Shown here: one piece after another, positions 1 through 55,232 of the stretch
Layout of the letters: every line of letters begins with the position of its first letter
Numbering within the stretch: position 1 is the stretch's first letter
Origin: a virus
Direction: 5' to 3' (one strand)
IMG/VR virus record: IMGVR_UViG_3300034160_000067
Location: 1-55,232 of that record
DNA: 55,232 bases
Translations under genes and position numbers: made by a program
Notes under the pieces: model-generated
Database searches by the model: none
Seen by the model: only the letters and a program-made list of their open reading frames with translations
What the model was told of the DNA's origin: nothing

Positions 1-276
1 CTTCCACTGATCGACGGGCTGCGTGGTCGAGCGCAGCCAGAACCTGCCGCTGAGGTTCACGAGGTCGAGCCGCTCCTCGAAGCTGAACATCACCTCGAAG
101 GTCTGGCTCGCGACCGTGACCTGATGACCCATGCGCGGCAGGCGCAGCGGGCCGGCCACCAGCGCGGCCTCCCGCTTGCCGATCCGCACCATGTGCGTGG
201 CGCCGAAGTTCTCCATCTCGTTGGCGGGCAGCACGCCCTCCAGCTCGCGCAGGCGGATGCAATGTTCGCGTGACAT
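1..276 (-). CDS. Hypothetical protein, 3' end cut off by the window edge
   Basis: Open minus-strand frame from ATG at 274-276 to position 1 with no stop, so 92 codons are visible and the C-terminus is missing. The start follows a GGGAG ribosome site and lies one base after the stop of the gene at 278-490, so the two form an operon. The visible protein starts MSREHCIRLRELEGVLP and has no motif I recognise: no membrane segment and no cysteine cluster. Codon use is rich in G/C third positions, which supports a real gene. Function unknown. Confidence 0.7.
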   Translation of the reverse strand, partial: MSREHCIRLRELEGVLPANEMENFGATHMVRIGKREAALVAGPLRLPRMGHQVTVASQTFEVMFSFEERLDLVNLSGRFWLRSTTQPVDQWK

Positions 277-277
277 C

Positions 278-490
278 TCAATCTCCCGTTGATTCGTAGA
301 CCAGCTCAGCGCGGGTCGAGTAGCCGCCGTGCCCGGCCAACAGCAGGCGGATGGTCTCCTTGCTGATCTCGACATCGAGCATCAGGACCGAGCCCTTGAT
401 GTGGGATGCGACCGCGATCGCCGCGCCCTTGCGCGTGCTGCAGTCCTGCACCTCTCCCTGTGCGTCCTTCACCAAGTAGAAATTCGTCAT
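278..490 (-). CDS. Small hypothetical early protein (70 aa)
   Basis: Starts MTNFYLVKDAQGEVQD. I chose the ATG at 488-490 because AGGAG lies 9 bases before it; the in-frame ATG at 497-499 touches AGGAG directly. The leader resembles those of the genes at 5312 and 5782 (GGAGATGACGA-C-ATG). It is the first gene of the leftward operon driven by the promoter at 592-619 and shares the divergent control region with the rightward early genes. It has no recognisable domain. In lambdoid phages this position is often taken by a small regulator or anti-host protein, but nothing in the sequence shows that here. Confidence 0.65.
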   Translation of the reverse strand: MTNFYLVKDAQGEVQDCSTRKGAAIAVASHIKGSVLMLDVEISKETIRLLLAGHGGYSTRAELVYESTGD

Positions 491-570
491 GGTCGTCATC
501 TCCTGTTTCGTTGCCCGGGCCCGCACCGCGCGCTCCCAGAATGTGGGGGCCCTAGGCTCGCGCCCTGTTG

Positions 571-586
571 TAGGCCCTGACACCCT
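571..586 (+). promoter_or_regulatory. Half-site of the TAGGCC promoter palindrome
   Basis: TAGGCCCTGACACCCT matches 15 of 16 bases of one arm of the palindrome at the promoters near 5252 and 5718. It lies in the 5' leader of the 278-490 gene, just downstream of the likely leftward start point. Its transcript side (CCCCCACATTCTGGGAG) also resembles the leader after the 4236 and 5252 promoters. It is likely bound by the same unknown factor. Confidence 0.45.
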
Positions 587-591
587 GCCTT

Positions 592-619
592 TGTATGCCT
601 GTCACCACATGCCTGTCAA
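592..619 (-). promoter_or_regulatory. Leftward early promoter
   Basis: On the minus strand a perfect TTGACA (614-619) is followed after 16 bases by CATACA (592-597, 3 of 6 matches to TATAAT). It would transcribe 278-490 and the edge gene. The -35 overlaps the operator-like dyad at 616-630, and the -35/spacer is covered by two copies of TGACAGGCAT. The -10 is weak, so regulation by an activator is also possible. Confidence 0.5.
595..618. repeat. Two 10-bp direct repeats ATGCCTGTCA
   Basis: ATGCCTGTCA occurs at 595-604 and 609-618, start to start 14 bases apart, covering the -35 and spacer of the leftward promoter. The arrangement suggests a second regulator site, possibly for a Cro-like protein, but no partner is identified. 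Confidence 0.5.
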
Positions 620-630
620 CTGTTTGTTGT
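616..630. promoter_or_regulatory. Operator-like dyad TCAAC-N5-GTTG, copy 1
   Basis: TCAACTGTTTGTTGT. It is one of eight related sites in the window. Read on the minus strand it ends GTTGA, and that TTGA is the start of the TTGACA -35 of the leftward promoter, the same geometry as copies at 761-775 and 51982-51996. Confidence 0.6.
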
Positions 631-760
631 GAACACTACTTCAAGGATTTCCCTTACCACAGATACTTTGGTCATGTATGTACGCCACGCCTTGTTACGC
701 AAATTTAATCCTGATACGTTTGATCAGGATTCGACGGACTGTATGTCCGGCCATGCTCCC

Positions 761-775
761 GCAACAAAAAGTTGA
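761..775. promoter_or_regulatory. Operator-like dyad, copy 2, over the rightward -35
   Basis: GCAACAAAAAGTTGA. Its last four bases are the first four of the TTGACA box at 772-777. A repressor bound here would block polymerase at the main rightward early promoter. Confidence 0.65.
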
Positions 776-801
776 CAAGCTAAAAACCCTTCCTGTATGT
801 T
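772..801 (+). promoter_or_regulatory. Rightward early promoter
   Basis: TTGACA (772-777) and TATGTT (796-801) separated by 18 bases, followed 25 bases later by the start of the first rightward gene. This is the strongest sigma70-type match in the left part of the window. It lies upstream of the 826-8826 gene run, with an operator-like dyad on its -35. Confidence 0.7.
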
Positions 802-825
802 CGGTAGCACGCTTAGGAGATGACG

Positions 826-1113
826 ATGTCAAAAGAGAAACCCTTGGAAGCCCGCTTTATGCCCGGATCGCTGGCGTGGCGCCTCGCGATGCTGAACACG
901 GGGGACACCATCGCGGAACCCCGGCGCATGGAGCGCAAGGAGCTGAAGGACTACGACCGCGCCGCCGAGCACCGCCGGCTGGAGTCGATCGTCAACGTCA
1001 GCATCGCCCGCGTGGCGGCCAAGCAAGGCAAGACGTTCCAGACCGAGCGCTGCGCGACAGTGACCGCGCAGGGAGACGTGATTCTGCTGTGCGTGGTGAC
1101 ACGTACGGCCTAA
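826..1113 (+). CDS. Hypothetical protein, first gene of the rightward early operon (95 aa)
   Basis: Starts MSKEKPLEARFMPGS. The ATG at 826 has AGGAG 6 bases upstream; the ATG at 820 would sit one base from that site and is less likely. The protein is charged with no membrane segment or known motif. Being the first gene after the repressible promoter, it may be a regulator, antiterminator or host takeover protein; this is position-based inference only. A short hairpin (1114-1126) follows its stop codon. Confidence 0.65.
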   Translation: MSKEKPLEARFMPGSLAWRLAMLNTGDTIAEPRRMERKELKDYDRAAEHRRLESIVNVSIARVAAKQGKTFQTERCATVTAQGDVILLCVVTRTA

Positions 1114-1126
1114 CAGGCTTCGCCTG
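1114..1126 (+). terminator. Short hairpin after the first early gene
   Basis: CAGGC-TTC-GCCTG, a 5-bp stem directly after the stop codon, without a T run. It may be a weak pause or attenuator. Confidence 0.25.
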
Positions 1127-1164
1127 ACAGTCAACCGAACAATGTAAAATCAACGGAGAGTGGG

Positions 1165-1440
1165 ATGACGACGAACGCACAAGCTGAAGTGATTGGACCC
1201 GGGATGACCCCCGCGCAGCTGCTGCGCGTGTGGGCGGGCAAGCTGGTCGAGATGGCCGACGCGCTCGACGCGGGGAAGCTCAAGGACTGCTGCGGCGCAG
1301 GCGAGATCGCGCTGTACGACGACGGCCAGTACCGCATCGACATCGAGATGCACCTGATCCCTCCCGACATGCCCACGAAGGACGAGCGCCTCAAGCAGTT
1401 CGTGTTGGCCCTGATGCCCGCTGAAGGCGGGAAACAGTAG
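1165..1440 (+). CDS. Hypothetical protein (91 aa)
   Basis: Starts MTTNAQAEVIGPGMTP with a CGGAGAG ribosome site. Acidic, soluble, with two adjacent cysteines near residue 46 and no family I recognise. The upstream gap (1114-1164) contains TAAAAT at 1145-1150, a possible -10, without a convincing -35. Confidence 0.6.
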   Translation: MTTNAQAEVIGPGMTPAQLLRVWAGKLVEMADALDAGKLKDCCGAGEIALYDDGQYRIDIEMHLIPPDMPTKDERLKQFVLALMPAEGGKQ

Positions 1441-1453
1441 CTCCAGAATGTTC

Positions 1454-1490
1454 GGCCCCTGAGGCTCGCTTCGGCGGGCCTCTGCGGGCC
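1454..1490 (+). terminator. GC-rich hairpin between early genes
   Basis: Nested arms GGCCC/GGGCC (1454-1458 and 1486-1490) and GAGGC/GCCTC (1461-1465 and 1478-1482) can fold, with no T run. The preceding bases (CCAGAATGT...AGGCTCGC) resemble 534-560, so part of the control region may have been copied here. Confidence 0.3.
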
Positions 1491-1521
1491 GGCGACTCAA
1501 CCGAAACGAGAGTTCACCACT

Positions 1522-2136
1522 ATGAAATGGCCGAAGATCATCGGAATCGCGGGCGCTGCCGGCAGCGGCAAGGACACCTGCGCACAGCAGCTGCACGACT
1601 ACTACCGCTACGAGATCCGCGCGTTCGCGACACCCATCAAGGTGCTGTTGAACCAGCGGTTCGGGTGGACGATGGAGCAGTGGGAGGATCGCGCGTGGAA
1701 GGAGCGCCCGGACCCGGCACACGGCACGGCGTTCGTGCAGCACAGCGTGGACACCGTGACGGGTCCGTTCTCGGTCGGCTATCACGACCCGATGAGCCCG
1801 CGCAGCTGGGCCCAGTGGCTGGGCACCGAGGCCTTCCGCGAGCTGGCGGGCATGGACTTCTGGGCGAAGCGATTGATCAACCAGTGGGCCGCCGACAGCT
1901 TCCCTGAGATCGTGATCCCTGACGTGCGCTTCGACAACGAGGTCTACATGATCCGTCGACAGGGCGGGGTCGTGCTCTACCTGCAGCGCGACGCGGCGCA
2001 GTCCATCGAGGCCCACGTCTCTGAGCGCGCGCTCAACATCAACGGCGTCGACGCCGTGATCGACAACAACGGGCCGATCGAGAGCCTGCGCCTGCGCGTG
2101 CTCTCCGCGCTCCTCGATCTGGAGGCCGCCAAATGA
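1522..2136 (+). CDS. Deoxynucleoside monophosphate kinase
   Basis: A 204-residue P-loop kinase that would phosphorylate dNMPs to dNDPs for phage DNA synthesis in the cytoplasm. The Walker A loop GAAGSGKDT lies at residues 11-19; a LID-like arginine-rich stretch and IPDVRFDNE follow near residue 135, a typical signature of the phage dNMP kinase family (T4 gene 1-like). Length fits the family. It overlaps the next gene by ATGA. Together with the dCMP-deaminase-like gene at 6651 it suggests that the phage manages its nucleotide pool. The call rests on motif recognition; substrate range cannot be read from the sequence. Confidence 0.85.
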   Translation: MKWPKIIGIAGAAGSGKDTCAQQLHDYYRYEIRAFATPIKVLLNQRFGWTMEQWEDRAWKERPDPAHGTAFVQHSVDTVTGPFSVGYHDPMSPRSWAQWLGTEAFRELAGMDFWAKRLINQWAADSFPEIVIPDVRFDNEVYMIRRQGGVVLYLQRDAAQSIEAHVSERALNINGVDAVIDNNGPIESLRLRVLSALLDLEAAK

Positions 2137-2327
2137 AGAACATCGACGGCTTCAGCTACCTGCACTACAAGAGCGTCACCAAAACCCGCGCGGAGTGGCG
2201 CGAGCTGGTCGGCCAGTACCGTCGCCGCGTCGATGCGGGCACGACGTACCTGCACGACCTGAAGACCGGTTGGTTGGTGTACGAGATCTACGCCGTGATC
2301 GCGGAGGCGAAAGCACATGCGAAGTGA
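2133..2327 (+). CDS. Small hypothetical protein (64 aa)
   Basis: Starts MKNIDGFSYLHYKSVT; the start overlaps the dNMP kinase stop (ATGA), so it is translationally coupled. Basic with several tyrosines; no recognised family. Confidence 0.6.
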   Translation: MKNIDGFSYLHYKSVTKTRAEWRELVGQYRRRVDAGTTYLHDLKTGWLVYEIYAVIAEAKAHAK

Positions 2328-2335
2328 GAACTCAC

Positions 2336-2599
2336 ATGCCAACTAAGCAGCGCGCCACGAGAGAGCACCGCAAACGCTACGAGCGCGCGGTGGCCTTCGC
2401 CAACAAGTATCAGGCCCGCCCGGGCTGGGAGACCGCGCCGCGCCTGCCGGTGGTGCTGGGCTTCCTCGAAGGCTATCGGCAGGCCGTGAAGGACCAGCGC
2501 AACGCGCGCGATCGTGCGCGCCGCGCGGAGCGACGGAAGCTCCACCCGATGCTCGCCGTCGCGCGAATCGTTACGCGGGAGTACGACGGCAATGAGTAG
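2336..2599 (+). CDS. Small basic hypothetical protein (87 aa)
   Basis: Starts MPTKQRATREHRKRYE at the ATG at 2336, just after the previous stop. It is strongly basic, with a C-terminal arginine-rich helix (RNARDRARRAERRK) that could contact nucleic acid, which is an inference. The next gene starts inside its last codons. Confidence 0.55.
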   Translation: MPTKQRATREHRKRYERAVAFANKYQARPGWETAPRLPVVLGFLEGYRQAVKDQRNARDRARRAERRKLHPMLAVARIVTREYDGNE

Positions 2600-2828
2600 G
2601 TTCAACGCGCTTTACCTCGGCGAGCCCGGCGTGGCGATCAACCTGCTGGAGCACGGCGAGGGTGATCACCTGCAGGAAGTCAGCTTCGATGACCTGCGCC
2701 TCGCCCTGATCAACGCGCTGCGTCGCATCGAGCGCGCCGCCGCGGACAACCACCGACTGCAGGAGCGCGTCGCCGCTCTGGAAATCAACCGTTCAATGAC
2801 TCGACAACCGAAGGAGCACTCACGATGA
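2592..2828 (+). CDS. Small hypothetical protein with a coiled coil (78 aa)
   Basis: Starts MSRFNALYLGEPGVAI; GGGAG lies 10 bases upstream and the start overlaps the previous gene by 8 bases. The C-terminal half (ALRRIERAAADNHRLQ) has heptad spacing typical of a short coiled coil. Unknown function. Confidence 0.6.
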   Translation: MSRFNALYLGEPGVAINLLEHGEGDHLQEVSFDDLRLALINALRRIERAAADNHRLQERVAALEINRSMTRQPKEHSR

Positions 2829-3127
2829 CCGACGACAAGAAGCCCCGGCGCGATCCGATCGACCCGGCACGACTCCCCATCGAGATCGGCCTGCCGATCC
2901 CGCCGCGCAAGCTCGTCTCTCCCGGCTCGCGCTGGGTACCGAAGCTGCAGAAGCTCGAAGTGGGCGAGTCTTTCAAGATCCCCGAGCGCACGCCCGCACA
3001 GGTCGCGTACATCCGCCGCATCGGCAAGGGCGTCGACTGCCCGGTGACGATGCGCGCTGTGAACGCGCACGACGAGGACGACGGCGTCTGGGGCACGCGC
3101 ATCTGGCGCGTCGACGACACGCTGTAA
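2825..3127 (+). CDS. Hypothetical phage protein (100 aa)
   Basis: Starts MTDDKKPRRDPIDPAR, coupled by ATGA overlap, with an AAGGAG site. The pattern VGESFKIPE...GVWGTRIWRV resembles a widespread small phage protein family that I know only as a domain of unknown function; no catalytic motif is visible. Confidence 0.6.
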   Translation: MTDDKKPRRDPIDPARLPIEIGLPIPPRKLVSPGSRWVPKLQKLEVGESFKIPERTPAQVAYIRRIGKGVDCPVTMRAVNAHDEDDGVWGTRIWRVDDTL

Positions 3128-3137
3128 GGGGGCTGCC

Positions 3138-3392
3138 ATGAACAAGACCCTCGCACGCATCGCCGTTGCGTTGTTCAGCCTCGGCGCGCTGTACGGCGCC
3201 ACGCAGCTCATGGAGTTCTTGGCGCGCTACGCCGTGCGCCTTTTCGATAGCACCAGCAGCGTCGAGCATGTAGTCGCCCTGCTGCTGGTGCTCCTCGCAG
3301 GGGCGCTTCCGTCGATGACGGGCTTCGTCAGCTACGCGGCGTGGCTCTCCACGTTCGACGACGCGGTTCCTGAGTACGAGGACTACGAATGA
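3138..3392 (+). CDS. Small membrane protein (84 aa)
   Basis: Starts MNKTLARIAVALFSLG. Two hydrophobic segments, about residues 5-25 and 44-66, predict an inner-membrane protein with an acidic C-terminal tail (PEYEDYE). Early operon position and size would also fit a superinfection-exclusion protein, but that is a guess. Confidence 0.6.
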   Translation: MNKTLARIAVALFSLGALYGATQLMEFLARYAVRLFDSTSSVEHVVALLLVLLAGALPSMTGFVSYAAWLSTFDDAVPEYEDYE

Positions 3393-3577
3393 TCCTCTCG
3401 GCCCTCACGCCGCTGGAGCTGGTGAAATACGCGCGCACCGCACCGGCCCGCACGGAGCTGCTCGAAGAGCTGATCAATCGGCTCGAAGACGTGGCCCACA
3501 TGAACGCGCGCTACTGCAAGACCATCGACGATCTCGAAATCAAACTCGCCGACACGAACTGGAGAAACTCACGATGA
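3389..3577 (+). CDS. Small hypothetical protein (62 aa)
   Basis: Starts MILSALTPLELVKYAR, overlapping the previous stop by ATGA. Helical and leucine-rich; the C-terminal half may form a coiled coil. No family recognised. Confidence 0.5.
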   Translation: MILSALTPLELVKYARTAPARTELLEELINRLEDVAHMNARYCKTIDDLEIKLADTNWRNSR

Positions 3578-3696
3578 AATACCTGATCACGATCCTCCGA
3601 GAATGTTTCGGCCATGGGGCCGAGTACCTCCCGCCGCCCGTGCAGGACCCGCGCGACACGGTCGCCGCGTTCCGCCGTTACATGTCGAATCGCTAG
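3574..3696 (+). CDS. Very small hypothetical protein (40 aa)
   Basis: Starts MKYLITILRECFGHGA and ends at TAG 3694-3696. Its ATG overlaps the previous stop in the ATGA pattern used throughout this operon, with GGAG 10 bases upstream, so I accept it despite the size. Function unknown. Confidence 0.5.
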   Translation: MKYLITILRECFGHGAEYLPPPVQDPRDTVAAFRRYMSNR

Positions 3697-3705
3697 GAGC
3701 CCGAG

Positions 3706-3960
3706 ATGAAAAAGAAACCACTGACGGATCCGATCAACCTGCAGCCGCCGAAGGACTGCGAGCACACCGGCAAGATGCAGGTGAGCAAGGCGAAGTTCGG
3801 CAAGGGCGAGCGGCAGGTCGAGCGCGTCATCGCGGTGTCGGTCCTGTGGCGCCAGCTGTGGCCCAGCCGCTCGAAGTACGTGCCGCACCTCGGCAAGCAT
3901 CAGGCGGGCTCGGTGGCGAAGCGCGAGCAGCTCGCGTCGATTCGGGAGGCACGGACATGA
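3706..3960 (+). CDS. Small basic hypothetical protein (84 aa)
   Basis: Starts MKKKPLTDPINLQPPK with GGAG upstream. Rich in lysine and arginine; single cysteine. No motif recognised. Overlaps the next gene start by ATGA. Confidence 0.55.
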   Translation: MKKKPLTDPINLQPPKDCEHTGKMQVSKAKFGKGERQVERVIAVSVLWRQLWPSRSKYVPHLGKHQAGSVAKREQLASIREART

Positions 3961-4232
3961 TGGCGCAGCAGCAGACGATCTTCGAGAAGGCCGTCGAGGC
4001 CGACGCGCTGAACCACAGGCGCTTCCTGATCATCCGGGCGCAGGCGGAGCACCGGGGCTCCGTGCGCGAGGACGAGTTCAGCATCGAGGCCCCGTGGTGC
4101 CGCGAGCAGGTGCTGCTCAAGGAGCTGGAGAACGCGCGGATCGAGGCCGCCGTGCTCGAAGCCCGCATGATCATGGCCCATCGGCAGGCGCAGACGCTGC
4201 AGGAGATGCTGACCACCTCTCGGACAAAGTAG
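3957..4232 (+). CDS. Small helical hypothetical protein (91 aa)
   Basis: Starts MMAQQQTIFEKAVEAD; either of two adjacent ATGs (3957, 3960) could be used, and GGGAGG precedes them. The second half is a long amphipathic helix, probably a coiled coil. The next promoter palindrome begins at its stop codon, so transcription is re-initiated after this gene. Confidence 0.55.
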   Translation: MMAQQQTIFEKAVEADALNHRRFLIIRAQAEHRGSVREDEFSIEAPWCREQVLLKELENARIEAAVLEARMIMAHRQAQTLQEMLTTSRTK

Positions 4233-4265
4233 GGCTTGACGGCCCATAGGGTGCTGTGGCCTAAT
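4230..4265 (+). promoter_or_regulatory. Palindromic promoter, copy 1
   Basis: TTGACG (4236-4241), 18-bp spacer, CCTAAT (4260-4265), placed inside an imperfect palindrome centred at 4246.5 with ends TAGG (4230-4233) and GGCCTA (4258-4263). Preceded by CGGACAAA. It drives the 4294 gene and starts on the previous gene's last bases. Confidence 0.65.
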
Positions 4266-4293
4266 GCTCCCACACTGAAACGGGAGACCTGCG

Positions 4294-5229
4294 ATGTGCA
4301 TGAACTGCGAAACGAACCTGAACGACTGGGGCTCACTGGAGTCGGAGTTCCTCAGCGGCGTGGACAGCAAGCCTGACTTCCTGTCGCACGCCGCGAACTT
4401 CGCCCAGAACGCCCCGGCGCCCTTCCGCGCCGAGAAGGTGAAGCGCCCGGTCCGCACGGAGCCCTGCGGCCGCTGCGGCGGCTCGGGCGTCTTCCGCCCG
4501 TTCGGCACCTGCTTCAAGTGCAACGGCACCCGGGTGCAGCGCGCGAAGATTCAGGACGTGAGCCCGGAGGGCGAGGCCCGCCGCGCGAAGCTGCACGAGC
4601 GCCGCATGGCGAAGGAAGCGCAGGAGCGCGCCGAGGCCGAGGCCCGCCGCCAGAGCCACTGGACGGCGTTCGCGTCGAGCTACGTGGCAGTCGCCCAGTG
4701 GATCGAGCGCGGCTGCTCGCAGGGCCGGGACTTCCCGCTGAGCCTGCGCGGTGGCGTCGAGAAGTTCGGCGGGCTGACCCCGAACCAGCTGGCCGCGGTC
4801 GAGCGGATCCTCGCGCAGGATGCGGAGAAGGCGAAGACTGCAGTGAACGTGGCTGGCGCGGGCTACGGCGCCCTCCTGAAGGCGTTCGCGAACGCGGTGG
4901 GCCACAAGCTCAAGTGGCCGAAGATCCGCGTGCAGGGCCTCGTATTCAGTCTGGCGGGCGCCAGCTCGGCGAACGCCGGCTGCCTCTACGTCAAGGCCGG
5001 CGAGACCTACATCGGCAAGGTGAGCCCGACGGGCCAGTTCTTCCGCGGCCGCGACTGCCGCACGGAAGACCTGCAGCTGGTCGAGCAGGTCGGCAAGGAC
5101 CCGCTGGCGGCGCTGGTCGCCCACGGCCACCAGACTGGCAGCTGCGGGATCTGCGGCCGCGAGCTGACGGACCCGACCAGCGTCGAGCGGGGCATCAGCC
5201 CGATCTGCGCTGAGAAGTACGGCTTCTGA
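4294..5229 (+). CDS. DUF6011-type zinc-binding protein
   Basis: A 311-residue protein. Near residues 57-79 it has a DnaJ-like zinc module (CGRCGGSGVF...CFKCNGT); a charged helical linker follows (about 95-120); the C-terminus (residues 284-311) is the CGICGRELTDPTS...PICAEKYGF motif typical of the DUF6011 family, probably a second zinc site. It has its own palindromic promoter and is monocistronic, as are the next two genes. Function is not known for the family; two zinc modules suggest nucleic acid or protein binding. Confidence 0.7.
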   Translation: MCMNCETNLNDWGSLESEFLSGVDSKPDFLSHAANFAQNAPAPFRAEKVKRPVRTEPCGRCGGSGVFRPFGTCFKCNGTRVQRAKIQDVSPEGEARRAKLHERRMAKEAQERAEAEARRQSHWTAFASSYVAVAQWIERGCSQGRDFPLSLRGGVEKFGGLTPNQLAAVERILAQDAEKAKTAVNVAGAGYGALLKAFANAVGHKLKWPKIRVQGLVFSLAGASSANAGCLYVKAGETYIGKVSPTGQFFRGRDCRTEDLQLVEQVGKDPLAALVAHGHQTGSCGICGRELTDPTSVERGISPICAEKYGF

Positions 5230-5245
5230 CCAACACGCGGACAAA

Positions 5246-5281
5246 CAGGCCTTGACGCCCCCTAGGGTGTCATGGCCTAAT
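5246..5281 (+). promoter_or_regulatory. Palindromic promoter, copy 2
   Basis: TTGACG (5252-5257), 18-bp spacer, CCTAAT (5276-5281). Palindrome arms AGGCCTTGACGCCC (5247-5260) and GGGTGTCATGGCCT (5265-5278) match at 12 of 14 positions around a centre at 5262.5. CGGACAAA precedes it. It drives the 5312 gene. Confidence 0.7.
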
Positions 5282-5311
5282 GTCCCCACACTGAATACGG
5301 AGATGACGAAC

Positions 5312-5695
5312 ATGGCAACGAAGAAATGGGCAAAGGTCCCCGACCTCGCGATCGACAAGATCCTGTACCCGAAGTTCGGCGTCAGCCCGCGGGGCAAGCT
5401 GGAGCGCCGCATCGTCGCGAACCTGATCGCGCACCTGAAGCGCGCGGGCTTCCGCCCCTACGAGGTCGACGACCGCGAGGAGGTGACCAAGGTCAAGGGC
5501 ACCAAGGACACCATGGAGCTGCTGTTCAACCTCGACGAGGCGTGGGTGTTCTTCACCAACGGAAGCTCGACCCACTGGGTGTACTTCACGATGGGCGAGG
5601 GCACCACGATGATCTGCGACCACAGCTTCACCGAGGGCGACCCGGATGGCTTCCTCGCCGCGATGGACGCCTTCGAGGCGGAAGACTACGCGTGA
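5312..5695 (+). CDS. Hypothetical protein (127 aa)
   Basis: Starts MATKKWAKVPDLAIDK. I chose the ATG at 5312 (CGGAG 9 bases upstream) over the ATG at 5303, because the sister leader at 5782 has ATAA at that spot. An in-frame TTG start at 5252 would fall in the -35 box and is rejected. The C-terminal half is acidic with many aromatic residues (WVFFTNGSSTHWVYF). No family recognised; single-gene unit under a palindromic promoter. Confidence 0.65.
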   Translation: MATKKWAKVPDLAIDKILYPKFGVSPRGKLERRIVANLIAHLKRAGFRPYEVDDREEVTKVKGTKDTMELLFNLDEAWVFFTNGSSTHWVYFTMGEGTTMICDHSFTEGDPDGFLAAMDAFEAEDYA

Positions 5696-5711
5696 CCATC
5701 TGACGGACAAA

Positions 5712-5747
5712 TAGGCCTTGACGCCCACTAGGGCGCCATGGCCTAAT
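5712..5747 (+). promoter_or_regulatory. Palindromic promoter, copy 3
   Basis: TTGACG (5718-5723), 18-bp spacer, CCTAAT (5742-5747), inside a 34-bp imperfect palindrome TAGGCC...GGCCTA (5712-5745, centre 5728.5). CGGACAAA lies just before. It drives the frameshifted 5782 gene and the HTH gene after it. Confidence 0.7.
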
Positions 5748-5781
5748 AGCACCGTCGATTCACCCAACGGAGATAACGAAC

Positions 5782-6041
5782 ATGATTGATGTAACGAACG
5801 TGTACGCTACTGCGACCCACACCCCGGGGCCTTGGAAGGTGACGCGCCGCGCTGGCGGCTGGTCGGTCACCGCAGCAGGGGACACGATCAAAAGGATCAC
5901 CCGGAGTGGGTCTGGTCGCTGCAGGGCGACTGGTACGATCGCGAGACCGGACGCGTGATCGCTTATTTCGGCGACCCCGTCAGGCCCCAACTCGCATACG
6001 AATTTTCGTGGCGCAACCTTCACACCGAGGAACCAGCATGA
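5782..6041 (+). pseudogene. Hypothetical protein gene split by a -1 frame change
   Basis: The first frame starts at ATG 5782 (MIDVTNVYATATHTPG) and stops at 5956-5958 after 58 residues. From about 5890 the -1 frame reads with codon use and composition like a real protein (HPEWVWSLQGDWYDRE) to a stop at 6039-6041. The switch point is ATC AAA AGG (5887-5895), a run of four A. One continuous protein of about 86 residues would result from a -1 shift. It may be a mutation, an assembly error or a programmed shift; the heptamer is not a canonical slippery site. The downstream stop overlaps the next gene by ATGA. Confidence 0.5.
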
Positions 6042-6211
6042 CCGCACGACAACTTCAGAAACTGCTCGACGACGCCGGGCTCAGCCAGCGCGGCGCCGCG
6101 AAGCAGATCGGCATCCACGAACGCACGATGCGCAAGTACATCGCCGACGAGATGGTGATCCCGCTCACCGTCGAGTACGCGCTGCGCTGGATCGTGAGCC
6201 AGATCAAGTGA
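6038..6211 (+). CDS. Small helix-turn-helix DNA-binding protein (57 aa)
   Basis: Starts MTARQLQKLLDDAGLS with GAGGA upstream. Nearly the whole protein is one XRE/Cro-like HTH: LSQRGAAKQIGIHERTMRKY spans the two core helices (residues 15-34). It probably regulates phage promoters as a Cro-like or accessory repressor. It shares the palindromic promoter at 5718 with the preceding gene and is thus a candidate for binding that palindrome, which is an inference only. Confidence 0.7.
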   Translation: MTARQLQKLLDDAGLSQRGAAKQIGIHERTMRKYIADEMVIPLTVEYALRWIVSQIK

Positions 6212-6303
6212 CTTCTACGGCACCGAAAAAATGCGGGCTGCATGCGACAAGCGGACCCGCAGGCTATGTCAGTAGCCCGGTGCCACTCTCTTCAGGAGCG
6301 ACC

Positions 6304-6654
6304 ATGAACGACGTGACCAAATTGCCGAAGTGGGCGCAGGAGCAGATGCGAAGCCTGACGCTCCAGCGCGACGCCGCCGTGCGCGAGCTGCGCACGTACA
6401 CCGACAACCAAACGATGTCAGCCTTCTTCACCCGAGACATGGTGTGCGACAAGGAAGGGGGCCCGACGATCTACCATCGCTACGTGCAGGCGCACGACAT
6501 GTGCGTCGAGCATCAAGGGGTGCATATGGACATCTACCTGCGCGATGACGGGATCAACATCCAGTACGGGATCATCGGCCGCGGCGGGCCGCTGGACGAC
6601 GTGATCCTGCAGCCGAAGTCGTTCCAGAACTTCACGCTGAAGTTGCCGGCGTGA
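6304..6654 (+). CDS. Hypothetical protein (116 aa)
   Basis: Starts MNDVTKLPKWAQEQMR with CAGGAG 6 bases upstream. A helical N-terminus is followed by a beta-rich half (MDIYLRDDGINIQYGI). No known family. The 92-base gap before it holds a small inverted repeat GGCTA...TAGCC (6262-6277) but no clear promoter. Confidence 0.6.
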   Translation: MNDVTKLPKWAQEQMRSLTLQRDAAVRELRTYTDNQTMSAFFTRDMVCDKEGGPTIYHRYVQAHDMCVEHQGVHMDIYLRDDGINIQYGIIGRGGPLDDVILQPKSFQNFTLKLPA

Positions 6655-6971
6655 GCGGGCCCTGCGCAAAGCGCCGCGTGGCCTGCCTCATCAAGACGAA
6701 GGATGGGGTGCTCGCGAACGGCTCGAACAACTGCGAGAGCCCGCAGCCGGCGTGCCCGCGCGCCGAGGGCGAGGGCTACGAGAAGTGCGCGACGATCTGC
6801 CGGCAAGCCGGGCACGCCGAAGCGGTCGCGCTCGATCGCGCTCGCGAGATGGGGCTCGTCCTCAGCGGCGCGACCGCCTATCTCTACGGCCACTATCACG
6901 TTTGCCAAGAGTGCGCGAAGGCGCTGCGCGATGCCGGCGTCGAGCAGATCAACATCTTGGTGACGCCGTGA
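6651..6971 (+). CDS. dCMP-deaminase-like zinc protein
   Basis: A 106-residue cytidine-deaminase-fold protein. The zinc and catalytic signature is present: H55-A-E57 and C85-x-x-C88 (HVCQEC). The preceding region (NNCESPQPACPR...GYEKCATIC) matches the phage dCMP-deaminase-like family and adds further cysteines. The GTG start overlaps the previous stop (GTGA). It would deaminate dCMP to dUMP or act on a related nucleotide; short length and lack of a clear substrate loop leave the substrate open. It fits with the dNMP kinase at 1522. Confidence 0.7.
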   Translation: MSGPCAKRRVACLIKTKDGVLANGSNNCESPQPACPRAEGEGYEKCATICRQAGHAEAVALDRAREMGLVLSGATAYLYGHYHVCQECAKALRDAGVEQINILVTP

Positions 6972-7144
6972 GTCGCGATCGCACGATCACGACCACGAAG
7001 AAACCGGAGCGCGTCTGCCCGACGTGCCGCGAGCCGGTGCTGAAGGTCATCAAAATGGGACAGTTGAGCTATATGTGCTCGAAGCATTGGGGCCCGTGGG
7101 ACGATGCCGTGCGAGCAGAGAGTAGCGGAGACGGTGCTCTATGA
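6968..7144 (+). CDS. Small zinc-ribbon protein (58 aa)
   Basis: GTG start overlapping the previous stop (GTGA); starts MSRDRTITTTKKPERV. Contains CPTC (residues 17-20) and CSKH (44-47), a likely zinc ribbon. Unknown role. Confidence 0.6.
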   Translation: MSRDRTITTTKKPERVCPTCREPVLKVIKMGQLSYMCSKHWGPWDDAVRAESSGDGAL

Positions 7145-7332
7145 GACTCAAGAAGGCAGACATTGAGCGCGAGCGTAAGGCGTTCGAGAAGTGGGCCAAT
7201 AAGACTTGGCTCGCTGGCTGGGAGTTCGGTGGGGTGGGTCGCGCCTACTTTGCCCCCGAAGTGGATACCGCGTTTCAAGGCTGGCTCGCCCGCGCAAGAC
7301 TCGCGTCCAGCGCAGACGCACAACGGAAATGA
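7141..7332 (+). CDS. Small hypothetical protein (63 aa)
   Basis: Starts MRLKKADIERERKAFE; ATGA overlap with the previous gene. The pattern FEKWANK...AYFAPEVDTAFQGW is like a common small phage protein of unknown function. It ends where the run of near-identical gene junctions begins. Confidence 0.6.
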   Translation: MRLKKADIERERKAFEKWANKTWLAGWEFGGVGRAYFAPEVDTAFQGWLARARLASSADAQRK

Positions 7333-7341
7333 GGTAACACT

Positions 7342-7524
7342 ATGACTGGCATTGATGCCGCGATGCGGCTTGCACTTCTAGGACTCTCCATTGCATTTTT
7401 CGTGGGCTTGCCACTTTCAATCGAATTTGAGGGCGAACGGTACGCGGGGGTTGCAGTGGTGCTCGGCTTGTTGTGCACGCTACCGTTGCTGGTCCGACTG
7501 GCCACGCTGGCGGTGTGGTCGTGA
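7342..7524 (+). CDS. Small membrane protein (60 aa)
   Basis: Starts MTGIDAAMRLALLGLS. Two hydrophobic stretches, about residues 8-27 and 35-58, predict an inner-membrane hairpin. Unknown role. Confidence 0.55.
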   Translation: MTGIDAAMRLALLGLSIAFFVGLPLSIEFEGERYAGVAVVLGLLCTLPLLVRLATLAVWS

Positions 7525-7555
7525 GAGCATCTGTAGCCGTGGGAGAGGGGCGGAA

Positions 7556-7750
7556 ATGACGTTTAACAGCCGTTTACGCGATTCGCGAATCGAGAATGAC
7601 ATCTTCCAGCGAATCGAGGCGCGAAACCATGCGCTATGGGACGCGCTAGACACAACGAAGCCGGACGCCGAGCGGCGGGCTGCGCTGGATCGCGCATTCA
7701 GCGACGAGCCAGAGCGAGCAAAGGGAACCGTGGGAGAGGGGCGGAAATGA
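7556..7750 (+). CDS. Small hypothetical protein (64 aa)
   Basis: Starts MTFNSRLRDSRIENDI. Its start lies in one copy of the junction repeat and its end (GTVGEGRK) in the next. Soluble, charged, no known domain. Confidence 0.55.
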   Translation: MTFNSRLRDSRIENDIFQRIEARNHALWDALDTTKPDAERRAALDRAFSDEPERAKGTVGEGRK

Positions 7751-7974
7751 AGCCCGGCTTGCCGTATTCAATGCGAAGGCCGCGCGCTGCGAAGCCCATG
7801 CGCGGGCAGGGGACTGAGGGAGCGTGGTGGTACGTGGACCCGAATGGCATAGAGGTCTGGACGTACTCCGCACGCGCGGGCAGCCTTGGTTGCAGGCTGA
7901 CGTTCGCGCAGTTGCAGAAGGCGCTACAGGTCGCAAGAGCATCAGGCCACGTAGGAGAGGGTCGCAAGACATGA
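7747..7974 (+). CDS. Small hypothetical protein (75 aa)
   Basis: Starts MKPGLPYSMRRPRAAK; ATGA overlap with the previous gene inside the junction repeat. A WWYVDPNGIEVW stretch suggests a small beta structure. The C-terminus GHVGEGRKT matches the tail of the preceding protein because of the repeated junction. Confidence 0.55.
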   Translation: MKPGLPYSMRRPRAAKPMRGQGTEGAWWYVDPNGIEVWTYSARAGSLGCRLTFAQLQKALQVARASGHVGEGRKT

Positions 7975-8213
7975 CACCCAAAGGCATCGAGTTCGGGGAA
8001 CGCTACGCAGACGAGAGCGGCTGGGCGCGTCACCTTGTGATCGACGTTCACGCGGAGCGGGTCACCATAGACTTGAACGGCGGCGAGAATCGCGTGACGC
8101 TCGATGATCTGTGGTGGCTGGTGCGCGCAGCCCTAGTGGCCCGCGACAAGCTGGGCATGGATGTGCTTTGCACTGCTGGCCCCGCCTCAGATGCTCCGGG
8201 AGAGAAGCCATGA
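7971..8213 (+). CDS. Small hypothetical protein (80 aa)
   Basis: Starts MTPKGIEFGERYADES, coupled by overlap. Its tail ASDAPGEKP is nearly identical to that of the next gene's product (ATDAPGEKP). No family recognised. Confidence 0.55.
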   Translation: MTPKGIEFGERYADESGWARHLVIDVHAERVTIDLNGGENRVTLDDLWWLVRAALVARDKLGMDVLCTAGPASDAPGEKP

Positions 8214-8590
8214 GCGACGAAATCAAGTACCCGGCCCGCGTCGGGCTGAGTCTTATGTCAGCGCTGGAACAACAGCGCGACGATGCGCGTGCGGAAGTCG
8301 TCGCCCTGCGCGCCGAGGTCGCGGCGCTGCACAACTCCCACGCATTGCACATAGACCTATCGACGGAACTGGCGCAGGAAAACGTGGCGCTGCGGGCGGC
8401 GCTGGGGAATCTGTACGACCTCGTTGAGAACGGCCCGGAATGCTACGAGAATCCCGAGTCGCAGGACGGCTACATCGGTCGCGCGGTGCTAATTTCAGAA
8501 GCCGATGAGAATGCAATCATTGCGCTGTTGAGAGCATCTGGTCAGCAGCAGCCCGGCCCCGCCACCGATGCTCCGGGAGAGAAGCCATGA
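8210..8590 (+). CDS. Small coiled-coil protein (126 aa)
   Basis: Starts MSDEIKYPARVGLSLM. Residues about 20-65 form a heptad-patterned helix (LEQQRDDARAEVVALRAEVA). It shares the start motif MSD, a similar coiled coil, the LRAALG/ATLY segment and the ASGQQ tail with the 8587 product, so the two are probably diverged copies. Confidence 0.6.
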   Translation: MSDEIKYPARVGLSLMSALEQQRDDARAEVVALRAEVAALHNSHALHIDLSTELAQENVALRAALGNLYDLVENGPECYENPESQDGYIGRAVLISEADENAIIALLRASGQQQPGPATDAPGEKP

Positions 8591-8826
8591 GCGACGTAGA
8601 GCGCCGAGACATCTGGATCGAGGACTGGAAAAAGGCGAATCTAGAGGCGGTGAAAGCATCCGACTACGACGCCCTGCGGGCCGAGGTCGAGCGGCTGCGG
8701 GCGGCGCTTGCGACGCTATACGGACGCACAGTGAGTGTCGATATATCAGCGGCAGAAGAACAGGAAATCCTAGCCCTGATCGACATGCGAGCATCTGGTC
8801 AGCAGCCAGAATCTCAGTCGCGATGA
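8587..8826 (+). CDS. Small coiled-coil protein (79 aa), related to the preceding one
   Basis: Starts MSDVERRDIWIEDWKK. Shorter relative of the 8210 product (DALRAEVERLRAALATLY and RASGQQ in both). It is the last rightward gene; its final 13 bases overlap the end of the convergent beta-helix gene. Confidence 0.6.
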   Translation: MSDVERRDIWIEDWKKANLEAVKASDYDALRAEVERLRAALATLYGRTVSVDISAAEEQEILALIDMRASGQQPESQSR

Positions 8827-9785
8827 TTCCCGTAGACGACGTTTCGGATCTGCGGCGTGGCGACGTTGATGTCGATCCAGTTGTCGCTGAACCGATTCGT
8901 GCCGCGAAGTTCGAAGGTCGTCGTTGAGTTCAACGCGATCGCGCCCTTCGGAATGGTGCCCGTGAGCCTGTCGACGTAGATGCCCTCGAACTCCGAGTCG
9001 TCGACGGTCACGAGCCCGGCGCTCGCCGAGTAGATCCCGCACGACCGAGCGCGCCGGATAACCGTCCGCTTCACGCGAAGCTCGGGGTGCGCGTGCGGCG
9101 AGTCGTACGGGTAGTGGTAGGCCAGCAGCGCGTAGGCCGCGGCGTCGTCCATCGCGGTCGCCCCGGCGTCGTTGATCTCGCAGTCCTCGACGATGCCGCG
9201 CCCACCGGCCCACACCGCGAGGAAGTTCTTGGCATACGCCAGTTCGCCACGACAGCCCCGCACGTCGGCGACGCCCGACCCGTACTGCTGGAACACCGTC
9301 GAGATGTAACGCGTCTCTCCAACCTCCTGCGGCCCACACAGGCCGCCCGGTGCGCTGGTCGCGATCACACCACGCGCGGTCAGGTTGCCGTTCACGTTGT
9401 TCCAGTACGAGCCGAACCCGGTCTGCCAGACCGTGTCGAGGATCACGTCCCCGGCGCCCGTGAGCAGCATGCCCGTGGAGTAGGGGATCGAGCCCGGACC
9501 CGCGCCGATCATCGACAGATTCGAGAGCGCGATGGCCCCCGTATAACGCAGCAGGTTGGCGTCAGGGCGTAGCAGGACGAGTTCCGTCTCCTTGCCCACC
9601 CCCTCGATCCGCGTGCCGTAGGGCACGTCCGTATCGAGCGGGAAGAAGCGTCCGGGGCCGAGCTTCACCGTGCCCCCGGCCTTGATCCGGGCGATCGCGT
9701 CCTCGTTGGCCGCCGCGTCGCAGCCTGCCAGCACGCCCGCGGCCACAGCGGCAGCGACGAACGTGCGGCGGTCGAGCGATCTCAC
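8814..9785 (-). CDS. Exported parallel beta-helix lipoprotein
   Basis: About 323 residues. I chose the GTG at 9783-9785, which overlaps the Rz stop (GTGA) like its neighbours; a TTG 15 bases upstream is possible. The N-terminus RSLDRRTFVAAAVAAGVLAGC combines a twin-arginine-like RRTF motif with a lipobox (LAGC), predicting export and lipid anchoring. The body has many short repeats with G, N and beta-strand pattern (ALSNLSMIGAG, RGIVEDCEIND), typical of a right-handed beta-helix (pectate-lyase-like fold). It is the last gene of the late operon, downstream of the spanins, so it may alter the lysogen or infected cell surface. A tail-spike role is possible, but a signal peptide argues against it. 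Confidence 0.65.
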   Translation of the reverse strand: MRSLDRRTFVAAAVAAGVLAGCDAAANEDAIARIKAGGTVKLGPGRFFPLDTDVPYGTRIEGVGKETELVLLRPDANLLRYTGAIALSNLSMIGAGPGSIPYSTGMLLTGAGDVILDTVWQTGFGSYWNNVNGNLTARGVIATSAPGGLCGPQEVGETRYISTVFQQYGSGVADVRGCRGELAYAKNFLAVWAGGRGIVEDCEINDAGATAMDDAAAYALLAYHYPYDSPHAHPELRVKRTVIRRARSCGIYSASAGLVTVDDSEFEGIYVDRLTGTIPKGAIALNSTTTFELRGTNRFSDNWIDINVATPQIRNVVYGNHRD

Positions 9786-10297
9786 CGGGCGGCTTCCCAA
9801 TCCGCCCAGACCCGGTCGAACCAGCGGTTCAGCGAGTTGAGCCGTTCGGCGTCGCGGGCACAGGCGGCGAAGAACTCTTCAGTAGCTTGTCCAACCGCTC
9901 CAACGCTTTCGGCGACTCCGCTGGCGCCCGCAGGCTCGGCGGTGGCAACGGCAGCGGCGGCACGGCGGCAGGCCGCGAGTCCGGCTTCACTGTGGAGCAG
10001 GCGGCCAGCGATGTCGCGAGCGCGAGCGTCAGCAGCATCGATCTGAGGTTCGAGGGCATCTTGGATCTCCTTGGCGATTTTGTTGGCTCGCGTGACAGCG
10101 GCGTCGACATCCTTCTGGGCCTGCTCGACCGCGAGCTGGTTCGCGGCCCGCTGCTTGTCCCACTGCAGCTGAACGTCAGCCGCCCCTGCGGCTTCGCCGC
10201 GGCCGTAGGCCCACGAGTAAGCCCCCCAGAGCAGAGCCGCCAATAGGGCCGCTCCGGCGATCGGAGGACCGAATTTCTTGAGCAGGAACCACGTCAT
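9782..10297 (-). CDS. Rz: Inner-membrane spanin subunit (Rz-like)
   Basis: 171 residues. An N-terminal membrane anchor (GPPIAGAALLAALLWGAYSW) is followed by a long helical periplasmic domain rich in A, E, Q and K, ending in a tryptophan-rich tail. It would bridge to Rz1 and fuse inner and outer membranes at the end of lysis. The start ATG at 10295-10297 overlaps the metallophosphoesterase stop (ATGA). The identification rests on architecture and the nested Rz1 frame. Confidence 0.8.
   Translation of the reverse strand: MTWFLLKKFGPPIAGAALLAALLWGAYSWAYGRGEAAGAADVQLQWDKQRAANQLAVEQAQKDVDAAVTRANKIAKEIQDALEPQIDAADARARDIAGRLLHSEAGLAACRRAAAAVATAEPAGASGVAESVGAVGQATEEFFAACARDAERLNSLNRWFDRVWADWEAAR
9829..10059 (-). 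CDS. Rz1: Outer-membrane spanin lipoprotein (Rz1-like), nested in Rz
   Basis: 76 residues in a different frame wholly inside Rz. It starts MPSNLRSMLLTLALATS with AAGGAG 7 bases upstream and has a lipobox LAAC at residues 18-21, followed by a proline-rich stretch (PPLPLPPPS) typical of Rz1. After lipid modification it sits in the outer membrane and pairs with Rz. An upstream in-frame ATG at 10110 lacks a ribosome site. Confidence 0.8.
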   Translation of the reverse strand: MPSNLRSMLLTLALATSLAACSTVKPDSRPAAVPPLPLPPPSLRAPAESPKALERLDKLLKSSSPPVPATPNGSTR

Positions 10298-11325
10298 CGG
10301 CGTTTCCTCAGGAAGGTCAGGTAGTCGGCACCCAGCGAGGTGTCGTGGAAGACCTGCACGCGCGCCGAGGGCGTCGCGTTGGGATCGAGCACGGTGATCA
10401 CCGACGGCGCGATGTGGCGATTCGGGAATCCCTTCTGGCGTGCGTAGTGGTCTTCCAGCTTGTAGGCGCCGAGCTGCACGGCATGGCAGATGTTCCCGCT
10501 GTGGGGCACGGTGAACATCTGGTAGCCGCCCGTGTGGCGGTGGCCGCTGATGATCAGGTCCGCGTTGTGCGTCATCTGCCCGGCGCGCAGGCCGCCGTGC
10601 GAGGGGTTCCAGAAGCTGTGGCCGGGGAAGTCGTGGCGCGCCGCGACGCGGAACTCCTGCCCGCCGGGGAACTGCAGGCGCATCGTGACTTCGTCGGGCT
10701 CGTAGTGCGCGCTCGCGTGCCGCGTGATCCAGCGCAAGGGATCCCCCACGCCGCTCCACGCGTCGTGGTTGCCGCCGATGAGGGCCAGCCAGTGCCCGGC
10801 CTGCTCCTTGACAAACCACTCGACGAGGATCCACGCCTGCGCTTCGGTGGTCTGCTGGCTGCCGTAGAGGGCACCCAGCCGGCCGATCCAGTTGTTGGTC
10901 ATGTCACCAATGGCCGCCGCGTAGAGCCCCGGAGTGCCCTTTACGAGTGCCACGTCGCGCTGTAGCGCGCGGATGTCGCAGCCCGGATCGTCGATGTGCG
11001 GATCGCCGTACCAGAGCACGCCGATCGGCCCGGAGTCGCGCACCGCGATCGGCATCCAGCGCCGGTCGGCGGCGGCCCGCAGGACGCGGTCGGTCTCGCG
11101 CTCGCGCAACGACAGGAGTTCTTCGGCCGTGGGGTTCTCAGAGGTGAGCACGGGAAAGTCCAGCCGAGGCATCTCAGCCTCGTCGGGCCCGGCGCGCTTG
11201 AACCTCCGGGCGATCGTAGTCCCCGCGATCCCGAGGACCCGGCCGGCAGCGTTCATGGAACCGTGGGTCGCCACCGCAATGCGTAGCTCCTCGGTGCTGA
11301 TGGGCGCTGCTCTCTTGTCTCTCAT
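10294..11325 (-). CDS. Calcineurin-like metallophosphoesterase with N-terminal HTH
   Basis: 343 residues. Residues about 10-45 form a helix-turn-helix (MNAAGRVLGIAGTTIARRFK). The catalytic domain shows the full metal-binding set: GDPHID (D108, H110), GDMTNN (D141), GGNHD (184-188) and GHRHTGG near residue 265. It should hydrolyse phosphoester bonds, with DNA a plausible substrate given the HTH. Its start overlaps the HslV-like gene by ATGA. It is an unusual member of a lysis cassette; the actual substrate is unknown. Confidence 0.75.
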   Translation of the reverse strand: MRDKRAAPISTEELRIAVATHGSMNAAGRVLGIAGTTIARRFKRAGPDEAEMPRLDFPVLTSENPTAEELLSLRERETDRVLRAAADRRWMPIAVRDSGPIGVLWYGDPHIDDPGCDIRALQRDVALVKGTPGLYAAAIGDMTNNWIGRLGALYGSQQTTEAQAWILVEWFVKEQAGHWLALIGGNHDAWSGVGDPLRWITRHASAHYEPDEVTMRLQFPGGQEFRVAARHDFPGHSFWNPSHGGLRAGQMTHNADLIISGHRHTGGYQMFTVPHSGNICHAVQLGAYKLEDHYARQKGFPNRHIAPSVITVLDPNATPSARVQVFHDTSLGADYLTFLRKRR

Positions 11326-11798
11326 GCGTCACCTGAGTCGTTGAGGCGCATGACCACGATCGGCGGCGCACTGTAGGGGTCGATGCGGCAGGCGATCTCG
11401 ACGGCCTCGGCCGCCGACTTGCCACAATGCATCGCAGCGAGGGCGGCCTTCGATCCGCTGCCGATCGCGTAGAACGGCTCGACGATCTTCTCGGGCCGGC
11501 AGTAGGCGTCCGCTTCGTAGATGCCATCGGACTCGACGATCAGGCAGGTGAAGTCAGCCGAGCCGTAGATGAGCTGATCGGGAACGGCCTCGCCGGAGCC
11601 GTACCAGTCGACGAAGAGCAACGAGGGCGAGGACTCGCCGCTCGTGCCGATGATGACTTCGCGCCGCTGGTCGCCCTCGCCAACGATCTTGCGGTAGAGC
11701 TTCTCGCACTTGAACTTGCGCGCACCGCCGCCTTCGGAGTCGACGGTGACGCGTGAATCCGCGGCGATCCATCCGTCCTTGAACGCGATCGTGGTCAC
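11322..11798 (-). CDS. HslV/proteasome-beta-like Ntn hydrolase
   Basis: 158 residues. It starts MTTIAFKDGWIAADSRVT: removal of Met would expose the Thr nucleophile, followed by the conserved D in AADSR and a lysine near residue 33, as in HslV and proteasome beta subunits; GTSGE and IGSGSKAALAAM match the family's later motifs. It would be a threonine peptidase of the HslV type, possibly forming rings and using host HslU or another partner. GTG start overlapping the holin stop (GTGA). Located between holin and spanins, its role in the phage is unknown. Confidence 0.75.
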   Translation of the reverse strand: MTTIAFKDGWIAADSRVTVDSEGGGARKFKCEKLYRKIVGEGDQRREVIIGTSGESSPSLLFVDWYGSGEAVPDQLIYGSADFTCLIVESDGIYEADAYCRPEKIVEPFYAIGSGSKAALAAMHCGKSAAEAVEIACRIDPYSAPPIVVMRLNDSGDA

Positions 11799-12058
11799 GG
11801 GGCTACCTTCGACTGGACCTCCGCAATCATCCCGTCCTTCTTCTGCGAACCGTGCGACGAGCCGAGCCAGTATCCGACCACGTCCTTGAATGCGCCCGCG
11901 AGCACGCCGGTCATCACCAACAGAACGTCACGAATGCCTGAGGGGATGTCGCTGCCCTCGAAGTGCAGCAGCACCCACAACGTGACGAAGAATGCGGCGA
12001 GCACGCCGATCGAGATAGCCAGCTGCGCGATGATCCCGAGTCGATTGAGGAAGTTCAT
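11795..12058 (-). CDS. Putative holin
   Basis: 87 residues, starting MNFLNRLGIIAQLAIS at the ATG with GGAG 7 bases upstream; a GTG two codons earlier is less likely. Two hydrophobic segments, about residues 8-33 and 44-63, and a charged lysine-containing C-terminus fit a small holin that permeabilises the inner membrane to release the endolysin. The gene overlaps the end of the endolysin gene by ATGA. Size, topology and position support the call; holins have little sequence signature. Confidence 0.7.
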   Translation of the reverse strand: MNFLNRLGIIAQLAISIGVLAAFFVTLWVLLHFEGSDIPSGIRDVLLVMTGVLAGAFKDVVGYWLGSSHGSQKKDGMIAEVQSKVAP

Positions 12059-12531
12059 GTCCACGCTCCAGTTTCAAGAATTCGGATGAGAGGAAGGGCC
12101 CTGCCGTCGCCGACGTCCTTGCGCCACTTCGAGACGCGCAGGCGCCCGCCAGCGCGGGCGAACGCCCCGGCGCGAAGATCGGCGGTCGTGTTCGGGAAGA
12201 GACGAATGAATCGCGCGACGCCGAGGTTGTAGGTGATCTCGGCGAACGCAAACTTGCGCGCGTCGGTCCACGTCAGGACCTCGGGGAAGTTCTCCTGAAG
12301 CTCTCGCTCGACGACATCGATGTCGTTCGAGAGCAGGTGCTCGGCCTCGTCCTTCGTGATGCCGCGGCCGACGAGGTTGCGGCCGTAGCCGATGGTGAGC
12401 CAGCCCTTGACCAGCGTGCCGGGGTTCACGACCTTGCCCGTCGCGTCGTCGTACACCTTCAGCATCAGACCTTCGTGGCCGCTCAGCGAGTGCCGCAGCT
12501 GGTCACGAACGTCGGGCGTCAGAATGTTCAC
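12055..12531 (-). CDS. Endolysin, T4-lysozyme-type muramidase (GH24)
   Basis: 158 residues, close to T4 lysozyme. The catalytic glutamate is E20 in HEGLMLKVYDD, with D29 and T47 (GWLTIGYGR) in the expected spacing. It cleaves the glycan backbone of peptidoglycan. No signal peptide, so release depends on the holin next door. GTG start overlapping the previous stop (GTGA). Confidence 0.88.
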   Translation of the reverse strand: MNILTPDVRDQLRHSLSGHEGLMLKVYDDATGKVVNPGTLVKGWLTIGYGRNLVGRGITKDEAEHLLSNDIDVVERELQENFPEVLTWTDARKFAFAEITYNLGVARFIRLFPNTTADLRAGAFARAGGRLRVSKWRKDVGDGRALPLIRILETGAWT

Positions 12532-12791
12532 GCCGGGCCTTTGTCATCGAGCAGGCGATTGAGAATTTCCAGATGCTGGCGCGACATCTGCGTTCGCACC
12601 GTGTCGATCTCTTTGGTGATCTCTCGCAGGTCTTCCTTCGTCACGAAGTGGGCTTCGAGCGAGGCGACTCGCAACGCGAGCGCCTCTTGGCCCTTGCGTT
12701 GCGCGGTGAGCGCGTCTTTCCAGACCCAGCCGAGTACGCCGAGCAGGACCAGACCCAACGCTTTCAGGGCTTCGAAGATTTTGTCTTCCAT
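12528..12791 (-). CDS. Small membrane-anchored coiled-coil protein (87 aa)
   Basis: Starts MEDKIFEALKALGLVL; an upstream GTG adds five residues but leaves no ribosome site. One N-terminal membrane segment (about 7-25) is followed by a heptad-rich helix to the C-terminus. Its place before the endolysin fits a second holin-like or antiholin protein; similar small proteins in other phages are of unknown function. Confidence 0.6.
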   Translation of the reverse strand: MEDKIFEALKALGLVLLGVLGWVWKDALTAQRKGQEALALRVASLEAHFVTKEDLREITKEIDTVRTQMSRQHLEILNRLLDDKGPA

Positions 12792-12849
12792 CTCTCCACC
12801 TGACACTCAACAACGCAGACGCATCATAACCTGCAGTTGATTCAAGGGG

Positions 12850-13488
12850 CTAGTAAACATCCCACTCGTTTGTGCCCACTTTGACCAGCGAGATCTCGCC
12901 GTGCTGCGCGCTGACCGCGAGGCCAGAGTCGGAATTCAACGTAACGCCGCCCGTCGGCGACAGCGTCAGCGTGCCCGTGCCTGCGCGGCGATGTGTGACG
13001 CGTGCGCCAATCTTGAAAGGCACTGTCGCGTTCAGCGGCACCGTGACTGTCACCGCGCTACTGCTGGTGAATCGCAGCCACTTACCTTCGTCGGTGAGCG
13101 CCAGCGTCCTTGCTGTTCCAGCATCGGTGATCGTGAGTGCTCGATGCTGCAACTGCCAGTTAGTACCGTCGAAGAGTAGTGTCTCGTCGGTATCTCGAAC
13201 GTAGGTTGTCCAGCCTTCGAGCGGGGTGACCAGAACCCACGCCGCGCCAGTGTAGATCGCGAACTTGTTCGTGTGGCCCGACCACGCGCCGGATGCGCTC
13301 GCCGGGACGACGTAGCGGTCACCTGTGGCCGGCGAGCCCGGCGGGGCGGTGGTGCTGGCCGAGAGCACGTTGGTCTGCACCAGCGCGTCGAGCAGCGCCC
13401 AGTTGTTGTCGACGCCGGCCTTCCAGCCGGACTCGCCGACGCTCCAGCCGGTGTTGACGCCGAGATTGTTCAATGCGGATGAAGGCAT
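12850..13488 (-). CDS. DUF2793-domain virion protein
   Basis: 212 residues. The segment TTAPPGSPATGDRYVVP...WVLVTPLEGW is the DUF2793 signature found in tail-associated proteins of proteobacterial phages. The C-terminal half is beta-rich and probably trimeric. It follows the tail hub gene, so it is likely a minor tail or fibre component. Its stop is followed by AGTTGATTCAAG (12832-12843), a relic of the TTGATTCAA pattern seen at 40212. Confidence 0.75.
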   Translation of the reverse strand: MPSSALNNLGVNTGWSVGESGWKAGVDNNWALLDALVQTNVLSASTTAPPGSPATGDRYVVPASASGAWSGHTNKFAIYTGAAWVLVTPLEGWTTYVRDTDETLLFDGTNWQLQHRALTITDAGTARTLALTDEGKWLRFTSSSAVTVTVPLNATVPFKIGARVTHRRAGTGTLTLSPTGGVTLNSDSGLAVSAQHGEISLVKVGTNEWDVY

Positions 13489-13500
13489 GGTGGTCTCCGA

Positions 13501-16500
13501 TTAGCCGCCCCACGCCGCGTAGCCGGCTTGGGTGTAGATGAAGGATGACTGTCCGATATTGGCCGAGAACTGTGCGCTATCCAGCCCCGAGTCGACCCAC
13601 AACTTCCACGGCAGCGTGGTGTCGATCCCGGTGAGCGTGCGCAACGAGACGTTGTTGATCTTGAACTCTGCGGTCGCCGCAGTGAAATCGATCAGCACGC
13701 CGATCACGTCGTTGAGCACCGGGCCGAAGTCGACCGCGCTGTTGCCGTACAGGTAGAGGCCGTCGGCGCTGCCGTTGTAGGGGGACAAGCGCATCTGGAA
13801 CGTGGGCCAGCCCTGCTGCGGGAAGCTACGCGCGAAGCCCACGATCGTGAATTCCGCATACCGTTTGCCGCTCGACACGAGTCGGGGAATCGGCAGGCCG
13901 TAGGCCGCGTACCGCTGCTTCAGTCCGCTCTTTTCAAACGACGGGACTGCCCCAGAGCTGTAGAAGTTCTCGTCGTTCTTGCCGAAGTAGATCGTCTCGG
14001 GTGATGTGCCGGGCCACTTCAGCACGGGCGAGGAGTCTGCGAGGTAGCTCACGGCGAGCAGCTTGCCTCCGAACTCCTTCGGCTGGCCGACGCGGATCAG
14101 GAACGACGGGCCGCCCGCATCGCTGGTCGTGTTGTCCGCTTTCGAGCCGAGCGTTGCGACGTCGAACGCTGGCCGCGCCAGCGTCCATGACGAGCCGTTC
14201 GCGGTGCGCAATTCGTAAGCCCCCAGCTGCGTCTTGTAGCTGAACAGGATGCACATCTGGCTCGCCGAGACGTGGATCTTCGGCGAGTGCAGCCCCGGCG
14301 GCAGTGAGAGCGCCGTCGACACCTGCGTCCACGTCAGGAAGTCCGTCGAGCTGTAGAGCACTGGGACGTTGGTCTCGGTCGTCCCCGGGCTCGCGATCGC
14401 CCAGTACTTGCCCGCGAAGTACGCACCGTAAGGAGCGCCCATGATATCGATCGTCGCGGCGCTGGACGTCCACGTCACGAGGTCCGTCGACTGCGCGATG
14501 CGGTAGACCGTCGTGTAGCTCGGCCAACTGCCCGTCGTGAAGCCGCCGACTGCAACGTAGTTGGCGCCGACCTTCAGGATTTTCGTCGCAGCGAGTTCGT
14601 TCCACAGGTTGTTGACGACGCTCGCCGTGCCCTTGCGCGTCCAGTTGTCGAGGTTCGTCGACACGAAAATGTCGCGGCCCTCGGCGCAGACCATGACGAA
14701 CTGCGCGCCGTCGAACGTGATCGAGTTGATGCGCCCGCCAGAGATCGCGACGCCGCTGGCCGTGCTCATGTCGGTCTTCGTCCACGCGCCGCCCTCGCGC
14801 CGCTTCCAGTAGTTCGTCGTGAAGTTCGTGGCTGCGAAGTAGCCGTTGCCATACACGAACGTGCATTCGAACGGCGGGATATAGGGCGTCGACGGGCCAT
14901 CCACATCCCATGTGAGCCCGCCGTCGGTGCTGCGATAGCACGCCTCAGTGCTCAGACTGTAGTACGCGCCGTTGATCCACACCGGATAGGGTGTTGGGAT
15001 GAACGCGGACGCGGGCGCCGCGACCGAGCCTCGCGAGACGACCACGCCCAGCGAGCCGCCGCCGTAGTTGTTGTCGTAGCTGAACCCGTAGCCCGTGATG
15101 CCGGCGACATGGACGAACTTCTGGGCACTCTTCAGCGTGCCCTGCTTCGAGTAGAACTCGATGCGCAGGTTCGCGGCTCCGGGGCCGCCGTAGGTGTACG
15201 TGCCTCCCGCTGCCGTGGTCGTGAGGTTCGCCACGGTCGCGAGCAGCGCGCTGGTGTCGTTGTCGTAGACCTCCAGCGTGTAGGTCACGCCTTGTGGCGG
15301 ATCGATGTGCGCGTCCGTCCAGCCGACGAGATCCGTCGTCTGCTGTTCCTTGTTCCGCCCGGACCATGTGATCGTGAAGTTCGTGGCTATCGTGCTCGGG
15401 AAGTAGGCGCCGTTGATCTTCACGTCCGCAGGCGGATACGGGCGCTCCCACCGGCCGTCATGTACGAGGCTCTGCGCAGGCGCGCTCGCGAGCGCGGACT
15501 CGCCGCTCGGAGACCGGCCGACCTCGCGATACCAGCGCGTCTCGCCGCGCACCGCGTCGTCAGTCAGGAGCTGGAAGCCGTGGTCGCCGGAGTAGAACCA
15601 GAGCTTCGAGTTGTCCGCGTGTGCCGCCGGAATCGTGTCGAACACACCGCGCAGGAGCGTGACGGTTGCGCCTGCGACCGACACAACGCCGACCCACTCG
15701 TTGTCCCACAGGGCATAGCCGCCGACGAAGAAGCTCGGGTCGTCCCCCACGATCGTGTCGATCGTCACCACCGTGGCGTTCCACGCCGCCGCGCCATTCA
15801 GCAGGCACGTCGAGGCGTAGCTGCCGGCGCCGAGGTAGCTGTAGTTCGCAGTGACGTTCGTCGCGGCGTCGTACACCGAGAACTGGGAGTTCTGCGGCGC
15901 CGGCCGCTCGGCGAGGATCAGCTCGTAGGAGCTGCCCGGAGCGAGGTCCTGCACGCTCACGTCGCCGAGGATCTGCGCCATCGTGAAGTAGGGCACCTCG
16001 TCGACGCGCACGACGGCGACGGCCGCGGGCGCGCCCGCAGGATCCGTCCAGAGCGTGGTCTGGTTGCCGCCGTAGGTGAGCACGGGCGTCGCGAAGACAT
16101 CCTCGACGGCCTCGACCTTGATCGACGTGTCGGTGTCGCCGCCCTTGCTGACGTTCGTCACGCGCAGGATGAGCTGGTCCAGCCCGTAGTCCGGCCATGT
16201 GACCTTGATCGCGTCGCCCTTGCGCAGGCTCCACGCCGCGCGGTTCGCCGTGAACGAGACCGCGGTGAGTGGCGTGCTCCGCGCGCGCAGGTCGCGCTCG
16301 CCGAGCCGGTAGGCGATGTCGGCGCTTCGCACTCCGGGGTAGGACACCGGCTCGCTGACGATTCCACCCTGTGACTGGATGTTCGCCAGATCCTGAATCG
16401 CGATCGTGGCGTCCTGTTCCGTCTCCGGGTTCGTGTACGTGACGACGATCTCGTTGACCGTCTCACCCCAGAGCGTGCGCTCCTTCTTGTCCATCGACAT

Positions 16501-17343
16501 GATGTTGGTCGTGTCGAAGACGGGCAGGCTCGCCGGGACGTAGTCGTTGCGGATGAGCTTGAGCGTGTACTGTCCGGTCGTGAGGTCCGTGTCGAGCACG
16601 CCGTCGACGTGCCGCAGGATCTCCAGAATGAACTCGTCGATCGAGCTTTGCGCCGACCACGCGAACGAGAGCCCGAAGCCCTCAGCGTAGAGCGTGTCCG
16701 CGACCGTGGTGAACGAGGCGGTGTTGATCAGCGCCGCGGAGCGCCCTGCGCCCCACGTCGTGTCCGTCAGGCACTGGTAAACCATGTGCGCGGCGTTCAT
16801 GCCCTCGTTGATCTGGGCCTTCGCTGCGTACCAGACCGGTGTGGTCCAGCCGGCGGTGATGCGACGGACGGTCACCTCGACGTTCTTGATGTACGGGTTC
16901 ATCGACGACCAGTAGAACGCGCTGCGGATCCACTGGCGCCACTGCGAGGTCGCACCGCCGAACGCGGTGCTGTTGCCGTTCTGTGCGATCGCGCTGGAGA
17001 CCGCGGTGGCCTCCGCCGTCGTGCGACCGCGCATCACGAGCGTCAGCACGCCGCGATCCGCGGGCATCGGCGCCCCGACCTTACCGGCCAGATACGAACT
17101 CTGGGTCTGCGTGACCTCACCCATGCGGACTTCAACGCTGCCCGAGACTCCGCCTTCCTTCTCGTCTCCGCCGAACAGTGTCGGCGCATGCACGTCGATC
17201 ACGCCCGACGCAGTCTGGTTGCCGGTCCACGCATCGCGATCACCGACGCGGATCTTCGTGACCGCGTCGACGGGGCCGATGCACAGGCCGATCTGCACGC
17301 CGAGGAAGTAACGATAGCCGATCGTTTGCGAACTACCGCCCAT
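13501..17343 (-). CDS. Tail-tip hub / receptor-binding protein
   Basis: 1280 residues, the largest tail gene after the tape measure. Residues 1 to about 430 resemble the central tail hub of gpJ-like proteins (Phage-tail_3 type). Around 640-730 there is a fibronectin-type-III-like domain (WSGRNKEQQTTDL). Residues about 795-1080 contain BNR/sialidase-like blades (YRSTDGGLTW, STNLDNWTRKG, SSTDFLTWTQV), implying a beta-propeller. Residues 1158-1280 look like a SPRY/concanavalin-type beta sandwich. It should close the tail tip and bind the cell surface. Domain limits are by eye. Confidence 0.75.
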   Translation of the reverse strand: MGGSSQTIGYRYFLGVQIGLCIGPVDAVTKIRVGDRDAWTGNQTASGVIDVHAPTLFGGDEKEGGVSGSVEVRMGEVTQTQSSYLAGKVGAPMPADRGVLTLVMRGRTTAEATAVSSAIAQNGNSTAFGGATSQWRQWIRSAFYWSSMNPYIKNVEVTVRRITAGWTTPVWYAAKAQINEGMNAAHMVYQCLTDTTWGAGRSAALINTASFTTVADTLYAEGFGLSFAWSAQSSIDEFILEILRHVDGVLDTDLTTGQYTLKLIRNDYVPASLPVFDTTNIMSMDKKERTLWGETVNEIVVTYTNPETEQDATIAIQDLANIQSQGGIVSEPVSYPGVRSADIAYRLGERDLRARSTPLTAVSFTANRAAWSLRKGDAIKVTWPDYGLDQLILRVTNVSKGGDTDTSIKVEAVEDVFATPVLTYGGNQTTLWTDPAGAPAAVAVVRVDEVPYFTMAQILGDVSVQDLAPGSSYELILAERPAPQNSQFSVYDAATNVTANYSYLGAGSYASTCLLNGAAAWNATVVTIDTIVGDDPSFFVGGYALWDNEWVGVVSVAGATVTLLRGVFDTIPAAHADNSKLWFYSGDHGFQLLTDDAVRGETRWYREVGRSPSGESALASAPAQSLVHDGRWERPYPPADVKINGAYFPSTIATNFTITWSGRNKEQQTTDLVGWTDAHIDPPQGVTYTLEVYDNDTSALLATVANLTTTAAGGTYTYGGPGAANLRIEFYSKQGTLKSAQKFVHVAGITGYGFSYDNNYGGGSLGVVVSRGSVAAPASAFIPTPYPVWINGAYYSLSTEACYRSTDGGLTWDVDGPSTPYIPPFECTFVYGNGYFAATNFTTNYWKRREGGAWTKTDMSTASGVAISGGRINSITFDGAQFVMVCAEGRDIFVSTNLDNWTRKGTASVVNNLWNELAATKILKVGANYVAVGGFTTGSWPSYTTVYRIAQSTDLVTWTSSAATIDIMGAPYGAYFAGKYWAIASPGTTETNVPVLYSSTDFLTWTQVSTALSLPPGLHSPKIHVSASQMCILFSYKTQLGAYELRTANGSSWTLARPAFDVATLGSKADNTTSDAGGPSFLIRVGQPKEFGGKLLAVSYLADSSPVLKWPGTSPETIYFGKNDENFYSSGAVPSFEKSGLKQRYAAYGLPIPRLVSSGKRYAEFTIVGFARSFPQQGWPTFQMRLSPYNGSADGLYLYGNSAVDFGPVLNDVIGVLIDFTAATAEFKINNVSLRTLTGIDTTLPWKLWVDSGLDSAQFSANIGQSSFIYTQAGYAAWGG

Positions 17344-17527
17344 GCTCGCGCTCCCGTGCGGCGTCGATCACCTTTCGAAACATCGGGTCCGTGATCGACT
17401 CGACGTCCTCGAACGCAACGCCCTGTTGAATGAACATCGACCAGTTGATTTCATGACGCGCGCAGAACTCGCGGGCGCCGCGACTGCAGTACCCGACCGA
17501 GCGCACGTCTTCGAGCGTCACGGTCAC
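17333..17527 (-). CDS. Small tail-tip assembly protein (64 aa)
   Basis: Starts at GTG 17525-17527 (MTVTLEDVRSVGYCSR), overlapping the previous stop by GTGA. Motif GYCSRGAREFCARH...IDAAREREHGR. Small proteins of this kind commonly precede the hub gene in siphoviruses; exact role unknown. Confidence 0.65.
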   Translation of the reverse strand: MTVTLEDVRSVGYCSRGAREFCARHEINWSMFIQQGVAFEDVESITDPMFRKVIDAAREREHGR

Positions 17528-17748
17528 TTGCTGGACTTCTTGATCGGTGCCGATGACAGGTCGCCGTACCACAGCACGTTGGGGCCCGTCATCCGCACGG
17601 TGCCGAACACCACGGGGATGGGACGCCCTTCCTCCGCGGTCGGCACATCGAAGTCTTCGAGCGCGGCGGCTTTCGGCTTCGGCGCGCGCGGCTGCAGCGC
17701 GTAGCTGAGCGCCATCATCACGAGCGAAACAAGGATCTGCTGCCACAT
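17524..17748 (-). CDS. Small tail-associated protein with N-terminal hydrophobic segment (74 aa)
   Basis: Starts MWQQILVSLVMMALSY; a hydrophobic N-terminus is followed by a conserved-looking RPIPVVFGTVRMTGPNVLWYGDL, a pattern also found near the start of hub proteins. The TGATG overlap with the preceding gene shows coupling. Confidence 0.65.
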   Translation of the reverse strand: MWQQILVSLVMMALSYALQPRAPKPKAAALEDFDVPTAEEGRPIPVVFGTVRMTGPNVLWYGDLSSAPIKKSSK

Positions 17749-18566
17749 CAGAATATCGCCTTGCCGTTGAATGGGTTCGTCGACGGAATATAGGGCTGGC
17801 CGCCGTAATTCGCCAGATTACTGAACTTCGTGTTGCACGTCGACACTGTGTGATCGCAGCCGAAGTAGACGCGAATCGTGTTCGGCGTGAGCAGGTTGCG
17901 CGGGACCTGTGCGAGCGAGAGCACTCCCGCGGCCGACGAGCGGATCGAGACGTACTCCGTCGCGTTGGTTGCGGGGTCCACATACTCGATGTAGCCGCCT
18001 GCGAAGTAGTTCGCGGCATACCCCGAGATTAGGGACGGTACCGTCAGGTCTTTACCGGACAGCGAATACACCGTGGCGGTGACGCTGAAGGAGAGCGCTG
18101 AGAGGTTACACCCGGCGCCATACAGCGCGTGCGGGCACGCTCGCTGGTAGTGCCGGCGCAGCCCGGTGCGCTTCACCGAGGTGAAGTCGGGCTCGCAGCT
18201 GAGCACGGCCTCGTTGCCTTCCCACGCCGCGTTGAGCACGCGCCCCATCCACAGCACGCGGAACTCGTTGTCGGTGTCGAGCAGGTGCCTGCGGAAGATC
18301 GTAAGCGTCACCACACCGGTCGGCGAGGTGACCTTGAACAGGTCAGCCACGGGCAGCGCGCGAAACGCCCGCACGGTCAGCGTGCGCTGCGTCGCGGCTT
18401 GGGTCTCGTCGATCGGGCCGCGCGACAGCGGCTGCGGCACGAACGACTGCCCGAGATAGGTGACCGCTTCCGCTCCGCTGGTGTAGCGGTAGTAGTTGGG
18501 CCCGTAGACGAACTGGAACAGCTCCGCAGGAGAGCCAGTGCCCGTTTCATTGGCCGCGTAGGTCAT
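17748..18566 (-). CDS. Tail protein of the BR0599 family
   Basis: 272 residues starting MTYAANETGTGSPAEL. The cysteine pattern CPHALYGAGCN (about 143-153) and GCDHTVSTCNTKFSNLANYG near the C-terminus are typical of the phage BR0599/DUF2163 family, which sits at the distal tail next to the hub in phages and gene transfer agents. The cysteines may bind metal or an iron-sulfur cluster. Overlaps its neighbours by 4 and 1 bases. Confidence 0.8.
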   Translation of the reverse strand: MTYAANETGTGSPAELFQFVYGPNYYRYTSGAEAVTYLGQSFVPQPLSRGPIDETQAATQRTLTVRAFRALPVADLFKVTSPTGVVTLTIFRRHLLDTDNEFRVLWMGRVLNAAWEGNEAVLSCEPDFTSVKRTGLRRHYQRACPHALYGAGCNLSALSFSVTATVYSLSGKDLTVPSLISGYAANYFAGGYIEYVDPATNATEYVSIRSSAAGVLSLAQVPRNLLTPNTIRVYFGCDHTVSTCNTKFSNLANYGGQPYIPSTNPFNGKAIF

Positions 18567-20242
18567 GCTTTCACCAGCTGGAAGGTCGCTTCGGCCGTCG
18601 CGATGGAGTCCGTCATCCACGTGATCGACACGCGATCCGCAGCGAGACGATAGAGGCCGACGTAGTGGACGGCCAGAATGTCCGCGGGCGTCAGCGCCAC
18701 GCCGAGTGCCGTGGTGATGCCGAACGACACTTCGTTCCCGGTGCGGCCCACCGAGGAGATCGGCCGGACGAAGTTGCCGTTGTTACGCGTGCGGATCATC
18801 AGGTGCGCGCGCGCGGGGTCGTTGCCGACGAGCGTGTAGAAGTCGCGATCGTAGAAGAAGATCGTCGTCGCCCCGGCGCTGATCGACTGCGACATCGTCA
18901 GGTCGTCGTGCCAGCTCGGGATGTAGACGGAGTTGAGCATGCCCTGCAGGCGCCCAAGGAAGGAACGGAAGGAGCGCACCTCGGCGCGGCTCTTCAGGAG
19001 CCAGCGGTAGCGCTTCATCAGGACCGGCGTGTCGCGCGTGATGCTCATGTCCAGCCGGCCGATGCTGTAGTCGACCGCATCGACCGGGTACTGCGAGGAG
19101 TTGTCCACGCCGCCGGCCCAGTCGGGCTGCTTGAGGATGATCTCCTTGCCGTTGTACGTGTCGGTCGCGGCCGCCGTGATGACGTAGGGATCGGTCACCG
19201 CAGGGTTCGCGAGGAACGACGCGTGCCCAGTGAGCACGCTGGACGTTTGACGCTGCACGGGCACGTCGCCTTCGAACTTCGAGATCGTCGCCGGGTAGAC
19301 CTTCGTGCCTACCGGCCATGTGTTGATCGTGGCGCGCGTCAGCGCCAGCGTGCCGGAGGACACCGTGGCGACCTCGACGACCTCGTAGGACGACGGGCTC
19401 GCGTAGAGCACCGCGATCTCGCCCGCGATGAAGCCTCGGTCGGTCGTCGAGAGCGAGAGGCTGGTCGTGCCGGCGACGGCCTGCGCCGTGAGTGCCGACC
19501 CATACATCCACTGCGGGACGGCGAACATGCGGTTCTGCCATCCCCACAGGATGTTGTCGAACCTCTGGGTATCCGTCTTCGTCACGGTGAAGTCGTATTC
19601 CAGTCGGCGCCGCGGCTTCGAGCGCATGCGGATGCGCTGCTCGCTGCCGTCGAAGGAGGTGAGCACGCTGGTGTTCCACTCCAGTGAATCGTCGATGCCG
19701 CGCGCCCAGTTCGGGCCGAAGGGCCACAGCACGACGCGCGTGCCGGTGACGGAGAAGTTGATGACCTCGGTGCCGAACGTGAAAATGTAGTGGCCGTCGA
19801 CCGTCACCGGGCCGACCGTGTCGACGTTCAGGGTGAACGTCGACTCTTCGAGCGGCGCGAACGTGTGCGGGATCGCGAACGGCGGCGTCAGCGTCATCCC
19901 ATCCACGCCGCTCGTCCCGATCGTGGCGAGCGTGTTCGTGCCGAAGGTCGCGTTCCAGACCTTGAACGTGCGCGTTTGCGCGGACACGAGATTGCCCAGC
20001 GCGAAGGTGCTCGGAGTCAGGTAGACGCGACCGTAGAGGAACGAGTTGATGCCGCCGCCGAGGACGCCCGTCTTCGAGAGCACGGGCTCGTTCACCGGCT
20101 GCGTGTCCGTCATCGGACCTTTCACCGAGATCCCGTTCACGAACCATCCGTGGCGGATCGGCGGTACGAGAATGCTCACGCGCGCCTGTGCCGCCACATT
20201 CAGGCAGTCGAATACAACCGTTCCTCCAGCGATCAGGCTCAC
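18563..20242 (-). CDS. Distal tail protein (559 aa)
   Basis: GTG start (MSLIAGGTVVFDCLNV) overlapping the previous stop by GTGA. Beta-rich with Ig-like N-terminal parts (about 60-170) and a C-terminal region MKRYRWLLKSRAEVRSF typical of tail proteins that precede BR0599 genes. Likely part of the baseplate between tube and hub. Confidence 0.65.
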   Translation of the reverse strand: MSLIAGGTVVFDCLNVAAQARVSILVPPIRHGWFVNGISVKGPMTDTQPVNEPVLSKTGVLGGGINSFLYGRVYLTPSTFALGNLVSAQTRTFKVWNATFGTNTLATIGTSGVDGMTLTPPFAIPHTFAPLEESTFTLNVDTVGPVTVDGHYIFTFGTEVINFSVTGTRVVLWPFGPNWARGIDDSLEWNTSVLTSFDGSEQRIRMRSKPRRRLEYDFTVTKTDTQRFDNILWGWQNRMFAVPQWMYGSALTAQAVAGTTSLSLSTTDRGFIAGEIAVLYASPSSYEVVEVATVSSGTLALTRATINTWPVGTKVYPATISKFEGDVPVQRQTSSVLTGHASFLANPAVTDPYVITAAATDTYNGKEIILKQPDWAGGVDNSSQYPVDAVDYSIGRLDMSITRDTPVLMKRYRWLLKSRAEVRSFRSFLGRLQGMLNSVYIPSWHDDLTMSQSISAGATTIFFYDRDFYTLVGNDPARAHLMIRTRNNGNFVRPISSVGRTGNEVSFGITTALGVALTPADILAVHYVGLYRLAADRVSITWMTDSIATAEATFQLVKA

Positions 20243-21186
20243 TTACGTATCGCCCATCCGTAGTTGGCGCTGGTCGTCGCGACGTTGAACGTACCCCCCG
20301 CACTCTTCTTGCAGAGCGGGAACACCATCCAGTCCGTGTTGATCGTATCAGCCGGAGAGAGATCCCGGATGTTCACCATCCGAATGTTCGAGAAGTACCC
20401 GATCGGCATCCAGTGAAGGCTTGCGCCGTCGTCGTACATGAAGGCTTCCATGCGGAGGCCCGGCGTGCGCCCGTTGAAGTTGTTCAACTGCGCCGTCGCA
20501 AGCTGCTCGTAGTCGCCGATGTTGGTTCCGCCGCCGCCGTAGCCCCACACGAACATCTTGTTGTACGTGGCCGGCGTCGCAGCGCCCTGCGCGCTGGCGT
20601 AGTCTCGCCCGCTCTTCGGGGCATACAGGTAGCTGTACGTTCCGTTGCTGGACACGAACCCGAAGGGCGCGTCGGTCATGGTGAATCCGCACGCGCTGTA
20701 GTTGGCAGCAGGCGCAGGGTTGGTCAGGAAGATGGTGCTGTTGTTCCACCATGTGTAAGTCATCCCGACGAAGTGACCGCCAGTCCACGAACCGTACTTC
20801 GTGATGTCTCCGAACGTGAAGTGCTGCCACGCGCCAACCGACTGCTCGGCGGCGCAATGCACCATCGTGCCATCTGTGAACAAATGGTAGGAGTTGAATG
20901 GAGCGGAGACCGGATACCAGCGGGAGTCGTCCGTCGGCCGCCCGGTGACCGCGGCCCACGTCGCGCCCGTCGATGCTGTGGCCGGCATGCCGTACACGTC
21001 GTCGGACTTCCAGCGCAGCCAGAAGTAGCTCGACCCTTTCGACAGGCATCGAACTTCCCACGACGCGGCGAGAATCGTCTCGGTGCGCGAGACGGCGACC
21101 GTCATTCCCGCGTTTGAGACCGCGAAGGAGACCACCGCGGTCATCAGCGCGTCGATCGTTGCAGCAGTTCCGGTTGCGTATGCCAT
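20239..21186 (-). CDS. Virion protein, probably tail (315 aa)
   Basis: Starts MAYATGTAATIDALMT. Rich in W, Y, G and N, beta-structured. Its plan (GTA-rich N-terminus, WxHF/TFG block near 120, MPIGYFSNIRMVN...MVFPLCKKS near the end) parallels the next gene's product, so the two are likely remote copies. Located between tape measure and distal tail genes. Confidence 0.65.
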   Translation of the reverse strand: MAYATGTAATIDALMTAVVSFAVSNAGMTVAVSRTETILAASWEVRCLSKGSSYFWLRWKSDDVYGMPATASTGATWAAVTGRPTDDSRWYPVSAPFNSYHLFTDGTMVHCAAEQSVGAWQHFTFGDITKYGSWTGGHFVGMTYTWWNNSTIFLTNPAPAANYSACGFTMTDAPFGFVSSNGTYSYLYAPKSGRDYASAQGAATPATYNKMFVWGYGGGGTNIGDYEQLATAQLNNFNGRTPGLRMEAFMYDDGASLHWMPIGYFSNIRMVNIRDLSPADTINTDWMVFPLCKKSAGGTFNVATTSANYGWAIRK

Positions 21187-21188
21187 AG

Positions 21189-22118
21189 TTATGCCAGCTT
21201 GAATGCAGCGTAGTGGTTGACTGCGGCCCGGAAGACGTTCGGGACCACGAGGTAGTTGACCGCGGAGATCGTCACGATGTTCTCTGCGGCGTTCGAGTAG
21301 CCCGAGATCTGGTAGACGCCTTCGATCTCGCCGTACATCGACGGGTAGGACTCATTGAACAGCACGAGCGGGTAGAGCGCGTACTCCGTGCCGCCGTAGA
21401 TGCGCCCGATCTTCTTCGTCTCCTGATTGACCCAAGAGAACGGGAAGATCCGCGATCCCGTCGCGGTGTACGACGACTCGGTCGTCGTGTAGTTCTGGAA
21501 GTCGATCCACGATGCGCCGGGATAGTACAGCTTCGCGGGCGACGTGGTGCCGCCTGCTGCGGTGTTCGCGGGATTCCAGAAGGCTTTGTGTAGCGCCGTC
21601 GCATCCGACCATCTCGTCGCAGACGCACCACCCCACGTTCCGCCGATGAAGTGCGGGTAGCCCCACTCGCTCGGAGACGCGTACGGCGTGATGAAGCCCA
21701 TGTGCAGGCAGACGTAGACCGTGCTTATCTTCGCGATCAGCATCGCGCGCCGGCCCGAGCCGATGAACCAGTACGGGATGCTGCTGTTCCACATCAGAGA
21801 GTAGACCGGGTTCGATCCGCCCGGCTGTCCGGCGTAGCCGCTTGCGAGCAGATAGCCCGTCGCACCGCGCACGCCGATGTTGTAGTAGTCGCTGCCGACG
21901 TTCTCGAACGCGTAGAGCACGGAGTAGATGTTGTCCGTGCCCGCGAGGCCGGGCGCGCGCAGGTACGTCAGGCGCGTGCCGCCCGTGATCGACGCCGGGT
22001 TCGTCTCGCTCGACAACACCGTCCACCGCTCGCCCACGGGGAGCGTCGTGGTCAGGAACGTGACGAACAGGTCGTACAGGTTCGTGTAGTTGGTCGCGGT
22101 GCCGGATGCGGTTGCCAT
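21189..22118 (-). CDS. Virion protein, probably tail (309 aa), paralogue of the neighbour
   Basis: Starts MATASGTATNYTNLYD; the ATG overlaps the tape measure stop (TAATG). Beta-rich; the C-terminal part EIEGVYQISGYSNAAENIVT...YLVVPNVFR has the same layout as the end of the 20239-21186 product. First gene after the tape measure, so probably a tail-end component. Confidence 0.65.
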   Translation of the reverse strand: MATASGTATNYTNLYDLFVTFLTTTLPVGERWTVLSSETNPASITGGTRLTYLRAPGLAGTDNIYSVLYAFENVGSDYYNIGVRGATGYLLASGYAGQPGGSNPVYSLMWNSSIPYWFIGSGRRAMLIAKISTVYVCLHMGFITPYASPSEWGYPHFIGGTWGGASATRWSDATALHKAFWNPANTAAGGTTSPAKLYYPGASWIDFQNYTTTESSYTATGSRIFPFSWVNQETKKIGRIYGGTEYALYPLVLFNESYPSMYGEIEGVYQISGYSNAAENIVTISAVNYLVVPNVFRAAVNHYAAFKLA

Positions 22119-25100
22119 TATGCGAGCGCCTGTCGTAGTGCAGACCGATTGGCCTGAATGATGTTGAGGATGATCCGCTCGCCGGCCTTCGACGCGAGAC
22201 CCTCGCGCACGACGCTGTGCGAGTCGATGGTGTTGATGACCTTGATGTTCTGGCTCGACCCGCCGCCGCCGTTGACGATGTTGCGCGGGTCGTTCTTCGC
22301 GAGCACCTGCTCGCCCTTCTGCAGGATCGCCGGAACTTCGTTCGGCTGCAGGCCAACGAGCCCGCCCGTGTGGAATCGCGGAGCGTTGACGAACCACGCC
22401 GGGTTCGCGCGCGTCTGGCGCAGCGCGGTCTGGCCGATCACGCCGCCCGTGTGGACCTTGCCGACGATCGCGCTGATGGCCTCGGTGAGGAAGTTCACCT
22501 TGCCACTGCCCTGCAGCGACTTCAGGATCGTCTGCTTCAAGATCATTGTGGCGATCTGGCGCAGGAAGTCCGACGCGAACGCGCGGAACGCATCCCACGC
22601 GCCCTTGAATCCGTCCTTCAGGTTGCCGGCCGCGACCGCCGCCTGCACGAACCCATCGACGACACTGGTGAGGCCGGTCGCCCACTGCTCCGTGATCTGC
22701 TGTGAGCTGATGATCGCGTCGGACGTCTCGATGGTCCCGGCCTTGATCGAGACCAGCTGCGCGCGCGTGTGCGCGAGAGCCTTCTGCGCCTCGGGATCCT
22801 TCAGCGCGTCGATCATGTCGATCGCGGCCTGCGCGGCCTGCTGGATCTCTGGCACCATCTCCGCGTTGATCGCGGCGATCTTCGCGCGGCCCTCCAACTC
22901 CGTCTGAAGGTGCGCGCGCGTCAGTTCGTTCTCGGCCTGAATTCGTTCAGTGCGGAGCGTGACCTGATCCGAGACCGCCTGCTCTTTGTCCTTGATATCG
23001 GAGATCAGCTTTTTCTTCTGCTCCAGATTCCACTTCTCGGCTTCCTGCTCCTTGCGGATCGCGATCAGGCCGTTGAGCTGCAGCACCGCGGCCTGCGCTG
23101 CGCGCGCGTCTCCGAGATCCGCCATCTCGGCGATCTTCTCGAAGATCTTCGTGTACTCAGTGTCGACGAGGGCGACGCGCTCTTCGAGCGTGTCGGCTTC
23201 CTTCTTCGCCACCTGCCGCTCGACCGCGGCCAGTTCGTCGGCGACCTCCTTCGCGAGGTCGACCTTTTTCTTGGCCGCAGCAGCATCGGCGTCGGCTTCC
23301 TCGGCGAGGCGCAGCTTCCGCAGCCGCTCGAACTCCGCCTGCAGGATGTCGTTGTCGCGTGCCGACTGGGTCCGGCCGCGAACCTGCGGGCCGCTGACCG
23401 TCGACTTCGGCGGAGTCTTCGGTCCCTGCGGAACCTCGGCGGCAAAGCCCGCCATGAGAGCTTCCTGCCGGACCTTGAACTTGTCCTGAAACTCCTTCAG
23501 CACATCCTCGAAGGTCTTCGGCGTGAAGATGCCTTCCCACATCGCGACAGCCATGTCCTTGATGGTCCCGAAGACCTCAACAAAAATGGCGACGATCAGG
23601 GTGCCTGCTTTGCGGACGATCTCGAAGTTGTCGTAGAGCCAGCGCGCGATGCTGAAGCTGGCGAACCCGACCGCCAGCGCGGCGCCGACCCCGGTCAGCA
23701 TCGTCAGCATCCGAGGGAAGAGCAGGAAGAAGGTCTGGAAGAACCCGCGCATGTACGCCGCAGCGGCCGCGATCGCGCCGCCGAGGAGCTTCATCTTGCC
23801 CCAGACCTTGTCGATCCAGTCGGCCATCGACATCAGGATGTTGATGGTCTTCACGCCGATGAACGCCGCGAGGATCGGAGTCGCCTTGTCGATATTCTCC
23901 GCGAGTGCGATGACCCCCTTGGTCACCAAGGTCATTGCCTCGCCGACGATCTTCGCGAACTTCTTGCCGTCGTCTGACTTCAGGAACCGCGACAGCTTGT
24001 TGACCGCTTCAGTGAACGCGTCGAGGAAGCCGCTGTTGGCGACGATCAGCTCGAACTCAGTGATCGAGTTGCCGAGACGATTGATCTGGCTCTGCGCCGT
24101 CTGGGTGGCGTCCTTCAGCTGCGGCGTGACCTTGTCGCGATACTGCTTCGCGAACAGCAGGATCATCTCCGAGCTGACCTTGCCCGCCTTCAACCACTTG
24201 TTCAGGTCGAGCGTCGTCAGGTTCATCGCTTTCGCGAATTCGTAGAACGCGCCCGTGAGACGATCACCCAACTGGCCGCGCAGCTCTTCCGCCTGCACCG
24301 AGCCCTTCGACATGATCTGTTCGAGCGCCTTGAAGACGCCCGTCATATCATCGTTCGAGATGTTGAAGACCTTGCCGACCTCGGCGAAGGACTCGAACAC
24401 GTAACGCGTCGCCTGCAGCGACATGCCCGCGGACTTGGCCGCGATCGAGAACTTCGAGTAGCCGTCCGCAACGTCCGGCAGCAGCAGGCCGAGGCGCTCC
24501 GCCTGCTTGGAGACGTACTCCATCTCCTTGCCGACCGCGTCCGAGCCGAACGCGACGGCGAGCCGGTTCTGGGCCCCCTGCCGCTTCTGGACCGCATCGA
24601 GCACGTTGCGCACGCCCGCGATCGCGCCGAACAGGCCGATGTTGGCCGCCGTGAACGCGAGCACCTCGCCGCGCAGGCGCTGCAGGAACGACAGGGTCGT
24701 GCGGCCGCCCGAGCCGCTGAAGGCCTTGGTGAACGCCGTCAGGCCGTTGGTCTTGGGGCCGGTGGCCGCCGCCGCGTTGCCGAAGGCCGTGATCGCCGTC
24801 GACGCCCGGGCCGCGACGCCCTGTAGGCGGGCCATCTCGTCGGCGAGCTTCCGGGTGTTGACCCCGCTCCCGGCGAGATCGGTCTGGATCTTGCGGACCG
24901 CGAGGGCGAACTGCTGGTAGCGCTGCTGGGCCGCGGCGAGCCGCTGCTCCGCCTGCTTCAGGGACGCCGTCAGCGCCTCGCTGGGGGCATCTGCGGCCTG
25001 CACGGCCTTGGCGTAGCCGATGACATCGGCCCGCGCTGTGCGCAGCTCCTGCGCCGCCCCAGCGGCCGCCGTGCGTGTGTTCTTCAGCCGGTCGATCAGG

Positions 25101-26245
25101 ACGGCGATGCCTTGCGCGCCCTGCTGGACGGAGCCCAGCTTCGCCAGCTCGTCGCGCACCGCGACGGTGCTCTTGCCCGTGGCGGCCATCTCGCTGGCGT
25201 AGCGGCCGGCGGCGACGCCCGCTTCGTTCAGGACCGTCTCCAGCCCGCCGATCGTGCGAACTAGCTCAGCGTTCGGATCGACGATCTGGCGCACGGAGGC
25301 GCCCGCACGGGCGTTCGCGAGCGCGAGCTTGTCGACGCCCGCGGCCATCGCGCCGATGCCCCGAGCGGCCTTCTCCGCGTCCGTGCCGACCTTCTGGAAC
25401 TGCGCCAGCTCCTGCGCCAGCTTCTGGGCCTTGGCCGCCGCTGCCGCTTCCGCGGCCTCCCGCTCCAGCACCAGCTGCAGCACGTCCGCTTCGTAGCGGC
25501 GCCGCGCTTCCTGCCGGGCCTTGAGGTCCGCGATCTCGGCCCGGGTGCGCCGGGCGCGCTCGTCGGCCGCCGACTTCTCCCGCCGCGCCGTGTCGGCGAT
25601 GGCCGCCGCGTCTTCGCGCTCGGCCTTCGTCAGCTCAGTCTGTACCGCGAGGGCCTTGACCTTCTCGGCGGTGACCTGCCGCTGGATCCCGGCGTACTGT
25701 TCAATGAGGGCGTTGGTCCGCTGGACCTCGCCGCCGGCCGCGCGGAAGACTGCGTCGACCCGCGCTTCCGAGGCCGCCATGTTGTTGATGTCGAGGCCGG
25801 CCTTCGTCGCCGCCTCACTGACCTTCGCGAGCAGCTTGGCGTTCTTGCTGAGCGCACCTTCCTGCCGCTCGAACGCCTTCTGGGCATCGCGAAGTGATTT
25901 CTCCAGCGCCGCAGTGGGCGCCGCTGCAGCGGTCAGCGCCGCGCGCGCGTCCTGCACGCGCGTCGCAAACAGCTTCAGCTTCTCCTGCGCTTCGGTGGAC
26001 TGCGCGGAGATCGTGCGGAAGAGTTCGATCAGGCGCTGGTTGGCGGCGAGCCCAGCCAGCGCCTGATCGAGTTTCTTCGCGATCGCGGTGATCTCGCCGA
26101 GCGTGGCCTCGCCGCGGCGGGCGGAGGGCTCGATCTCGTCGAACGACTTCGACAGCTTGCTGACGGCGACGTCGATATCGGCAATCGGCTTCGACGACAG
26201 ATCTGTCGCGCGAATGACGAGTTCGATGTCTTTGCTAGTCGCCAT
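22118..26245 (-). CDS. Tape measure protein
   Basis: 1375 residues. Long coiled coils fill about residues 90-480 (alanine, glutamate and arginine rich); a tape-measure N-terminal-type domain (FLQRLRGEVLAFTAANIG to QINRLGNSITEFE) covers about 525-730; hydrophobic segments lie about 800-900; another coiled coil follows and the end (DFLRQIATMILKQTILKSL) resembles lambda-type tape measures. It sets tail length and is ejected during infection. At about 1.5 angstroms per residue the tail would be near 200 nm. Starts 11 bases inside the end of the chaperone frameshift frame. Confidence 0.9.
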   Translation of the reverse strand: MATSKDIELVIRATDLSSKPIADIDVAVSKLSKSFDEIEPSARRGEATLGEITAIAKKLDQALAGLAANQRLIELFRTISAQSTEAQEKLKLFATRVQDARAALTAAAAPTAALEKSLRDAQKAFERQEGALSKNAKLLAKVSEAATKAGLDINNMAASEARVDAVFRAAGGEVQRTNALIEQYAGIQRQVTAEKVKALAVQTELTKAEREDAAAIADTARREKSAADERARRTRAEIADLKARQEARRRYEADVLQLVLEREAAEAAAAAKAQKLAQELAQFQKVGTDAEKAARGIGAMAAGVDKLALANARAGASVRQIVDPNAELVRTIGGLETVLNEAGVAAGRYASEMAATGKSTVAVRDELAKLGSVQQGAQGIAVLIDRLKNTRTAAAGAAQELRTARADVIGYAKAVQAADAPSEALTASLKQAEQRLAAAQQRYQQFALAVRKIQTDLAGSGVNTRKLADEMARLQGVAARASTAITAFGNAAAATGPKTNGLTAFTKAFSGSGGRTTLSFLQRLRGEVLAFTAANIGLFGAIAGVRNVLDAVQKRQGAQNRLAVAFGSDAVGKEMEYVSKQAERLGLLLPDVADGYSKFSIAAKSAGMSLQATRYVFESFAEVGKVFNISNDDMTGVFKALEQIMSKGSVQAEELRGQLGDRLTGAFYEFAKAMNLTTLDLNKWLKAGKVSSEMILLFAKQYRDKVTPQLKDATQTAQSQINRLGNSITEFELIVANSGFLDAFTEAVNKLSRFLKSDDGKKFAKIVGEAMTLVTKGVIALAENIDKATPILAAFIGVKTINILMSMADWIDKVWGKMKLLGGAIAAAAAYMRGFFQTFFLLFPRMLTMLTGVGAALAVGFASFSIARWLYDNFEIVRKAGTLIVAIFVEVFGTIKDMAVAMWEGIFTPKTFEDVLKEFQDKFKVRQEALMAGFAAEVPQGPKTPPKSTVSGPQVRGRTQSARDNDILQAEFERLRKLRLAEEADADAAAAKKKVDLAKEVADELAAVERQVAKKEADTLEERVALVDTEYTKIFEKIAEMADLGDARAAQAAVLQLNGLIAIRKEQEAEKWNLEQKKKLISDIKDKEQAVSDQVTLRTERIQAENELTRAHLQTELEGRAKIAAINAEMVPEIQQAAQAAIDMIDALKDPEAQKALAHTRAQLVSIKAGTIETSDAIISSQQITEQWATGLTSVVDGFVQAAVAAGNLKDGFKGAWDAFRAFASDFLRQIATMILKQTILKSLQGSGKVNFLTEAISAIVGKVHTGGVIGQTALRQTRANPAWFVNAPRFHTGGLVGLQPNEVPAILQKGEQVLAKNDPRNIVNGGGGSSQNIKVINTIDSHSVVREGLASKAGERIILNIIQANRSALRQALA

Positions 26246-26911
26246 TCGCGAGCCTCTTCACCAGCTTGCTAAATTCCTTGCCGGCTTCCTTGTCGAACAG
26301 GGAAGCCACCGCCATCTGCGTCAGCAGCGCGTCCGTCGCTGCATTCGCATCTCGCCGCCGTTGAACGACGCGAGTCTCGTCCCACAACATCCACAGCGCG
26401 TAGTGCCGTGGACTCGCGTGCCCCTCACTCAGGAGGAGCGACGCGCATTGCTTCAGCTCTTCGAACCAGTCGGTTCTTCCGCGGTCTGCGAGTTGCTCCC
26501 CTGCAGCAAGGGGGTCATCCCGCTCAGCAGGTCCTGCAGCCCGCGGAGGAAGTTTTTTACGGAGTCGGCTCCGTCGAATGTCAGCTTGCCGATCGCAAGC
26601 AGCGCGTCGAGCTGCACCGGCATCGGAAGGCTGCGCGCCTTCTCCCACTGGTCCATCTCGCCGCAGCCCAGTGCGATCGCTTTCGCGGCCAGCACCGGGG
26701 CCATGGTGATGAGACTGGAGAGGGATCCGATGACATCAGTGTCATCGGATCCCACCTGCAGTCCCTGAAAGAGTTCGATCGCCTTGTCGAGTTCGCCACG
26801 GTGGCCGGCCGTCACCAGCCGGGCCACCATGTCGAACGTCAAACCCTGCACCTCGAACTCGCCGCCGCGGAACACGATCTTCCGCGTCTCGATTACGACA
26901 TCAGCCAGCAT
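26235..26911 (-). CDS. Tail assembly chaperone, frameshift product (gpGT-like)
   Basis: Made from the 26453-26911 frame by a -1 shift at A AAA AAC (26552-26558): 120 residues of the zero frame, then 105 from the -1 frame (LPPRAAGPAERDD to KLVKRLANGD), about 225 in all. The extension has no good start of its own and ends 11 bases inside the tape measure gene, exactly as in the lambda G/GT arrangement. It would bind tape measure and tube protein during tail assembly. Confidence 0.8.
26453..26911 (-). CDS. Tail assembly chaperone, zero-frame product (gpG-like)
   Basis: 152 residues starting MLADVVIETRKIVFRG. Position between tube and tape measure, acidic helical nature and the overlapping -1 frame identify it as the pre-tape-measure chaperone. 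It ends in TGA about 100 bases after the slippery site. Confidence 0.8.
   Translation of the reverse strand: MLADVVIETRKIVFRGGEFEVQGLTFDMVARLVTAGHRGELDKAIELFQGLQVGSDDTDVIGSLSSLITMAPVLAAKAIALGCGEMDQWEKARSLPMPVQLDALLAIGKLTFDGADSVKNFLRGLQDLLSGMTPLLQGSNSQTAEEPTGSKS
26552..26558 (-). promoter_or_regulatory. Programmed -1 frameshift site A AAA AAC
   Basis: On the minus strand the zero-frame codons are GTA AAA AAC, giving the canonical heptamer X XXY YYZ with X and Y both A. The -1 frame is open from here to 26235. Downstream GC-rich sequence (CCTCCGCGGG...) could form a stimulating structure. Confidence 0.85.
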
Positions 26912-26938
26912 CTCTCAGGTCCTCGGTGGCTGTATCGA

Positions 26939-27730
26939 TTACGCGGCGCGGCCGTCGACGTAGATCGCCTGCGTGCTCGCGTCGAGCAGCAGGATCTCGA
27001 CGTTGAACGGCAGCTGCTGCCAGCTGTCGCCCTTCAGCGAGAAGTCGCCGTTCGGGCTGAGCTTCGCGTACGGCATGTAGTAGTCGCGATCCGTGCCCTT
27101 CGGGTTCTTCGCGATGAAGCGGAGAGCGCCCTCGATCGTGGCGTTGGACGACGTCACCACCTGCACGCGGCTGTTGACCACCGGGGTGTAGGTCACCCAG
27201 AGGCCTTCAGTTGCCGGCGCCACGCTGGAGCCCGTCGGGATGTAGACCCGGCCCAGCGCCGCATCGACCGTGTAGTCGGTGCCGAGCGTGGCCGCCGTCG
27301 CGGTGCCCACCGTCGTGCCCTTCTTCACGGTGATCGCCGTCGCGTTGCGGATGCCCGACGGGTTGAGAGTCGTCGCGCCGATCTGGTAGTAGCGGTCCTT
27401 CTGGACGCTGCCCACCGGGGCGAGCACGGCGTCAGTCACCACGACCGCCGTCTGCGCCACGCTACCGCTCGTACCGAGCAGCAGCAGCGACAGGTTGTCG
27501 GCGCTGATGTCGTCGAGGATGAACGAGCCCGTGCGCGTGAGTTCGAGCACGACCGAGTCGTCCTTCACGCGGATGCCCTGATCCGAGTTGAAGTGGTCGA
27601 GCATCTGGCTCGCGATGTTGATGTTGAACTCCGTCGAGTTGCCGAGGTAGCGCTCGCCGGACTTCGTCGTGGTACCCGTCAGGAATCGGTCGAAATAGAG
27701 TTCGCCCCGACCCAGAGTGTAATTCGCCAT
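26939..27730 (-). CDS. Major tail tube protein
   Basis: 263 residues starting MANYTLGRGELYFDRF. Pattern GRGELYF...NSTEFNINI...LLLDASTQAIY is that of siphovirus tube proteins, and it lies directly before the chaperone pair. A central insertion (about 95-165) looks like an extra surface domain. It polymerises into the tail tube. Confidence 0.8.
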   Translation of the reverse strand: MANYTLGRGELYFDRFLTGTTTKSGERYLGNSTEFNINIASQMLDHFNSDQGIRVKDDSVVLELTRTGSFILDDISADNLSLLLLGTSGSVAQTAVVVTDAVLAPVGSVQKDRYYQIGATTLNPSGIRNATAITVKKGTTVGTATAATLGTDYTVDAALGRVYIPTGSSVAPATEGLWVTYTPVVNSRVQVVTSSNATIEGALRFIAKNPKGTDRDYYMPYAKLSPNGDFSLKGDSWQQLPFNVEILLLDASTQAIYVDGRAA

Positions 27731-27767
27731 GTCTCAACCTCCAGTTAGAAAACCAACCCCGAGTTGA

Positions 27768-28274
27768 TCACGGGGGCCAAAAAAGAGCGTCACCATCTTC
27801 GGTGACCGTCAACACGATTCGCAGCCAGAAAAACGCGCGCTCCGACAACTGATCGGGCGGCCGCACGGTGCCCGGCTCCAGCGCCAGCTCGACCACCTCT
27901 TCGAAGGCGGTGCCTTTCAGCGCCGTATCGTACACCTGCTTCCGAAGCTTGCCGAGCGCCTTCTTGACATCCACCATGAGCGCGTGAGCGGAATCCGTGG
28001 GGTTATCGAACTCCTCACGCGCCCAGCCCTGCACGAGCAGGATCCAGTCGTCCTTCTGCACGCCGCGCGCATTGCCCACGCGCACGGGCTCGCGATCGGG
28101 GTTCAGCGTCTCAAGAATCGAGATCATCGGCAGCGGGTCGTCGTCTCCGAACCAGAACCGTCCGCGGAATACTGCGTCAGTAAGCGTGTGCTGATACCCG
28201 TTAGCGACGGTCACTTCCGTCGACAGGTACGAACTCAACTGCTTCTGGATCGCGAGGCGAACACTGTCAGCCAT
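27768..28274 (-). CDS. Tail terminator-like protein (gpU-like)
   Basis: 168 residues starting MADSVRLAIQKQLSSY, with GAGGAG 6 bases upstream. Position between the minor tail gpZ-like gene and the tube gene matches lambda U. Its end lies next to a weak relative of the operator dyad (CCAACCCCGAGTTGA, 27753-27767). Confidence 0.65.
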   Translation of the reverse strand: MADSVRLAIQKQLSSYLSTEVTVANGYQHTLTDAVFRGRFWFGDDDPLPMISILETLNPDREPVRVGNARGVQKDDWILLVQGWAREEFDNPTDSAHALMVDVKKALGKLRKQVYDTALKGTAFEEVVELALEPGTVRPPDQLSERAFFWLRIVLTVTEDGDALFWPP

Positions 28275-28902
28275 TGTCACTCCTCGCAAGCTGCCGGAGG
28301 AATTCCCCTTTCAGCTTATCTGTCACGCGAGGCTCTACGGTCTGCGCGACTTGCCGGAAGACCTGATCGACCGACGGGCCGTACAGGATGTAGAGGTCCG
28401 GGTTCTTCTTCGAGAAGGGGATCGCGCGCTTGTTGCGCAGGGTCGTGCCCGGCTTCAGGCGCACCGCGATGCCGACGTTGAACGAATCCTCGGTGACGGC
28501 CTTCGACCCGGCGCGCAGCTTGATGAAGAACGCCTTCGGCATCTCCTGCGGCTTGCCGGGCTGCACCGTCACGACGACGCCGCGCTTCTTGGCGTTGGTC
28601 GTGAAGCTGCCCGGGCGCGCGAACCGGGCGAGCGACGTCGCACGCTTGCGCCCGGTGATGACGGCCTCGGGGTTGTTCGGCGTCGCCCAGCGCGTCACGT
28701 TGAGTCGGTTGCCGGCGGTGGCCGACCCGAGATAGGGCCGCGTGAACGCGACCTGCGCGCGGATCTCGCGCGAGGACTCCGCGTAGGCGAAGCGCGTCGT
28801 CGAATTGATGGCCGGCGCCAGTGCGCGGCTCGTGCGCTGGGGGAGGGCGCGCAGGTACGCGCTCACCTTCTCCAGCCCAGCGGTCTGAACTTTGAACGTC
28901 AT
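28267..28902 (-). CDS. Tail completion protein (gpZ-like)
   Basis: 211 residues starting MTFKVQTAGLEKVSAY, basic, with the LPQRTSRALAPAINST...RREIRAQ-type N-terminal helices typical of minor tail protein Z/HK97 gp10-like proteins. It acts where the tail joins the head. Confidence 0.7.
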   Translation of the reverse strand: MTFKVQTAGLEKVSAYLRALPQRTSRALAPAINSTTRFAYAESSREIRAQVAFTRPYLGSATAGNRLNVTRWATPNNPEAVITGRKRATSLARFARPGSFTTNAKKRGVVVTVQPGKPQEMPKAFFIKLRAGSKAVTEDSFNVGIAVRLKPGTTLRNKRAIPFSKKNPDLYILYGPSVDQVFRQVAQTVEPRVTDKLKGEFLRQLARSDNG

Positions 28903-29240
28903 GCGTCACTCCGCACGACTTGGAATTCGACCGTGAAGTCATCCTTCGTCGGGTCCTTCAGGTCGAGTCGATACTTCTGCCCTTCGGCAGTGGTGATGCT
29001 TCCGCCGCGCCGAATGCCCAGCCGGGCCACGTCCGACGCGAGGAAGATCACACGCTCGATTTCCTCGATCGTCTGCGAGTAGCCCTCGCGATCGAGATCA
29101 CCGATGCGGGCGTAGCGCGTGTGGAGACGGACCGAGACCACGGTGCCTGCGCCGCCCAAGGCGGGAACGTAGGTGACTGGCCGGGCGAAGGTGCTATGCA
29201 CCGACGCCCGAGACAGTTTCCGCAGCTCGGTCCACTCCAT
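28899..29240 (-). CDS. Head-tail joining protein (gpFII-like)
   Basis: 113 residues starting MEWTELRKLSRASVHS, AAGGAG upstream. Beta-rich. Size, order (after capsid and a small gene, before gpZ-like) match lambda FII or another head completion protein. Confidence 0.6.
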   Translation of the reverse strand: MEWTELRKLSRASVHSTFARPVTYVPALGGAGTVVSVRLHTRYARIGDLDREGYSQTIEEIERVIFLASDVARLGIRRGGSITTAEGQKYRLDLKDPTKDDFTVEFQVVRSDA

Positions 29241-29243
29241 CGA

Positions 29244-29423
29244 CTACTCCTTCGGCGCCTCGGCCGCAGGGGCCGGGACAGGCGCATCGAGCGGCGCGGC
29301 AACGCCCCACTCGATCAGATCCGCGGCGAGCTTCTCGTCGCAGGTGAACTCCACGCCGGGGTTGGCCGTCTTCGGGCCGTCGAGGACGATCGTGTTGATC
29401 GCCCGAATCTTGATCTTCGCCAT
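29244..29423 (-). CDS. Small head-region protein (59 aa)
   Basis: Starts MAKIKIRAINTIVLDG with AGGAG 7 bases upstream; ends three bases before the next start. N-terminal beta strands, then a proline- and alanine-rich acidic tail (PAPAAEAPKE). Position corresponds to lambda FI, but it is much shorter. Confidence 0.65.
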   Translation of the reverse strand: MAKIKIRAINTIVLDGPKTANPGVEFTCDEKLAADLIEWGVAAPLDAPVPAPAAEAPKE

Positions 29424-29442
29424 CCGTCTTCTCCTGTGGAAA

Positions 29443-29468
29443 GGGGCTCCCCCTTACGGGAGAGCCCC
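29443..29468 (-). terminator. Hairpin after the major capsid gene
   Basis: On the minus strand GGGGCTCTCCC-GTAAG-GGGGAGCCCC folds with one bulged base and is followed by TTTCC. It lies 18 bases after the capsid stop, where a partial terminator would raise capsid mRNA over that of the tail genes. Confidence 0.6.
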
Positions 29469-29486
29469 GGTCTCAGTGCGGTCTGA

Positions 29487-30518
29487 TCAGACCACCTTCA
29501 CCTTCATGGTGCAGTCCGCGCGCAGCGGCACCATCAGCGGGGCGCTCTGCGTCATCAGGTACTCCGCCGACGGGTCTTCCTGCACCCACGTCTTCGGGAA
29601 GTACGTGAGGGGCTGGTAGCCTGCCGCGCCGTCCATGATGGCGCCGAAGCAGCGCACACCCTCGATGCCGGCCGACGCGGTCAGCACGACCGTGTCCTGC
29701 GACAGCATCTGGGTGACGGTGCCGTCATCCGCGTCGTACACGTCCGCGTACACGTAGATCTCGACGCCGCTGACCTCGCCGACCTTGCGGGCGACGGTGC
29801 CATTGAGCGGATCACGGTCGACGGAGAGCGCCGAGCCCTTGATCTGCGTGGACAGCAGGTCCTTGACCTTCGGATGCACGCGGAACGCCTGCCACGCCGT
29901 GACGCCCATGGTGGCGCGGTTCACGATGTAGCCGGTGCTCGACTGGATCAGCGCGAGCCACGTCTCGAAGTTCGTGAGCGGATCGCTGTTGACCGTGTCG
30001 GTCCACAGGTTCGTGCCCGTGAGAACCACGGTACGGTTCGCGTTGCGCTGGAAGGCCACGACGGCCGTCGGATAGCTCTCGCCCGTGATCGTCAGGGAGC
30101 CGTCGATGATCGCGCGCGCGGCCATCCACTCCAGACGACGGTCGATCATCTTGCGGTGCTCGGAGAGAATCTCCGCGACCTTCGCGTCCCGGCGCTGCTG
30201 CAGGGAGAGGCTCCCCATCAGCGGCTCGCCGGCGCGACGCTTGATGATCTTCGACGGGTCGATCACGTCCTTCGGCTTGATGTACGCCGGCTTGAAGCGC
30301 TTCGAGCTGTACCCGCGATCCGTCTGCACCTTGCCCTGAACGAGCGGCGAGACGAACGGTGCGAGCCGGCGGGTGTGGTCCACCAGATCGAAGTCGATGA
30401 ATTCCTGATCGAAGTTCATCGCGTTCGGGAAGAACTGCGACCAGTAGTTGCTCACGTCCGGCGTCAGCGTCTCGATGACGCGGACGAGGTCGTGGGTATC
30501 GTAAGTGCCCAGTGACAT
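29487..30518 (-). CDS. Major capsid protein (lambda gpE family)
   Basis: 343 residues; lambda E has 341. Features of the family include the DQEFIDFDLV...LAPFVSP stretch near residue 40 and SYSKRFKPAYIKP-like E-loop region near 70. It forms the icosahedral shell. Preceded by the decoration protein gene as in lambda. Confidence 0.88.
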   Translation of the reverse strand: MSLGTYDTHDLVRVIETLTPDVSNYWSQFFPNAMNFDQEFIDFDLVDHTRRLAPFVSPLVQGKVQTDRGYSSKRFKPAYIKPKDVIDPSKIIKRRAGEPLMGSLSLQQRRDAKVAEILSEHRKMIDRRLEWMAARAIIDGSLTITGESYPTAVVAFQRNANRTVVLTGTNLWTDTVNSDPLTNFETWLALIQSSTGYIVNRATMGVTAWQAFRVHPKVKDLLSTQIKGSALSVDRDPLNGTVARKVGEVSGVEIYVYADVYDADDGTVTQMLSQDTVVLTASAGIEGVRCFGAIMDGAAGYQPLTYFPKTWVQEDPSAEYLMTQSAPLMVPLRADCTMKVKVV

Positions 30519-30551
30519 TGTTCGATGCTCCTGAAGTTGAAACGGTGAGGG

Positions 30552-30941
30552 TTAGATGACCGTGGTCGAGCCCGGGAGGGCCTTCACGGAAATCGGGGTG
30601 CGATCGAACGCGGTGACCTTCTGCAGGGTCGTCGCGCCGCCCGGCCAGACGAGGGCATCGATGTTGAAGATGCCGCCGATGTACATCTGGCACAGCACAT
30701 CCGCCGCCGTGGCGTCACATGCGTGAACCAGAATGCCGACCGCGAACTGCGAGCCGTCGACGCCCGCCGGGTTCCAGACCTTCAGCTTGCCCGACGCCGT
30801 GATGCGGCCCACGACCGCGAGAGCCGCGAGGTTCTGCCCCGTGACCAGCTTGGCCTCCGCGGTTTCGACATCGTCGCCTGCGAAGATGTACGGCGGCGTG
30901 TATGCATCGCCGGTTTCAACTCCAGCCAGAAAATCAGCCAT
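30552..30941 (-). CDS. Head decoration protein (lambda gpD family)
   Basis: 129 residues starting MADFLAGVETGDAYTP. VVGRITASGKLKVWNPAG...AVGILVHACDA matches the lambda D family, which trimerises on and stabilises expanded capsids. Placed between protease/scaffold and capsid. Confidence 0.85.
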   Translation of the reverse strand: MADFLAGVETGDAYTPPYIFAGDDVETAEAKLVTGQNLAALAVVGRITASGKLKVWNPAGVDGSQFAVGILVHACDATAADVLCQMYIGGIFNIDALVWPGGATTLQKVTAFDRTPISVKALPGSTTVI

Positions 30942-30967
30942 TGAAATTCTCCTTCAGAAAGTGGTGA

Positions 30968-31351
30968 TCAGTTGAACTTGCGGCCGGTCGCCGTCGAGAA
31001 CGCGGACAGGATCCGCTTCGAGACGTCGTCCGCAGCTACCGCTGCCGTGCCGGCGTCCGCGCCGACTTCGGGGTTGCCGGTTGCCATCGCCGCGGCGAAC
31101 GCCGGGGCCACAGCAGCCTTGGCCGCAGCCGGAGCCGCAGCGAGAATGCCCTTGGCGGCATCCGCAGCCATGTCGGTCGTGAACGCGAGGTGACGCGCGA
31201 GGGTGTCGCGCTCCTTCGCTTCGTCCGAGGACAGGATCGCGCTGATGCGCGCCCGCTCGTCCGCACGCGCCGTCGCGCTCGCAGCCGCAGCGGCCGCCTT
31301 CACGTCTGCCTCGGTCACAGCCTGAGGCGAGGCTCCTTCACTCTTCTCCAT
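30968..31351 (-). CDS. Nested capsid scaffold protein (Nu3-like)
   Basis: An in-frame internal start (ATG 31349-31351, MEKSEGASPQAVTEAD) with AAGGAG 8 bases upstream inside the protease gene gives a 127-residue protein of alanine-rich helix. This is the same arrangement as lambda Nu3 inside C. It would guide capsid assembly and be removed by the protease. Confidence 0.7.
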   Translation of the reverse strand: MEKSEGASPQAVTEADVKAAAAAASATARADERARISAILSSDEAKERDTLARHLAFTTDMAADAAKGILAAAPAAAKAAVAPAFAAAMATGNPEVGADAGTAAVAADDVSKRILSAFSTATGRKFN

Positions 31352-32206
31352 TGAAACACTCCTTCGAGTTGTTGAAACTGAGCTTCGCAGCTCGCCAATG
31401 ACCGCGGACAGCGCGTCGACAGGACTCGCTACCGCATCGATCAAACCTAGGGTCAGGGCCTCGGCGGAGCCGTAGGTCCGCGCCTCCGTCGCGCGCACGG
31501 CTGCGGCATCGATGCCACGATTGCGCGCCACGAGCCCGACGAAGTCTTCGTAGCTGGCGTCGATCTCCGCCTGCAGCTCCGCCTTCACGCTCTTCGAGAG
31601 CGGCTCATACGGATTGGCGTCGACCTTGTGGTCGCCCGCGAAGACAAACGTCACCTTGACGCCGTCCTTCTCCAGCGCCTTCGAGTAGTCGACGTGCATC
31701 GCGACCACGCCGATCGAGCCCACCGAGGCGCTGCGCGTCGCGATGATCTTCGTCGCGGCGCTCGCGATCGCGTAGGCGGCCGAGTGCGCGTTCGCGTCCA
31801 CGAGCGCGTAGATCGGCTTCTGCTCGCGCGCCGCGTAGATGAAGTCGACCAGCTCGAAGCAGCCCTGCACCATGCCGCCGTTGCTGTTCACGTCGAGCGC
31901 GATCGCCTTGACGTCCGAGTCGGAGAGGGCGGCCGAGAGCATGCCGTGGATCGCGTTGTAGCCCGTGGCGAACGACATCGCATACGGGAAACGGTTCAGC
32001 AGCACGCCGGTCACTGGGACCATGGCGACGCCGTTCACCATCGAGTACGGCTTCGCGCCTGCGAGGAACTGTTCGTGCGCCGCCGCGACGGCCGCCGGCT
32101 TCGCCACGTCGGCAGCCGCGAGCAGCGCCGCGATGTTGTTGAACGACGGCGAGTAGAGCACCGGGCGCCCGTCGAGTTCAGCGAGCTGGGCGTTCACTTC
32201 AGCCAT
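30968..32206 (-). CDS. Head maturation protease, S49/SppA type (lambda gpC-like)
   Basis: 412 residues. The S49 fold covers about 55-285: catalytic Ser142 in ANAHSAAYAIAS and Lys194 in GDHKVDANPY. The 52-residue gap between them equals that in lambda gpC as I recall it (Ser166, Lys218). The C-terminal 127 residues are the scaffold part. GGAGG lies 8 bases before the start. It cleaves the scaffold and itself inside the prohead. Confidence 0.88.
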   Translation of the reverse strand: MAEVNAQLAELDGRPVLYSPSFNNIAALLAAADVAKPAAVAAAHEQFLAGAKPYSMVNGVAMVPVTGVLLNRFPYAMSFATGYNAIHGMLSAALSDSDVKAIALDVNSNGGMVQGCFELVDFIYAAREQKPIYALVDANAHSAAYAIASAATKIIATRSASVGSIGVVAMHVDYSKALEKDGVKVTFVFAGDHKVDANPYEPLSKSVKAELQAEIDASYEDFVGLVARNRGIDAAAVRATEARTYGSAEALTLGLIDAVASPVDALSAVIGELRSSVSTTRRSVSMEKSEGASPQAVTEADVKAAAAAASATARADERARISAILSSDEAKERDTLARHLAFTTDMAADAAKGILAAAPAAAKAAVAPAFAAAMATGNPEVGADAGTAAVAADDVSKRILSAFSTATGRKFN

Positions 32207-33824
32207 TACCGTTGCCTCCGGCGTTGCCGTTCTGGTCCTGCTGGTCTTGATTCTGCTGATCCTGCTGGGCGGCCGTAGCCTCCGCCTGCGCCAGTGCGAT
32301 GTTGGCCGCGCCGAACACGAGACCCGCCTTCTCGGCTTCGGCCTGCTCGCGTGCCTGCTGCGCGAAGATCTCGCGCCAGTCGAGGCCGAGGCGCGCCGCC
32401 TCGATCTCCTTGGTCGACAAGCCCGCGTCGATGCGCGCGACGGCCGCCTGCGTTTCCTTCAGCTCGTCGATCTGGCCGCGGCTCGCGCCGATCCACGCAC
32501 ACTGGCAGTAGGCCTCCTTGTTGAGGCCTTCGTAGAAGCTCGGCGCGTTCTTCGGCAGCGACTTGATGTCCCCGGCGTTGATGGCCTCTTCGAGCCACAG
32601 CTCGAAGATGCTCGACGCGAACCGATCGGCCACCATCTTCTTGCGGCCCTGCATGTACTTCCACGTCTCGTTCATGCTCGCGCGCGCCGACGAATAGTTC
32701 GTCTTGCTGTAGTCGCGGGAGAACTGCTCGTATGACAGGCCGAGACCCGCAGCGATGTGACGGAGCAGGGACTCTTCGAAGGTCGTGCCCACGCCACCGG
32801 CTTGGCCTGCCGGGCGAAGATTGAGCTTCGACCCGGGGAACAGGTGCGGGATCTTGACGCCGTCGATGTGGACGTTCTTCGATCCTTCGGAGTACTGCGA
32901 GATCGCGCCGAGGTACTGACTCGCCCACTCGATGCTGTTCGGGCTCGACGCACCGATGGATTCGAGCGCGGCCTCCCGCGGCAGCTCGGACTCGATGGTG
33001 GCCGCGTAGGTCGCGTTGACGACGGCGTTCTGCAGGACGATGTCCTGATAACGGCTCGTCATCTTCATCTGCTTGAGCACGCTGACCATCTCCGCGATGC
33101 CGCGGGTCTGGTCGGGCATGAAGCGCTCGAACAGGTGAATGACCTGCAGGCGCCCCCACGGTTTGCGCATGGGCACGCGAACCCAGTTGAACCCCGTCAT
33201 GTCGTACGGATCCGCCGGGTGACCGACGCGGATGTGCGCCGCCATCGGCGCGCCGTAGCGGTTGCGCTCGATGCCGCCGCGCAGGTTCTTCGTGTCCGGC
33301 TCGCCCATCGGATTCGACAGGCGATCGAGATGGATCATCTGCACGGCCGTCGAGTACGGGCGAATGCCTTCGCGGATCCACTCCGCGGTGGCGAGAATCT
33401 CGCCGGCCATCACGTACACGCCGATCGCAAGGCGCGTGAGCCCCGTGAGCGTGTCGTGACGCGATGCGTCGACCCAGCAGTTCTGGGACTCCGCGTAGAG
33501 CCGGAACTTCGACTCGACCTCGCGCTGGAATTCCTCGGCCCACGTCTCGTCGAGCCCGAGCACGCGGAAGTCCGGGCGCGAGTTCAGCGTGAACTGCGTG
33601 CCGACGATGCTGTCGCGGTGGATCGCCACCGCGCCGTTCGCGTAGCCGTCGTTGCGGACGATGTCGCGCGAGCGCGCGTCGGACATCTTCTTGACCGGCA
33701 GGATGTCGCCATCGGGCGATCGCAGCGACGGCTTGTCCATCGCGAGTTCGCGGCTCGTGCGGCTCGCGCCCTCGTAGGCGCCGCCGACGGCCATGGGCTG
33801 CAGGGGAGTGATCGTGACGTCCAT
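32199..33824 (-). CDS. Portal protein (lambda gpB family)
   Basis: 541 residues; lambda B has 533. Family features include ARSRDIVRNDGYANGAVAIH near residue 50 and a glutamine- and asparagine-rich tail (QQDQQNQDQQDQNG). It forms the dodecameric DNA channel at one capsid vertex. Overlaps the protease start and the gpW-like stop. Confidence 0.9.
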   Translation of the reverse strand: MDVTITPLQPMAVGGAYEGASRTSRELAMDKPSLRSPDGDILPVKKMSDARSRDIVRNDGYANGAVAIHRDSIVGTQFTLNSRPDFRVLGLDETWAEEFQREVESKFRLYAESQNCWVDASRHDTLTGLTRLAIGVYVMAGEILATAEWIREGIRPYSTAVQMIHLDRLSNPMGEPDTKNLRGGIERNRYGAPMAAHIRVGHPADPYDMTGFNWVRVPMRKPWGRLQVIHLFERFMPDQTRGIAEMVSVLKQMKMTSRYQDIVLQNAVVNATYAATIESELPREAALESIGASSPNSIEWASQYLGAISQYSEGSKNVHIDGVKIPHLFPGSKLNLRPAGQAGGVGTTFEESLLRHIAAGLGLSYEQFSRDYSKTNYSSARASMNETWKYMQGRKKMVADRFASSIFELWLEEAINAGDIKSLPKNAPSFYEGLNKEAYCQCAWIGASRGQIDELKETQAAVARIDAGLSTKEIEAARLGLDWREIFAQQAREQAEAEKAGLVFGAANIALAQAEATAAQQDQQNQDQQDQNGNAGGNGNG

Positions 33825-34402
33825 CAGAAGGTCACCCCCGCAGGCGCACGATAGGCCGCCGTCAGCAGCCCGAGCTGCGCTTTCAGCGACAGGATGTACT
33901 GCGCCAGCCGGGGCGCGTTGGCCGCCGTGTACTCGACGCGCTCGCCGTTCTGGTCGACCACGACGCGCGCGCTGAGCCCGAGGTTCAGCCGGTGATAGGC
34001 CGCTTCGGCTTCATTCAGCAGCGTGAGCAGCGCCGGGCCGCGATACGCCGGAGACTCCGGGGCCGTCGCCGGGGCGACGTCGCCGCAGCCCGGGTCGGTG
34101 ACGACGACGCTGTACTTCAGCGTGCGCGTGACGCCTGCGCTGGAGATCGTGAACGCCGCTTCGTAGGTCTGCCCGGTGACGAGGCCGATGCCCGCCGCGA
34201 GCTGCCGGCGGTAGACGCCGTTGCTGCCTGCGACGTAGCCGAGCACGGCCGGCCATGCCTCGCCCGTCACCTCGACCGCCGCACTGTCGCGCAGGGTCGC
34301 AGCCACCGCGGCGTCGTTGATATACAGCCCGGTGAGCGCGTTGCGCACGATCACTTGAAGGACCGGCGCGTTGCCTTGTTCGAAGATCAGCGTGCAGCTC
34401 AT
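33824..34402 (-). CDS. gpW-like head-tail joining protein fused to an N-terminal beta domain
   Basis: 192 residues starting MSCTLIFEQGNAPVLQ. Residues 1 to about 110 form a beta-sandwich-like domain (TGLYINDAAVAATLRD...GVYRRQLAAG). Residues about 130-190 (LLNEAEAAYHRLNLG...GERVEYTAANAPRLAQYI) match the small helical lambda gpW, which sits between terminase and portal genes as here. The fusion is unusual. A TTTCC-type leader is missing; an operator-like dyad lies 11 bases before the start. Confidence 0.65.
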   Translation of the reverse strand: MSCTLIFEQGNAPVLQVIVRNALTGLYINDAAVAATLRDSAAVEVTGEAWPAVLGYVAGSNGVYRRQLAAGIGLVTGQTYEAAFTISSAGVTRTLKYSVVVTDPGCGDVAPATAPESPAYRGPALLTLLNEAEAAYHRLNLGLSARVVVDQNGERVEYTAANAPRLAQYILSLKAQLGLLTAAYRAPAGVTF

Positions 34403-34412
34403 GGTTGACAGA

Positions 34413-34461
34413 TCCACCAAAAGTGGAAGCGAGTGTATACCACTGTTGTCACGGAACCAAC
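34413..34461 (-). promoter_or_regulatory. Operator-like dyad, copy 3, with a possible late promoter
   Basis: TCCACCAAAAGTGGA (34413-34427) is a 15-bp dyad related to the other copies. On the minus strand TATACA (34434-34439) and GTTGGT (34456-34461) with a 16-bp spacer may form a promoter whose start point falls at the dyad. The promoter is weakly supported; the dyad is clear. Confidence 0.45.
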
Positions 34462-36332
34462 GACTTCGCTTCAGCGTCGATGATCGACACGCCCGCAGCC
34501 GCTGCATCGATGAGTGAAGTTGCCTCGGCCTCCGCGTCGATCATCGAGAAGCTGCTCACCTCGATCTCGAACACGATGACCTCGCCCGTGAGCTGCTGCC
34601 CCTGTGCGAGCATTGAGTCAAGGAAATCCGCCAGTACGGCGTCACCGATGATCGTGCGTGACGTAAACGCAGTAACGATGTCGGGTGAATCAGTAACGAT
34701 CACTCTCGCAGTGATATTGACTGAAGTACTAGAGTTCGAGACATCGCGCGCATCAGCCATCGCAGCATTCGCGGCGAAGGTGAGCGCGCCAGAAGATGCG
34801 AGAGTGTCTGCGATGTCAGTAATCGAGCCGGCCGCGCCGACGACGAGCACGGCCACCGAGGCCGCGCGATCCCTTGCGTCGGTCACGCTGACGTTGGCCT
34901 GCGTCGCGGGAGCGCCGCCCGCCGCGGCCATCTGATCCGCGCTGTCGGCCTTCGAGAACGTCGCGATGACCGGCAGGCCCGCGGTGGCCGCCAGTGTGTC
35001 GATCGCATCGGCGAGCGCCGCCGCCATCGCCATCGCGAGTGTGCCCGTCGACGCAACGCGGTCGTTGCTGTCGATCAGGCTCACGGTCGCGTTCGCGCCA
35101 GCCGAGCCGAGAACGCCAGCCGCGACTTCCGTGTCGCGCGCATCGGTGAGCGCCGAGGCCGCTGCGACCGCCGCCGCCGTCGCCGCCGCGATCGTATCCG
35201 CCGTGTCGGAGAGGCTCGCGATCGCCGCCGTCGACAGCGCCGCGCCGCTCGCCAGCACGTCGAACGCATCCGCGAGCGCCGCCGAGAGGCCCGCCGTCAG
35301 CACCGAGACCGATACCAGCGCGTCGCGCGCGTCGGTGAGATTGCTGATCGCCTGCGTGACCGGGGCACCGCCCGCCGAGGAAAGCTGGTCGGCGGCGTCG
35401 GTGATCGTCGAGACCGCTACCGCCGCGAGCGCCGTCGCCGCGAGCAGCGAGTCGGCCGCGTCGTTGATCGCTGTGGCCGCCGCGACGGGGATTGTCGCCG
35501 CCGAGACGAGCGTGTCGCGGGCGTCGTTCAGCGACGCAGCGAAGCCGGCCGTAGCGGACATCGCCGCCGTGAACACGTCGACCAGATCGTTGAGCGTGGC
35601 CGCCGCTGCCGTCGCCAGCGCCGTCGCCGCCGCGAGCCTGTCTGCATCATCCGCCTTCGCGAATGAGGCCGCCGTAGCGGCTGCTGCGGCTGCCGCGAGG
35701 GTGTCGACGCTATCGGCCAGCGCGCTCGTTGCGGCAGCGGCGACGGCAGCCGCCGCCGAGAGCGTGTCGGGGGCGTCGGTGACGGTCAGCGAAGCGTTCG
35801 CGCCTGCGGTGCTGCTCGTGCCGTCGCTCGCGAGAAGATCGGGGTCATCGGTCTTCGACAGGGCGGCGGCCACCGCTTCGGCCGTCGTCGAGGCGATCGT
35901 GTCGGATCGGTCGGTGACGGACGCCGCTGCCGCTACCGCGTTCGCGCTCGTCGCTGCGATCGTGTCGGGCGCATCCGTCTTCGAGAGCGCGGCGGCGACC
36001 GCCTCGGTCGCGATCGCCGACAACGGGTCGGGCGAATCCGTGACCGCGAGCGCCGCATTGGCCGCCGTAACTCCGTTCGTGCCTGTGGACGCAAGCGTGT
36101 CGAGAGCGTCGGTGATGGATGCGGCGGCGGCTGTCGCCACTGTCGCCGTTGCGACCATCCCTTCGCCGCCGTCGTAGACCGCCAGCGTCGCCGAGATACT
36201 GATCGTGCCTGATGCGCTGATCGACTCTTTCGAGTCGACGACGATCAGCGATCCTTGCGTTCCGCTGCTGCCCTGCGTGCCTCGGATGTAGGTGCCGAAG
36301 CTGCCTGCGCCAAATGGGCCGTGGCCGAACAT
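34449..36332 (-). CDS. Repeat protein of about 26 x 21 residues, likely fibre or head decoration
   Basis: 627 residues. After a glycine-rich start (MFGHGPFGAGSFGTYI), residues 32 to about 590 are tandem units of 21 residues, five of them stretched to 22 or 24. Consensus: [T/A/N]DxxDTLAA, then about 12 residues ending AAxASL; Asp at positions 2 and 5 recurs in nearly every unit. The C-terminus has three shorter units around IDAEA. Composition is dominated by A, T, S, D. This suggests a beta-solenoid or long fibrous protein. I do not recognise a named family. It lies between terminase and portal, in a module of fibre-like genes. Confidence 0.7.
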   Translation of the reverse strand: MFGHGPFGAGSFGTYIRGTQGSSGTQGSLIVVDSKESISASGTISISATLAVYDGGEGMVATATVATAAAASITDALDTLASTGTNGVTAANAALAVTDSPDPLSAIATEAVAAALSKTDAPDTIAATSANAVAAAASVTDRSDTIASTTAEAVAAALSKTDDPDLLASDGTSSTAGANASLTVTDAPDTLSAAAAVAAAATSALADSVDTLAAAAAAATAASFAKADDADRLAAATALATAAAATLNDLVDVFTAAMSATAGFAASLNDARDTLVSAATIPVAAATAINDAADSLLAATALAAVAVSTITDAADQLSSAGGAPVTQAISNLTDARDALVSVSVLTAGLSAALADAFDVLASGAALSTAAIASLSDTADTIAAATAAAVAAASALTDARDTEVAAGVLGSAGANATVSLIDSNDRVASTGTLAMAMAAALADAIDTLAATAGLPVIATFSKADSADQMAAAGGAPATQANVSVTDARDRAASVAVLVVGAAGSITDIADTLASSGALTFAANAAMADARDVSNSSTSVNITARVIVTDSPDIVTAFTSRTIIGDAVLADFLDSMLAQGQQLTGEVIVFEIEVSSFSMIDAEAEATSLIDAAAAGVSIIDAEAKSLVP

Positions 36333-37351
36333 CAGTGCAGTCTCGGGCCGGTGCCCGTCAGGTTCCAGCCGCTTGTCGTGAACGTGCCCGTGAGCACGTT
36401 GCTGTCATTCGTGCCATCGTTCTGCACGATCGCGTAGGCGTAGGTCGTGCTGCCGGTCAGGCCACTGATAGCCACATCGGGCGTCGTGTCCGTGACCGCG
36501 ACGTTGTCACTGAACGCTGCCGCGCCGCCGCTCGCCTTCTGGCCGAGCTTGATCTGCGCGGCCGTCACGCCTGCGAGATTCGCCGCCGTGTCGACGACAA
36601 CGTAAAGCGTGCCGCTGCTGGTGTCCGTCGTGCATCCGACCGTGGCGCTAGTCGCGCTGGCGATTTCACCGGACGGGGTCGGCGAGGAAATAACCGCTCC
36701 GCCGACCGCAGATACGTTGAAAACCGCGATGATTCCCGAGCGCGATATTGAATCTTGATTTGATGTCGCGCCGGTAGACGTTGTCCCGCCACCGTCAAAG
36801 GCCAAGCCGCCCAATCCAATGCCATACCACGGTGACGCGCCAGCACCGAGTAGCTGGCCGACTTCAGTGTATGAACTCAGCCATGTGTTGAAATCCAGAA
36901 ACGCCGCAACGGTGCCGTGCATCACGATATGGCCGAGGGCGAATTTCCGCCCCGCTGATGTCGTTGGAGACGTGGGAGTCGTGTAGTTGGATGGCGCACT
37001 CGGTCCGGTATTCGTGTTCTGTTTCGCAGATACGTCCTTCGGAGACGCACTGCTGATGTTGGTATGGCCCACCAGCAAATACGAGCTCTTGCTCGCGCTT
37101 CCGATGGTGTAGGAGACGGAGGTCTCAGTGCCATCTGAAATCTTGAACCAGAAGTACGAGCCGTGGAACGAGCCTTCCGCCGATCCGACTTCTTCTGCAA
37201 CCGTCCAGCCGGCAGGGTTTCCGGTCTTGTAGTCATCCGACGCCACATGCAACGTCAGCAGCGTCCCAGTCGCCTGCGCGCTGAAACCCACGTTCGTCGT
37301 CGCGGTGGTGGAGTCGCCCGACGTGATCTGTGTTGAGACTGGATCCGCCAC
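36332..37351 (-). CDS. Beta-rich virion protein with lectin-like and fibronectin-like parts (339 aa)
   Basis: GTG start (MADPVSTQITSGDSTT). Residues 1 to about 235 look like a concanavalin-type sandwich seen in many phage surface proteins (AGWTVAEEVGSAEGSFHG...SYFWFKISDG). Residues about 240-330 form an Fn3/Ig-like domain (PSGEIASATSATVGCTTD...SGLTGSTTYAYA). Probable surface or host-binding component; neighbour of the repeat protein. Confidence 0.6.
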   Translation of the reverse strand: MADPVSTQITSGDSTTATTNVGFSAQATGTLLTLHVASDDYKTGNPAGWTVAEEVGSAEGSFHGSYFWFKISDGTETSVSYTIGSASKSSYLLVGHTNISSASPKDVSAKQNTNTGPSAPSNYTTPTSPTTSAGRKFALGHIVMHGTVAAFLDFNTWLSSYTEVGQLLGAGASPWYGIGLGGLAFDGGGTTSTGATSNQDSISRSGIIAVFNVSAVGGAVISSPTPSGEIASATSATVGCTTDTSSGTLYVVVDTAANLAGVTAAQIKLGQKASGGAAAFSDNVAVTDTTPDVAISGLTGSTTYAYAIVQNDGTNDSNVLTGTFTTSGWNLTGTGPRLH

Positions 37352-37352
37352 G

Positions 37353-37529
37353 CTATGCCGCCTTCCGCAAGTTGCTGCGATCCTTCCGCAGGCCGCCCTT
37401 CATCACGACGCGCCCGTTCTTGTCGAGGAACTGCACGCGGCGATGACCGCGATAGACGCATTGCAGCGAGCAGAACGTGTGACGCGGGGGCGTCAGGGGG
37501 TACTCGCAGACGACGCACTTGAGGGTCAC
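37353..37529 (-). CDS. Small zinc-finger protein (58 aa), tandem copy 1
   Basis: GTG start overlapping the previous stop (GTGA): MTLKCVVCEYPLTPPR. Cysteines CVVC (5-8) and FCSLQC (19-24) form a C4 site, followed by a basic tail. Related to the next gene's product (TFCSLxCVYRxHR in both). The CxxC...FCSxxC spacing resembles HNH-nuclease or McrA-like zinc knuckles, but no HNH residues follow. Confidence 0.6.
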   Translation of the reverse strand: MTLKCVVCEYPLTPPRHTFCSLQCVYRGHRRVQFLDKNGRVVMKGGLRKDRSNLRKAA

Positions 37530-37726
37530 GGATAGACCCTCACGCGATCAAGCGCAATCGGTCGCGAGCCATACAGACGACCGGGAACGGGCTTGCCGCC
37601 TCTCACAATCGGCAGCACGTACCGATGCGCGCGATAGACGCACTCAAGGGAGCAGAACGTGGTCTGCGGTGGTGCGAGGTTCACGTTGCACCACGCGCAA
37701 GCGTCACGCGCGGATTTCGTCGGCAC
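37526..37726 (-). CDS. Small zinc-finger protein (66 aa), tandem copy 2
   Basis: Best start is GTG 37724-37726 (MPTKSARDACAWCNVN), inside the end of the preceding gene; the ribosome site is poor, so coupling is likely. C4 site CAWC...FCSLEC and YRAHRYV as in its neighbour, with a basic, proline-containing tail. Confidence 0.55.
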   Translation of the reverse strand: MPTKSARDACAWCNVNLAPPQTTFCSLECVYRAHRYVLPIVRGGKPVPGRLYGSRPIALDRVRVYP

Positions 37727-38123
37727 GGCCCGCCGCCAGCAGGCCGAGCGATTCCAGAAACGCGAGGCCCGCGATAACGTCGGCGTCGTCGAGGTCAATC
37801 TCGTTGTCCTTCACGGCGTCGAGATCCTTCTGCATCGTCGTGAGCGCCGCGCGGGTCTGCGCGTCGAAGTCCATGTTGGTCGGCGCGGCGTCGCAGGCGA
37901 CGCGCTCCGGGAACGTGAATCGTCGACGAAACGCGAGCGTCGAGATCGTGCGCGGCGCTGCACTCGTTGCTTCCTCGATGCCCAGCGTCGGCGTGTTCCC
38001 CAGCGCACACCACGCCAGCCATTCGAGATGTTCGGGCGACTGATCGTCGGCGACCGGAGTGACCTGCACTCCGTCAGACGTGCGGACGACGATGCCCGCG
38101 CCGGGGTAGTAGGTGTAGCTCAA
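37704..38123 (-). CDS. Hypothetical protein, possibly fibre assembly (139 aa)
   Basis: TTG start (MSYTYYPGAGIVVRTS) overlapping the fibre stop (TTGA), which is a rare start but fits the overlap pattern here. A beta-rich N-terminus is followed by a helical acidic half (LTTMQKDLDAVKDNEIDL). Genes directly after a fibre gene often encode fibre chaperones; this is an inference from position. Confidence 0.55.
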   Translation of the reverse strand: MSYTYYPGAGIVVRTSDGVQVTPVADDQSPEHLEWLAWCALGNTPTLGIEEATSAAPRTISTLAFRRRFTFPERVACDAAPTNMDFDAQTRAALTTMQKDLDAVKDNEIDLDDADVIAGLAFLESLGLLAAGRADEIRA

Positions 38124-39292
38124 TTGTCGGACTCCATGTATCCGCTGAACAGCGTCAGGCCCACGACGCTCGAAGTGCCGCCGACGCTGTGATACGCGCG
38201 CGGGCCGACCGTGGTGGATGCCGCGATCAGGTCGGTGGTCGCGACGCTGGTGACGGGCGTGCCAACTGCCTCATCGGTGAACGTCACGCCGATGCTGCCG
38301 CCGCCCGGGGGGCAGAAGATCGAGACCGTGTAGACGCTCGGCCGGTCGGTGCTGGGCCGCGCGACGCCCGTGTCGACCTTCGTCGCGGTGCCGCTGGCGT
38401 CGTTGAACATGAATTGCCAGTTGCCGTCCGCGGCGTCGTAGCCCGCGCCTGCGATGTTCACCTGCGACGATGGCTGCACGTCGGTCGGCGCTGCGGTCGC
38501 AGCGGCCATGCCGACGAAGAAGCGCCGCGTTCCGACTGTGCCGCCTGTCGCGGGCGAGACGCGGAAAATGTGGTGGAAGCCCTCGTTGGTGCGATAGGCG
38601 TTCGTCGCCGCGCGGTAGCCTGCGACGGCGGTCGCGGCGGCGGGCGTGGTGAGGTAGTCGATGCGCCGGCAGCGCGTGTGCAGCGAGGTTGTCGCGTACA
38701 CAGCGGCGGTTGCGGTGCCGGTCGCCGTGAGTGCCGCAGCGCCCTCAGCCTGAATCGTGGTGCCCGTGCCCGCAGGGGTCCACCGCGCGATGCCGTTGCG
38801 GCCGACGTGGGGCTGCAACACGGAGTCGAGCCCGCTCGGGCCGATCGTGCCGAGCATCATCCGGCCGCCGATGCTCTTGCAGAACAGGCCGACCGTGTTT
38901 GCGGGCACCGCGGCAACGCCCGGCGTGAGCGGAATCCGCGCCTGTAGCGCCTGATCGAGTTGCACCGTCCGACTCGCGAGCGATGCGAGGGCGACGATCT
39001 TCGTGCCGCTCGTGAGATTGACCGCTGCGCCTGCGTTGGACGATTCGAGGATCGTCGTGCGGGTCAGTTGGTTCGCGGCGCTGTAGGTGCCGAGCCCGGC
39101 TTCGAAGTCGCCCGTCGCGTTACCGCTCGCGTCGACGGCCCACAGCGCATACCAGACCGTGTCGCCGACCGTCATCGACGGGATGCTGGCGAAGGTGCAG
39201 AAGCCGGTCAGCGCACCCGCGAGGGCGAGCGGGCCGGTCGTCGTGGACGTTGTCGTCTCTGCGACGCGGCTGGTGTCAGAGCGATGGGCCAC
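38120..39292 (-). CDS. Fibre-like receptor-binding protein (390 aa)
   Basis: GTG start with GAGGT upstream. The N-terminal part (RVAETTTSTTTGPLALAG...TVWYALWAVDASGN...GLGTYSAANQLTRTT) is the attachment region common to many phage fibre and virion surface proteins; the C-terminal half (about 150-390) is beta-rich and variable. Unusual place: between terminase and portal rather than at the tail end. Confidence 0.65.
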   Translation of the reverse strand: MAHRSDTSRVAETTTSTTTGPLALAGALTGFCTFASIPSMTVGDTVWYALWAVDASGNATGDFEAGLGTYSAANQLTRTTILESSNAGAAVNLTSGTKIVALASLASRTVQLDQALQARIPLTPGVAAVPANTVGLFCKSIGGRMMLGTIGPSGLDSVLQPHVGRNGIARWTPAGTGTTIQAEGAAALTATGTATAAVYATTSLHTRCRRIDYLTTPAAATAVAGYRAATNAYRTNEGFHHIFRVSPATGGTVGTRRFFVGMAAATAAPTDVQPSSQVNIAGAGYDAADGNWQFMFNDASGTATKVDTGVARPSTDRPSVYTVSIFCPPGGGSIGVTFTDEAVGTPVTSVATTDLIAASTTVGPRAYHSVGGTSSVVGLTLFSGYMESDN

Positions 39293-39305
39293 GGACTACC
39301 TCATT

Positions 39306-39335
39306 CGACGGCGCCCCGGTGAAGGGGCGCCGTCG
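39306..39335 (-). terminator. Perfect 12-bp GC hairpin
   Basis: CGACGGCGCCCC - GGTGAA - GGGGCGCCGTCG, a perfect inverted repeat between 39342-39521 and the fibre gene. There is no T run on either strand, so it may be a pause, mRNA-stabilising structure or attenuator rather than a simple terminator. Its GGCGCCCC/GGGGCGCC core recurs at 49117-49150. Confidence 0.6.
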
Positions 39336-39341
39336 CTGTCA

Positions 39342-39521
39342 TCAGCCGAGGGCGGCAGCCTTCTCGGCGTCGAGAGCGGCGACGAGCGCCGCCTTCTCTG
39401 CGGCCACCTGATCGGCGATCTTGTCGAGCGCGCCGAGCAAGATGGCGGCGTCTTCGTCCCGATGGCCCGAGACGGACTTGATCGCATCGCTGGCGATCTC
39501 CAGCTTTCGCTTCAGATTCAT
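39342..39521 (-). CDS. Small helical protein (59 aa)
   Basis: Starts MNLKRKLEIASDAIKS; its ATG overlaps the previous stop (TAATG). Entirely helical with a coiled-coil C-terminus (AAEKAALVAALDAEKA). Possibly an oligomerisation or assembly factor for the fibre module. Confidence 0.6.
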   Translation of the reverse strand: MNLKRKLEIASDAIKSVSGHRDEDAAILLGALDKIADQVAAEKAALVAALDAEKAAALG

Positions 39522-40126
39522 TACTGGTTCGCTCCGGTGATCTGGAAGGTGTTGACGGTCCACGCCTGCGCGGCTGCGGCCACGACGTTGTCGAGCGTCA
39601 TGTCGCCGCCGAAGGTGATGGCCGTGGTGTTCGCGACGCCTGCGGTGGAGGTCATCGAGAGCGTGACCGTCGTGCCCGTGGTCGCGACGACCGTTGTGCC
39701 GACCGGGATGCCGGTGCCGCTCACGTTCATGCCGGTGACGACACCCGTGGTCGCGGCGAACGTCAGCACGTTGCCGTTGGCCGCCGTGAGCGCGCTGGTC
39801 GTGAGGCTGACCACCTGCGTGACCGAGCCCTGAAGATGGCACGTCGTGCCGGCCGTATCCTTGATGCGGAAGTGGCCGACCGTGCCCGCGCCCGTGAAGG
39901 TGCCCGTCCACGCGCCGGCTTTCGCCTTCGAGCCCGCGCTTGCCGCGGCGAGCCAGTCGGACGGCAGCGCCGTGCCGCCCGTGTTGAGCAGCGTGCCGCT
40001 GTCGGCCGCCGCGCAGTTGGCTGGCGCAGCGCCCGTGAAGAAGTAGAGCTTGGGGGCCGTGCCGATCGTCGTCTCTCTCGAATCGAGGCCGTTGTTCACG
40101 ACCGCCTGCGAATACTGATGTGCCAT
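39521..40126 (-). CDS. Beta-rich virion protein (201 aa)
   Basis: Starts MAHQYSQAVVNNGLDS. Segments PKLYFFTGAAP and WLAAASAGSKAKAGAWTGTF are typical of small phage surface proteins; residues about 115-170 are dense in T, V, G and look like an Ig-like domain (GNVLTFAATTGVVTGMNVSG). First gene of the module after the terminase. Confidence 0.6.
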   Translation of the reverse strand: MAHQYSQAVVNNGLDSRETTIGTAPKLYFFTGAAPANCAAADSGTLLNTGGTALPSDWLAAASAGSKAKAGAWTGTFTGAGTVGHFRIKDTAGTTCHLQGSVTQVVSLTTSALTAANGNVLTFAATTGVVTGMNVSGTGIPVGTTVVATTGTTVTLSMTSTAGVANTTAITFGGDMTLDNVVAAAAQAWTVNTFQITGANQ

Positions 40127-40211
40127 GCGTGGGGTCTCCGAGGTTTATCCGAGCGGGTCATCCCGAAATTTCCCCGGCATCGTATCCCTGCACAGTTGAG
40201 AACGCAACGCA

Positions 40212-40226
40212 CGGTTGATTCAACCG
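40212..40226. repeat. Perfect palindrome CGGTTGA-T-TCAACCG at the terminase stop
   Basis: 15-bp perfect dyad containing the stop codon of the large terminase gene. It uses the same half-sites (GGTTGA, TCAACC) as the operator family but in the opposite order. A related AGTTGATTCAAG lies after the stop of the 12850 gene. Confidence 0.5.
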
Positions 40227-42301
40227 AGCATGGCCGCCAGCTCCTGCAGCGTCGGAGTCTTCCGTTCGACGGCTGCGAATGACGTCGGCTTGTCCGGTGT
40301 CGGCACGAAGAGCAGATCGTTCGAGTCCCACTCCGCGGCCCAGCCGGGCGGATCACTCCAGTCGATGTGCTCCGCCCGCAGATGTACTGTCAGCCCAATA
40401 CCGTACGTGAATAGATCCCACGCTTCATTCCGATACGAGCGCGGGTTCTCCCACCCTTTCGGCGTACGCCTTTCGACACACATCTCAGTGAAGAACTCGT
40501 CAGGAAGCCAGTCAGGGAAATGTATCTCGCCACCACCCGGCTCTTTACGGTCGAGCATTGCATTGAGCCGGTCCTTCAGAACATTCACGTTCATCATCAA
40601 CACCGGGACTTCACCACGAGCGCCTGCCGTGCGGCCCTTGTTGTTGCCGCTGTCGGGGTAGCTCACGCGCACGCGCGGGGCGCCCGGCTTCGCGTCGCCC
40701 TTCAGCAGCAGCAGGCGCTTGTGCATGCCGGTGCCGCTGTCGCGCAGCTTCTTCCAGAACGTGTAGGCGTTGTTCGTCACGCCCGAGCGGCCGCCCGAGT
40801 CGCACGCCGTCAGCTTGATCGGCATGTGCCGGCCGGAGCCATCGTCGATGGGGTAGCTCTTCAGCGCGACCTCTTCAAGCAGCAGGTCCCAGTCCTCGAT
40901 GTACGCCGCCGGCTTCACCCACAGGCGATCGCCCTCCGCGTCCGTGCGTTTCGATTTCAGGATGTCGAACCGGTCGATCACCCACATGTCCGCGCCGACG
41001 CCGATGCCGAACACCTGCACGACCCATTTGTTCTTCTGCACGTCGGCCGTCGCGATGAGGAAGCGCACGCCCTCGGGCACGACCTTCTCTGGCACGGGCT
41101 CCGCGCGCGCCTTCATCTCTTCAGGCAGGCGTGTGTTCTCCATGCCGCGCGGCAGATACGGCTTGCCTTGGTCCGTGTTGACGGTCGACTTCAAGGCCTC
41201 GTCGCTGCCCGTGCGCTCGTACTCCTGCTCCGCCTTCACGTAGTTCAGGACGAGCGTCTTCCACGTCGCGAACGCGGCCGCGACGCCCTTGAGCCAGAAC
41301 GACGCGACATCGCTGCGGTACGGCGTGCCGGTGATCTCGCGCTCGCGCGTGACCTTCTGCCCGTCGCGCACCCAGAGCCCGAGCTGGTTCATGTCGTACT
41401 TCTGGCCGTGCTCGATCAGCGCGCTGCAGTGAGGGCAGCGCATCTTCGCGCTCTCCGCGCTTTCGAGCAGGTCGTCGGAGTCCACCCACGTCAGCAGATC
41501 GAAGTCACCCTCGAAGTACTCGTGGCAGTGCGGGCACGGCCAGAGCCAGCGCCTGCGGTCGCCGCGATTGTAGAGCGCGAGAATGCCCGGGCACGGCGGC
41601 GCTTCGTTCGGCGTCCTCGGCATCCAGCGCAGATCCTCGATCGAGTAGCCGGGCGAGGATTCGGCGAGCGTCTTCGCGAACGTGCGGAACGTCGTCGTGC
41701 GCTTGCGCGCGAGATCGAACGGCGATCCCTCGCCGTCGATGTTCTCTGGCATGCGGTCGTAGTCAGTGAGGGCCACGCGCGGGATCGGGCGCCCCGACAG
41801 CTCGTTGATCGCGGGCCACGAGAGCGTGAGCATCATGCCGCTGCGATACAGCTTGTCGAATGTGTTGTCGCTGTCGCGCCGCTTGATCATCTTGTTGCCT
41901 GTCTCCGGCGAGTGCCGGTGCAGGCGATCGAGGCGGCGCCGTGAGAAGTCGCGCGCCGCGGCCTGCGACTTTTCGACGAGCAGGAAGTCCGCGGGGTCCG
42001 ACATGATGGACGCGGTGATCCAGTTCAGGATCAGCTCGGTCTTGCCCGCCTGCGCCGGGCCCGCGAAGATCACTGCGTTGTAGGCGCGATCGCCGAGCGC
42101 ATCCATGGCCTCCGTGAGGTAGGGCGCGGTCGAGTTCATCCACGGGCCGACGTACGAACCCGGGTTGTTCAAGTGCCGGTAGCGCTCCGCGGCCGTGCTG
42201 ATCGACAGTCGTTCGGGCGGCTTGAGAATCTCACTGAGGTCGTGGATGACCTCAGTCAAGTTCCTGTAACGCGGCTGCAGGTTCTTCTTGATCATCGCCA
42301 T
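40220..42301 (-). CDS. Terminase large subunit (lambda gpA family)
   Basis: 693 residues starting MAMIKKNLQPRYRNLT (ATG 42299-42301, AAGGG 7 bases upstream). ATPase motifs: Walker A FAGPAQAGKTE near residue 77, Walker B-like RVALTDYDRMPE near 178. A zinc-binding CPHCHEYF...CPHCSAL segment near 265-310 and a C-terminal nuclease domain with ACDSGG complete the family plan. It cuts concatemers at cos and drives DNA into proheads. Confidence 0.92.
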   Translation of the reverse strand: MAMIKKNLQPRYRNLTEVIHDLSEILKPPERLSISTAAERYRHLNNPGSYVGPWMNSTAPYLTEAMDALGDRAYNAVIFAGPAQAGKTELILNWITASIMSDPADFLLVEKSQAAARDFSRRRLDRLHRHSPETGNKMIKRRDSDNTFDKLYRSGMMLTLSWPAINELSGRPIPRVALTDYDRMPENIDGEGSPFDLARKRTTTFRTFAKTLAESSPGYSIEDLRWMPRTPNEAPPCPGILALYNRGDRRRWLWPCPHCHEYFEGDFDLLTWVDSDDLLESAESAKMRCPHCSALIEHGQKYDMNQLGLWVRDGQKVTREREITGTPYRSDVASFWLKGVAAAFATWKTLVLNYVKAEQEYERTGSDEALKSTVNTDQGKPYLPRGMENTRLPEEMKARAEPVPEKVVPEGVRFLIATADVQKNKWVVQVFGIGVGADMWVIDRFDILKSKRTDAEGDRLWVKPAAYIEDWDLLLEEVALKSYPIDDGSGRHMPIKLTACDSGGRSGVTNNAYTFWKKLRDSGTGMHKRLLLLKGDAKPGAPRVRVSYPDSGNNKGRTAGARGEVPVLMMNVNVLKDRLNAMLDRKEPGGGEIHFPDWLPDEFFTEMCVERRTPKGWENPRSYRNEAWDLFTYGIGLTVHLRAEHIDWSDPPGWAAEWDSNDLLFVPTPDKPTSFAAVERKTPTLQELAAMLG

Positions 42302-42803
42302 CGAATTTCCCTTCGAGCAGTGTTTGCTGCAGATCCACGAGCAGTGCATCCGACAGTTCGAGAATGACCTTGCGCTGACGCTCGTCGAGCCCCACGCGCG
42401 CTTCGACCGAATCACTGAACAGCAGCACGGTCGTCTTCAATCGCTTGAACACCTCAGCCATCGCCGCGACGACCGCGTCGGTATCCCAGAGGTCGCCCTT
42501 GTTCACCTCGAACTTCTGGCGGCTGAGCTGTGCCTGCCAGAAATCCTTCTGCAGCTGGGACGGCAGCTTGTCGGGCTTGAGCTGGGAGAGGTACTCCTCG
42601 ACGTTCATCACCGGGTCGCACAAGTACGGCGCGACGTCCTTCATCGCGTAGACCGGGAAGCCGGCGTTCATGCCCGAGGGCTTCACCTCGCGGATCTTCT
42701 GGGAGACGTCGCGCTTGTCCTTGCCGAAGATCAGCGCGAGCACCGAGATGCTCACCCCATCGAATAGAATGGCCTTCTCTTCAGTGGTTCTTGCTACGGC
42801 CAT
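42252..42803 (-). CDS. Terminase small subunit (Nu1-like)
   Basis: 183 residues starting MAVARTTEEKAILFDG. The N-terminal winged helix (VSISVLALIFGKDKRDVS) is the Nu1-type DNA-binding domain that recognises cos; the rest is helical. Overlaps the large subunit by 50 bases. Confidence 0.8.
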   Translation of the reverse strand: MAVARTTEEKAILFDGVSISVLALIFGKDKRDVSQKIREVKPSGMNAGFPVYAMKDVAPYLCDPVMNVEEYLSQLKPDKLPSQLQKDFWQAQLSRQKFEVNKGDLWDTDAVVAAMAEVFKRLKTTVLLFSDSVEARVGLDERQRKVILELSDALLVDLQQTLLEGKFDGDDQEEPAAALQELD

Positions 42804-43048
42804 AATGATCCCGAGTTGAATGGAGTGATGAGATAGGTGATACCAGATCTGTTACCAGCGTCCGGGGCCCTTCCAAGTACATGAAAGCAAACAACATTTC
42901 GTTCACTTTTTTCCTTCGAGTCTACTGGGATGACCCGCATTCTGTAATTTCAAACACATAGAGGTCACTTTGCCCCGAAGAAACGCACTGTGATTTCAGT
43001 TAATATCACTGCTCTCAACTATTTGTTGGTTACCGGGGGTGTTACCAC
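42804..43048. other. Intergenic region: candidate cos and/or attP
   Basis: 245 bases between divergent terminase and integrase genes, AT-richer than its surroundings. In lambda-type genomes cos lies just before Nu1, and attP lies next to int. TGTTACCA occurs at 42850-42857 and 43040-43047, with GGTTACC at 43028-43034, possible integrase arm sites. TTCGAGTCT (42915-42923) is like a tRNA T-loop and could belong to an att core. None of this is proven. Confidence 0.4.
43015..43029. promoter_or_regulatory. Operator-like dyad, copy 4, before integrase
   Basis: TCAACTATTTGTTGG, 13 of 15 identical to copy 1. It lies 20 bases before the integrase start, in its leader or promoter. Confidence 0.55.
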
Positions 43049-44065
43049 ATGGGAACCATCGTAGCGCGCGGCGCCCGCTGGCGCGCCGTAGTTCGCAAGC
43101 GCGGCATCGTGCGGACCAAGAGCTTCTCGAAAGTCGCGGCCGCTCGGCGGTGGATCAACGAGACGGAACTGGGGATCGATGCGCAGGCCGACAAGGGCCG
43201 CGCCGTCACGCTCGGTTGGGTCCTCGACAAGTACCGGACCGACATCGTCGAGGCTCGGGTCTACCAGACCAAGACGCACTTCCACCTGCGCGCTCTCGCG
43301 CAGAAGCTGCGCAATGAGTTCGTCGGTGATTGCACTGCCGAGTGGTGGGTCAGCTTCGCGCGTGGGCTCACCTGCGCCCCCCAGAGCCGTCGGCGGTACC
43401 TGTCGCTGCTCTCCAGTGCCCTGCGCACCGCGGAAGCCCTGTGGGACGTTCCGGTCGACTGGCCGGCTTACCGCAAAGGTGCCAACCAGATTCGGCAGCT
43501 GCAGCTCGCACACCTCGGCCGCCCACGAGACCGTCGCCCGACCAGCGCTGAACTGGAGTCGATCTGCTCCTTCCCCGACACCACGCTGCCGCTGGCCGAC
43601 ATCGTTCGATTCGCCGTCGCGAGCGCCATGCGCGCCGCGGAGATCGGCCGCCTTCGGTGGGAGGATCTCGACGACAAACATCGGACCATCGTCGTGCGTG
43701 ACCGCAAGCATCCGTCGAAGAAAGTTGGTAACCACTGGACCGTACCGCTGCTCGAAGGCAGCTACGAAATCCTGAAAAGGCAGGAAGCCGTCGACCTGCG
43801 CATCTTTCCGGTCAAGTCGGATTCGATACTCGCGGCCTTCCGCCGTGCCTGCCTCGCCAGCGGGATCGTCAATCTGCACTTCCACGATCTCCGACACGAG
43901 GCGATATCCCGCCTGTTCGAGCGGGGGTACTCGATCCAAGAGGTCAGCCTCGTGAGCGGCCACACCAACTGGTCGAGCCTGCGCATCTACACCCAGATCA
44001 GGCCCGAGAGTCTTCATGCCGGGCCTCTGGCCCATCGCACTGGTGAGCGATCAACCATTGGTTGA
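43049..44065 (+). CDS. int: Tyrosine integrase
   Basis: 338 residues. Catalytic set: R195 (SAMRAAEIGRLRW), H279-x-x-R282 (HDLRHE), H305 (SGHTNW) and nucleophile Y314 (LRIYTQI). An N-terminal arm-binding-like domain (about 1-50) and a core-binding domain (about 55-160) precede. It inserts the phage genome at a host attB. Convergent with the excisionase-like gene; both stop codons lie in one palindrome. Confidence 0.92.
   Translation: MGTIVARGARWRAVVRKRGIVRTKSFSKVAAARRWINETELGIDAQADKGRAVTLGWVLDKYRTDIVEARVYQTKTHFHLRALAQKLRNEFVGDCTAEWWVSFARGLTCAPQSRRRYLSLLSSALRTAEALWDVPVDWPAYRKGANQIRQLQLAHLGRPRDRRPTSAELESICSFPDTTLPLADIVRFAVASAMRAAEIGRLRWEDLDDKHRTIVVRDRKHPSKKVGNHWTVPLLEGSYEILKRQEAVDLRIFPVKSDSILAAFRRACLASGIVNLHFHDLRHEAISRLFERGYSIQEVSLVSGHTNWSSLRIYTQIRPESLHAGPLAHRTGERSTIG
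44051..44065. promoter_or_regulatory. Operator-like dyad, copy 5, containing both convergent stop codons
   Basis: TCAACCATTGGTTGA, a nearly perfect 15-bp palindrome. The TGA of integrase (+) and the TGA of the 44051-44272 gene (-) are its two ends, so the genes overlap by exactly this site. Confidence 0.6.
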
Positions 44066-44272
44066 TTCTCGGAGCTGCTTCAAGCCCTCTTCGCGCTTCA
44101 GGCGGAAGAACTCGTCGACGACCACCTTGTCGACGACCCAGCGACTCGCCAGCTTGAACGCGGGCACCGGAAAGGTGCCCGCGGCCAGCATGTTGCGCGC
44201 CGAGTTGAGCTTCAGCCCCAGCTTCGGGGCGGCCTCGGCGAGCGTGAAAAACGACCGATCGATCTGCGTCAT
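44051..44272 (-). CDS. Excisionase-like small HTH protein
   Basis: 73 residues starting MTQIDRSFFTLAEAAP. A MerR/AlpA-type winged helix: FTLAEAAPKLGLKLNSARNM (helices 1-2) then FKLASRWVVDKVVVDEF. Basic protein beside integrase, so a recombination directionality factor is likely. It is coupled to the repressor gene by ATGA overlap, which is not the lambda arrangement, so an additional regulatory role is possible. Confidence 0.6.
   Translation of the reverse strand: MTQIDRSFFTLAEAAPKLGLKLNSARNMLAAGTFPVPAFKLASRWVVDKVVVDEFFRLKREEGLKQLRESTNG
44159..44183. repeat. Perfect 10-bp hairpin inside the excisionase-like gene
   Basis: CGCGGGCACC - GGAAA - GGTGCCCGCG within coding sequence between repressor and integrase. 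It could slow transcription from either side or be accidental. Confidence 0.4.
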
Positions 44273-44934
44273 ACGAGTTCTCCCACCCCACTGATTCTTT
44301 CGATCTCATCCTTGCCCGCGAAATACGCGCTCGCTTTCTGGATGACGCGCAGCACCCACCCGCCCGCGCGCTTCTCCTTGTGCCGGTCGATGACGTCGCG
44401 GCGCAGGTTGAGCATGTGGATCTTGGTGCTGCCCGCGAAGACGATGCCGAGGTTCCGTACCTGCTCGTACTCACGCGGCAACGCGAACTCCAGCTCGCCG
44501 GGCTCCGTCGGGCGCGCGAGCGCGACATGCACCGCGATCTGGTCGCCGTCGCTGATCATGTAGTAGTCGACGAAGTCCTTGCGCGGGTCGTCCTCGCCCG
44601 GGCGCGCGCACGAGCCGCCGCTCAGCATCGACATGCCGAGCGCGAGGTACACGACCCCTTCGGCCTTCTTCGTGAGGACGCGCTTCTCGGACGCGTTGAC
44701 GATCGGATCCACGCCGTAGCTCAGCCACGCCGGGTCGACGTTGAGGATGCGCGCCAGCTCCACCAGCAATCGAATGCGCGGCCGGGCCTCGCCCGAGAAC
44801 CACTTGCGCACCGCTTCCTGCGACACCTTCAGCTTGCGCGCGAAAAAGACCTGCCTTCCCTGACCGTGCGGAGGCACGGTACCCAGATCGTCACAGGCGG
44901 CGTTGAGGCGCTGCGCGAAATCTCTGTAGTCCAT
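44269..44934 (-). CDS. XRE-family lysogeny repressor
   Basis: 221 residues starting MDYRDFAQRLNAACDD (CGGGAGG upstream). XRE helix-turn-helix about 32-75 (FARKLKVSQEAVRKWFSGEA). The C-terminal part has no LexA/CI-type Ser-Lys peptidase motif that I can find. Position beside integrase and excisionase, and an operator-like dyad in its own promoter, support a CI-like role in holding the early promoters off. Induction would then not work by classical RecA-stimulated self-cleavage. Confidence 0.7.
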   Translation of the reverse strand: MDYRDFAQRLNAACDDLGTVPPHGQGRQVFFARKLKVSQEAVRKWFSGEARPRIRLLVELARILNVDPAWLSYGVDPIVNASEKRVLTKKAEGVVYLALGMSMLSGGSCARPGEDDPRKDFVDYYMISDGDQIAVHVALARPTEPGELEFALPREYEQVRNLGIVFAGSTKIHMLNLRRDVIDRHKEKRAGGWVLRVIQKASAYFAGKDEIERISGVGELV

Positions 44935-44973
44935 GATGCCCCTCCCGGTGGCGATGCCACCATTAGGCATACA

Positions 44974-45003
44974 TTACTACCAAAAGTTGTGGGCCTCTGT
45001 CAA
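44974..45003 (-). promoter_or_regulatory. Repressor promoter
   Basis: Minus-strand TTGACA (44998-45003), 18-bp spacer, TAGTAA (44974-44979), 40 bases before the repressor start. The -10 is poor. The dyad at 44976-44990 covers the spacer and -10, which suggests autoregulation. Confidence 0.5.
44976..44990. promoter_or_regulatory. Operator-like dyad, copy 6, at the repressor promoter
   Basis: ACTACCAAAAGTTGT, the most diverged of the eight copies (left half-site weak). Confidence 0.45.
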
Positions 45004-46523
45004 CTAGGGTTACGCCGAAGCGACTGAAGATAATCAAACACCATTCTTTGCCCAACATCCTTCTGGTTCGTGTCCTCCATGACGTACTCGTCGATCGTGC
45101 CCGTCGCGATCAGGTGATCGATGTAGGTCGGACCGAGCCCGATCGCGCGCGCCCCGGACAGACGAGCGTTGGCCTGCAGATATAGCTCCAGATCGAACGT
45201 GGGGCCGTACCAGAGGATCCGGCGGCCGCCGTGCTGCAGGTTAAGGCCGTGGCCTGCCGAGCCCGGGTGGGCCAGCAGGAGCGGAATCTTGCCCGCATTC
45301 CAGTCATCGATCAGGTGCTCCGCCCCCGCGCGCAGGCGCGCCGCGTTCGGGAAGCGCTTCTGGATGGCGGCGAGGTCATGCTGGAACCAGTAGAAGCACA
45401 GGACGTTCTCGCCCTCGCGCGACTCCAGATATTCTTCGAGTGCATCCACCTTGCGGTCGTGGAAGACCCGGGGCGTCTTCTCGGCATCGTAGACCCGCCC
45501 GTTCGCAAGCTGCATCAACTTCCCGGTGAGCACGCCGGCCGAGACGGCTTCGATCTCGGCGCCGTCGATCTCCGTCGCGAACTTCACCGACATCTCGTTG
45601 TAGATCGACATCTCCGCGTCGTCGAGCTGCACCGGGATGCGGGTGTAGATCGTCTCGGGCAGGTCGAGGTAGTCCTTGCCGCGCTGGACCATGACGATGT
45701 CGCTGACCAGATCGAGCACGGCCTCCATCGCGCCGGGCTTGGGCTTGAAGTTCCAGCCGTTGTAGTCGCTGGTGAAGTAGCGCTCGCGATAGGCCGTCAG
45801 CGTGCGCCCGAGGCGCTGGCCGCCATCGAGCAGGTACACGGGCCCCCAGAGATTGATCAGCCCCTTCGGTGTCGGCGTGCCCGTCAGCTGCACCATGCGG
45901 CGCGTGAGTGGCATCACCCGCCGCAGCGCGCGCCACACGAGCGCCTTGCGGTTGTTCTTCAGGCCGATCGAGGCCTCGTCGTACACGAGCGCATCGTAGG
46001 GCCAGTACTTGCCCCAGAAGTGAATCAGGTACGCGAGGTTCTGCCAGTTGATCACGCTGATGTCGAGAGGCCGGCCCGCGACGCGCCCGCCCCACGACAG
46101 CGCGCGCTTCGCCCGCTTCAGTTCCTTGGTCAGCGCGCGCGCAGTCTTCGGATCCTCCGCCGCAGCGATCTGCTCGCCGAGCGACTCGATCTTCCCGCGC
46201 CAGTACCGCAGGCGCCGCTCCGCGGGCTCGTAGGGCTCGCGCGCGTGCGCCGCTTCCTCGCGCAGCACCTCGAACTTCAAGCTGCGCGCGTGGGCCCACG
46301 TCCGCAGCTCGTCGGGCCACGTCTTCACCGCGACCGCGAGAGGCGCGACCACGAGCACGTAGCTCACGTCGAAGTCGTCAAATAAGTCGACAAGGGCGGT
46401 GATCGTTGCCCCCGATTTTCCGAGACCCATGTCGGCCCAGATCGCGCACTTCGGCGTCTTCTTGATGAACGGAACCGCTTCCTGCTGGCAGACGCGCAGG
46501 TCGCTTCTAGTCAAAGAGCGCAT
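45000..46523 (-). CDS. SNF2-type DNA helicase/translocase
   Basis: 507 residues starting MRSLTRSDLRVCQQEA (ATG 46521-46523; longer in-frame starts would overrun the VRR-NUC gene). Walker A DMGLGKSGAT at 31-40; DEAD-box variant YDEAS near 180; QLTGTPTPKGL (motif III) near 215; C-terminal helicase motifs LLLAHPGSAGHGLNLQHGG and QANARLSG (V, VI). Family found with DUF2815/DUF2800/PolA phage replication modules, where it probably remodels forks or recombination intermediates. Confidence 0.85.
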   Translation of the reverse strand: MRSLTRSDLRVCQQEAVPFIKKTPKCAIWADMGLGKSGATITALVDLFDDFDVSYVLVVAPLAVAVKTWPDELRTWAHARSLKFEVLREEAAHAREPYEPAERRLRYWRGKIESLGEQIAAAEDPKTARALTKELKRAKRALSWGGRVAGRPLDISVINWQNLAYLIHFWGKYWPYDALVYDEASIGLKNNRKALVWRALRRVMPLTRRMVQLTGTPTPKGLINLWGPVYLLDGGQRLGRTLTAYRERYFTSDYNGWNFKPKPGAMEAVLDLVSDIVMVQRGKDYLDLPETIYTRIPVQLDDAEMSIYNEMSVKFATEIDGAEIEAVSAGVLTGKLMQLANGRVYDAEKTPRVFHDRKVDALEEYLESREGENVLCFYWFQHDLAAIQKRFPNAARLRAGAEHLIDDWNAGKIPLLLAHPGSAGHGLNLQHGGRRILWYGPTFDLELYLQANARLSGARAIGLGPTYIDHLIATGTIDEYVMEDTNQKDVGQRMVFDYLQSLRRNPS

Positions 46524-46791
46524 AGCCCAACTCGACATCGTCGACGACATAGACCTCGAAGCCTTGCGCCCGCAGCTTGTTGTGCTTGCGCTCTTGATGC
46601 GCCTCGGGCTCTTTTGCCGGGCGCTTGAATTCAACGTAGATGACGCGGATCCGGTCCTCGATCATGCGGACGAAGATGTGGTCGGGCACGCCGAGGTTCG
46701 CGCGCGGATCGAGCCGATGCACGTTCCACCCGCGCAGGCGCGCTCGCGCGGTGACCTTCGATTGGATCGGGGCTTCGACGTCGCGGAACAT
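46507..46791 (-). CDS. VRR-NUC endonuclease
   Basis: 94 residues starting MFRDVEAPIQSKVTAR with GGAAGG upstream. A stand-alone VRR-NUC domain with PD-(D/E)xK core: GVPDHIFVRM, then VIYVEFKRP. Such phage nucleases act on branched DNA and may resolve Holliday junctions. Overlaps polymerase (TGATG) and helicase genes. Confidence 0.85.
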   Translation of the reverse strand: MFRDVEAPIQSKVTARARLRGWNVHRLDPRANLGVPDHIFVRMIEDRIRVIYVEFKRPAKEPEAHQERKHNKLRAQGFEVYVVDDVELGYALFD

Positions 46792-48851
46792 CAGTCCTTC
46801 CGGTAGTAGTAGGTAGAGAAGCCCGCGGCGTCGAGAGGCAGATCCTCTGCCCACTCCGGTTTGTCGATCATCGCTTCGCGCAGGCGCGCGAGACTGAGCC
46901 GGGAATCGTAGGGGGTCTCGGTGACAATTTCGTCGTGCGCGTGCAGGATCGTCTCGAACCCGGCGAGTTCTGCATTCGTGAGCCCGCATCGCAGGATGTC
47001 GTTGGCGACGGCCTGCGTGACGTTCTCCGCAAGCTTCCCACCGTGCGTCGCCTGCCGTCCCCAGACCTTGTGGGTGCCGTCGTCTTCCATGCCCTCGAAG
47101 GTCATCATCCACTTCTGCTTCGGCGGAGGCGGCTCCTCGCCGGGATTCTTCGGCGGCAACTTGATCGTGCGCAGCTCCATCTTCGGGCGCAGGTAGTGCA
47201 GGCGCCGGCCGCTGGGCAGCTCGATCCGCATGAATGGGTCGAGGCGATCGAACTTCAGCTTGCCGACCATGACCTCCTTCGCACTGCCGGTGATCACCTG
47301 CTTCGCGGCGTTTTCGAGCGCGTACCAGAACTCGACGATCTCGGGATAGGACTCGCGGAACACGCGAACCGATTCGATGGCCTGCTCCTGCGTCATCTCG
47401 ATGCCCATGTTGGCCGCGTAGCCCCAGAGCCCGGTTTTCTTGATGTCACCGGTTTTCTGATCGAGCACGAGCGCGCCGCCGGAGAGGCGGAAGCCGCAGC
47501 CGAGCACCGCGGGCTTACTGAGCGTGCGCTGGTCCTTGGTGATCTCTTCGTAGGGAATGCCAAACATTCGAGTGCCGAATGCTTTGTAGACGTCGAGCCC
47601 CTGACGGAAGACCGCCAGCAGCGAGTCGCATCCCGCGAGCCACGCAACGACCCGCGACTCGATGGCCGCAAGATCGCAGACGTGCAGGATGTTCCTGACG
47701 GTCGCGCGCACGCTGCCGCGGATGACACCCGAGAGCGCCGACATCACGTCACCGAATTCGAGTTCGAGCGTCTCGTAGTCGCCCGCATGCACGAGATCGA
47801 TGATGGTCTCGAAGTGCTTCTCGAAGCGCTTCTGCGGCTTCGCGAGGTTCTGGAACTGTGGCCCCCGGCCGGCACTGCGCCCAGTACGCGAAGCACCACT
47901 GAACTGGAACAGGTAACGCAGCCGGTCGTCCTCAACCATCCGGTCGTCGATCGCGATGTACTTCGCAACGGACGTGCGCTTGAGCTGCGCGCGGATCAGC
48001 AAGGCCTCGCGCGCCTCGTCGGTGATCAACACATCTTCGAGGGCAGTCGCGACCGACTGCTTGCGCATGTCGCCGAAGGCGTAGCCGCGATCGCGAACCC
48101 ACGGGCCGAACTGCGTGTCGCTGTTGGGGTTGTCGAGGCCGGTGATGCCCGAGAGGCGCTGGCGCAGGCGCTCCATCTCCGTGTCGACCATCACGCGCGC
48201 GTTCGCGACGAACTGACGGTCGATCGGCACGCCGCGCTCATTGATGCGCTGGTCCGTGAACCACTCTTCCCACTCGCGGTCGAGCACGGGATATTTCGAG
48301 AGCCGCTCTTCCCACACGAAGCGCTCGGCCTCGACGTCGCGGCGGTTGTAGTGTCGGAACTGGGCCCACTCTTCGGGCCTCTCCTCAGGGGACCAGAACA
48401 GGCCGTGGACCTTCTTGCCCGTGCGCGGCTTGCAGAACACGTTGATCAGGTTCTTGCCGCCCTGCTGCTTCGCGAACTCGTCGGGCAGCTTCAGCACGGT
48501 GCCGAGATCGGCGAGCGCGCCGGGCAGGCCGAGCATGTAGGCGAGCGCCATCGTGCAGCGGTATTTCTCGATCGGCGTCTCGATCCCGCAGACGTTCTTC
48601 AGGATCGCGCGCTCGAACTGCGCGTTGTGCGCCCAGCACTGCACGTCGGGCGCGAGCACGAGATCGAACAGCTCCTGCAGCGGGGTGCTGAAGTCCGGGT
48701 CGCTGTAGTCGTACTGCTGAACGGGGCCGTCGTCGATCGCCCACGCCGCGAGGATGATCTGGGTCGATGAGTGGCGCGAGTAGTAGTCCGTGCCCAGCTT
48801 GATGTCGGCCTTCGAGCGCGTCTCGAAGTCGAAGTGCAGGTGGCGCTTCAC
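46791..48851 (-). CDS. Family A DNA polymerase with 3'-5' exonuclease
   Basis: 686 residues from GTG 48849-48851 (AGGAG 9 bases upstream; overlaps the previous stop by GTGA). The exonuclease motif HFDFETRS starts at residue 6. Polymerase motif A DLAAIESRVVAWLAG near 396, motif B region KDQRTLSKPAVLGCGF near 440, motif C HAHDEI near 637. Length fits phage PolA-type replicases. It should copy the phage genome. Confidence 0.92.
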   Translation of the reverse strand: MKRHLHFDFETRSKADIKLGTDYYSRHSSTQIILAAWAIDDGPVQQYDYSDPDFSTPLQELFDLVLAPDVQCWAHNAQFERAILKNVCGIETPIEKYRCTMALAYMLGLPGALADLGTVLKLPDEFAKQQGGKNLINVFCKPRTGKKVHGLFWSPEERPEEWAQFRHYNRRDVEAERFVWEERLSKYPVLDREWEEWFTDQRINERGVPIDRQFVANARVMVDTEMERLRQRLSGITGLDNPNSDTQFGPWVRDRGYAFGDMRKQSVATALEDVLITDEAREALLIRAQLKRTSVAKYIAIDDRMVEDDRLRYLFQFSGASRTGRSAGRGPQFQNLAKPQKRFEKHFETIIDLVHAGDYETLELEFGDVMSALSGVIRGSVRATVRNILHVCDLAAIESRVVAWLAGCDSLLAVFRQGLDVYKAFGTRMFGIPYEEITKDQRTLSKPAVLGCGFRLSGGALVLDQKTGDIKKTGLWGYAANMGIEMTQEQAIESVRVFRESYPEIVEFWYALENAAKQVITGSAKEVMVGKLKFDRLDPFMRIELPSGRRLHYLRPKMELRTIKLPPKNPGEEPPPPKQKWMMTFEGMEDDGTHKVWGRQATHGGKLAENVTQAVANDILRCGLTNAELAGFETILHAHDEIVTETPYDSRLSLARLREAMIDKPEWAEDLPLDAAGFSTYYYRKD

Positions 48852-49096
48852 CGCGCCCAGCTCCTGCGCGCGGTAGCGCGCCCTAGCCGAGGCAGCCGGG
48901 TCCGGGGCGGAGGCCTGTACCCAGCCGCGCGCGCCTCTTTCTCCGCGGTAGCCACGACGGCATAACATTTCCCGAACCAGTTTTGAGGGTGAACCACCGA
49001 GACGGTGATGTCGCCGCACGTGAGACAGCGGTTGCCGTCGTGCAGCGTGTCGACTCCGCAACCGCTGCAGGGTGCATTGACCAGTCGAGTTCTCAT
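48848..49096 (-). CDS. Small zinc-binding protein (82 aa)
   Basis: Starts MRTRLVNAPCSGCGVD. CSGC (10-13) and CLTCGD (24-29) form a zinc ribbon; an arginine-rich C-terminus follows. Coupled to the polymerase by GTGA overlap, so it may assist replication. Confidence 0.6.
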   Translation of the reverse strand: MRTRLVNAPCSGCGVDTLHDGNRCLTCGDITVSVVHPQNWFGKCYAVVATAEKEARAAGYRPPPRTRLPRLGRATARRSWAR

Positions 49097-49116
49097 TTCG
49101 CTATTCCTCTAACGTC

Positions 49117-49150
49117 GCCGGGCGCCCCGAGAGGGGGTGGGGCGCCCGGC
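49117..49150. terminator. Perfect 12-bp GC hairpin
   Basis: GCCGGGCGCCCC (49117-49128), 10-base loop, GGGGCGCCCGGC (49139-49150), in the gap between the ssDNA-binding gene and the zinc-protein gene. There is no T run. Shares its core with the hairpin at 39306. Confidence 0.55.
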
Positions 49151-49209
49151 TACGAGTGGCCCCGGAGATGACAGACCGAGGAGGGCCGCCACCACCGAGG
49201 ATACGCTGC

Positions 49210-49224
49210 TCAACCAAAGGTTGA
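49210..49224. promoter_or_regulatory. Operator-like dyad, copy 7, directly after a stop codon
   Basis: TCAACCAAAGGTTGA, perfect arms, adjoining the stop of the ssDNA-binding gene. No promoter is evident here, so it may act as a transcription roadblock (stoperator-like). Confidence 0.55.
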
Positions 49225-49794
49225 CTAGAGGTCGTCACCTTCAGCATCGAAGTCATCGAACTCCGAGTCCGTCACGACCGAGCCGAACGGATCGCCGTAG
49301 CCCAGCGTCATCACCGCACGCACCGAACAACGCACGCCCTTGCCGTACTTGTTGTCCTGCGCGTAGAAGTTGATGGTCGCGTTCACGTACACGCCGCCGT
49401 AGATGCGCGGGTCGCTGTTCGCCAGCTCGTTGCGGTCCTTGTCGATCAGCAGCGGCTGCTTCGACGACTTGCCGCGCACGAAGTACATGCCGACGTAGCC
49501 GGTGTAGGGCTCGCCCGTCTGCTGGCTCACGCAGTCGTTGCCGTTGCCGTGGCAGTCGATCGGCTTCATGCCCTTCGGCGCCGCACCCCACGTCTCGGTG
49601 ATGATGCGCTGGCACTCCGCGTCGATCTCCTTGATCGCCGCCGCGTGCTTCGGGTTCTTCGGGTCGAGCAGGAACGTCGCGCCGTACTTGGGTTCCTGTC
49701 CTTCCTGAAACGCCTTCGCCTCGTAGAGGTCGGGGAACGAGAGCCGCACCGCAGGCAGCTTCACGACCTTGCCAATTACCTTTGATTTCGCCAT
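49225..49794 (-). CDS. DUF2815-type single-stranded DNA-binding protein
   Basis: 189 residues starting MAKSKVIGKVVKLPAV. LSFPDLYEAKAFQEGQEPKY is the DUF2815 signature (T7 gp2.5-like OB fold), and the acidic tail DSEFDDFDAEGDDL is typical for SSB proteins that recruit partners. It protects single strands during replication and recombination. Confidence 0.85.
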   Translation of the reverse strand: MAKSKVIGKVVKLPAVRLSFPDLYEAKAFQEGQEPKYGATFLLDPKNPKHAAAIKEIDAECQRIITETWGAAPKGMKPIDCHGNGNDCVSQQTGEPYTGYVGMYFVRGKSSKQPLLIDKDRNELANSDPRIYGGVYVNATINFYAQDNKYGKGVRCSVRAVMTLGYGDPFGSVVTDSEFDDFDAEGDDL

Positions 49795-49795
49795 G

Positions 49796-51016
49796 TCAAT
49801 CGTCTCCGTCAGTGGTGGTTTCAAAATTATCGAACTCTGCCGTCAGCCCACTCAGTGCCTCGCGCGTGTCCGATTCCGGCGCGAGCGTGGGTTTGCCGCG
49901 AGGCTTGACGATGTGATCCGTCAGCACCTTCTTGGCCTTTTTCAACTTCTTCTCTGCGACCGCAGGTGAGATCACCTCGCGCGGCTCGTAGATCTGTTCA
50001 TCGCTGAGCCCGGCGCCAATCAGCACCGCGGGCACCGCCTTCTCATCCTTCCATTCACGATTCGACTTGCCCTCGACCAGCTTCCAACCGGGTATGGCCC
50101 GGCCCTTCATCAGCGAGTCGATCGCGACCGATTCAAGCTTCGTGAGCCAGTTCTTCACGAGCCCGCGCTTGTCGAGCGACTCCGCCAGCTCGGTGAGGGG
50201 CGCCTGTTCGACGGCGACTTCATCGAACCCGTCAAACTCGCCGCCGACGGTCGCGAGCACCTCGGCCCTCTCGTGCGCGCAGCGCCCCGAGACCGGGCAG
50301 AACCGACACGCCTTCTCGCTGGCGTTGAACTCCGGTGCGCCGCCGAGCGCGTTGAGCATGCGATCGTAGGCCTCGGCGCCGAACCCCAGCAGATCGAGCG
50401 CCGTGCATTCCCACACGTCGTTGTGGTCGAGCCTCGGCTGGCCGACACGGATCACGACCTTGTCGATGTCGTACGCCCATCGCCACTCGTAGTAGAAGCC
50501 GAGCGCATACGCCATCAACTGCTCGTTCTTCTGCGCCCAGACCTGCTCGCCCTTGCCGTACTTCAGGTCGGTGATCGTGAGCGTCGTGCCGTGGATCGCC
50601 GCATGGTCGGCCGTGCCGAACTGGTGCGGGATCGGCATGAAGTCGCCGATCGACACCTTCGTCTCGATAAAGTGCCGGCCGGGCAGCTCACGGCACCAGT
50701 CGAGATAGGCCTGAATGTTCAGGACCATCTCTTCGTCGACGGTAAATGGGTACGAGTGCCCGCCCTTCTCCAGCACGAGCATCTCGCCGAGGAACATCGC
50801 CGCGTCGCAGTCCGCGGCGAAGCAGCGCTCGGCGAGGTAGTGCGCCTGCGAGCCTTCGAGCGCGTACGACGTCTGCTTGCCGAACAGCTGCAGTTCGTGC
50901 GACAGGCTCAGCGACCCCGGGCAGCGCATCAGCCGCGGCAGGCTCGACGGCCCGAGCAACGCATGCCCGCTCTTCGCGCGCTCCTCCGCGAGTGCGGGCC
51001 AGTCGAAGTACGCCAT
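49796..51016 (-). CDS. DUF2800 Cas4/RecB-like exonuclease
   Basis: 406 residues starting MAYFDWPALAEERAKS. PD-(D/E)xK nuclease residues in HQFGTADHAAIHG...LTITDLKYGKG (about 130-155) and an iron-sulfur-type CRFCPVSGRC near 240; an early RCPGS motif (31-35) supplies a further cysteine, as in Cas4-like enzymes. Probably the phage recombination exonuclease that pairs with the ssDNA-binding protein next door (one base apart). Confidence 0.85.
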   Translation of the reverse strand: MAYFDWPALAEERAKSGHALLGPSSLPRLMRCPGSLSLSHELQLFGKQTSYALEGSQAHYLAERCFAADCDAAMFLGEMLVLEKGGHSYPFTVDEEMVLNIQAYLDWCRELPGRHFIETKVSIGDFMPIPHQFGTADHAAIHGTTLTITDLKYGKGEQVWAQKNEQLMAYALGFYYEWRWAYDIDKVVIRVGQPRLDHNDVWECTALDLLGFGAEAYDRMLNALGGAPEFNASEKACRFCPVSGRCAHERAEVLATVGGEFDGFDEVAVEQAPLTELAESLDKRGLVKNWLTKLESVAIDSLMKGRAIPGWKLVEGKSNREWKDEKAVPAVLIGAGLSDEQIYEPREVISPAVAEKKLKKAKKVLTDHIVKPRGKPTLAPESDTREALSGLTAEFDNFETTTDGDD

Positions 51017-51219
51017 CAGATGTACCCGAGCACGACGCCCAGCGGCGGGAAGAAGATCCCGAGCACCCGCAGCAGGAACTGCGCGGTGACCGGGTCATCC
51101 CACATGTGAACAACCCGGAACAGGTTCGCGAACCAGCCGTAGCCGCTCGCGCCAATCAGCACGAGACTCGCCAGAATGTAGCCCGCGTTGAAGGACAGGC
51201 TTCGGTCTTTGGTCTTCAT
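51016..51219 (-). CDS. Small membrane protein (67 aa)
   Basis: Starts MKTKDRSLSFNAGYIL. Two predicted membrane segments (about 11-30 and 45-66). Coupled to the exonuclease gene by TGATG. Confidence 0.6.
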   Translation of the reverse strand: MKTKDRSLSFNAGYILASLVLIGASGYGWFANLFRVVHMWDDPVTAQFLLRVLGIFFPPLGVVLGYI

Positions 51220-51222
51220 TCG

Positions 51223-51378
51223 TCATTTCTCCAGTTGGATGAACAGGGCATCGGCCGCGGCCGCCGCGATCGCCGCCTGCGTCGTATATCCGTGGGTGTG
51301 GAAATCCTCCCGGGCTGCCAGTCCCGAGAGGATCGCCACCGCCGCGTACTCACGCTTCGTGAGCCCGCTGACCACCAT
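51223..51378 (-). CDS. Small phage protein (51 aa) with uncertain start
   Basis: From ATG 51376-51378: MVVSGLTKREYAAVAI, ending LFIQLEK. The pattern GLTKREYAAVAILSGLAAR...A is that of a common small phage protein whose usual N-terminus is longer. The frame upstream (TAPTPTNAELPAFPRT) looks coding and runs directly back to the TAG stop of the 51430 gene in the same frame, with only a TTG as another start. Translation may begin at TTG, by re-initiation, or by stop read-through. Confidence 0.55.
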   Translation of the reverse strand: MVVSGLTKREYAAVAILSGLAAREDFHTHGYTTQAAIAAAAADALFIQLEK

Positions 51379-51429
51379 GGTTCGCGGGAACGCAGGCAAC
51401 TCCGCGTTGGTCGGGGTCGGCGCCGTCGC

Positions 51430-51897
51430 CTACTTCGACGCCTTGGCGGATGCTTCGCACGCGGCGAGGACCGACGCGAACTTCGCCGGGGGGATGCCGT
51501 CGATCGACGTCGCCCCGGTGGCGTTGCGAATCTCCAGCGCCTTCTCCCGGCTCACGTTCTCGCGAACGAAGTAGAGGGCGGCCCGGACATCGTCGAGCGT
51601 CGGAGCGTCGAGGTCATCGACAGGGGCCGGCGCCGGAGCAGCCTTTGCGGGCGCCGTCTTCGCCGCAGCGGGCTTCGCGGCGGCAGGGGAGGGCGCCGCA
51701 GCCGCCTTCACGGACTTGGCAGGGGGTTGGGTGGGACGGGCCGCTACCTCGGCGGGTTGTGGTTCGACAGCCGCAGCAGTAGCAGCGTCGGGGGTTGCGG
51801 AGGGCGCACCCGCCCCACCCAGATTCAGAGTCGCGAGGATAGCCGTATTGGCCTTCACCGCGGCAGTCAGTTCAGAAAGAGCATTCTCGATCGACAT
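51430..51897 (-). CDS. Hypothetical protein with Ala/Pro linker (155 aa)
   Basis: Start ATG 51895-51897 (MSIENALSELTAAVKA), GGAG 6 bases upstream; two earlier in-frame ATGs overlap that site. An N-terminal helix (1-30), an A/P/K-rich linker (about 35-90) and a C-terminal globular part (LDDVRAALYFVRENVS...) . First gene of the leftward replication operon. The C-terminal part resembles small domains found next to phage recombination genes, function unknown. Confidence 0.65.
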   Translation of the reverse strand: MSIENALSELTAAVKANTAILATLNLGGAGAPSATPDAATAAAVEPQPAEVAARPTQPPAKSVKAAAAPSPAAAKPAAAKTAPAKAAPAPAPVDDLDAPTLDDVRAALYFVRENVSREKALEIRNATGATSIDGIPPAKFASVLAACEASAKASK

Positions 51898-51957
51898 CTT
51901 CATCTCCATGAGGTTCGTTATCGGGTAAGGGCTTGTTAGTTCCCCATCTCCACGCCT

Positions 51958-51985
51958 ATATTACCCACCTCAGTTGCGAAGTCAA
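51958..51985 (-). promoter_or_regulatory. Leftward replication-operon promoter
   Basis: Minus-strand TTGACT (51980-51985), 16-bp spacer, TAATAT (51958-51963), about 60 bases before the first gene. Its -35 shares TTGA with the dyad at 51982-51996. Confidence 0.65.
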
Positions 51986-51996
51986 CCAAAAGTGGA
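51982..51996. promoter_or_regulatory. Operator-like dyad, copy 8, in the divergent replication region
   Basis: TCAACCAAAAGTGGA. It overlaps the leftward -35 and lies just before the rightward 52006 gene, so it could control both directions. Confidence 0.65.
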
Positions 51997-52005
51997 GTCG
52001 ATGAA

Positions 52006-52305
52006 ATGCCTGTACTTTCCCGTGCCCCGGCCGCTGTAACGCGCGATCACGCGCCGCGCAAGCGCCAGCTGGAATTCCGCCTGACGCTGCTGACCGTGGC
52101 CGTGCGCGTCACCCACGATGGACGCCTGAAGTCCCTCGCGCGCATCCTGTGCGTCGAGCCCGAGACGCTCGCCGTGTGGATTCGCCGCGGGGAGCTGACC
52201 GCCGACCGCGCGCGGCAGATCCTCAGTCTTCCAGATCTCAACCCCGATGGTGCTCCGCGCATCACGCTGGCTGATCTCGCGCCGTCCATCGCCGAAATGA
52301 TCTGA
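52006..52305 (+). CDS. Small HTH regulator (99 aa)
   Basis: Starts MPVLSRAPAAVTRDHA, with GGAG 9 bases upstream. Residues about 45-80 (LKSLARILCVEPETLAVWIR) form a helix-turn-helix. It faces away from the replication operon across the shared operator, the place of a Cro- or CII-like regulator. Confidence 0.6.
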   Translation: MPVLSRAPAAVTRDHAPRKRQLEFRLTLLTVAVRVTHDGRLKSLARILCVEPETLAVWIRRGELTADRARQILSLPDLNPDGAPRITLADLAPSIAEMI

Positions 52306-52318
52306 CCTCGGAGGTCAC

Positions 52319-54799
52319 ATGTCCGCTCAAATCATTGGTCTGCGCGATGGTCCGCGCGGCGAGGGTCGGGCTCTCCGCATCTCAACGGGAAAGACGGTCA
52401 CCAACAACCGAGTGAGCCGCATCACGCCGACGTGGCCTGAGTTCGTCGAGCAGCTGAAGGCCGTCGTACGCACGCCGGAGACGCTGAACGAGTACTTCCA
52501 ACTCGGCCGGCCTGCGCAAGACAAGATCAAGGACGTCGGGTATTTCGTACCGGGATTCTTCGAGGGCAACGTCCGCAAGGCGCGCGGTCTCGAAGAGCGC
52601 AACTGCATCACGCTCGATGGTGATCACGCAGGCCCGGGCTTCCTCGAAGACGTGCGAGCGGCCTTCGCGGGCTACGAGTACGTCCTGCACACGACGCACA
52701 AGCACACTCCTGCGAAGCCACGTTTCAGGCTTGTTTTCCCGCTAATTCGCGCAGTCAGCGAAGCCGAGTATCCCGCCGCGGCGCGCATGCTCGCCTCGCG
52801 CATGAGCATGGACGTATGGGACGACACGACCTACCAGTTCGGTCGCGTGATGCATTTCGCGAGCGCGTCGCTCGACGGCGAGTTCGTGTTCGATGATCAC
52901 GCGGGCAAGTGGGTCGACCCGGACGATCTGCTGGCGGAGTACCTCGAATGGCGCGACGTGATGGAGTGGCCGAAGTCGAGCCGCGTCACGAACGAGCTGC
53001 GCGTCGGCGGCACGCGCGCCGAGAATCCGCTGGAGAAGAAGGGCCCGGTCGGTGACTTCTGCCGCGCCTACTCGATCCACGAAGCGATCGACAAATTTAT
53101 CCCAGAGCGCTACCTGCGCGGCAATTTCGAAGATCGCATGACCTACTTCGAGAGCACCACCTCGAATGGCGCGGTGATCTACGACGGCGGCCTGTTCCTC
53201 TACAGTCACCACGAGAGTGATCCATGCAGCGGCAAGAACGTCAACTCCTTCGATCTCATCCGGCTGCACCTCTTCGGCAAGAAGGACGAGCACACCGATA
53301 CCGAGATGCTGCCGAGCCTGAAGCCCTCGTACAAGGCGATGCTCAAGCACATCAAGGAAGACGAGCGCTTCCAGACCGAGGCGCGCCGCTCGCGCTACAA
53401 CCTGCGTGAAGAGTTCGATGATTTCGACGACGCGCCAGAGCCGATCGCGGCTGAGCCGAATGAAGTCCCCGAGTCGCAGGAAACACCGGAAAAACAAGCG
53501 AAATCCGACTACCTCAGCCCACCGGACTTGCGCTCGAATGCCCACGGCAGCGGCGAGACGCTGCGCAACCTCGAAGAGATCCTGACGAAGAACGCGCGCA
53601 CCGCGGGGAAGATCCGCTACAACGAGTTCACGCGCGAGGTGCGGCTCGGCGGGAAGCTCCCCGGGCTGAAGCTGAAGGTGCCCGATGAAGGCATGGAGTG
53701 GCCCGACATCGCAGATCTCGCGCTGAAGCTCTTCATCGAGAAGCGCCACAACCTCAGCTACGCCGCGACCGCGATCCGCGAGGGTGTGATGGTCGTCGCG
53801 CAGCGCCAGTCGTATCACCCGGTGCGCGAGTATTTCGACTCGCTGGAGTGGGACGGCGTCGAGCGACTCGACACACTGCTGATCCGCACTGCAGGCGCCG
53901 CCGACACGCCGTTCCACCGCGCGGCCTGCCGCAAGACGTTCACTGCGGCCGTCGCACGCATCTACGTGCCCGGCACGAAGTTCGACCAGATGCTGGTGCT
54001 CGAAGGAGGGCAGGGCATCGGCAAGTCCACCTTCTGGCGCGTGGTGGCCCGGGGCTGGTTCAGCGATGGACTGGTGATCGGCAGCGAAGCGCGCGAGGTG
54101 ATCGAGCAGACCAAGAACTCGATGATCGTCGAGATCCCCGAGCTGGTGCAGGGCCGGCGCGCCGAGGCCGAGCACCAGAAGGCCTTCATCTCCCGGCAGA
54201 CCGACCGGGCGCGCGCCGCCTACGCCCGCAGCGCCTTCGACTACCCCCGGCAGTTCATCCTCGTCGGCACGACGAACGACTCGAACTACCTGACGGACGC
54301 CAGCGGCAACCGGCGCTGGTGGTGCGTGAAGTGCGAAGCCTCGGAGTTCGACATGGCGGTCGTCGAGCAGGAGCGGGACCAGCTCTGGGCCGAAGCGATC
54401 GTGCGCTACCGGGCGGGGGAGCCCCTGTGGCTGGAAGACCCGAGCGTCCGACAGGAGGCCGAGGTCATCCAGAAGGACCGCATGCACGACGACGCGTGGA
54501 TCGACACCATCCGCGGGTGGCTCGACCGCCCCATCCGCTCGGACCACTGGAAGCGCGCCGGGGGGCAGACGGGCGACTTCGACGACGGCGTGACCATGGT
54601 CGAGCGGGACCGGACCTGCGCCATGGAGATCTGGACCGAGTGCCTCGGGGGCGAGCCCGACAAGATCAACCGGCAGGTGCAGGGCCGGATCGCCGACGCG
54701 ATGAGAAGCATTCCCGGTTGGAACCGACAGGCCGTCCGGCTGGGCGCCCGGTACGGCGATATGGTCAAAGGCTTCGCAAGGAAGGACTCGGTCACATAG
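52319..54799 (+). CDS. VirE-type primase-helicase
   Basis: 826 residues with GGAGG upstream. The N-terminal 370 residues resemble a primase/polymerase-like domain (LDGDHAGPGFLEDV near 101, FRLVFPL near 140). The C-terminal half is the virulence-associated E family ATPase: Walker A EGGQGIGKST near 562-571, MIVEIPEL (Walker B) near 605, GTTNDSNYLTD near 655. It likely primes and unwinds DNA at the adjacent origin. Only large gene on this strand in the right part. Confidence 0.85.
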   Translation: MSAQIIGLRDGPRGEGRALRISTGKTVTNNRVSRITPTWPEFVEQLKAVVRTPETLNEYFQLGRPAQDKIKDVGYFVPGFFEGNVRKARGLEERNCITLDGDHAGPGFLEDVRAAFAGYEYVLHTTHKHTPAKPRFRLVFPLIRAVSEAEYPAAARMLASRMSMDVWDDTTYQFGRVMHFASASLDGEFVFDDHAGKWVDPDDLLAEYLEWRDVMEWPKSSRVTNELRVGGTRAENPLEKKGPVGDFCRAYSIHEAIDKFIPERYLRGNFEDRMTYFESTTSNGAVIYDGGLFLYSHHESDPCSGKNVNSFDLIRLHLFGKKDEHTDTEMLPSLKPSYKAMLKHIKEDERFQTEARRSRYNLREEFDDFDDAPEPIAAEPNEVPESQETPEKQAKSDYLSPPDLRSNAHGSGETLRNLEEILTKNARTAGKIRYNEFTREVRLGGKLPGLKLKVPDEGMEWPDIADLALKLFIEKRHNLSYAATAIREGVMVVAQRQSYHPVREYFDSLEWDGVERLDTLLIRTAGAADTPFHRAACRKTFTAAVARIYVPGTKFDQMLVLEGGQGIGKSTFWRVVARGWFSDGLVIGSEAREVIEQTKNSMIVEIPELVQGRRAEAEHQKAFISRQTDRARAAYARSAFDYPRQFILVGTTNDSNYLTDASGNRRWWCVKCEASEFDMAVVEQERDQLWAEAIVRYRAGEPLWLEDPSVRQEAEVIQKDRMHDDAWIDTIRGWLDRPIRSDHWKRAGGQTGDFDDGVTMVERDRTCAMEIWTECLGGEPDKINRQVQGRIADAMRSIPGWNRQAVRLGARYGDMVKGFARKDSVT

Positions 54800-55097
54800 C
54801 GATCGGTCACGCGATGGGTCACACCGGGCGAGGCGGGCAAGTCATTGACCCGCCTTTCTTTTTGTCCTGTTGTGACTCTGTGACCTTAGTGACCTTCATT
54901 TGTCATAGCAGTAGCCGAAGCAGAATATAGAGTAGTCATTGAAAACGAGTCAGGGAAAAAAAAGGGGGTAGGGGGGGTATCGGGGAAAACGCGGTTTCAA
55001 CGGTCGGCGGTCACAAAACGCTCTTTTCTTTTTAGATATCATAGAGTTAGTCGGTGACCGAGATGAGTCACGTTTTTGGGGTCCGCGCGGCGTGACC
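54790..55097. repeat. Iteron-like GGTCAC/GTGACC array, candidate origin
   Basis: GGTCAC at 54790, 54805, 54817 and 55009; GTGACC at 54880, 54889, 55054 and 55092; GTGACT at 54871. About 0.2 would be expected by chance in this length. The array straddles the end of the primase gene and a non-coding tail (54800-55232) with A/T stretches (55021-55045) and a purine tract (54946-54989). No gene is seen in 54800-55232. Confidence 0.5.
54831..54863 (+). terminator. Rho-independent terminator after the primase-helicase
   Basis: AGGCGGG (54831-54837) and CCCGCCT (54849-54855) form a 7-bp stem with an 11-base loop, followed by TTTCTTTTTG. This is the best intrinsic terminator in the window. Confidence 0.85.
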
Positions 55098-55123
55098 CCC
55101 CGGAGCGAACTTCGAGGGGGGCT
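55075..55123. repeat. Two adjacent GC inverted repeats in the non-coding tail
   Basis: GGGGTC...GACCCC (55078-55099) and CCCCCC...GGGGGG (about 55096-55121) can form competing stem-loops beside the iteron-like repeats. Could be single-strand initiation structures or a terminator for a leftward transcript from beyond the window edge. Confidence 0.35.
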
Positions 55124-55232
55124 ATAGCGGGTTTGCCACAAAAATCAGGGGGCAGTACTGGGGTAAGTGTACTTTCGAGAGGGGTCTCCCTGACAGTATT
55201 TCAATTTGTGTGAAAACACGGCTCTGCGCCCC

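Follow-up and report, generated by a model that had tools for sequence, protein, structure and literature searches.

Three early promoters of an uncultured Chi/Enc34-like phage carry predicted operators for an Aca1-family repressor

We analyzed a virus contig of 55,232 bp (the whole of it is called the window here) and found that an Aca1-family autorepressor, encoded at 6038-6211, very likely controls three constitutive promoters of the sigma-70 type through operators of the form TAGG-N9-CCTA, and that the genes behind these promoters are candidates for anti-defence functions. What can be read directly from the DNA are the promoter and operator repeats, the HTH family of the protein and the fact that this operator form also precedes its relatives; binding, repression and timing by the 6038-6211 protein are what its family would predict. 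While autorepression of an acr-aca operon by its Aca is known, the co-regulation of several units by an Aca1-type repressor would be new, and a limited search of the open-access literature found no report of a single bacterial Aca controlling several units. The wider reading, in which three, possibly four, anti-defence units of a lytic phage, each with a promoter of its own, answer to this protein as their master switch and phrog_4046/DUF6011 and phrog_4158 are anti-defence proteins, falls in our judgment a little short of even chances.

The contig carries early genes on the plus strand (early region from about 820 to 8826), and late genes on the minus strand, followed by genes for an HTH protein and a primase on the plus strand. 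Single-protein searches with the terminase and the zinc protein gave no relatives; it was the terminase alignment that led to the Casjensviridae, with a large subunit 50-56% identical to those of S-ESS1, AchV4 and Enc34. Gene order is that of Enc34 (read in reverse) and BcepNazgul (in the given direction). The right end (55221-55232) reads GGGGCGCAGAGC when reverse-complemented, and since it resembles the cos overhang of Enc34, GGTGCGCAGAGC (minus strand), it is probably a genuine genome end. A minus-strand gene is cut by the left contig end, which is probably truncated, with the left arm missing. Phages of the Chi/Enc34 family are generally described as lytic, no integrase was seen in the part of the window's ORFs that was scanned, and this uncultured phage is probably lytic. 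The setting in lysogens that an earlier note on this DNA had implied is thus not indicated, which makes transcript mapping in lysogens an unsuitable test.

The promoter TTGACG-N18-CCTAAT occurs exactly three times in the window, always on the plus strand (4236-4265, 5252-5281, and 5718-5747), where none would be expected by chance, and a matrix scan of the window found no fourth full copy. Every copy is preceded by CGGACAAA (4221, 5238, and 5704), which lies one base further upstream in copy 1. The earlier note had described these promoters, the block ahead of them and the short unit that each one heads (a zinc protein; an acidic protein; a frameshifted ORF plus an HTH protein), and all of this was confirmed. 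It had also placed the promoters inside a palindrome of 32-34 bp. Symmetric repeats are indeed present, but scored as a single 34-bp palindrome copies 1, 2, and 3 pair at 9, 12, and 13 of 17 positions, and as 51 of the 34-mers of this GC-rich window have at least 12 paired positions and copy 1 scores poorly, the long palindrome alone is not outstanding. A pair of abutting 17-bp inverted repeats of the form TAGG-N9-CCTA describes the element better: IR1 covers the −35 box and has an imperfect right half in all three copies (4230, 5246, and 5712), and IR2, perfect in all three (4247, 5263, and 5729), covers the spacer and the −10 box. Only at these promoters does the window hold an exact TAGG-N9-CCTA, with three occurrences against a mean of 0.05 in simulated sequence, and the form with any other gap from 5 to 15 is absent from it. 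A further site at 571-587 matches at seven of the eight positions and would lie where the leftward early operon is predicted to start. The sites are as follows.

571-587, no strand assigned: operator-like site TAGGCCCTGACACCCTG, TAGG-N9-CCTG, 7/8 positions
590-619, minus strand: predicted leftward early promoter TTGACA-18-TACAAA, read from the sequence
4221-4228, plus strand: upstream block CGGACAAA, copy 1, inside the 3′ end of ORF 3957-4232; its CGGACAA is shared with the acrIF1-aca1 promoter of JBD30
4230-4246, plus strand: predicted operator IR1, copy 1, TAGGGCTTGACGGCCCA, holding the −35 box TTGACG (4236-4241)
4247-4263, plus strand: predicted operator IR2, copy 1, TAGGGTGCTGTGGCCTA, TAGG-N9-CCTA, overlapping the −10 box CCTAAT (4260-4265)
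5238-5245, plus strand: upstream block CGGACAAA, copy 2
5246-5262, plus strand: predicted operator IR1, copy 2, CAGGCCTTGACGCCCCC, holding the −35 box (5252-5257)
5263-5279, plus strand: predicted operator IR2, copy 2, TAGGGTGTCATGGCCTA, −10 box CCTAAT at 5276-5281
5704-5711, plus strand: upstream block CGGACAAA, copy 3
5712-5728, plus strand: predicted operator IR1, copy 3, TAGGCCTTGACGCCCAC, holding the −35 box (5718-5723)
5729-5745, plus strand: predicted operator IR2, copy 3, TAGGGCGCCATGGCCTA, −10 box CCTAAT at 5742-5747

The leaders are shared in part, CCCACACTGAA being common to copies 1 and 2 and CGGAGAT-ACGAACATG to copies 2 and 3, so that promoter and leader seem to have been copied together. 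Two other elements of the early region were observed: a direct repeat of TGACAGGCAT in the −35 box and spacer of the leftward promoter at 590-619 (minus strand), and a palindrome, AATCCTGAT-N7-ATCAGGATT, which occurs once in the window, at 707-731, about 40 bp upstream of a rightward early promoter with TTGACA at 771.

The protein proposed to read the operators belongs to the Aca1 family by sequence, PHROG, and fold. A phmmer search against all PDB sequences returned Aca1 of phage JBD30 first (E 1.6e-5, residues 4-52), to which it is approximately 40% identical. Its best PHROG is phrog_3865 (8.8e-10), to which JBD30 Aca1 (1.1e-45) and two plasmid HTH proteins also belong; one of these two is encoded behind acrE1. 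The five best PDB fold matches of a single-sequence AlphaFold model (pLDDT 87) were all Aca1, with TM-scores of 0.80-0.85 by query; the Foldseek E-values to Aca1 were weak (4e-3 to 1e-2), with other XRE-type HTH proteins close behind. Aca proteins of ten families repress their own operons via inverted repeats within the core promoter (PMC9410906), and Aca10 binds a 21-bp palindrome overlapping the −35 and −10 boxes (PMC9410881). The core promoter of the operon to which the 6038-6211 gene belongs (copy 3) contains such repeats, IR2 over the spacer and −10 box and IR1 over the −35 box. The earlier note had argued that conservation beyond the needs of sigma called for a dimeric regulator and had named the 6038-6211 protein for a binding test; both ideas hold up, as far as sequence comparison can tell, with the protein the right candidate reader and the same operator form found upstream of its relatives. 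The Aca family, which that note did not recognize, gives the units their most likely meaning, and the separately regulated modules it had pictured give way to a proposed co-regulation through one repressor.

The match between operator and regulator extends to other Aca1-family loci. The promoter of the JBD30 acrIF1-aca1 operon is CGGACAAGCGGCACACTGTGCCTATTGCGAATTAGGCACAATGTGCCTAATCT, and CGGACAA followed by TAGG-N9-CCTAAT is common to it and all three copies in the window. When scanned in IMG/VR (2.9 million virus contigs), this shared pattern was found at 19 loci, 10 of them with Aca1 300-800 bp downstream; as these ten are close relatives of JBD30, the scan shows the specificity of the pattern and is not independent evidence. 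Such evidence comes from a protein-based search, which gave 43 Aca1-family loci, near-duplicates included: 16 of them have an exact TAGG-N9-CCTA no more than 1.2 kb ahead of aca and 27 lack it in the stretch tested, with any other gap from 3 to 17 found 0 or 1 times. At the closest locus, L260, the Aca is 82% identical to the 6038-6211 protein, and the promoter TAGGGCTTGACACCCTATAGGGTTATGGGGCCTAAT consists of two perfect abutting operators, IR1 TAGGGCTTGACACCCTA and a second one TAGGGTTATGGGGCCTAAT, followed at 3074-3334 of L260 by an intact acidic ORF of 86 aa, which overlaps the beginning of aca by ATGA. Since the 7.5 kb of L260 compared with the window share nothing with it beyond promoter and Aca, these two travel as a pair, and the cargo changes. 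Nor is the multi-unit layout unique to the window, because in another virus, L284, three promoters hold TAGG-N9-CCTA between TTGACA and the −10 box (3583, 4203, and 6386 of L284), of which one leads to an Aca1-family gene and two precede other small ORFs. As a separate observation, a block C(C/G)GAC(A/G)A stands ahead of Aca-type promoters in JBD30, two plasmids, Phobosvirus and the window (4221, 5238, and 5704 in the window; L238:746; L239:1179; L240:1565; upstream of Pho61 and gp03 in L004 and L005); L260 lacks CGGACAA.

The genes behind the three promoters are these.

4294-5229, plus strand: unit 1, Cys-motif protein of 311 aa assigned to phrog_4046, with DUF6011 at its C terminus; candidate for an anti-defence role
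5312-5695, plus strand: unit 2, 127-aa protein, phrog_4158
5782-6041, plus strand: unit 3 cargo, small gene split between two reading frames, 5782-5958 and 5832-6041
6038-6211, plus strand: Aca1-family HTH protein of 57 aa, which would repress all three promoters

The unit 1 protein is related to proteins of several hundred Pseudomonas and mycobacterial phages. In Phobosvirus and contig L104, homologs of the unit 2 protein follow promoters whose palindromes differ in sequence, so this cargo is not tied to an Aca1-type regulator. The small gene of unit 3 is split by a frameshift, which may be an indel, an assembly error or a programmed shift, and its second frame overlaps the aca-like gene by ATGA; it had no match worth naming in Pfam, PHROG, PADLOC, PDB or phage sequences. 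As none of the three units resembles a known anti-CRISPR in these general libraries, we call the third one aca-like and not a proven acr-aca operon, and Aca-like genes are also found without acr genes (PMC9410906). An Aca-type switch often governs genes for anti-CRISPRs or for other anti-defence functions, which makes all three cargo genes (those of the DUF6011 protein and the phrog_4158 protein, and the small ORF) strong, though unproven, candidates for a role in counteracting bacterial defences; from this association it is fairly probable that at least one unit has such a function.

We propose that each promoter is covered by two abutting 17-bp operators of the Aca1-family autorepressor, whose gene is the last one of the third unit. 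On entry of the phage the promoters would be free and strong, and the three early units would be made simultaneously. As the repressor accumulates it would bind IR2 (and IR1) as a dimer across the −35 box, spacer and −10 box, block RNA polymerase, and so turn off the three units together with its own gene.

Repeated promoters with operators seem to be common in the Casjensviridae, the Aca1-type version occurring only in the window among the genomes seen. The early promoters carry the palindrome TTGAC(A/G)-YACG..GYRTGT in chi, Enc34 and G016, TGACAC-N9-GTGTCA in G001, TGACAGGG..CCNTGTCA in G015 and the phrog_4158-bearing contig L104, and TGTCC-N8-GGACA in Phobosvirus; in three Phobosvirus genomes the last of these also lies just upstream of the repressor gene that adjoins the primase (L232:6226, L233:4798, and L080:9025), which suggests that this repressor is autoregulated. 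A limited search of the open-access literature found no description of early operators in the chi family. Repeated early promoters with genus-specific palindromes over the −35 box and spacer were observed in records of chi, Enc34, Phobosvirus and uncultured relatives, namely L075, L077, L079, L231, L195, L222, L228, L004, L005, and L080. Clusters of two to four operator sites with no obvious gene behind them were also noted near the genome end in Enc34, chi, G016, and G001 (L077:10012-10251, L231:9143-9270, L222:284-388, and L197:17987-18032).

This family habit, together with the operator in the leader of the Phobosvirus repressor gene and the presence in the window of an HTH protein next to the primase (52006-52305), lends some weight to another explanation, namely that the repeats are ordinary early operators read by a Cro-like repressor encoded elsewhere, be it that HTH protein or one in the missing left arm, and that the Aca1-like protein is incidental. 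We consider this unlikely, as no TAGG-N9-CCTA lies near 52006, the window has the operator form of the Aca1 family, which 1.06 Mb of relatives lack, and the closely similar promoter of L260 travels with an Aca gene and shares nothing else. Our first reading had been of this kind, a diverged form of the TGACA...TGTCA operator of chi, G001, and G015 read by the 52006-52305 HTH protein; it was dropped after 6038-6211 had been matched to Aca1 and the promoter in the window to that of JBD30. A direct BLASTP comparison found no similarity between the 6038-6211 protein and the Phobos repressor Pho8. Even less probable is that the third unit is a toxin-antitoxin pair with an autoregulating HTH antitoxin, the other two promoters being copies captured by neighbors: some Aca proteins do resemble antitoxins (PMC9410906) and the 6038-6211 protein has weak HTH matches to the antitoxin families HigA, MqsA, and RES/Xre, but these fall far below the cut-off, and Aca1 comes out on top by sequence, PHROG, and fold.

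Mobile promoter/stem-loop cassettes are known from T4-type phages, and promoter and leader appear duplicated together in the window as well, with copies 2 and 3 folding well as RNA (z −3.8 and −3.4). That the palindrome acts as an RNA hairpin, a terminator or processing site in read-through transcripts, is nevertheless very improbable, as copy 1, with promoter and IR2 both intact, forms no hairpin (z −1.6), the palindrome is not followed by a U-run, and the sites span the −35 to −10 region instead of flanking the promoter; the T4-type cassette proper, with a stem-loop at every copy, was rejected on the failure of copy 1 to fold. A MerR-type spacer activator was rejected, too, since it needs a dyad in a spacer of 19-20 bp and the spacer is 18 bp here, as were Cluster A stoperators, which are many, asymmetric, genome-wide and outside promoters, the present sites being symmetric, with three in promoters and one near a predicted promoter. 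The element of the window is absent from all 26 virus records searched on the basis of the terminase alignment. The exact promoter pattern had no match in viral_contigs, a relaxed 15-base pattern gave 67 scattered single matches there, and blastn of a single promoter copy against phages gave none. The perfect 30-bp palindrome hit ten actinobacterial hairpins in bacterial genomes, which we judged unrelated.

Promoters controlled by Aca proteins have proved effective as bait for anti-CRISPR genes, as a rule those of a single operon. An operator repeated ahead of separate units ties genes outside the aca operon to the same proposed switch, and makes the widespread, uncharacterized phage proteins of the phrog_4046/DUF6011 and phrog_4158 families directly testable as anti-defence proteins. 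TAGG-N9-CCTA inside a TTGAC promoter is a simple search rule for further units, with L284 as a second example, and the survey suggests that phages of the Chi/Enc34 type regulate their early genes by repeated, genus-specific operators.

The closest known system is the acrIF1-aca1 operon of JBD30 (PDB 7C0G and 7VJM), with which the window shares an Aca1-family HTH protein encoded by the final gene, a promoter with two inverted repeats, an IR2 of the form TAGG-N9-CCTAAT at the −10 box and the upstream CGGACAA block. However, JBD30 has one promoter and one operon whereas the window has three promoters, each with its own cargo; IR1 and IR2 start 25 bp apart in JBD30 and 17 bp apart in the window, with the −35 box inside IR1; and the Aca of the window is only some 40% identical, its cargo not being a known Acr. 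The Aca1-Aca10 autorepressors likewise have a small HTH gene at the end of the operon and inverted repeats in the core promoter, but the case usually described is a lone acr-aca operon whose one promoter holds one or two repeats (PMC9410906; PMC9410881). With chi, Enc34, and Phobosvirus the window shares repeated early promoters with a palindrome over the −35 box and spacer, although their operator sequences are different and the candidate repressor of Phobosvirus adjoins the primase. Finally, in the early anti-defence regulons of archaeal viruses, which also have Aca-like regulators, one and the same regulatory sequence precedes several unrelated early genes, each either a candidate or a proven anti-defence gene (PMC11065993); those are archaeal viruses with archaeal promoters, while the window belongs to a bacterial phage with an Aca1-family protein and operators over boxes of the sigma-70 type.
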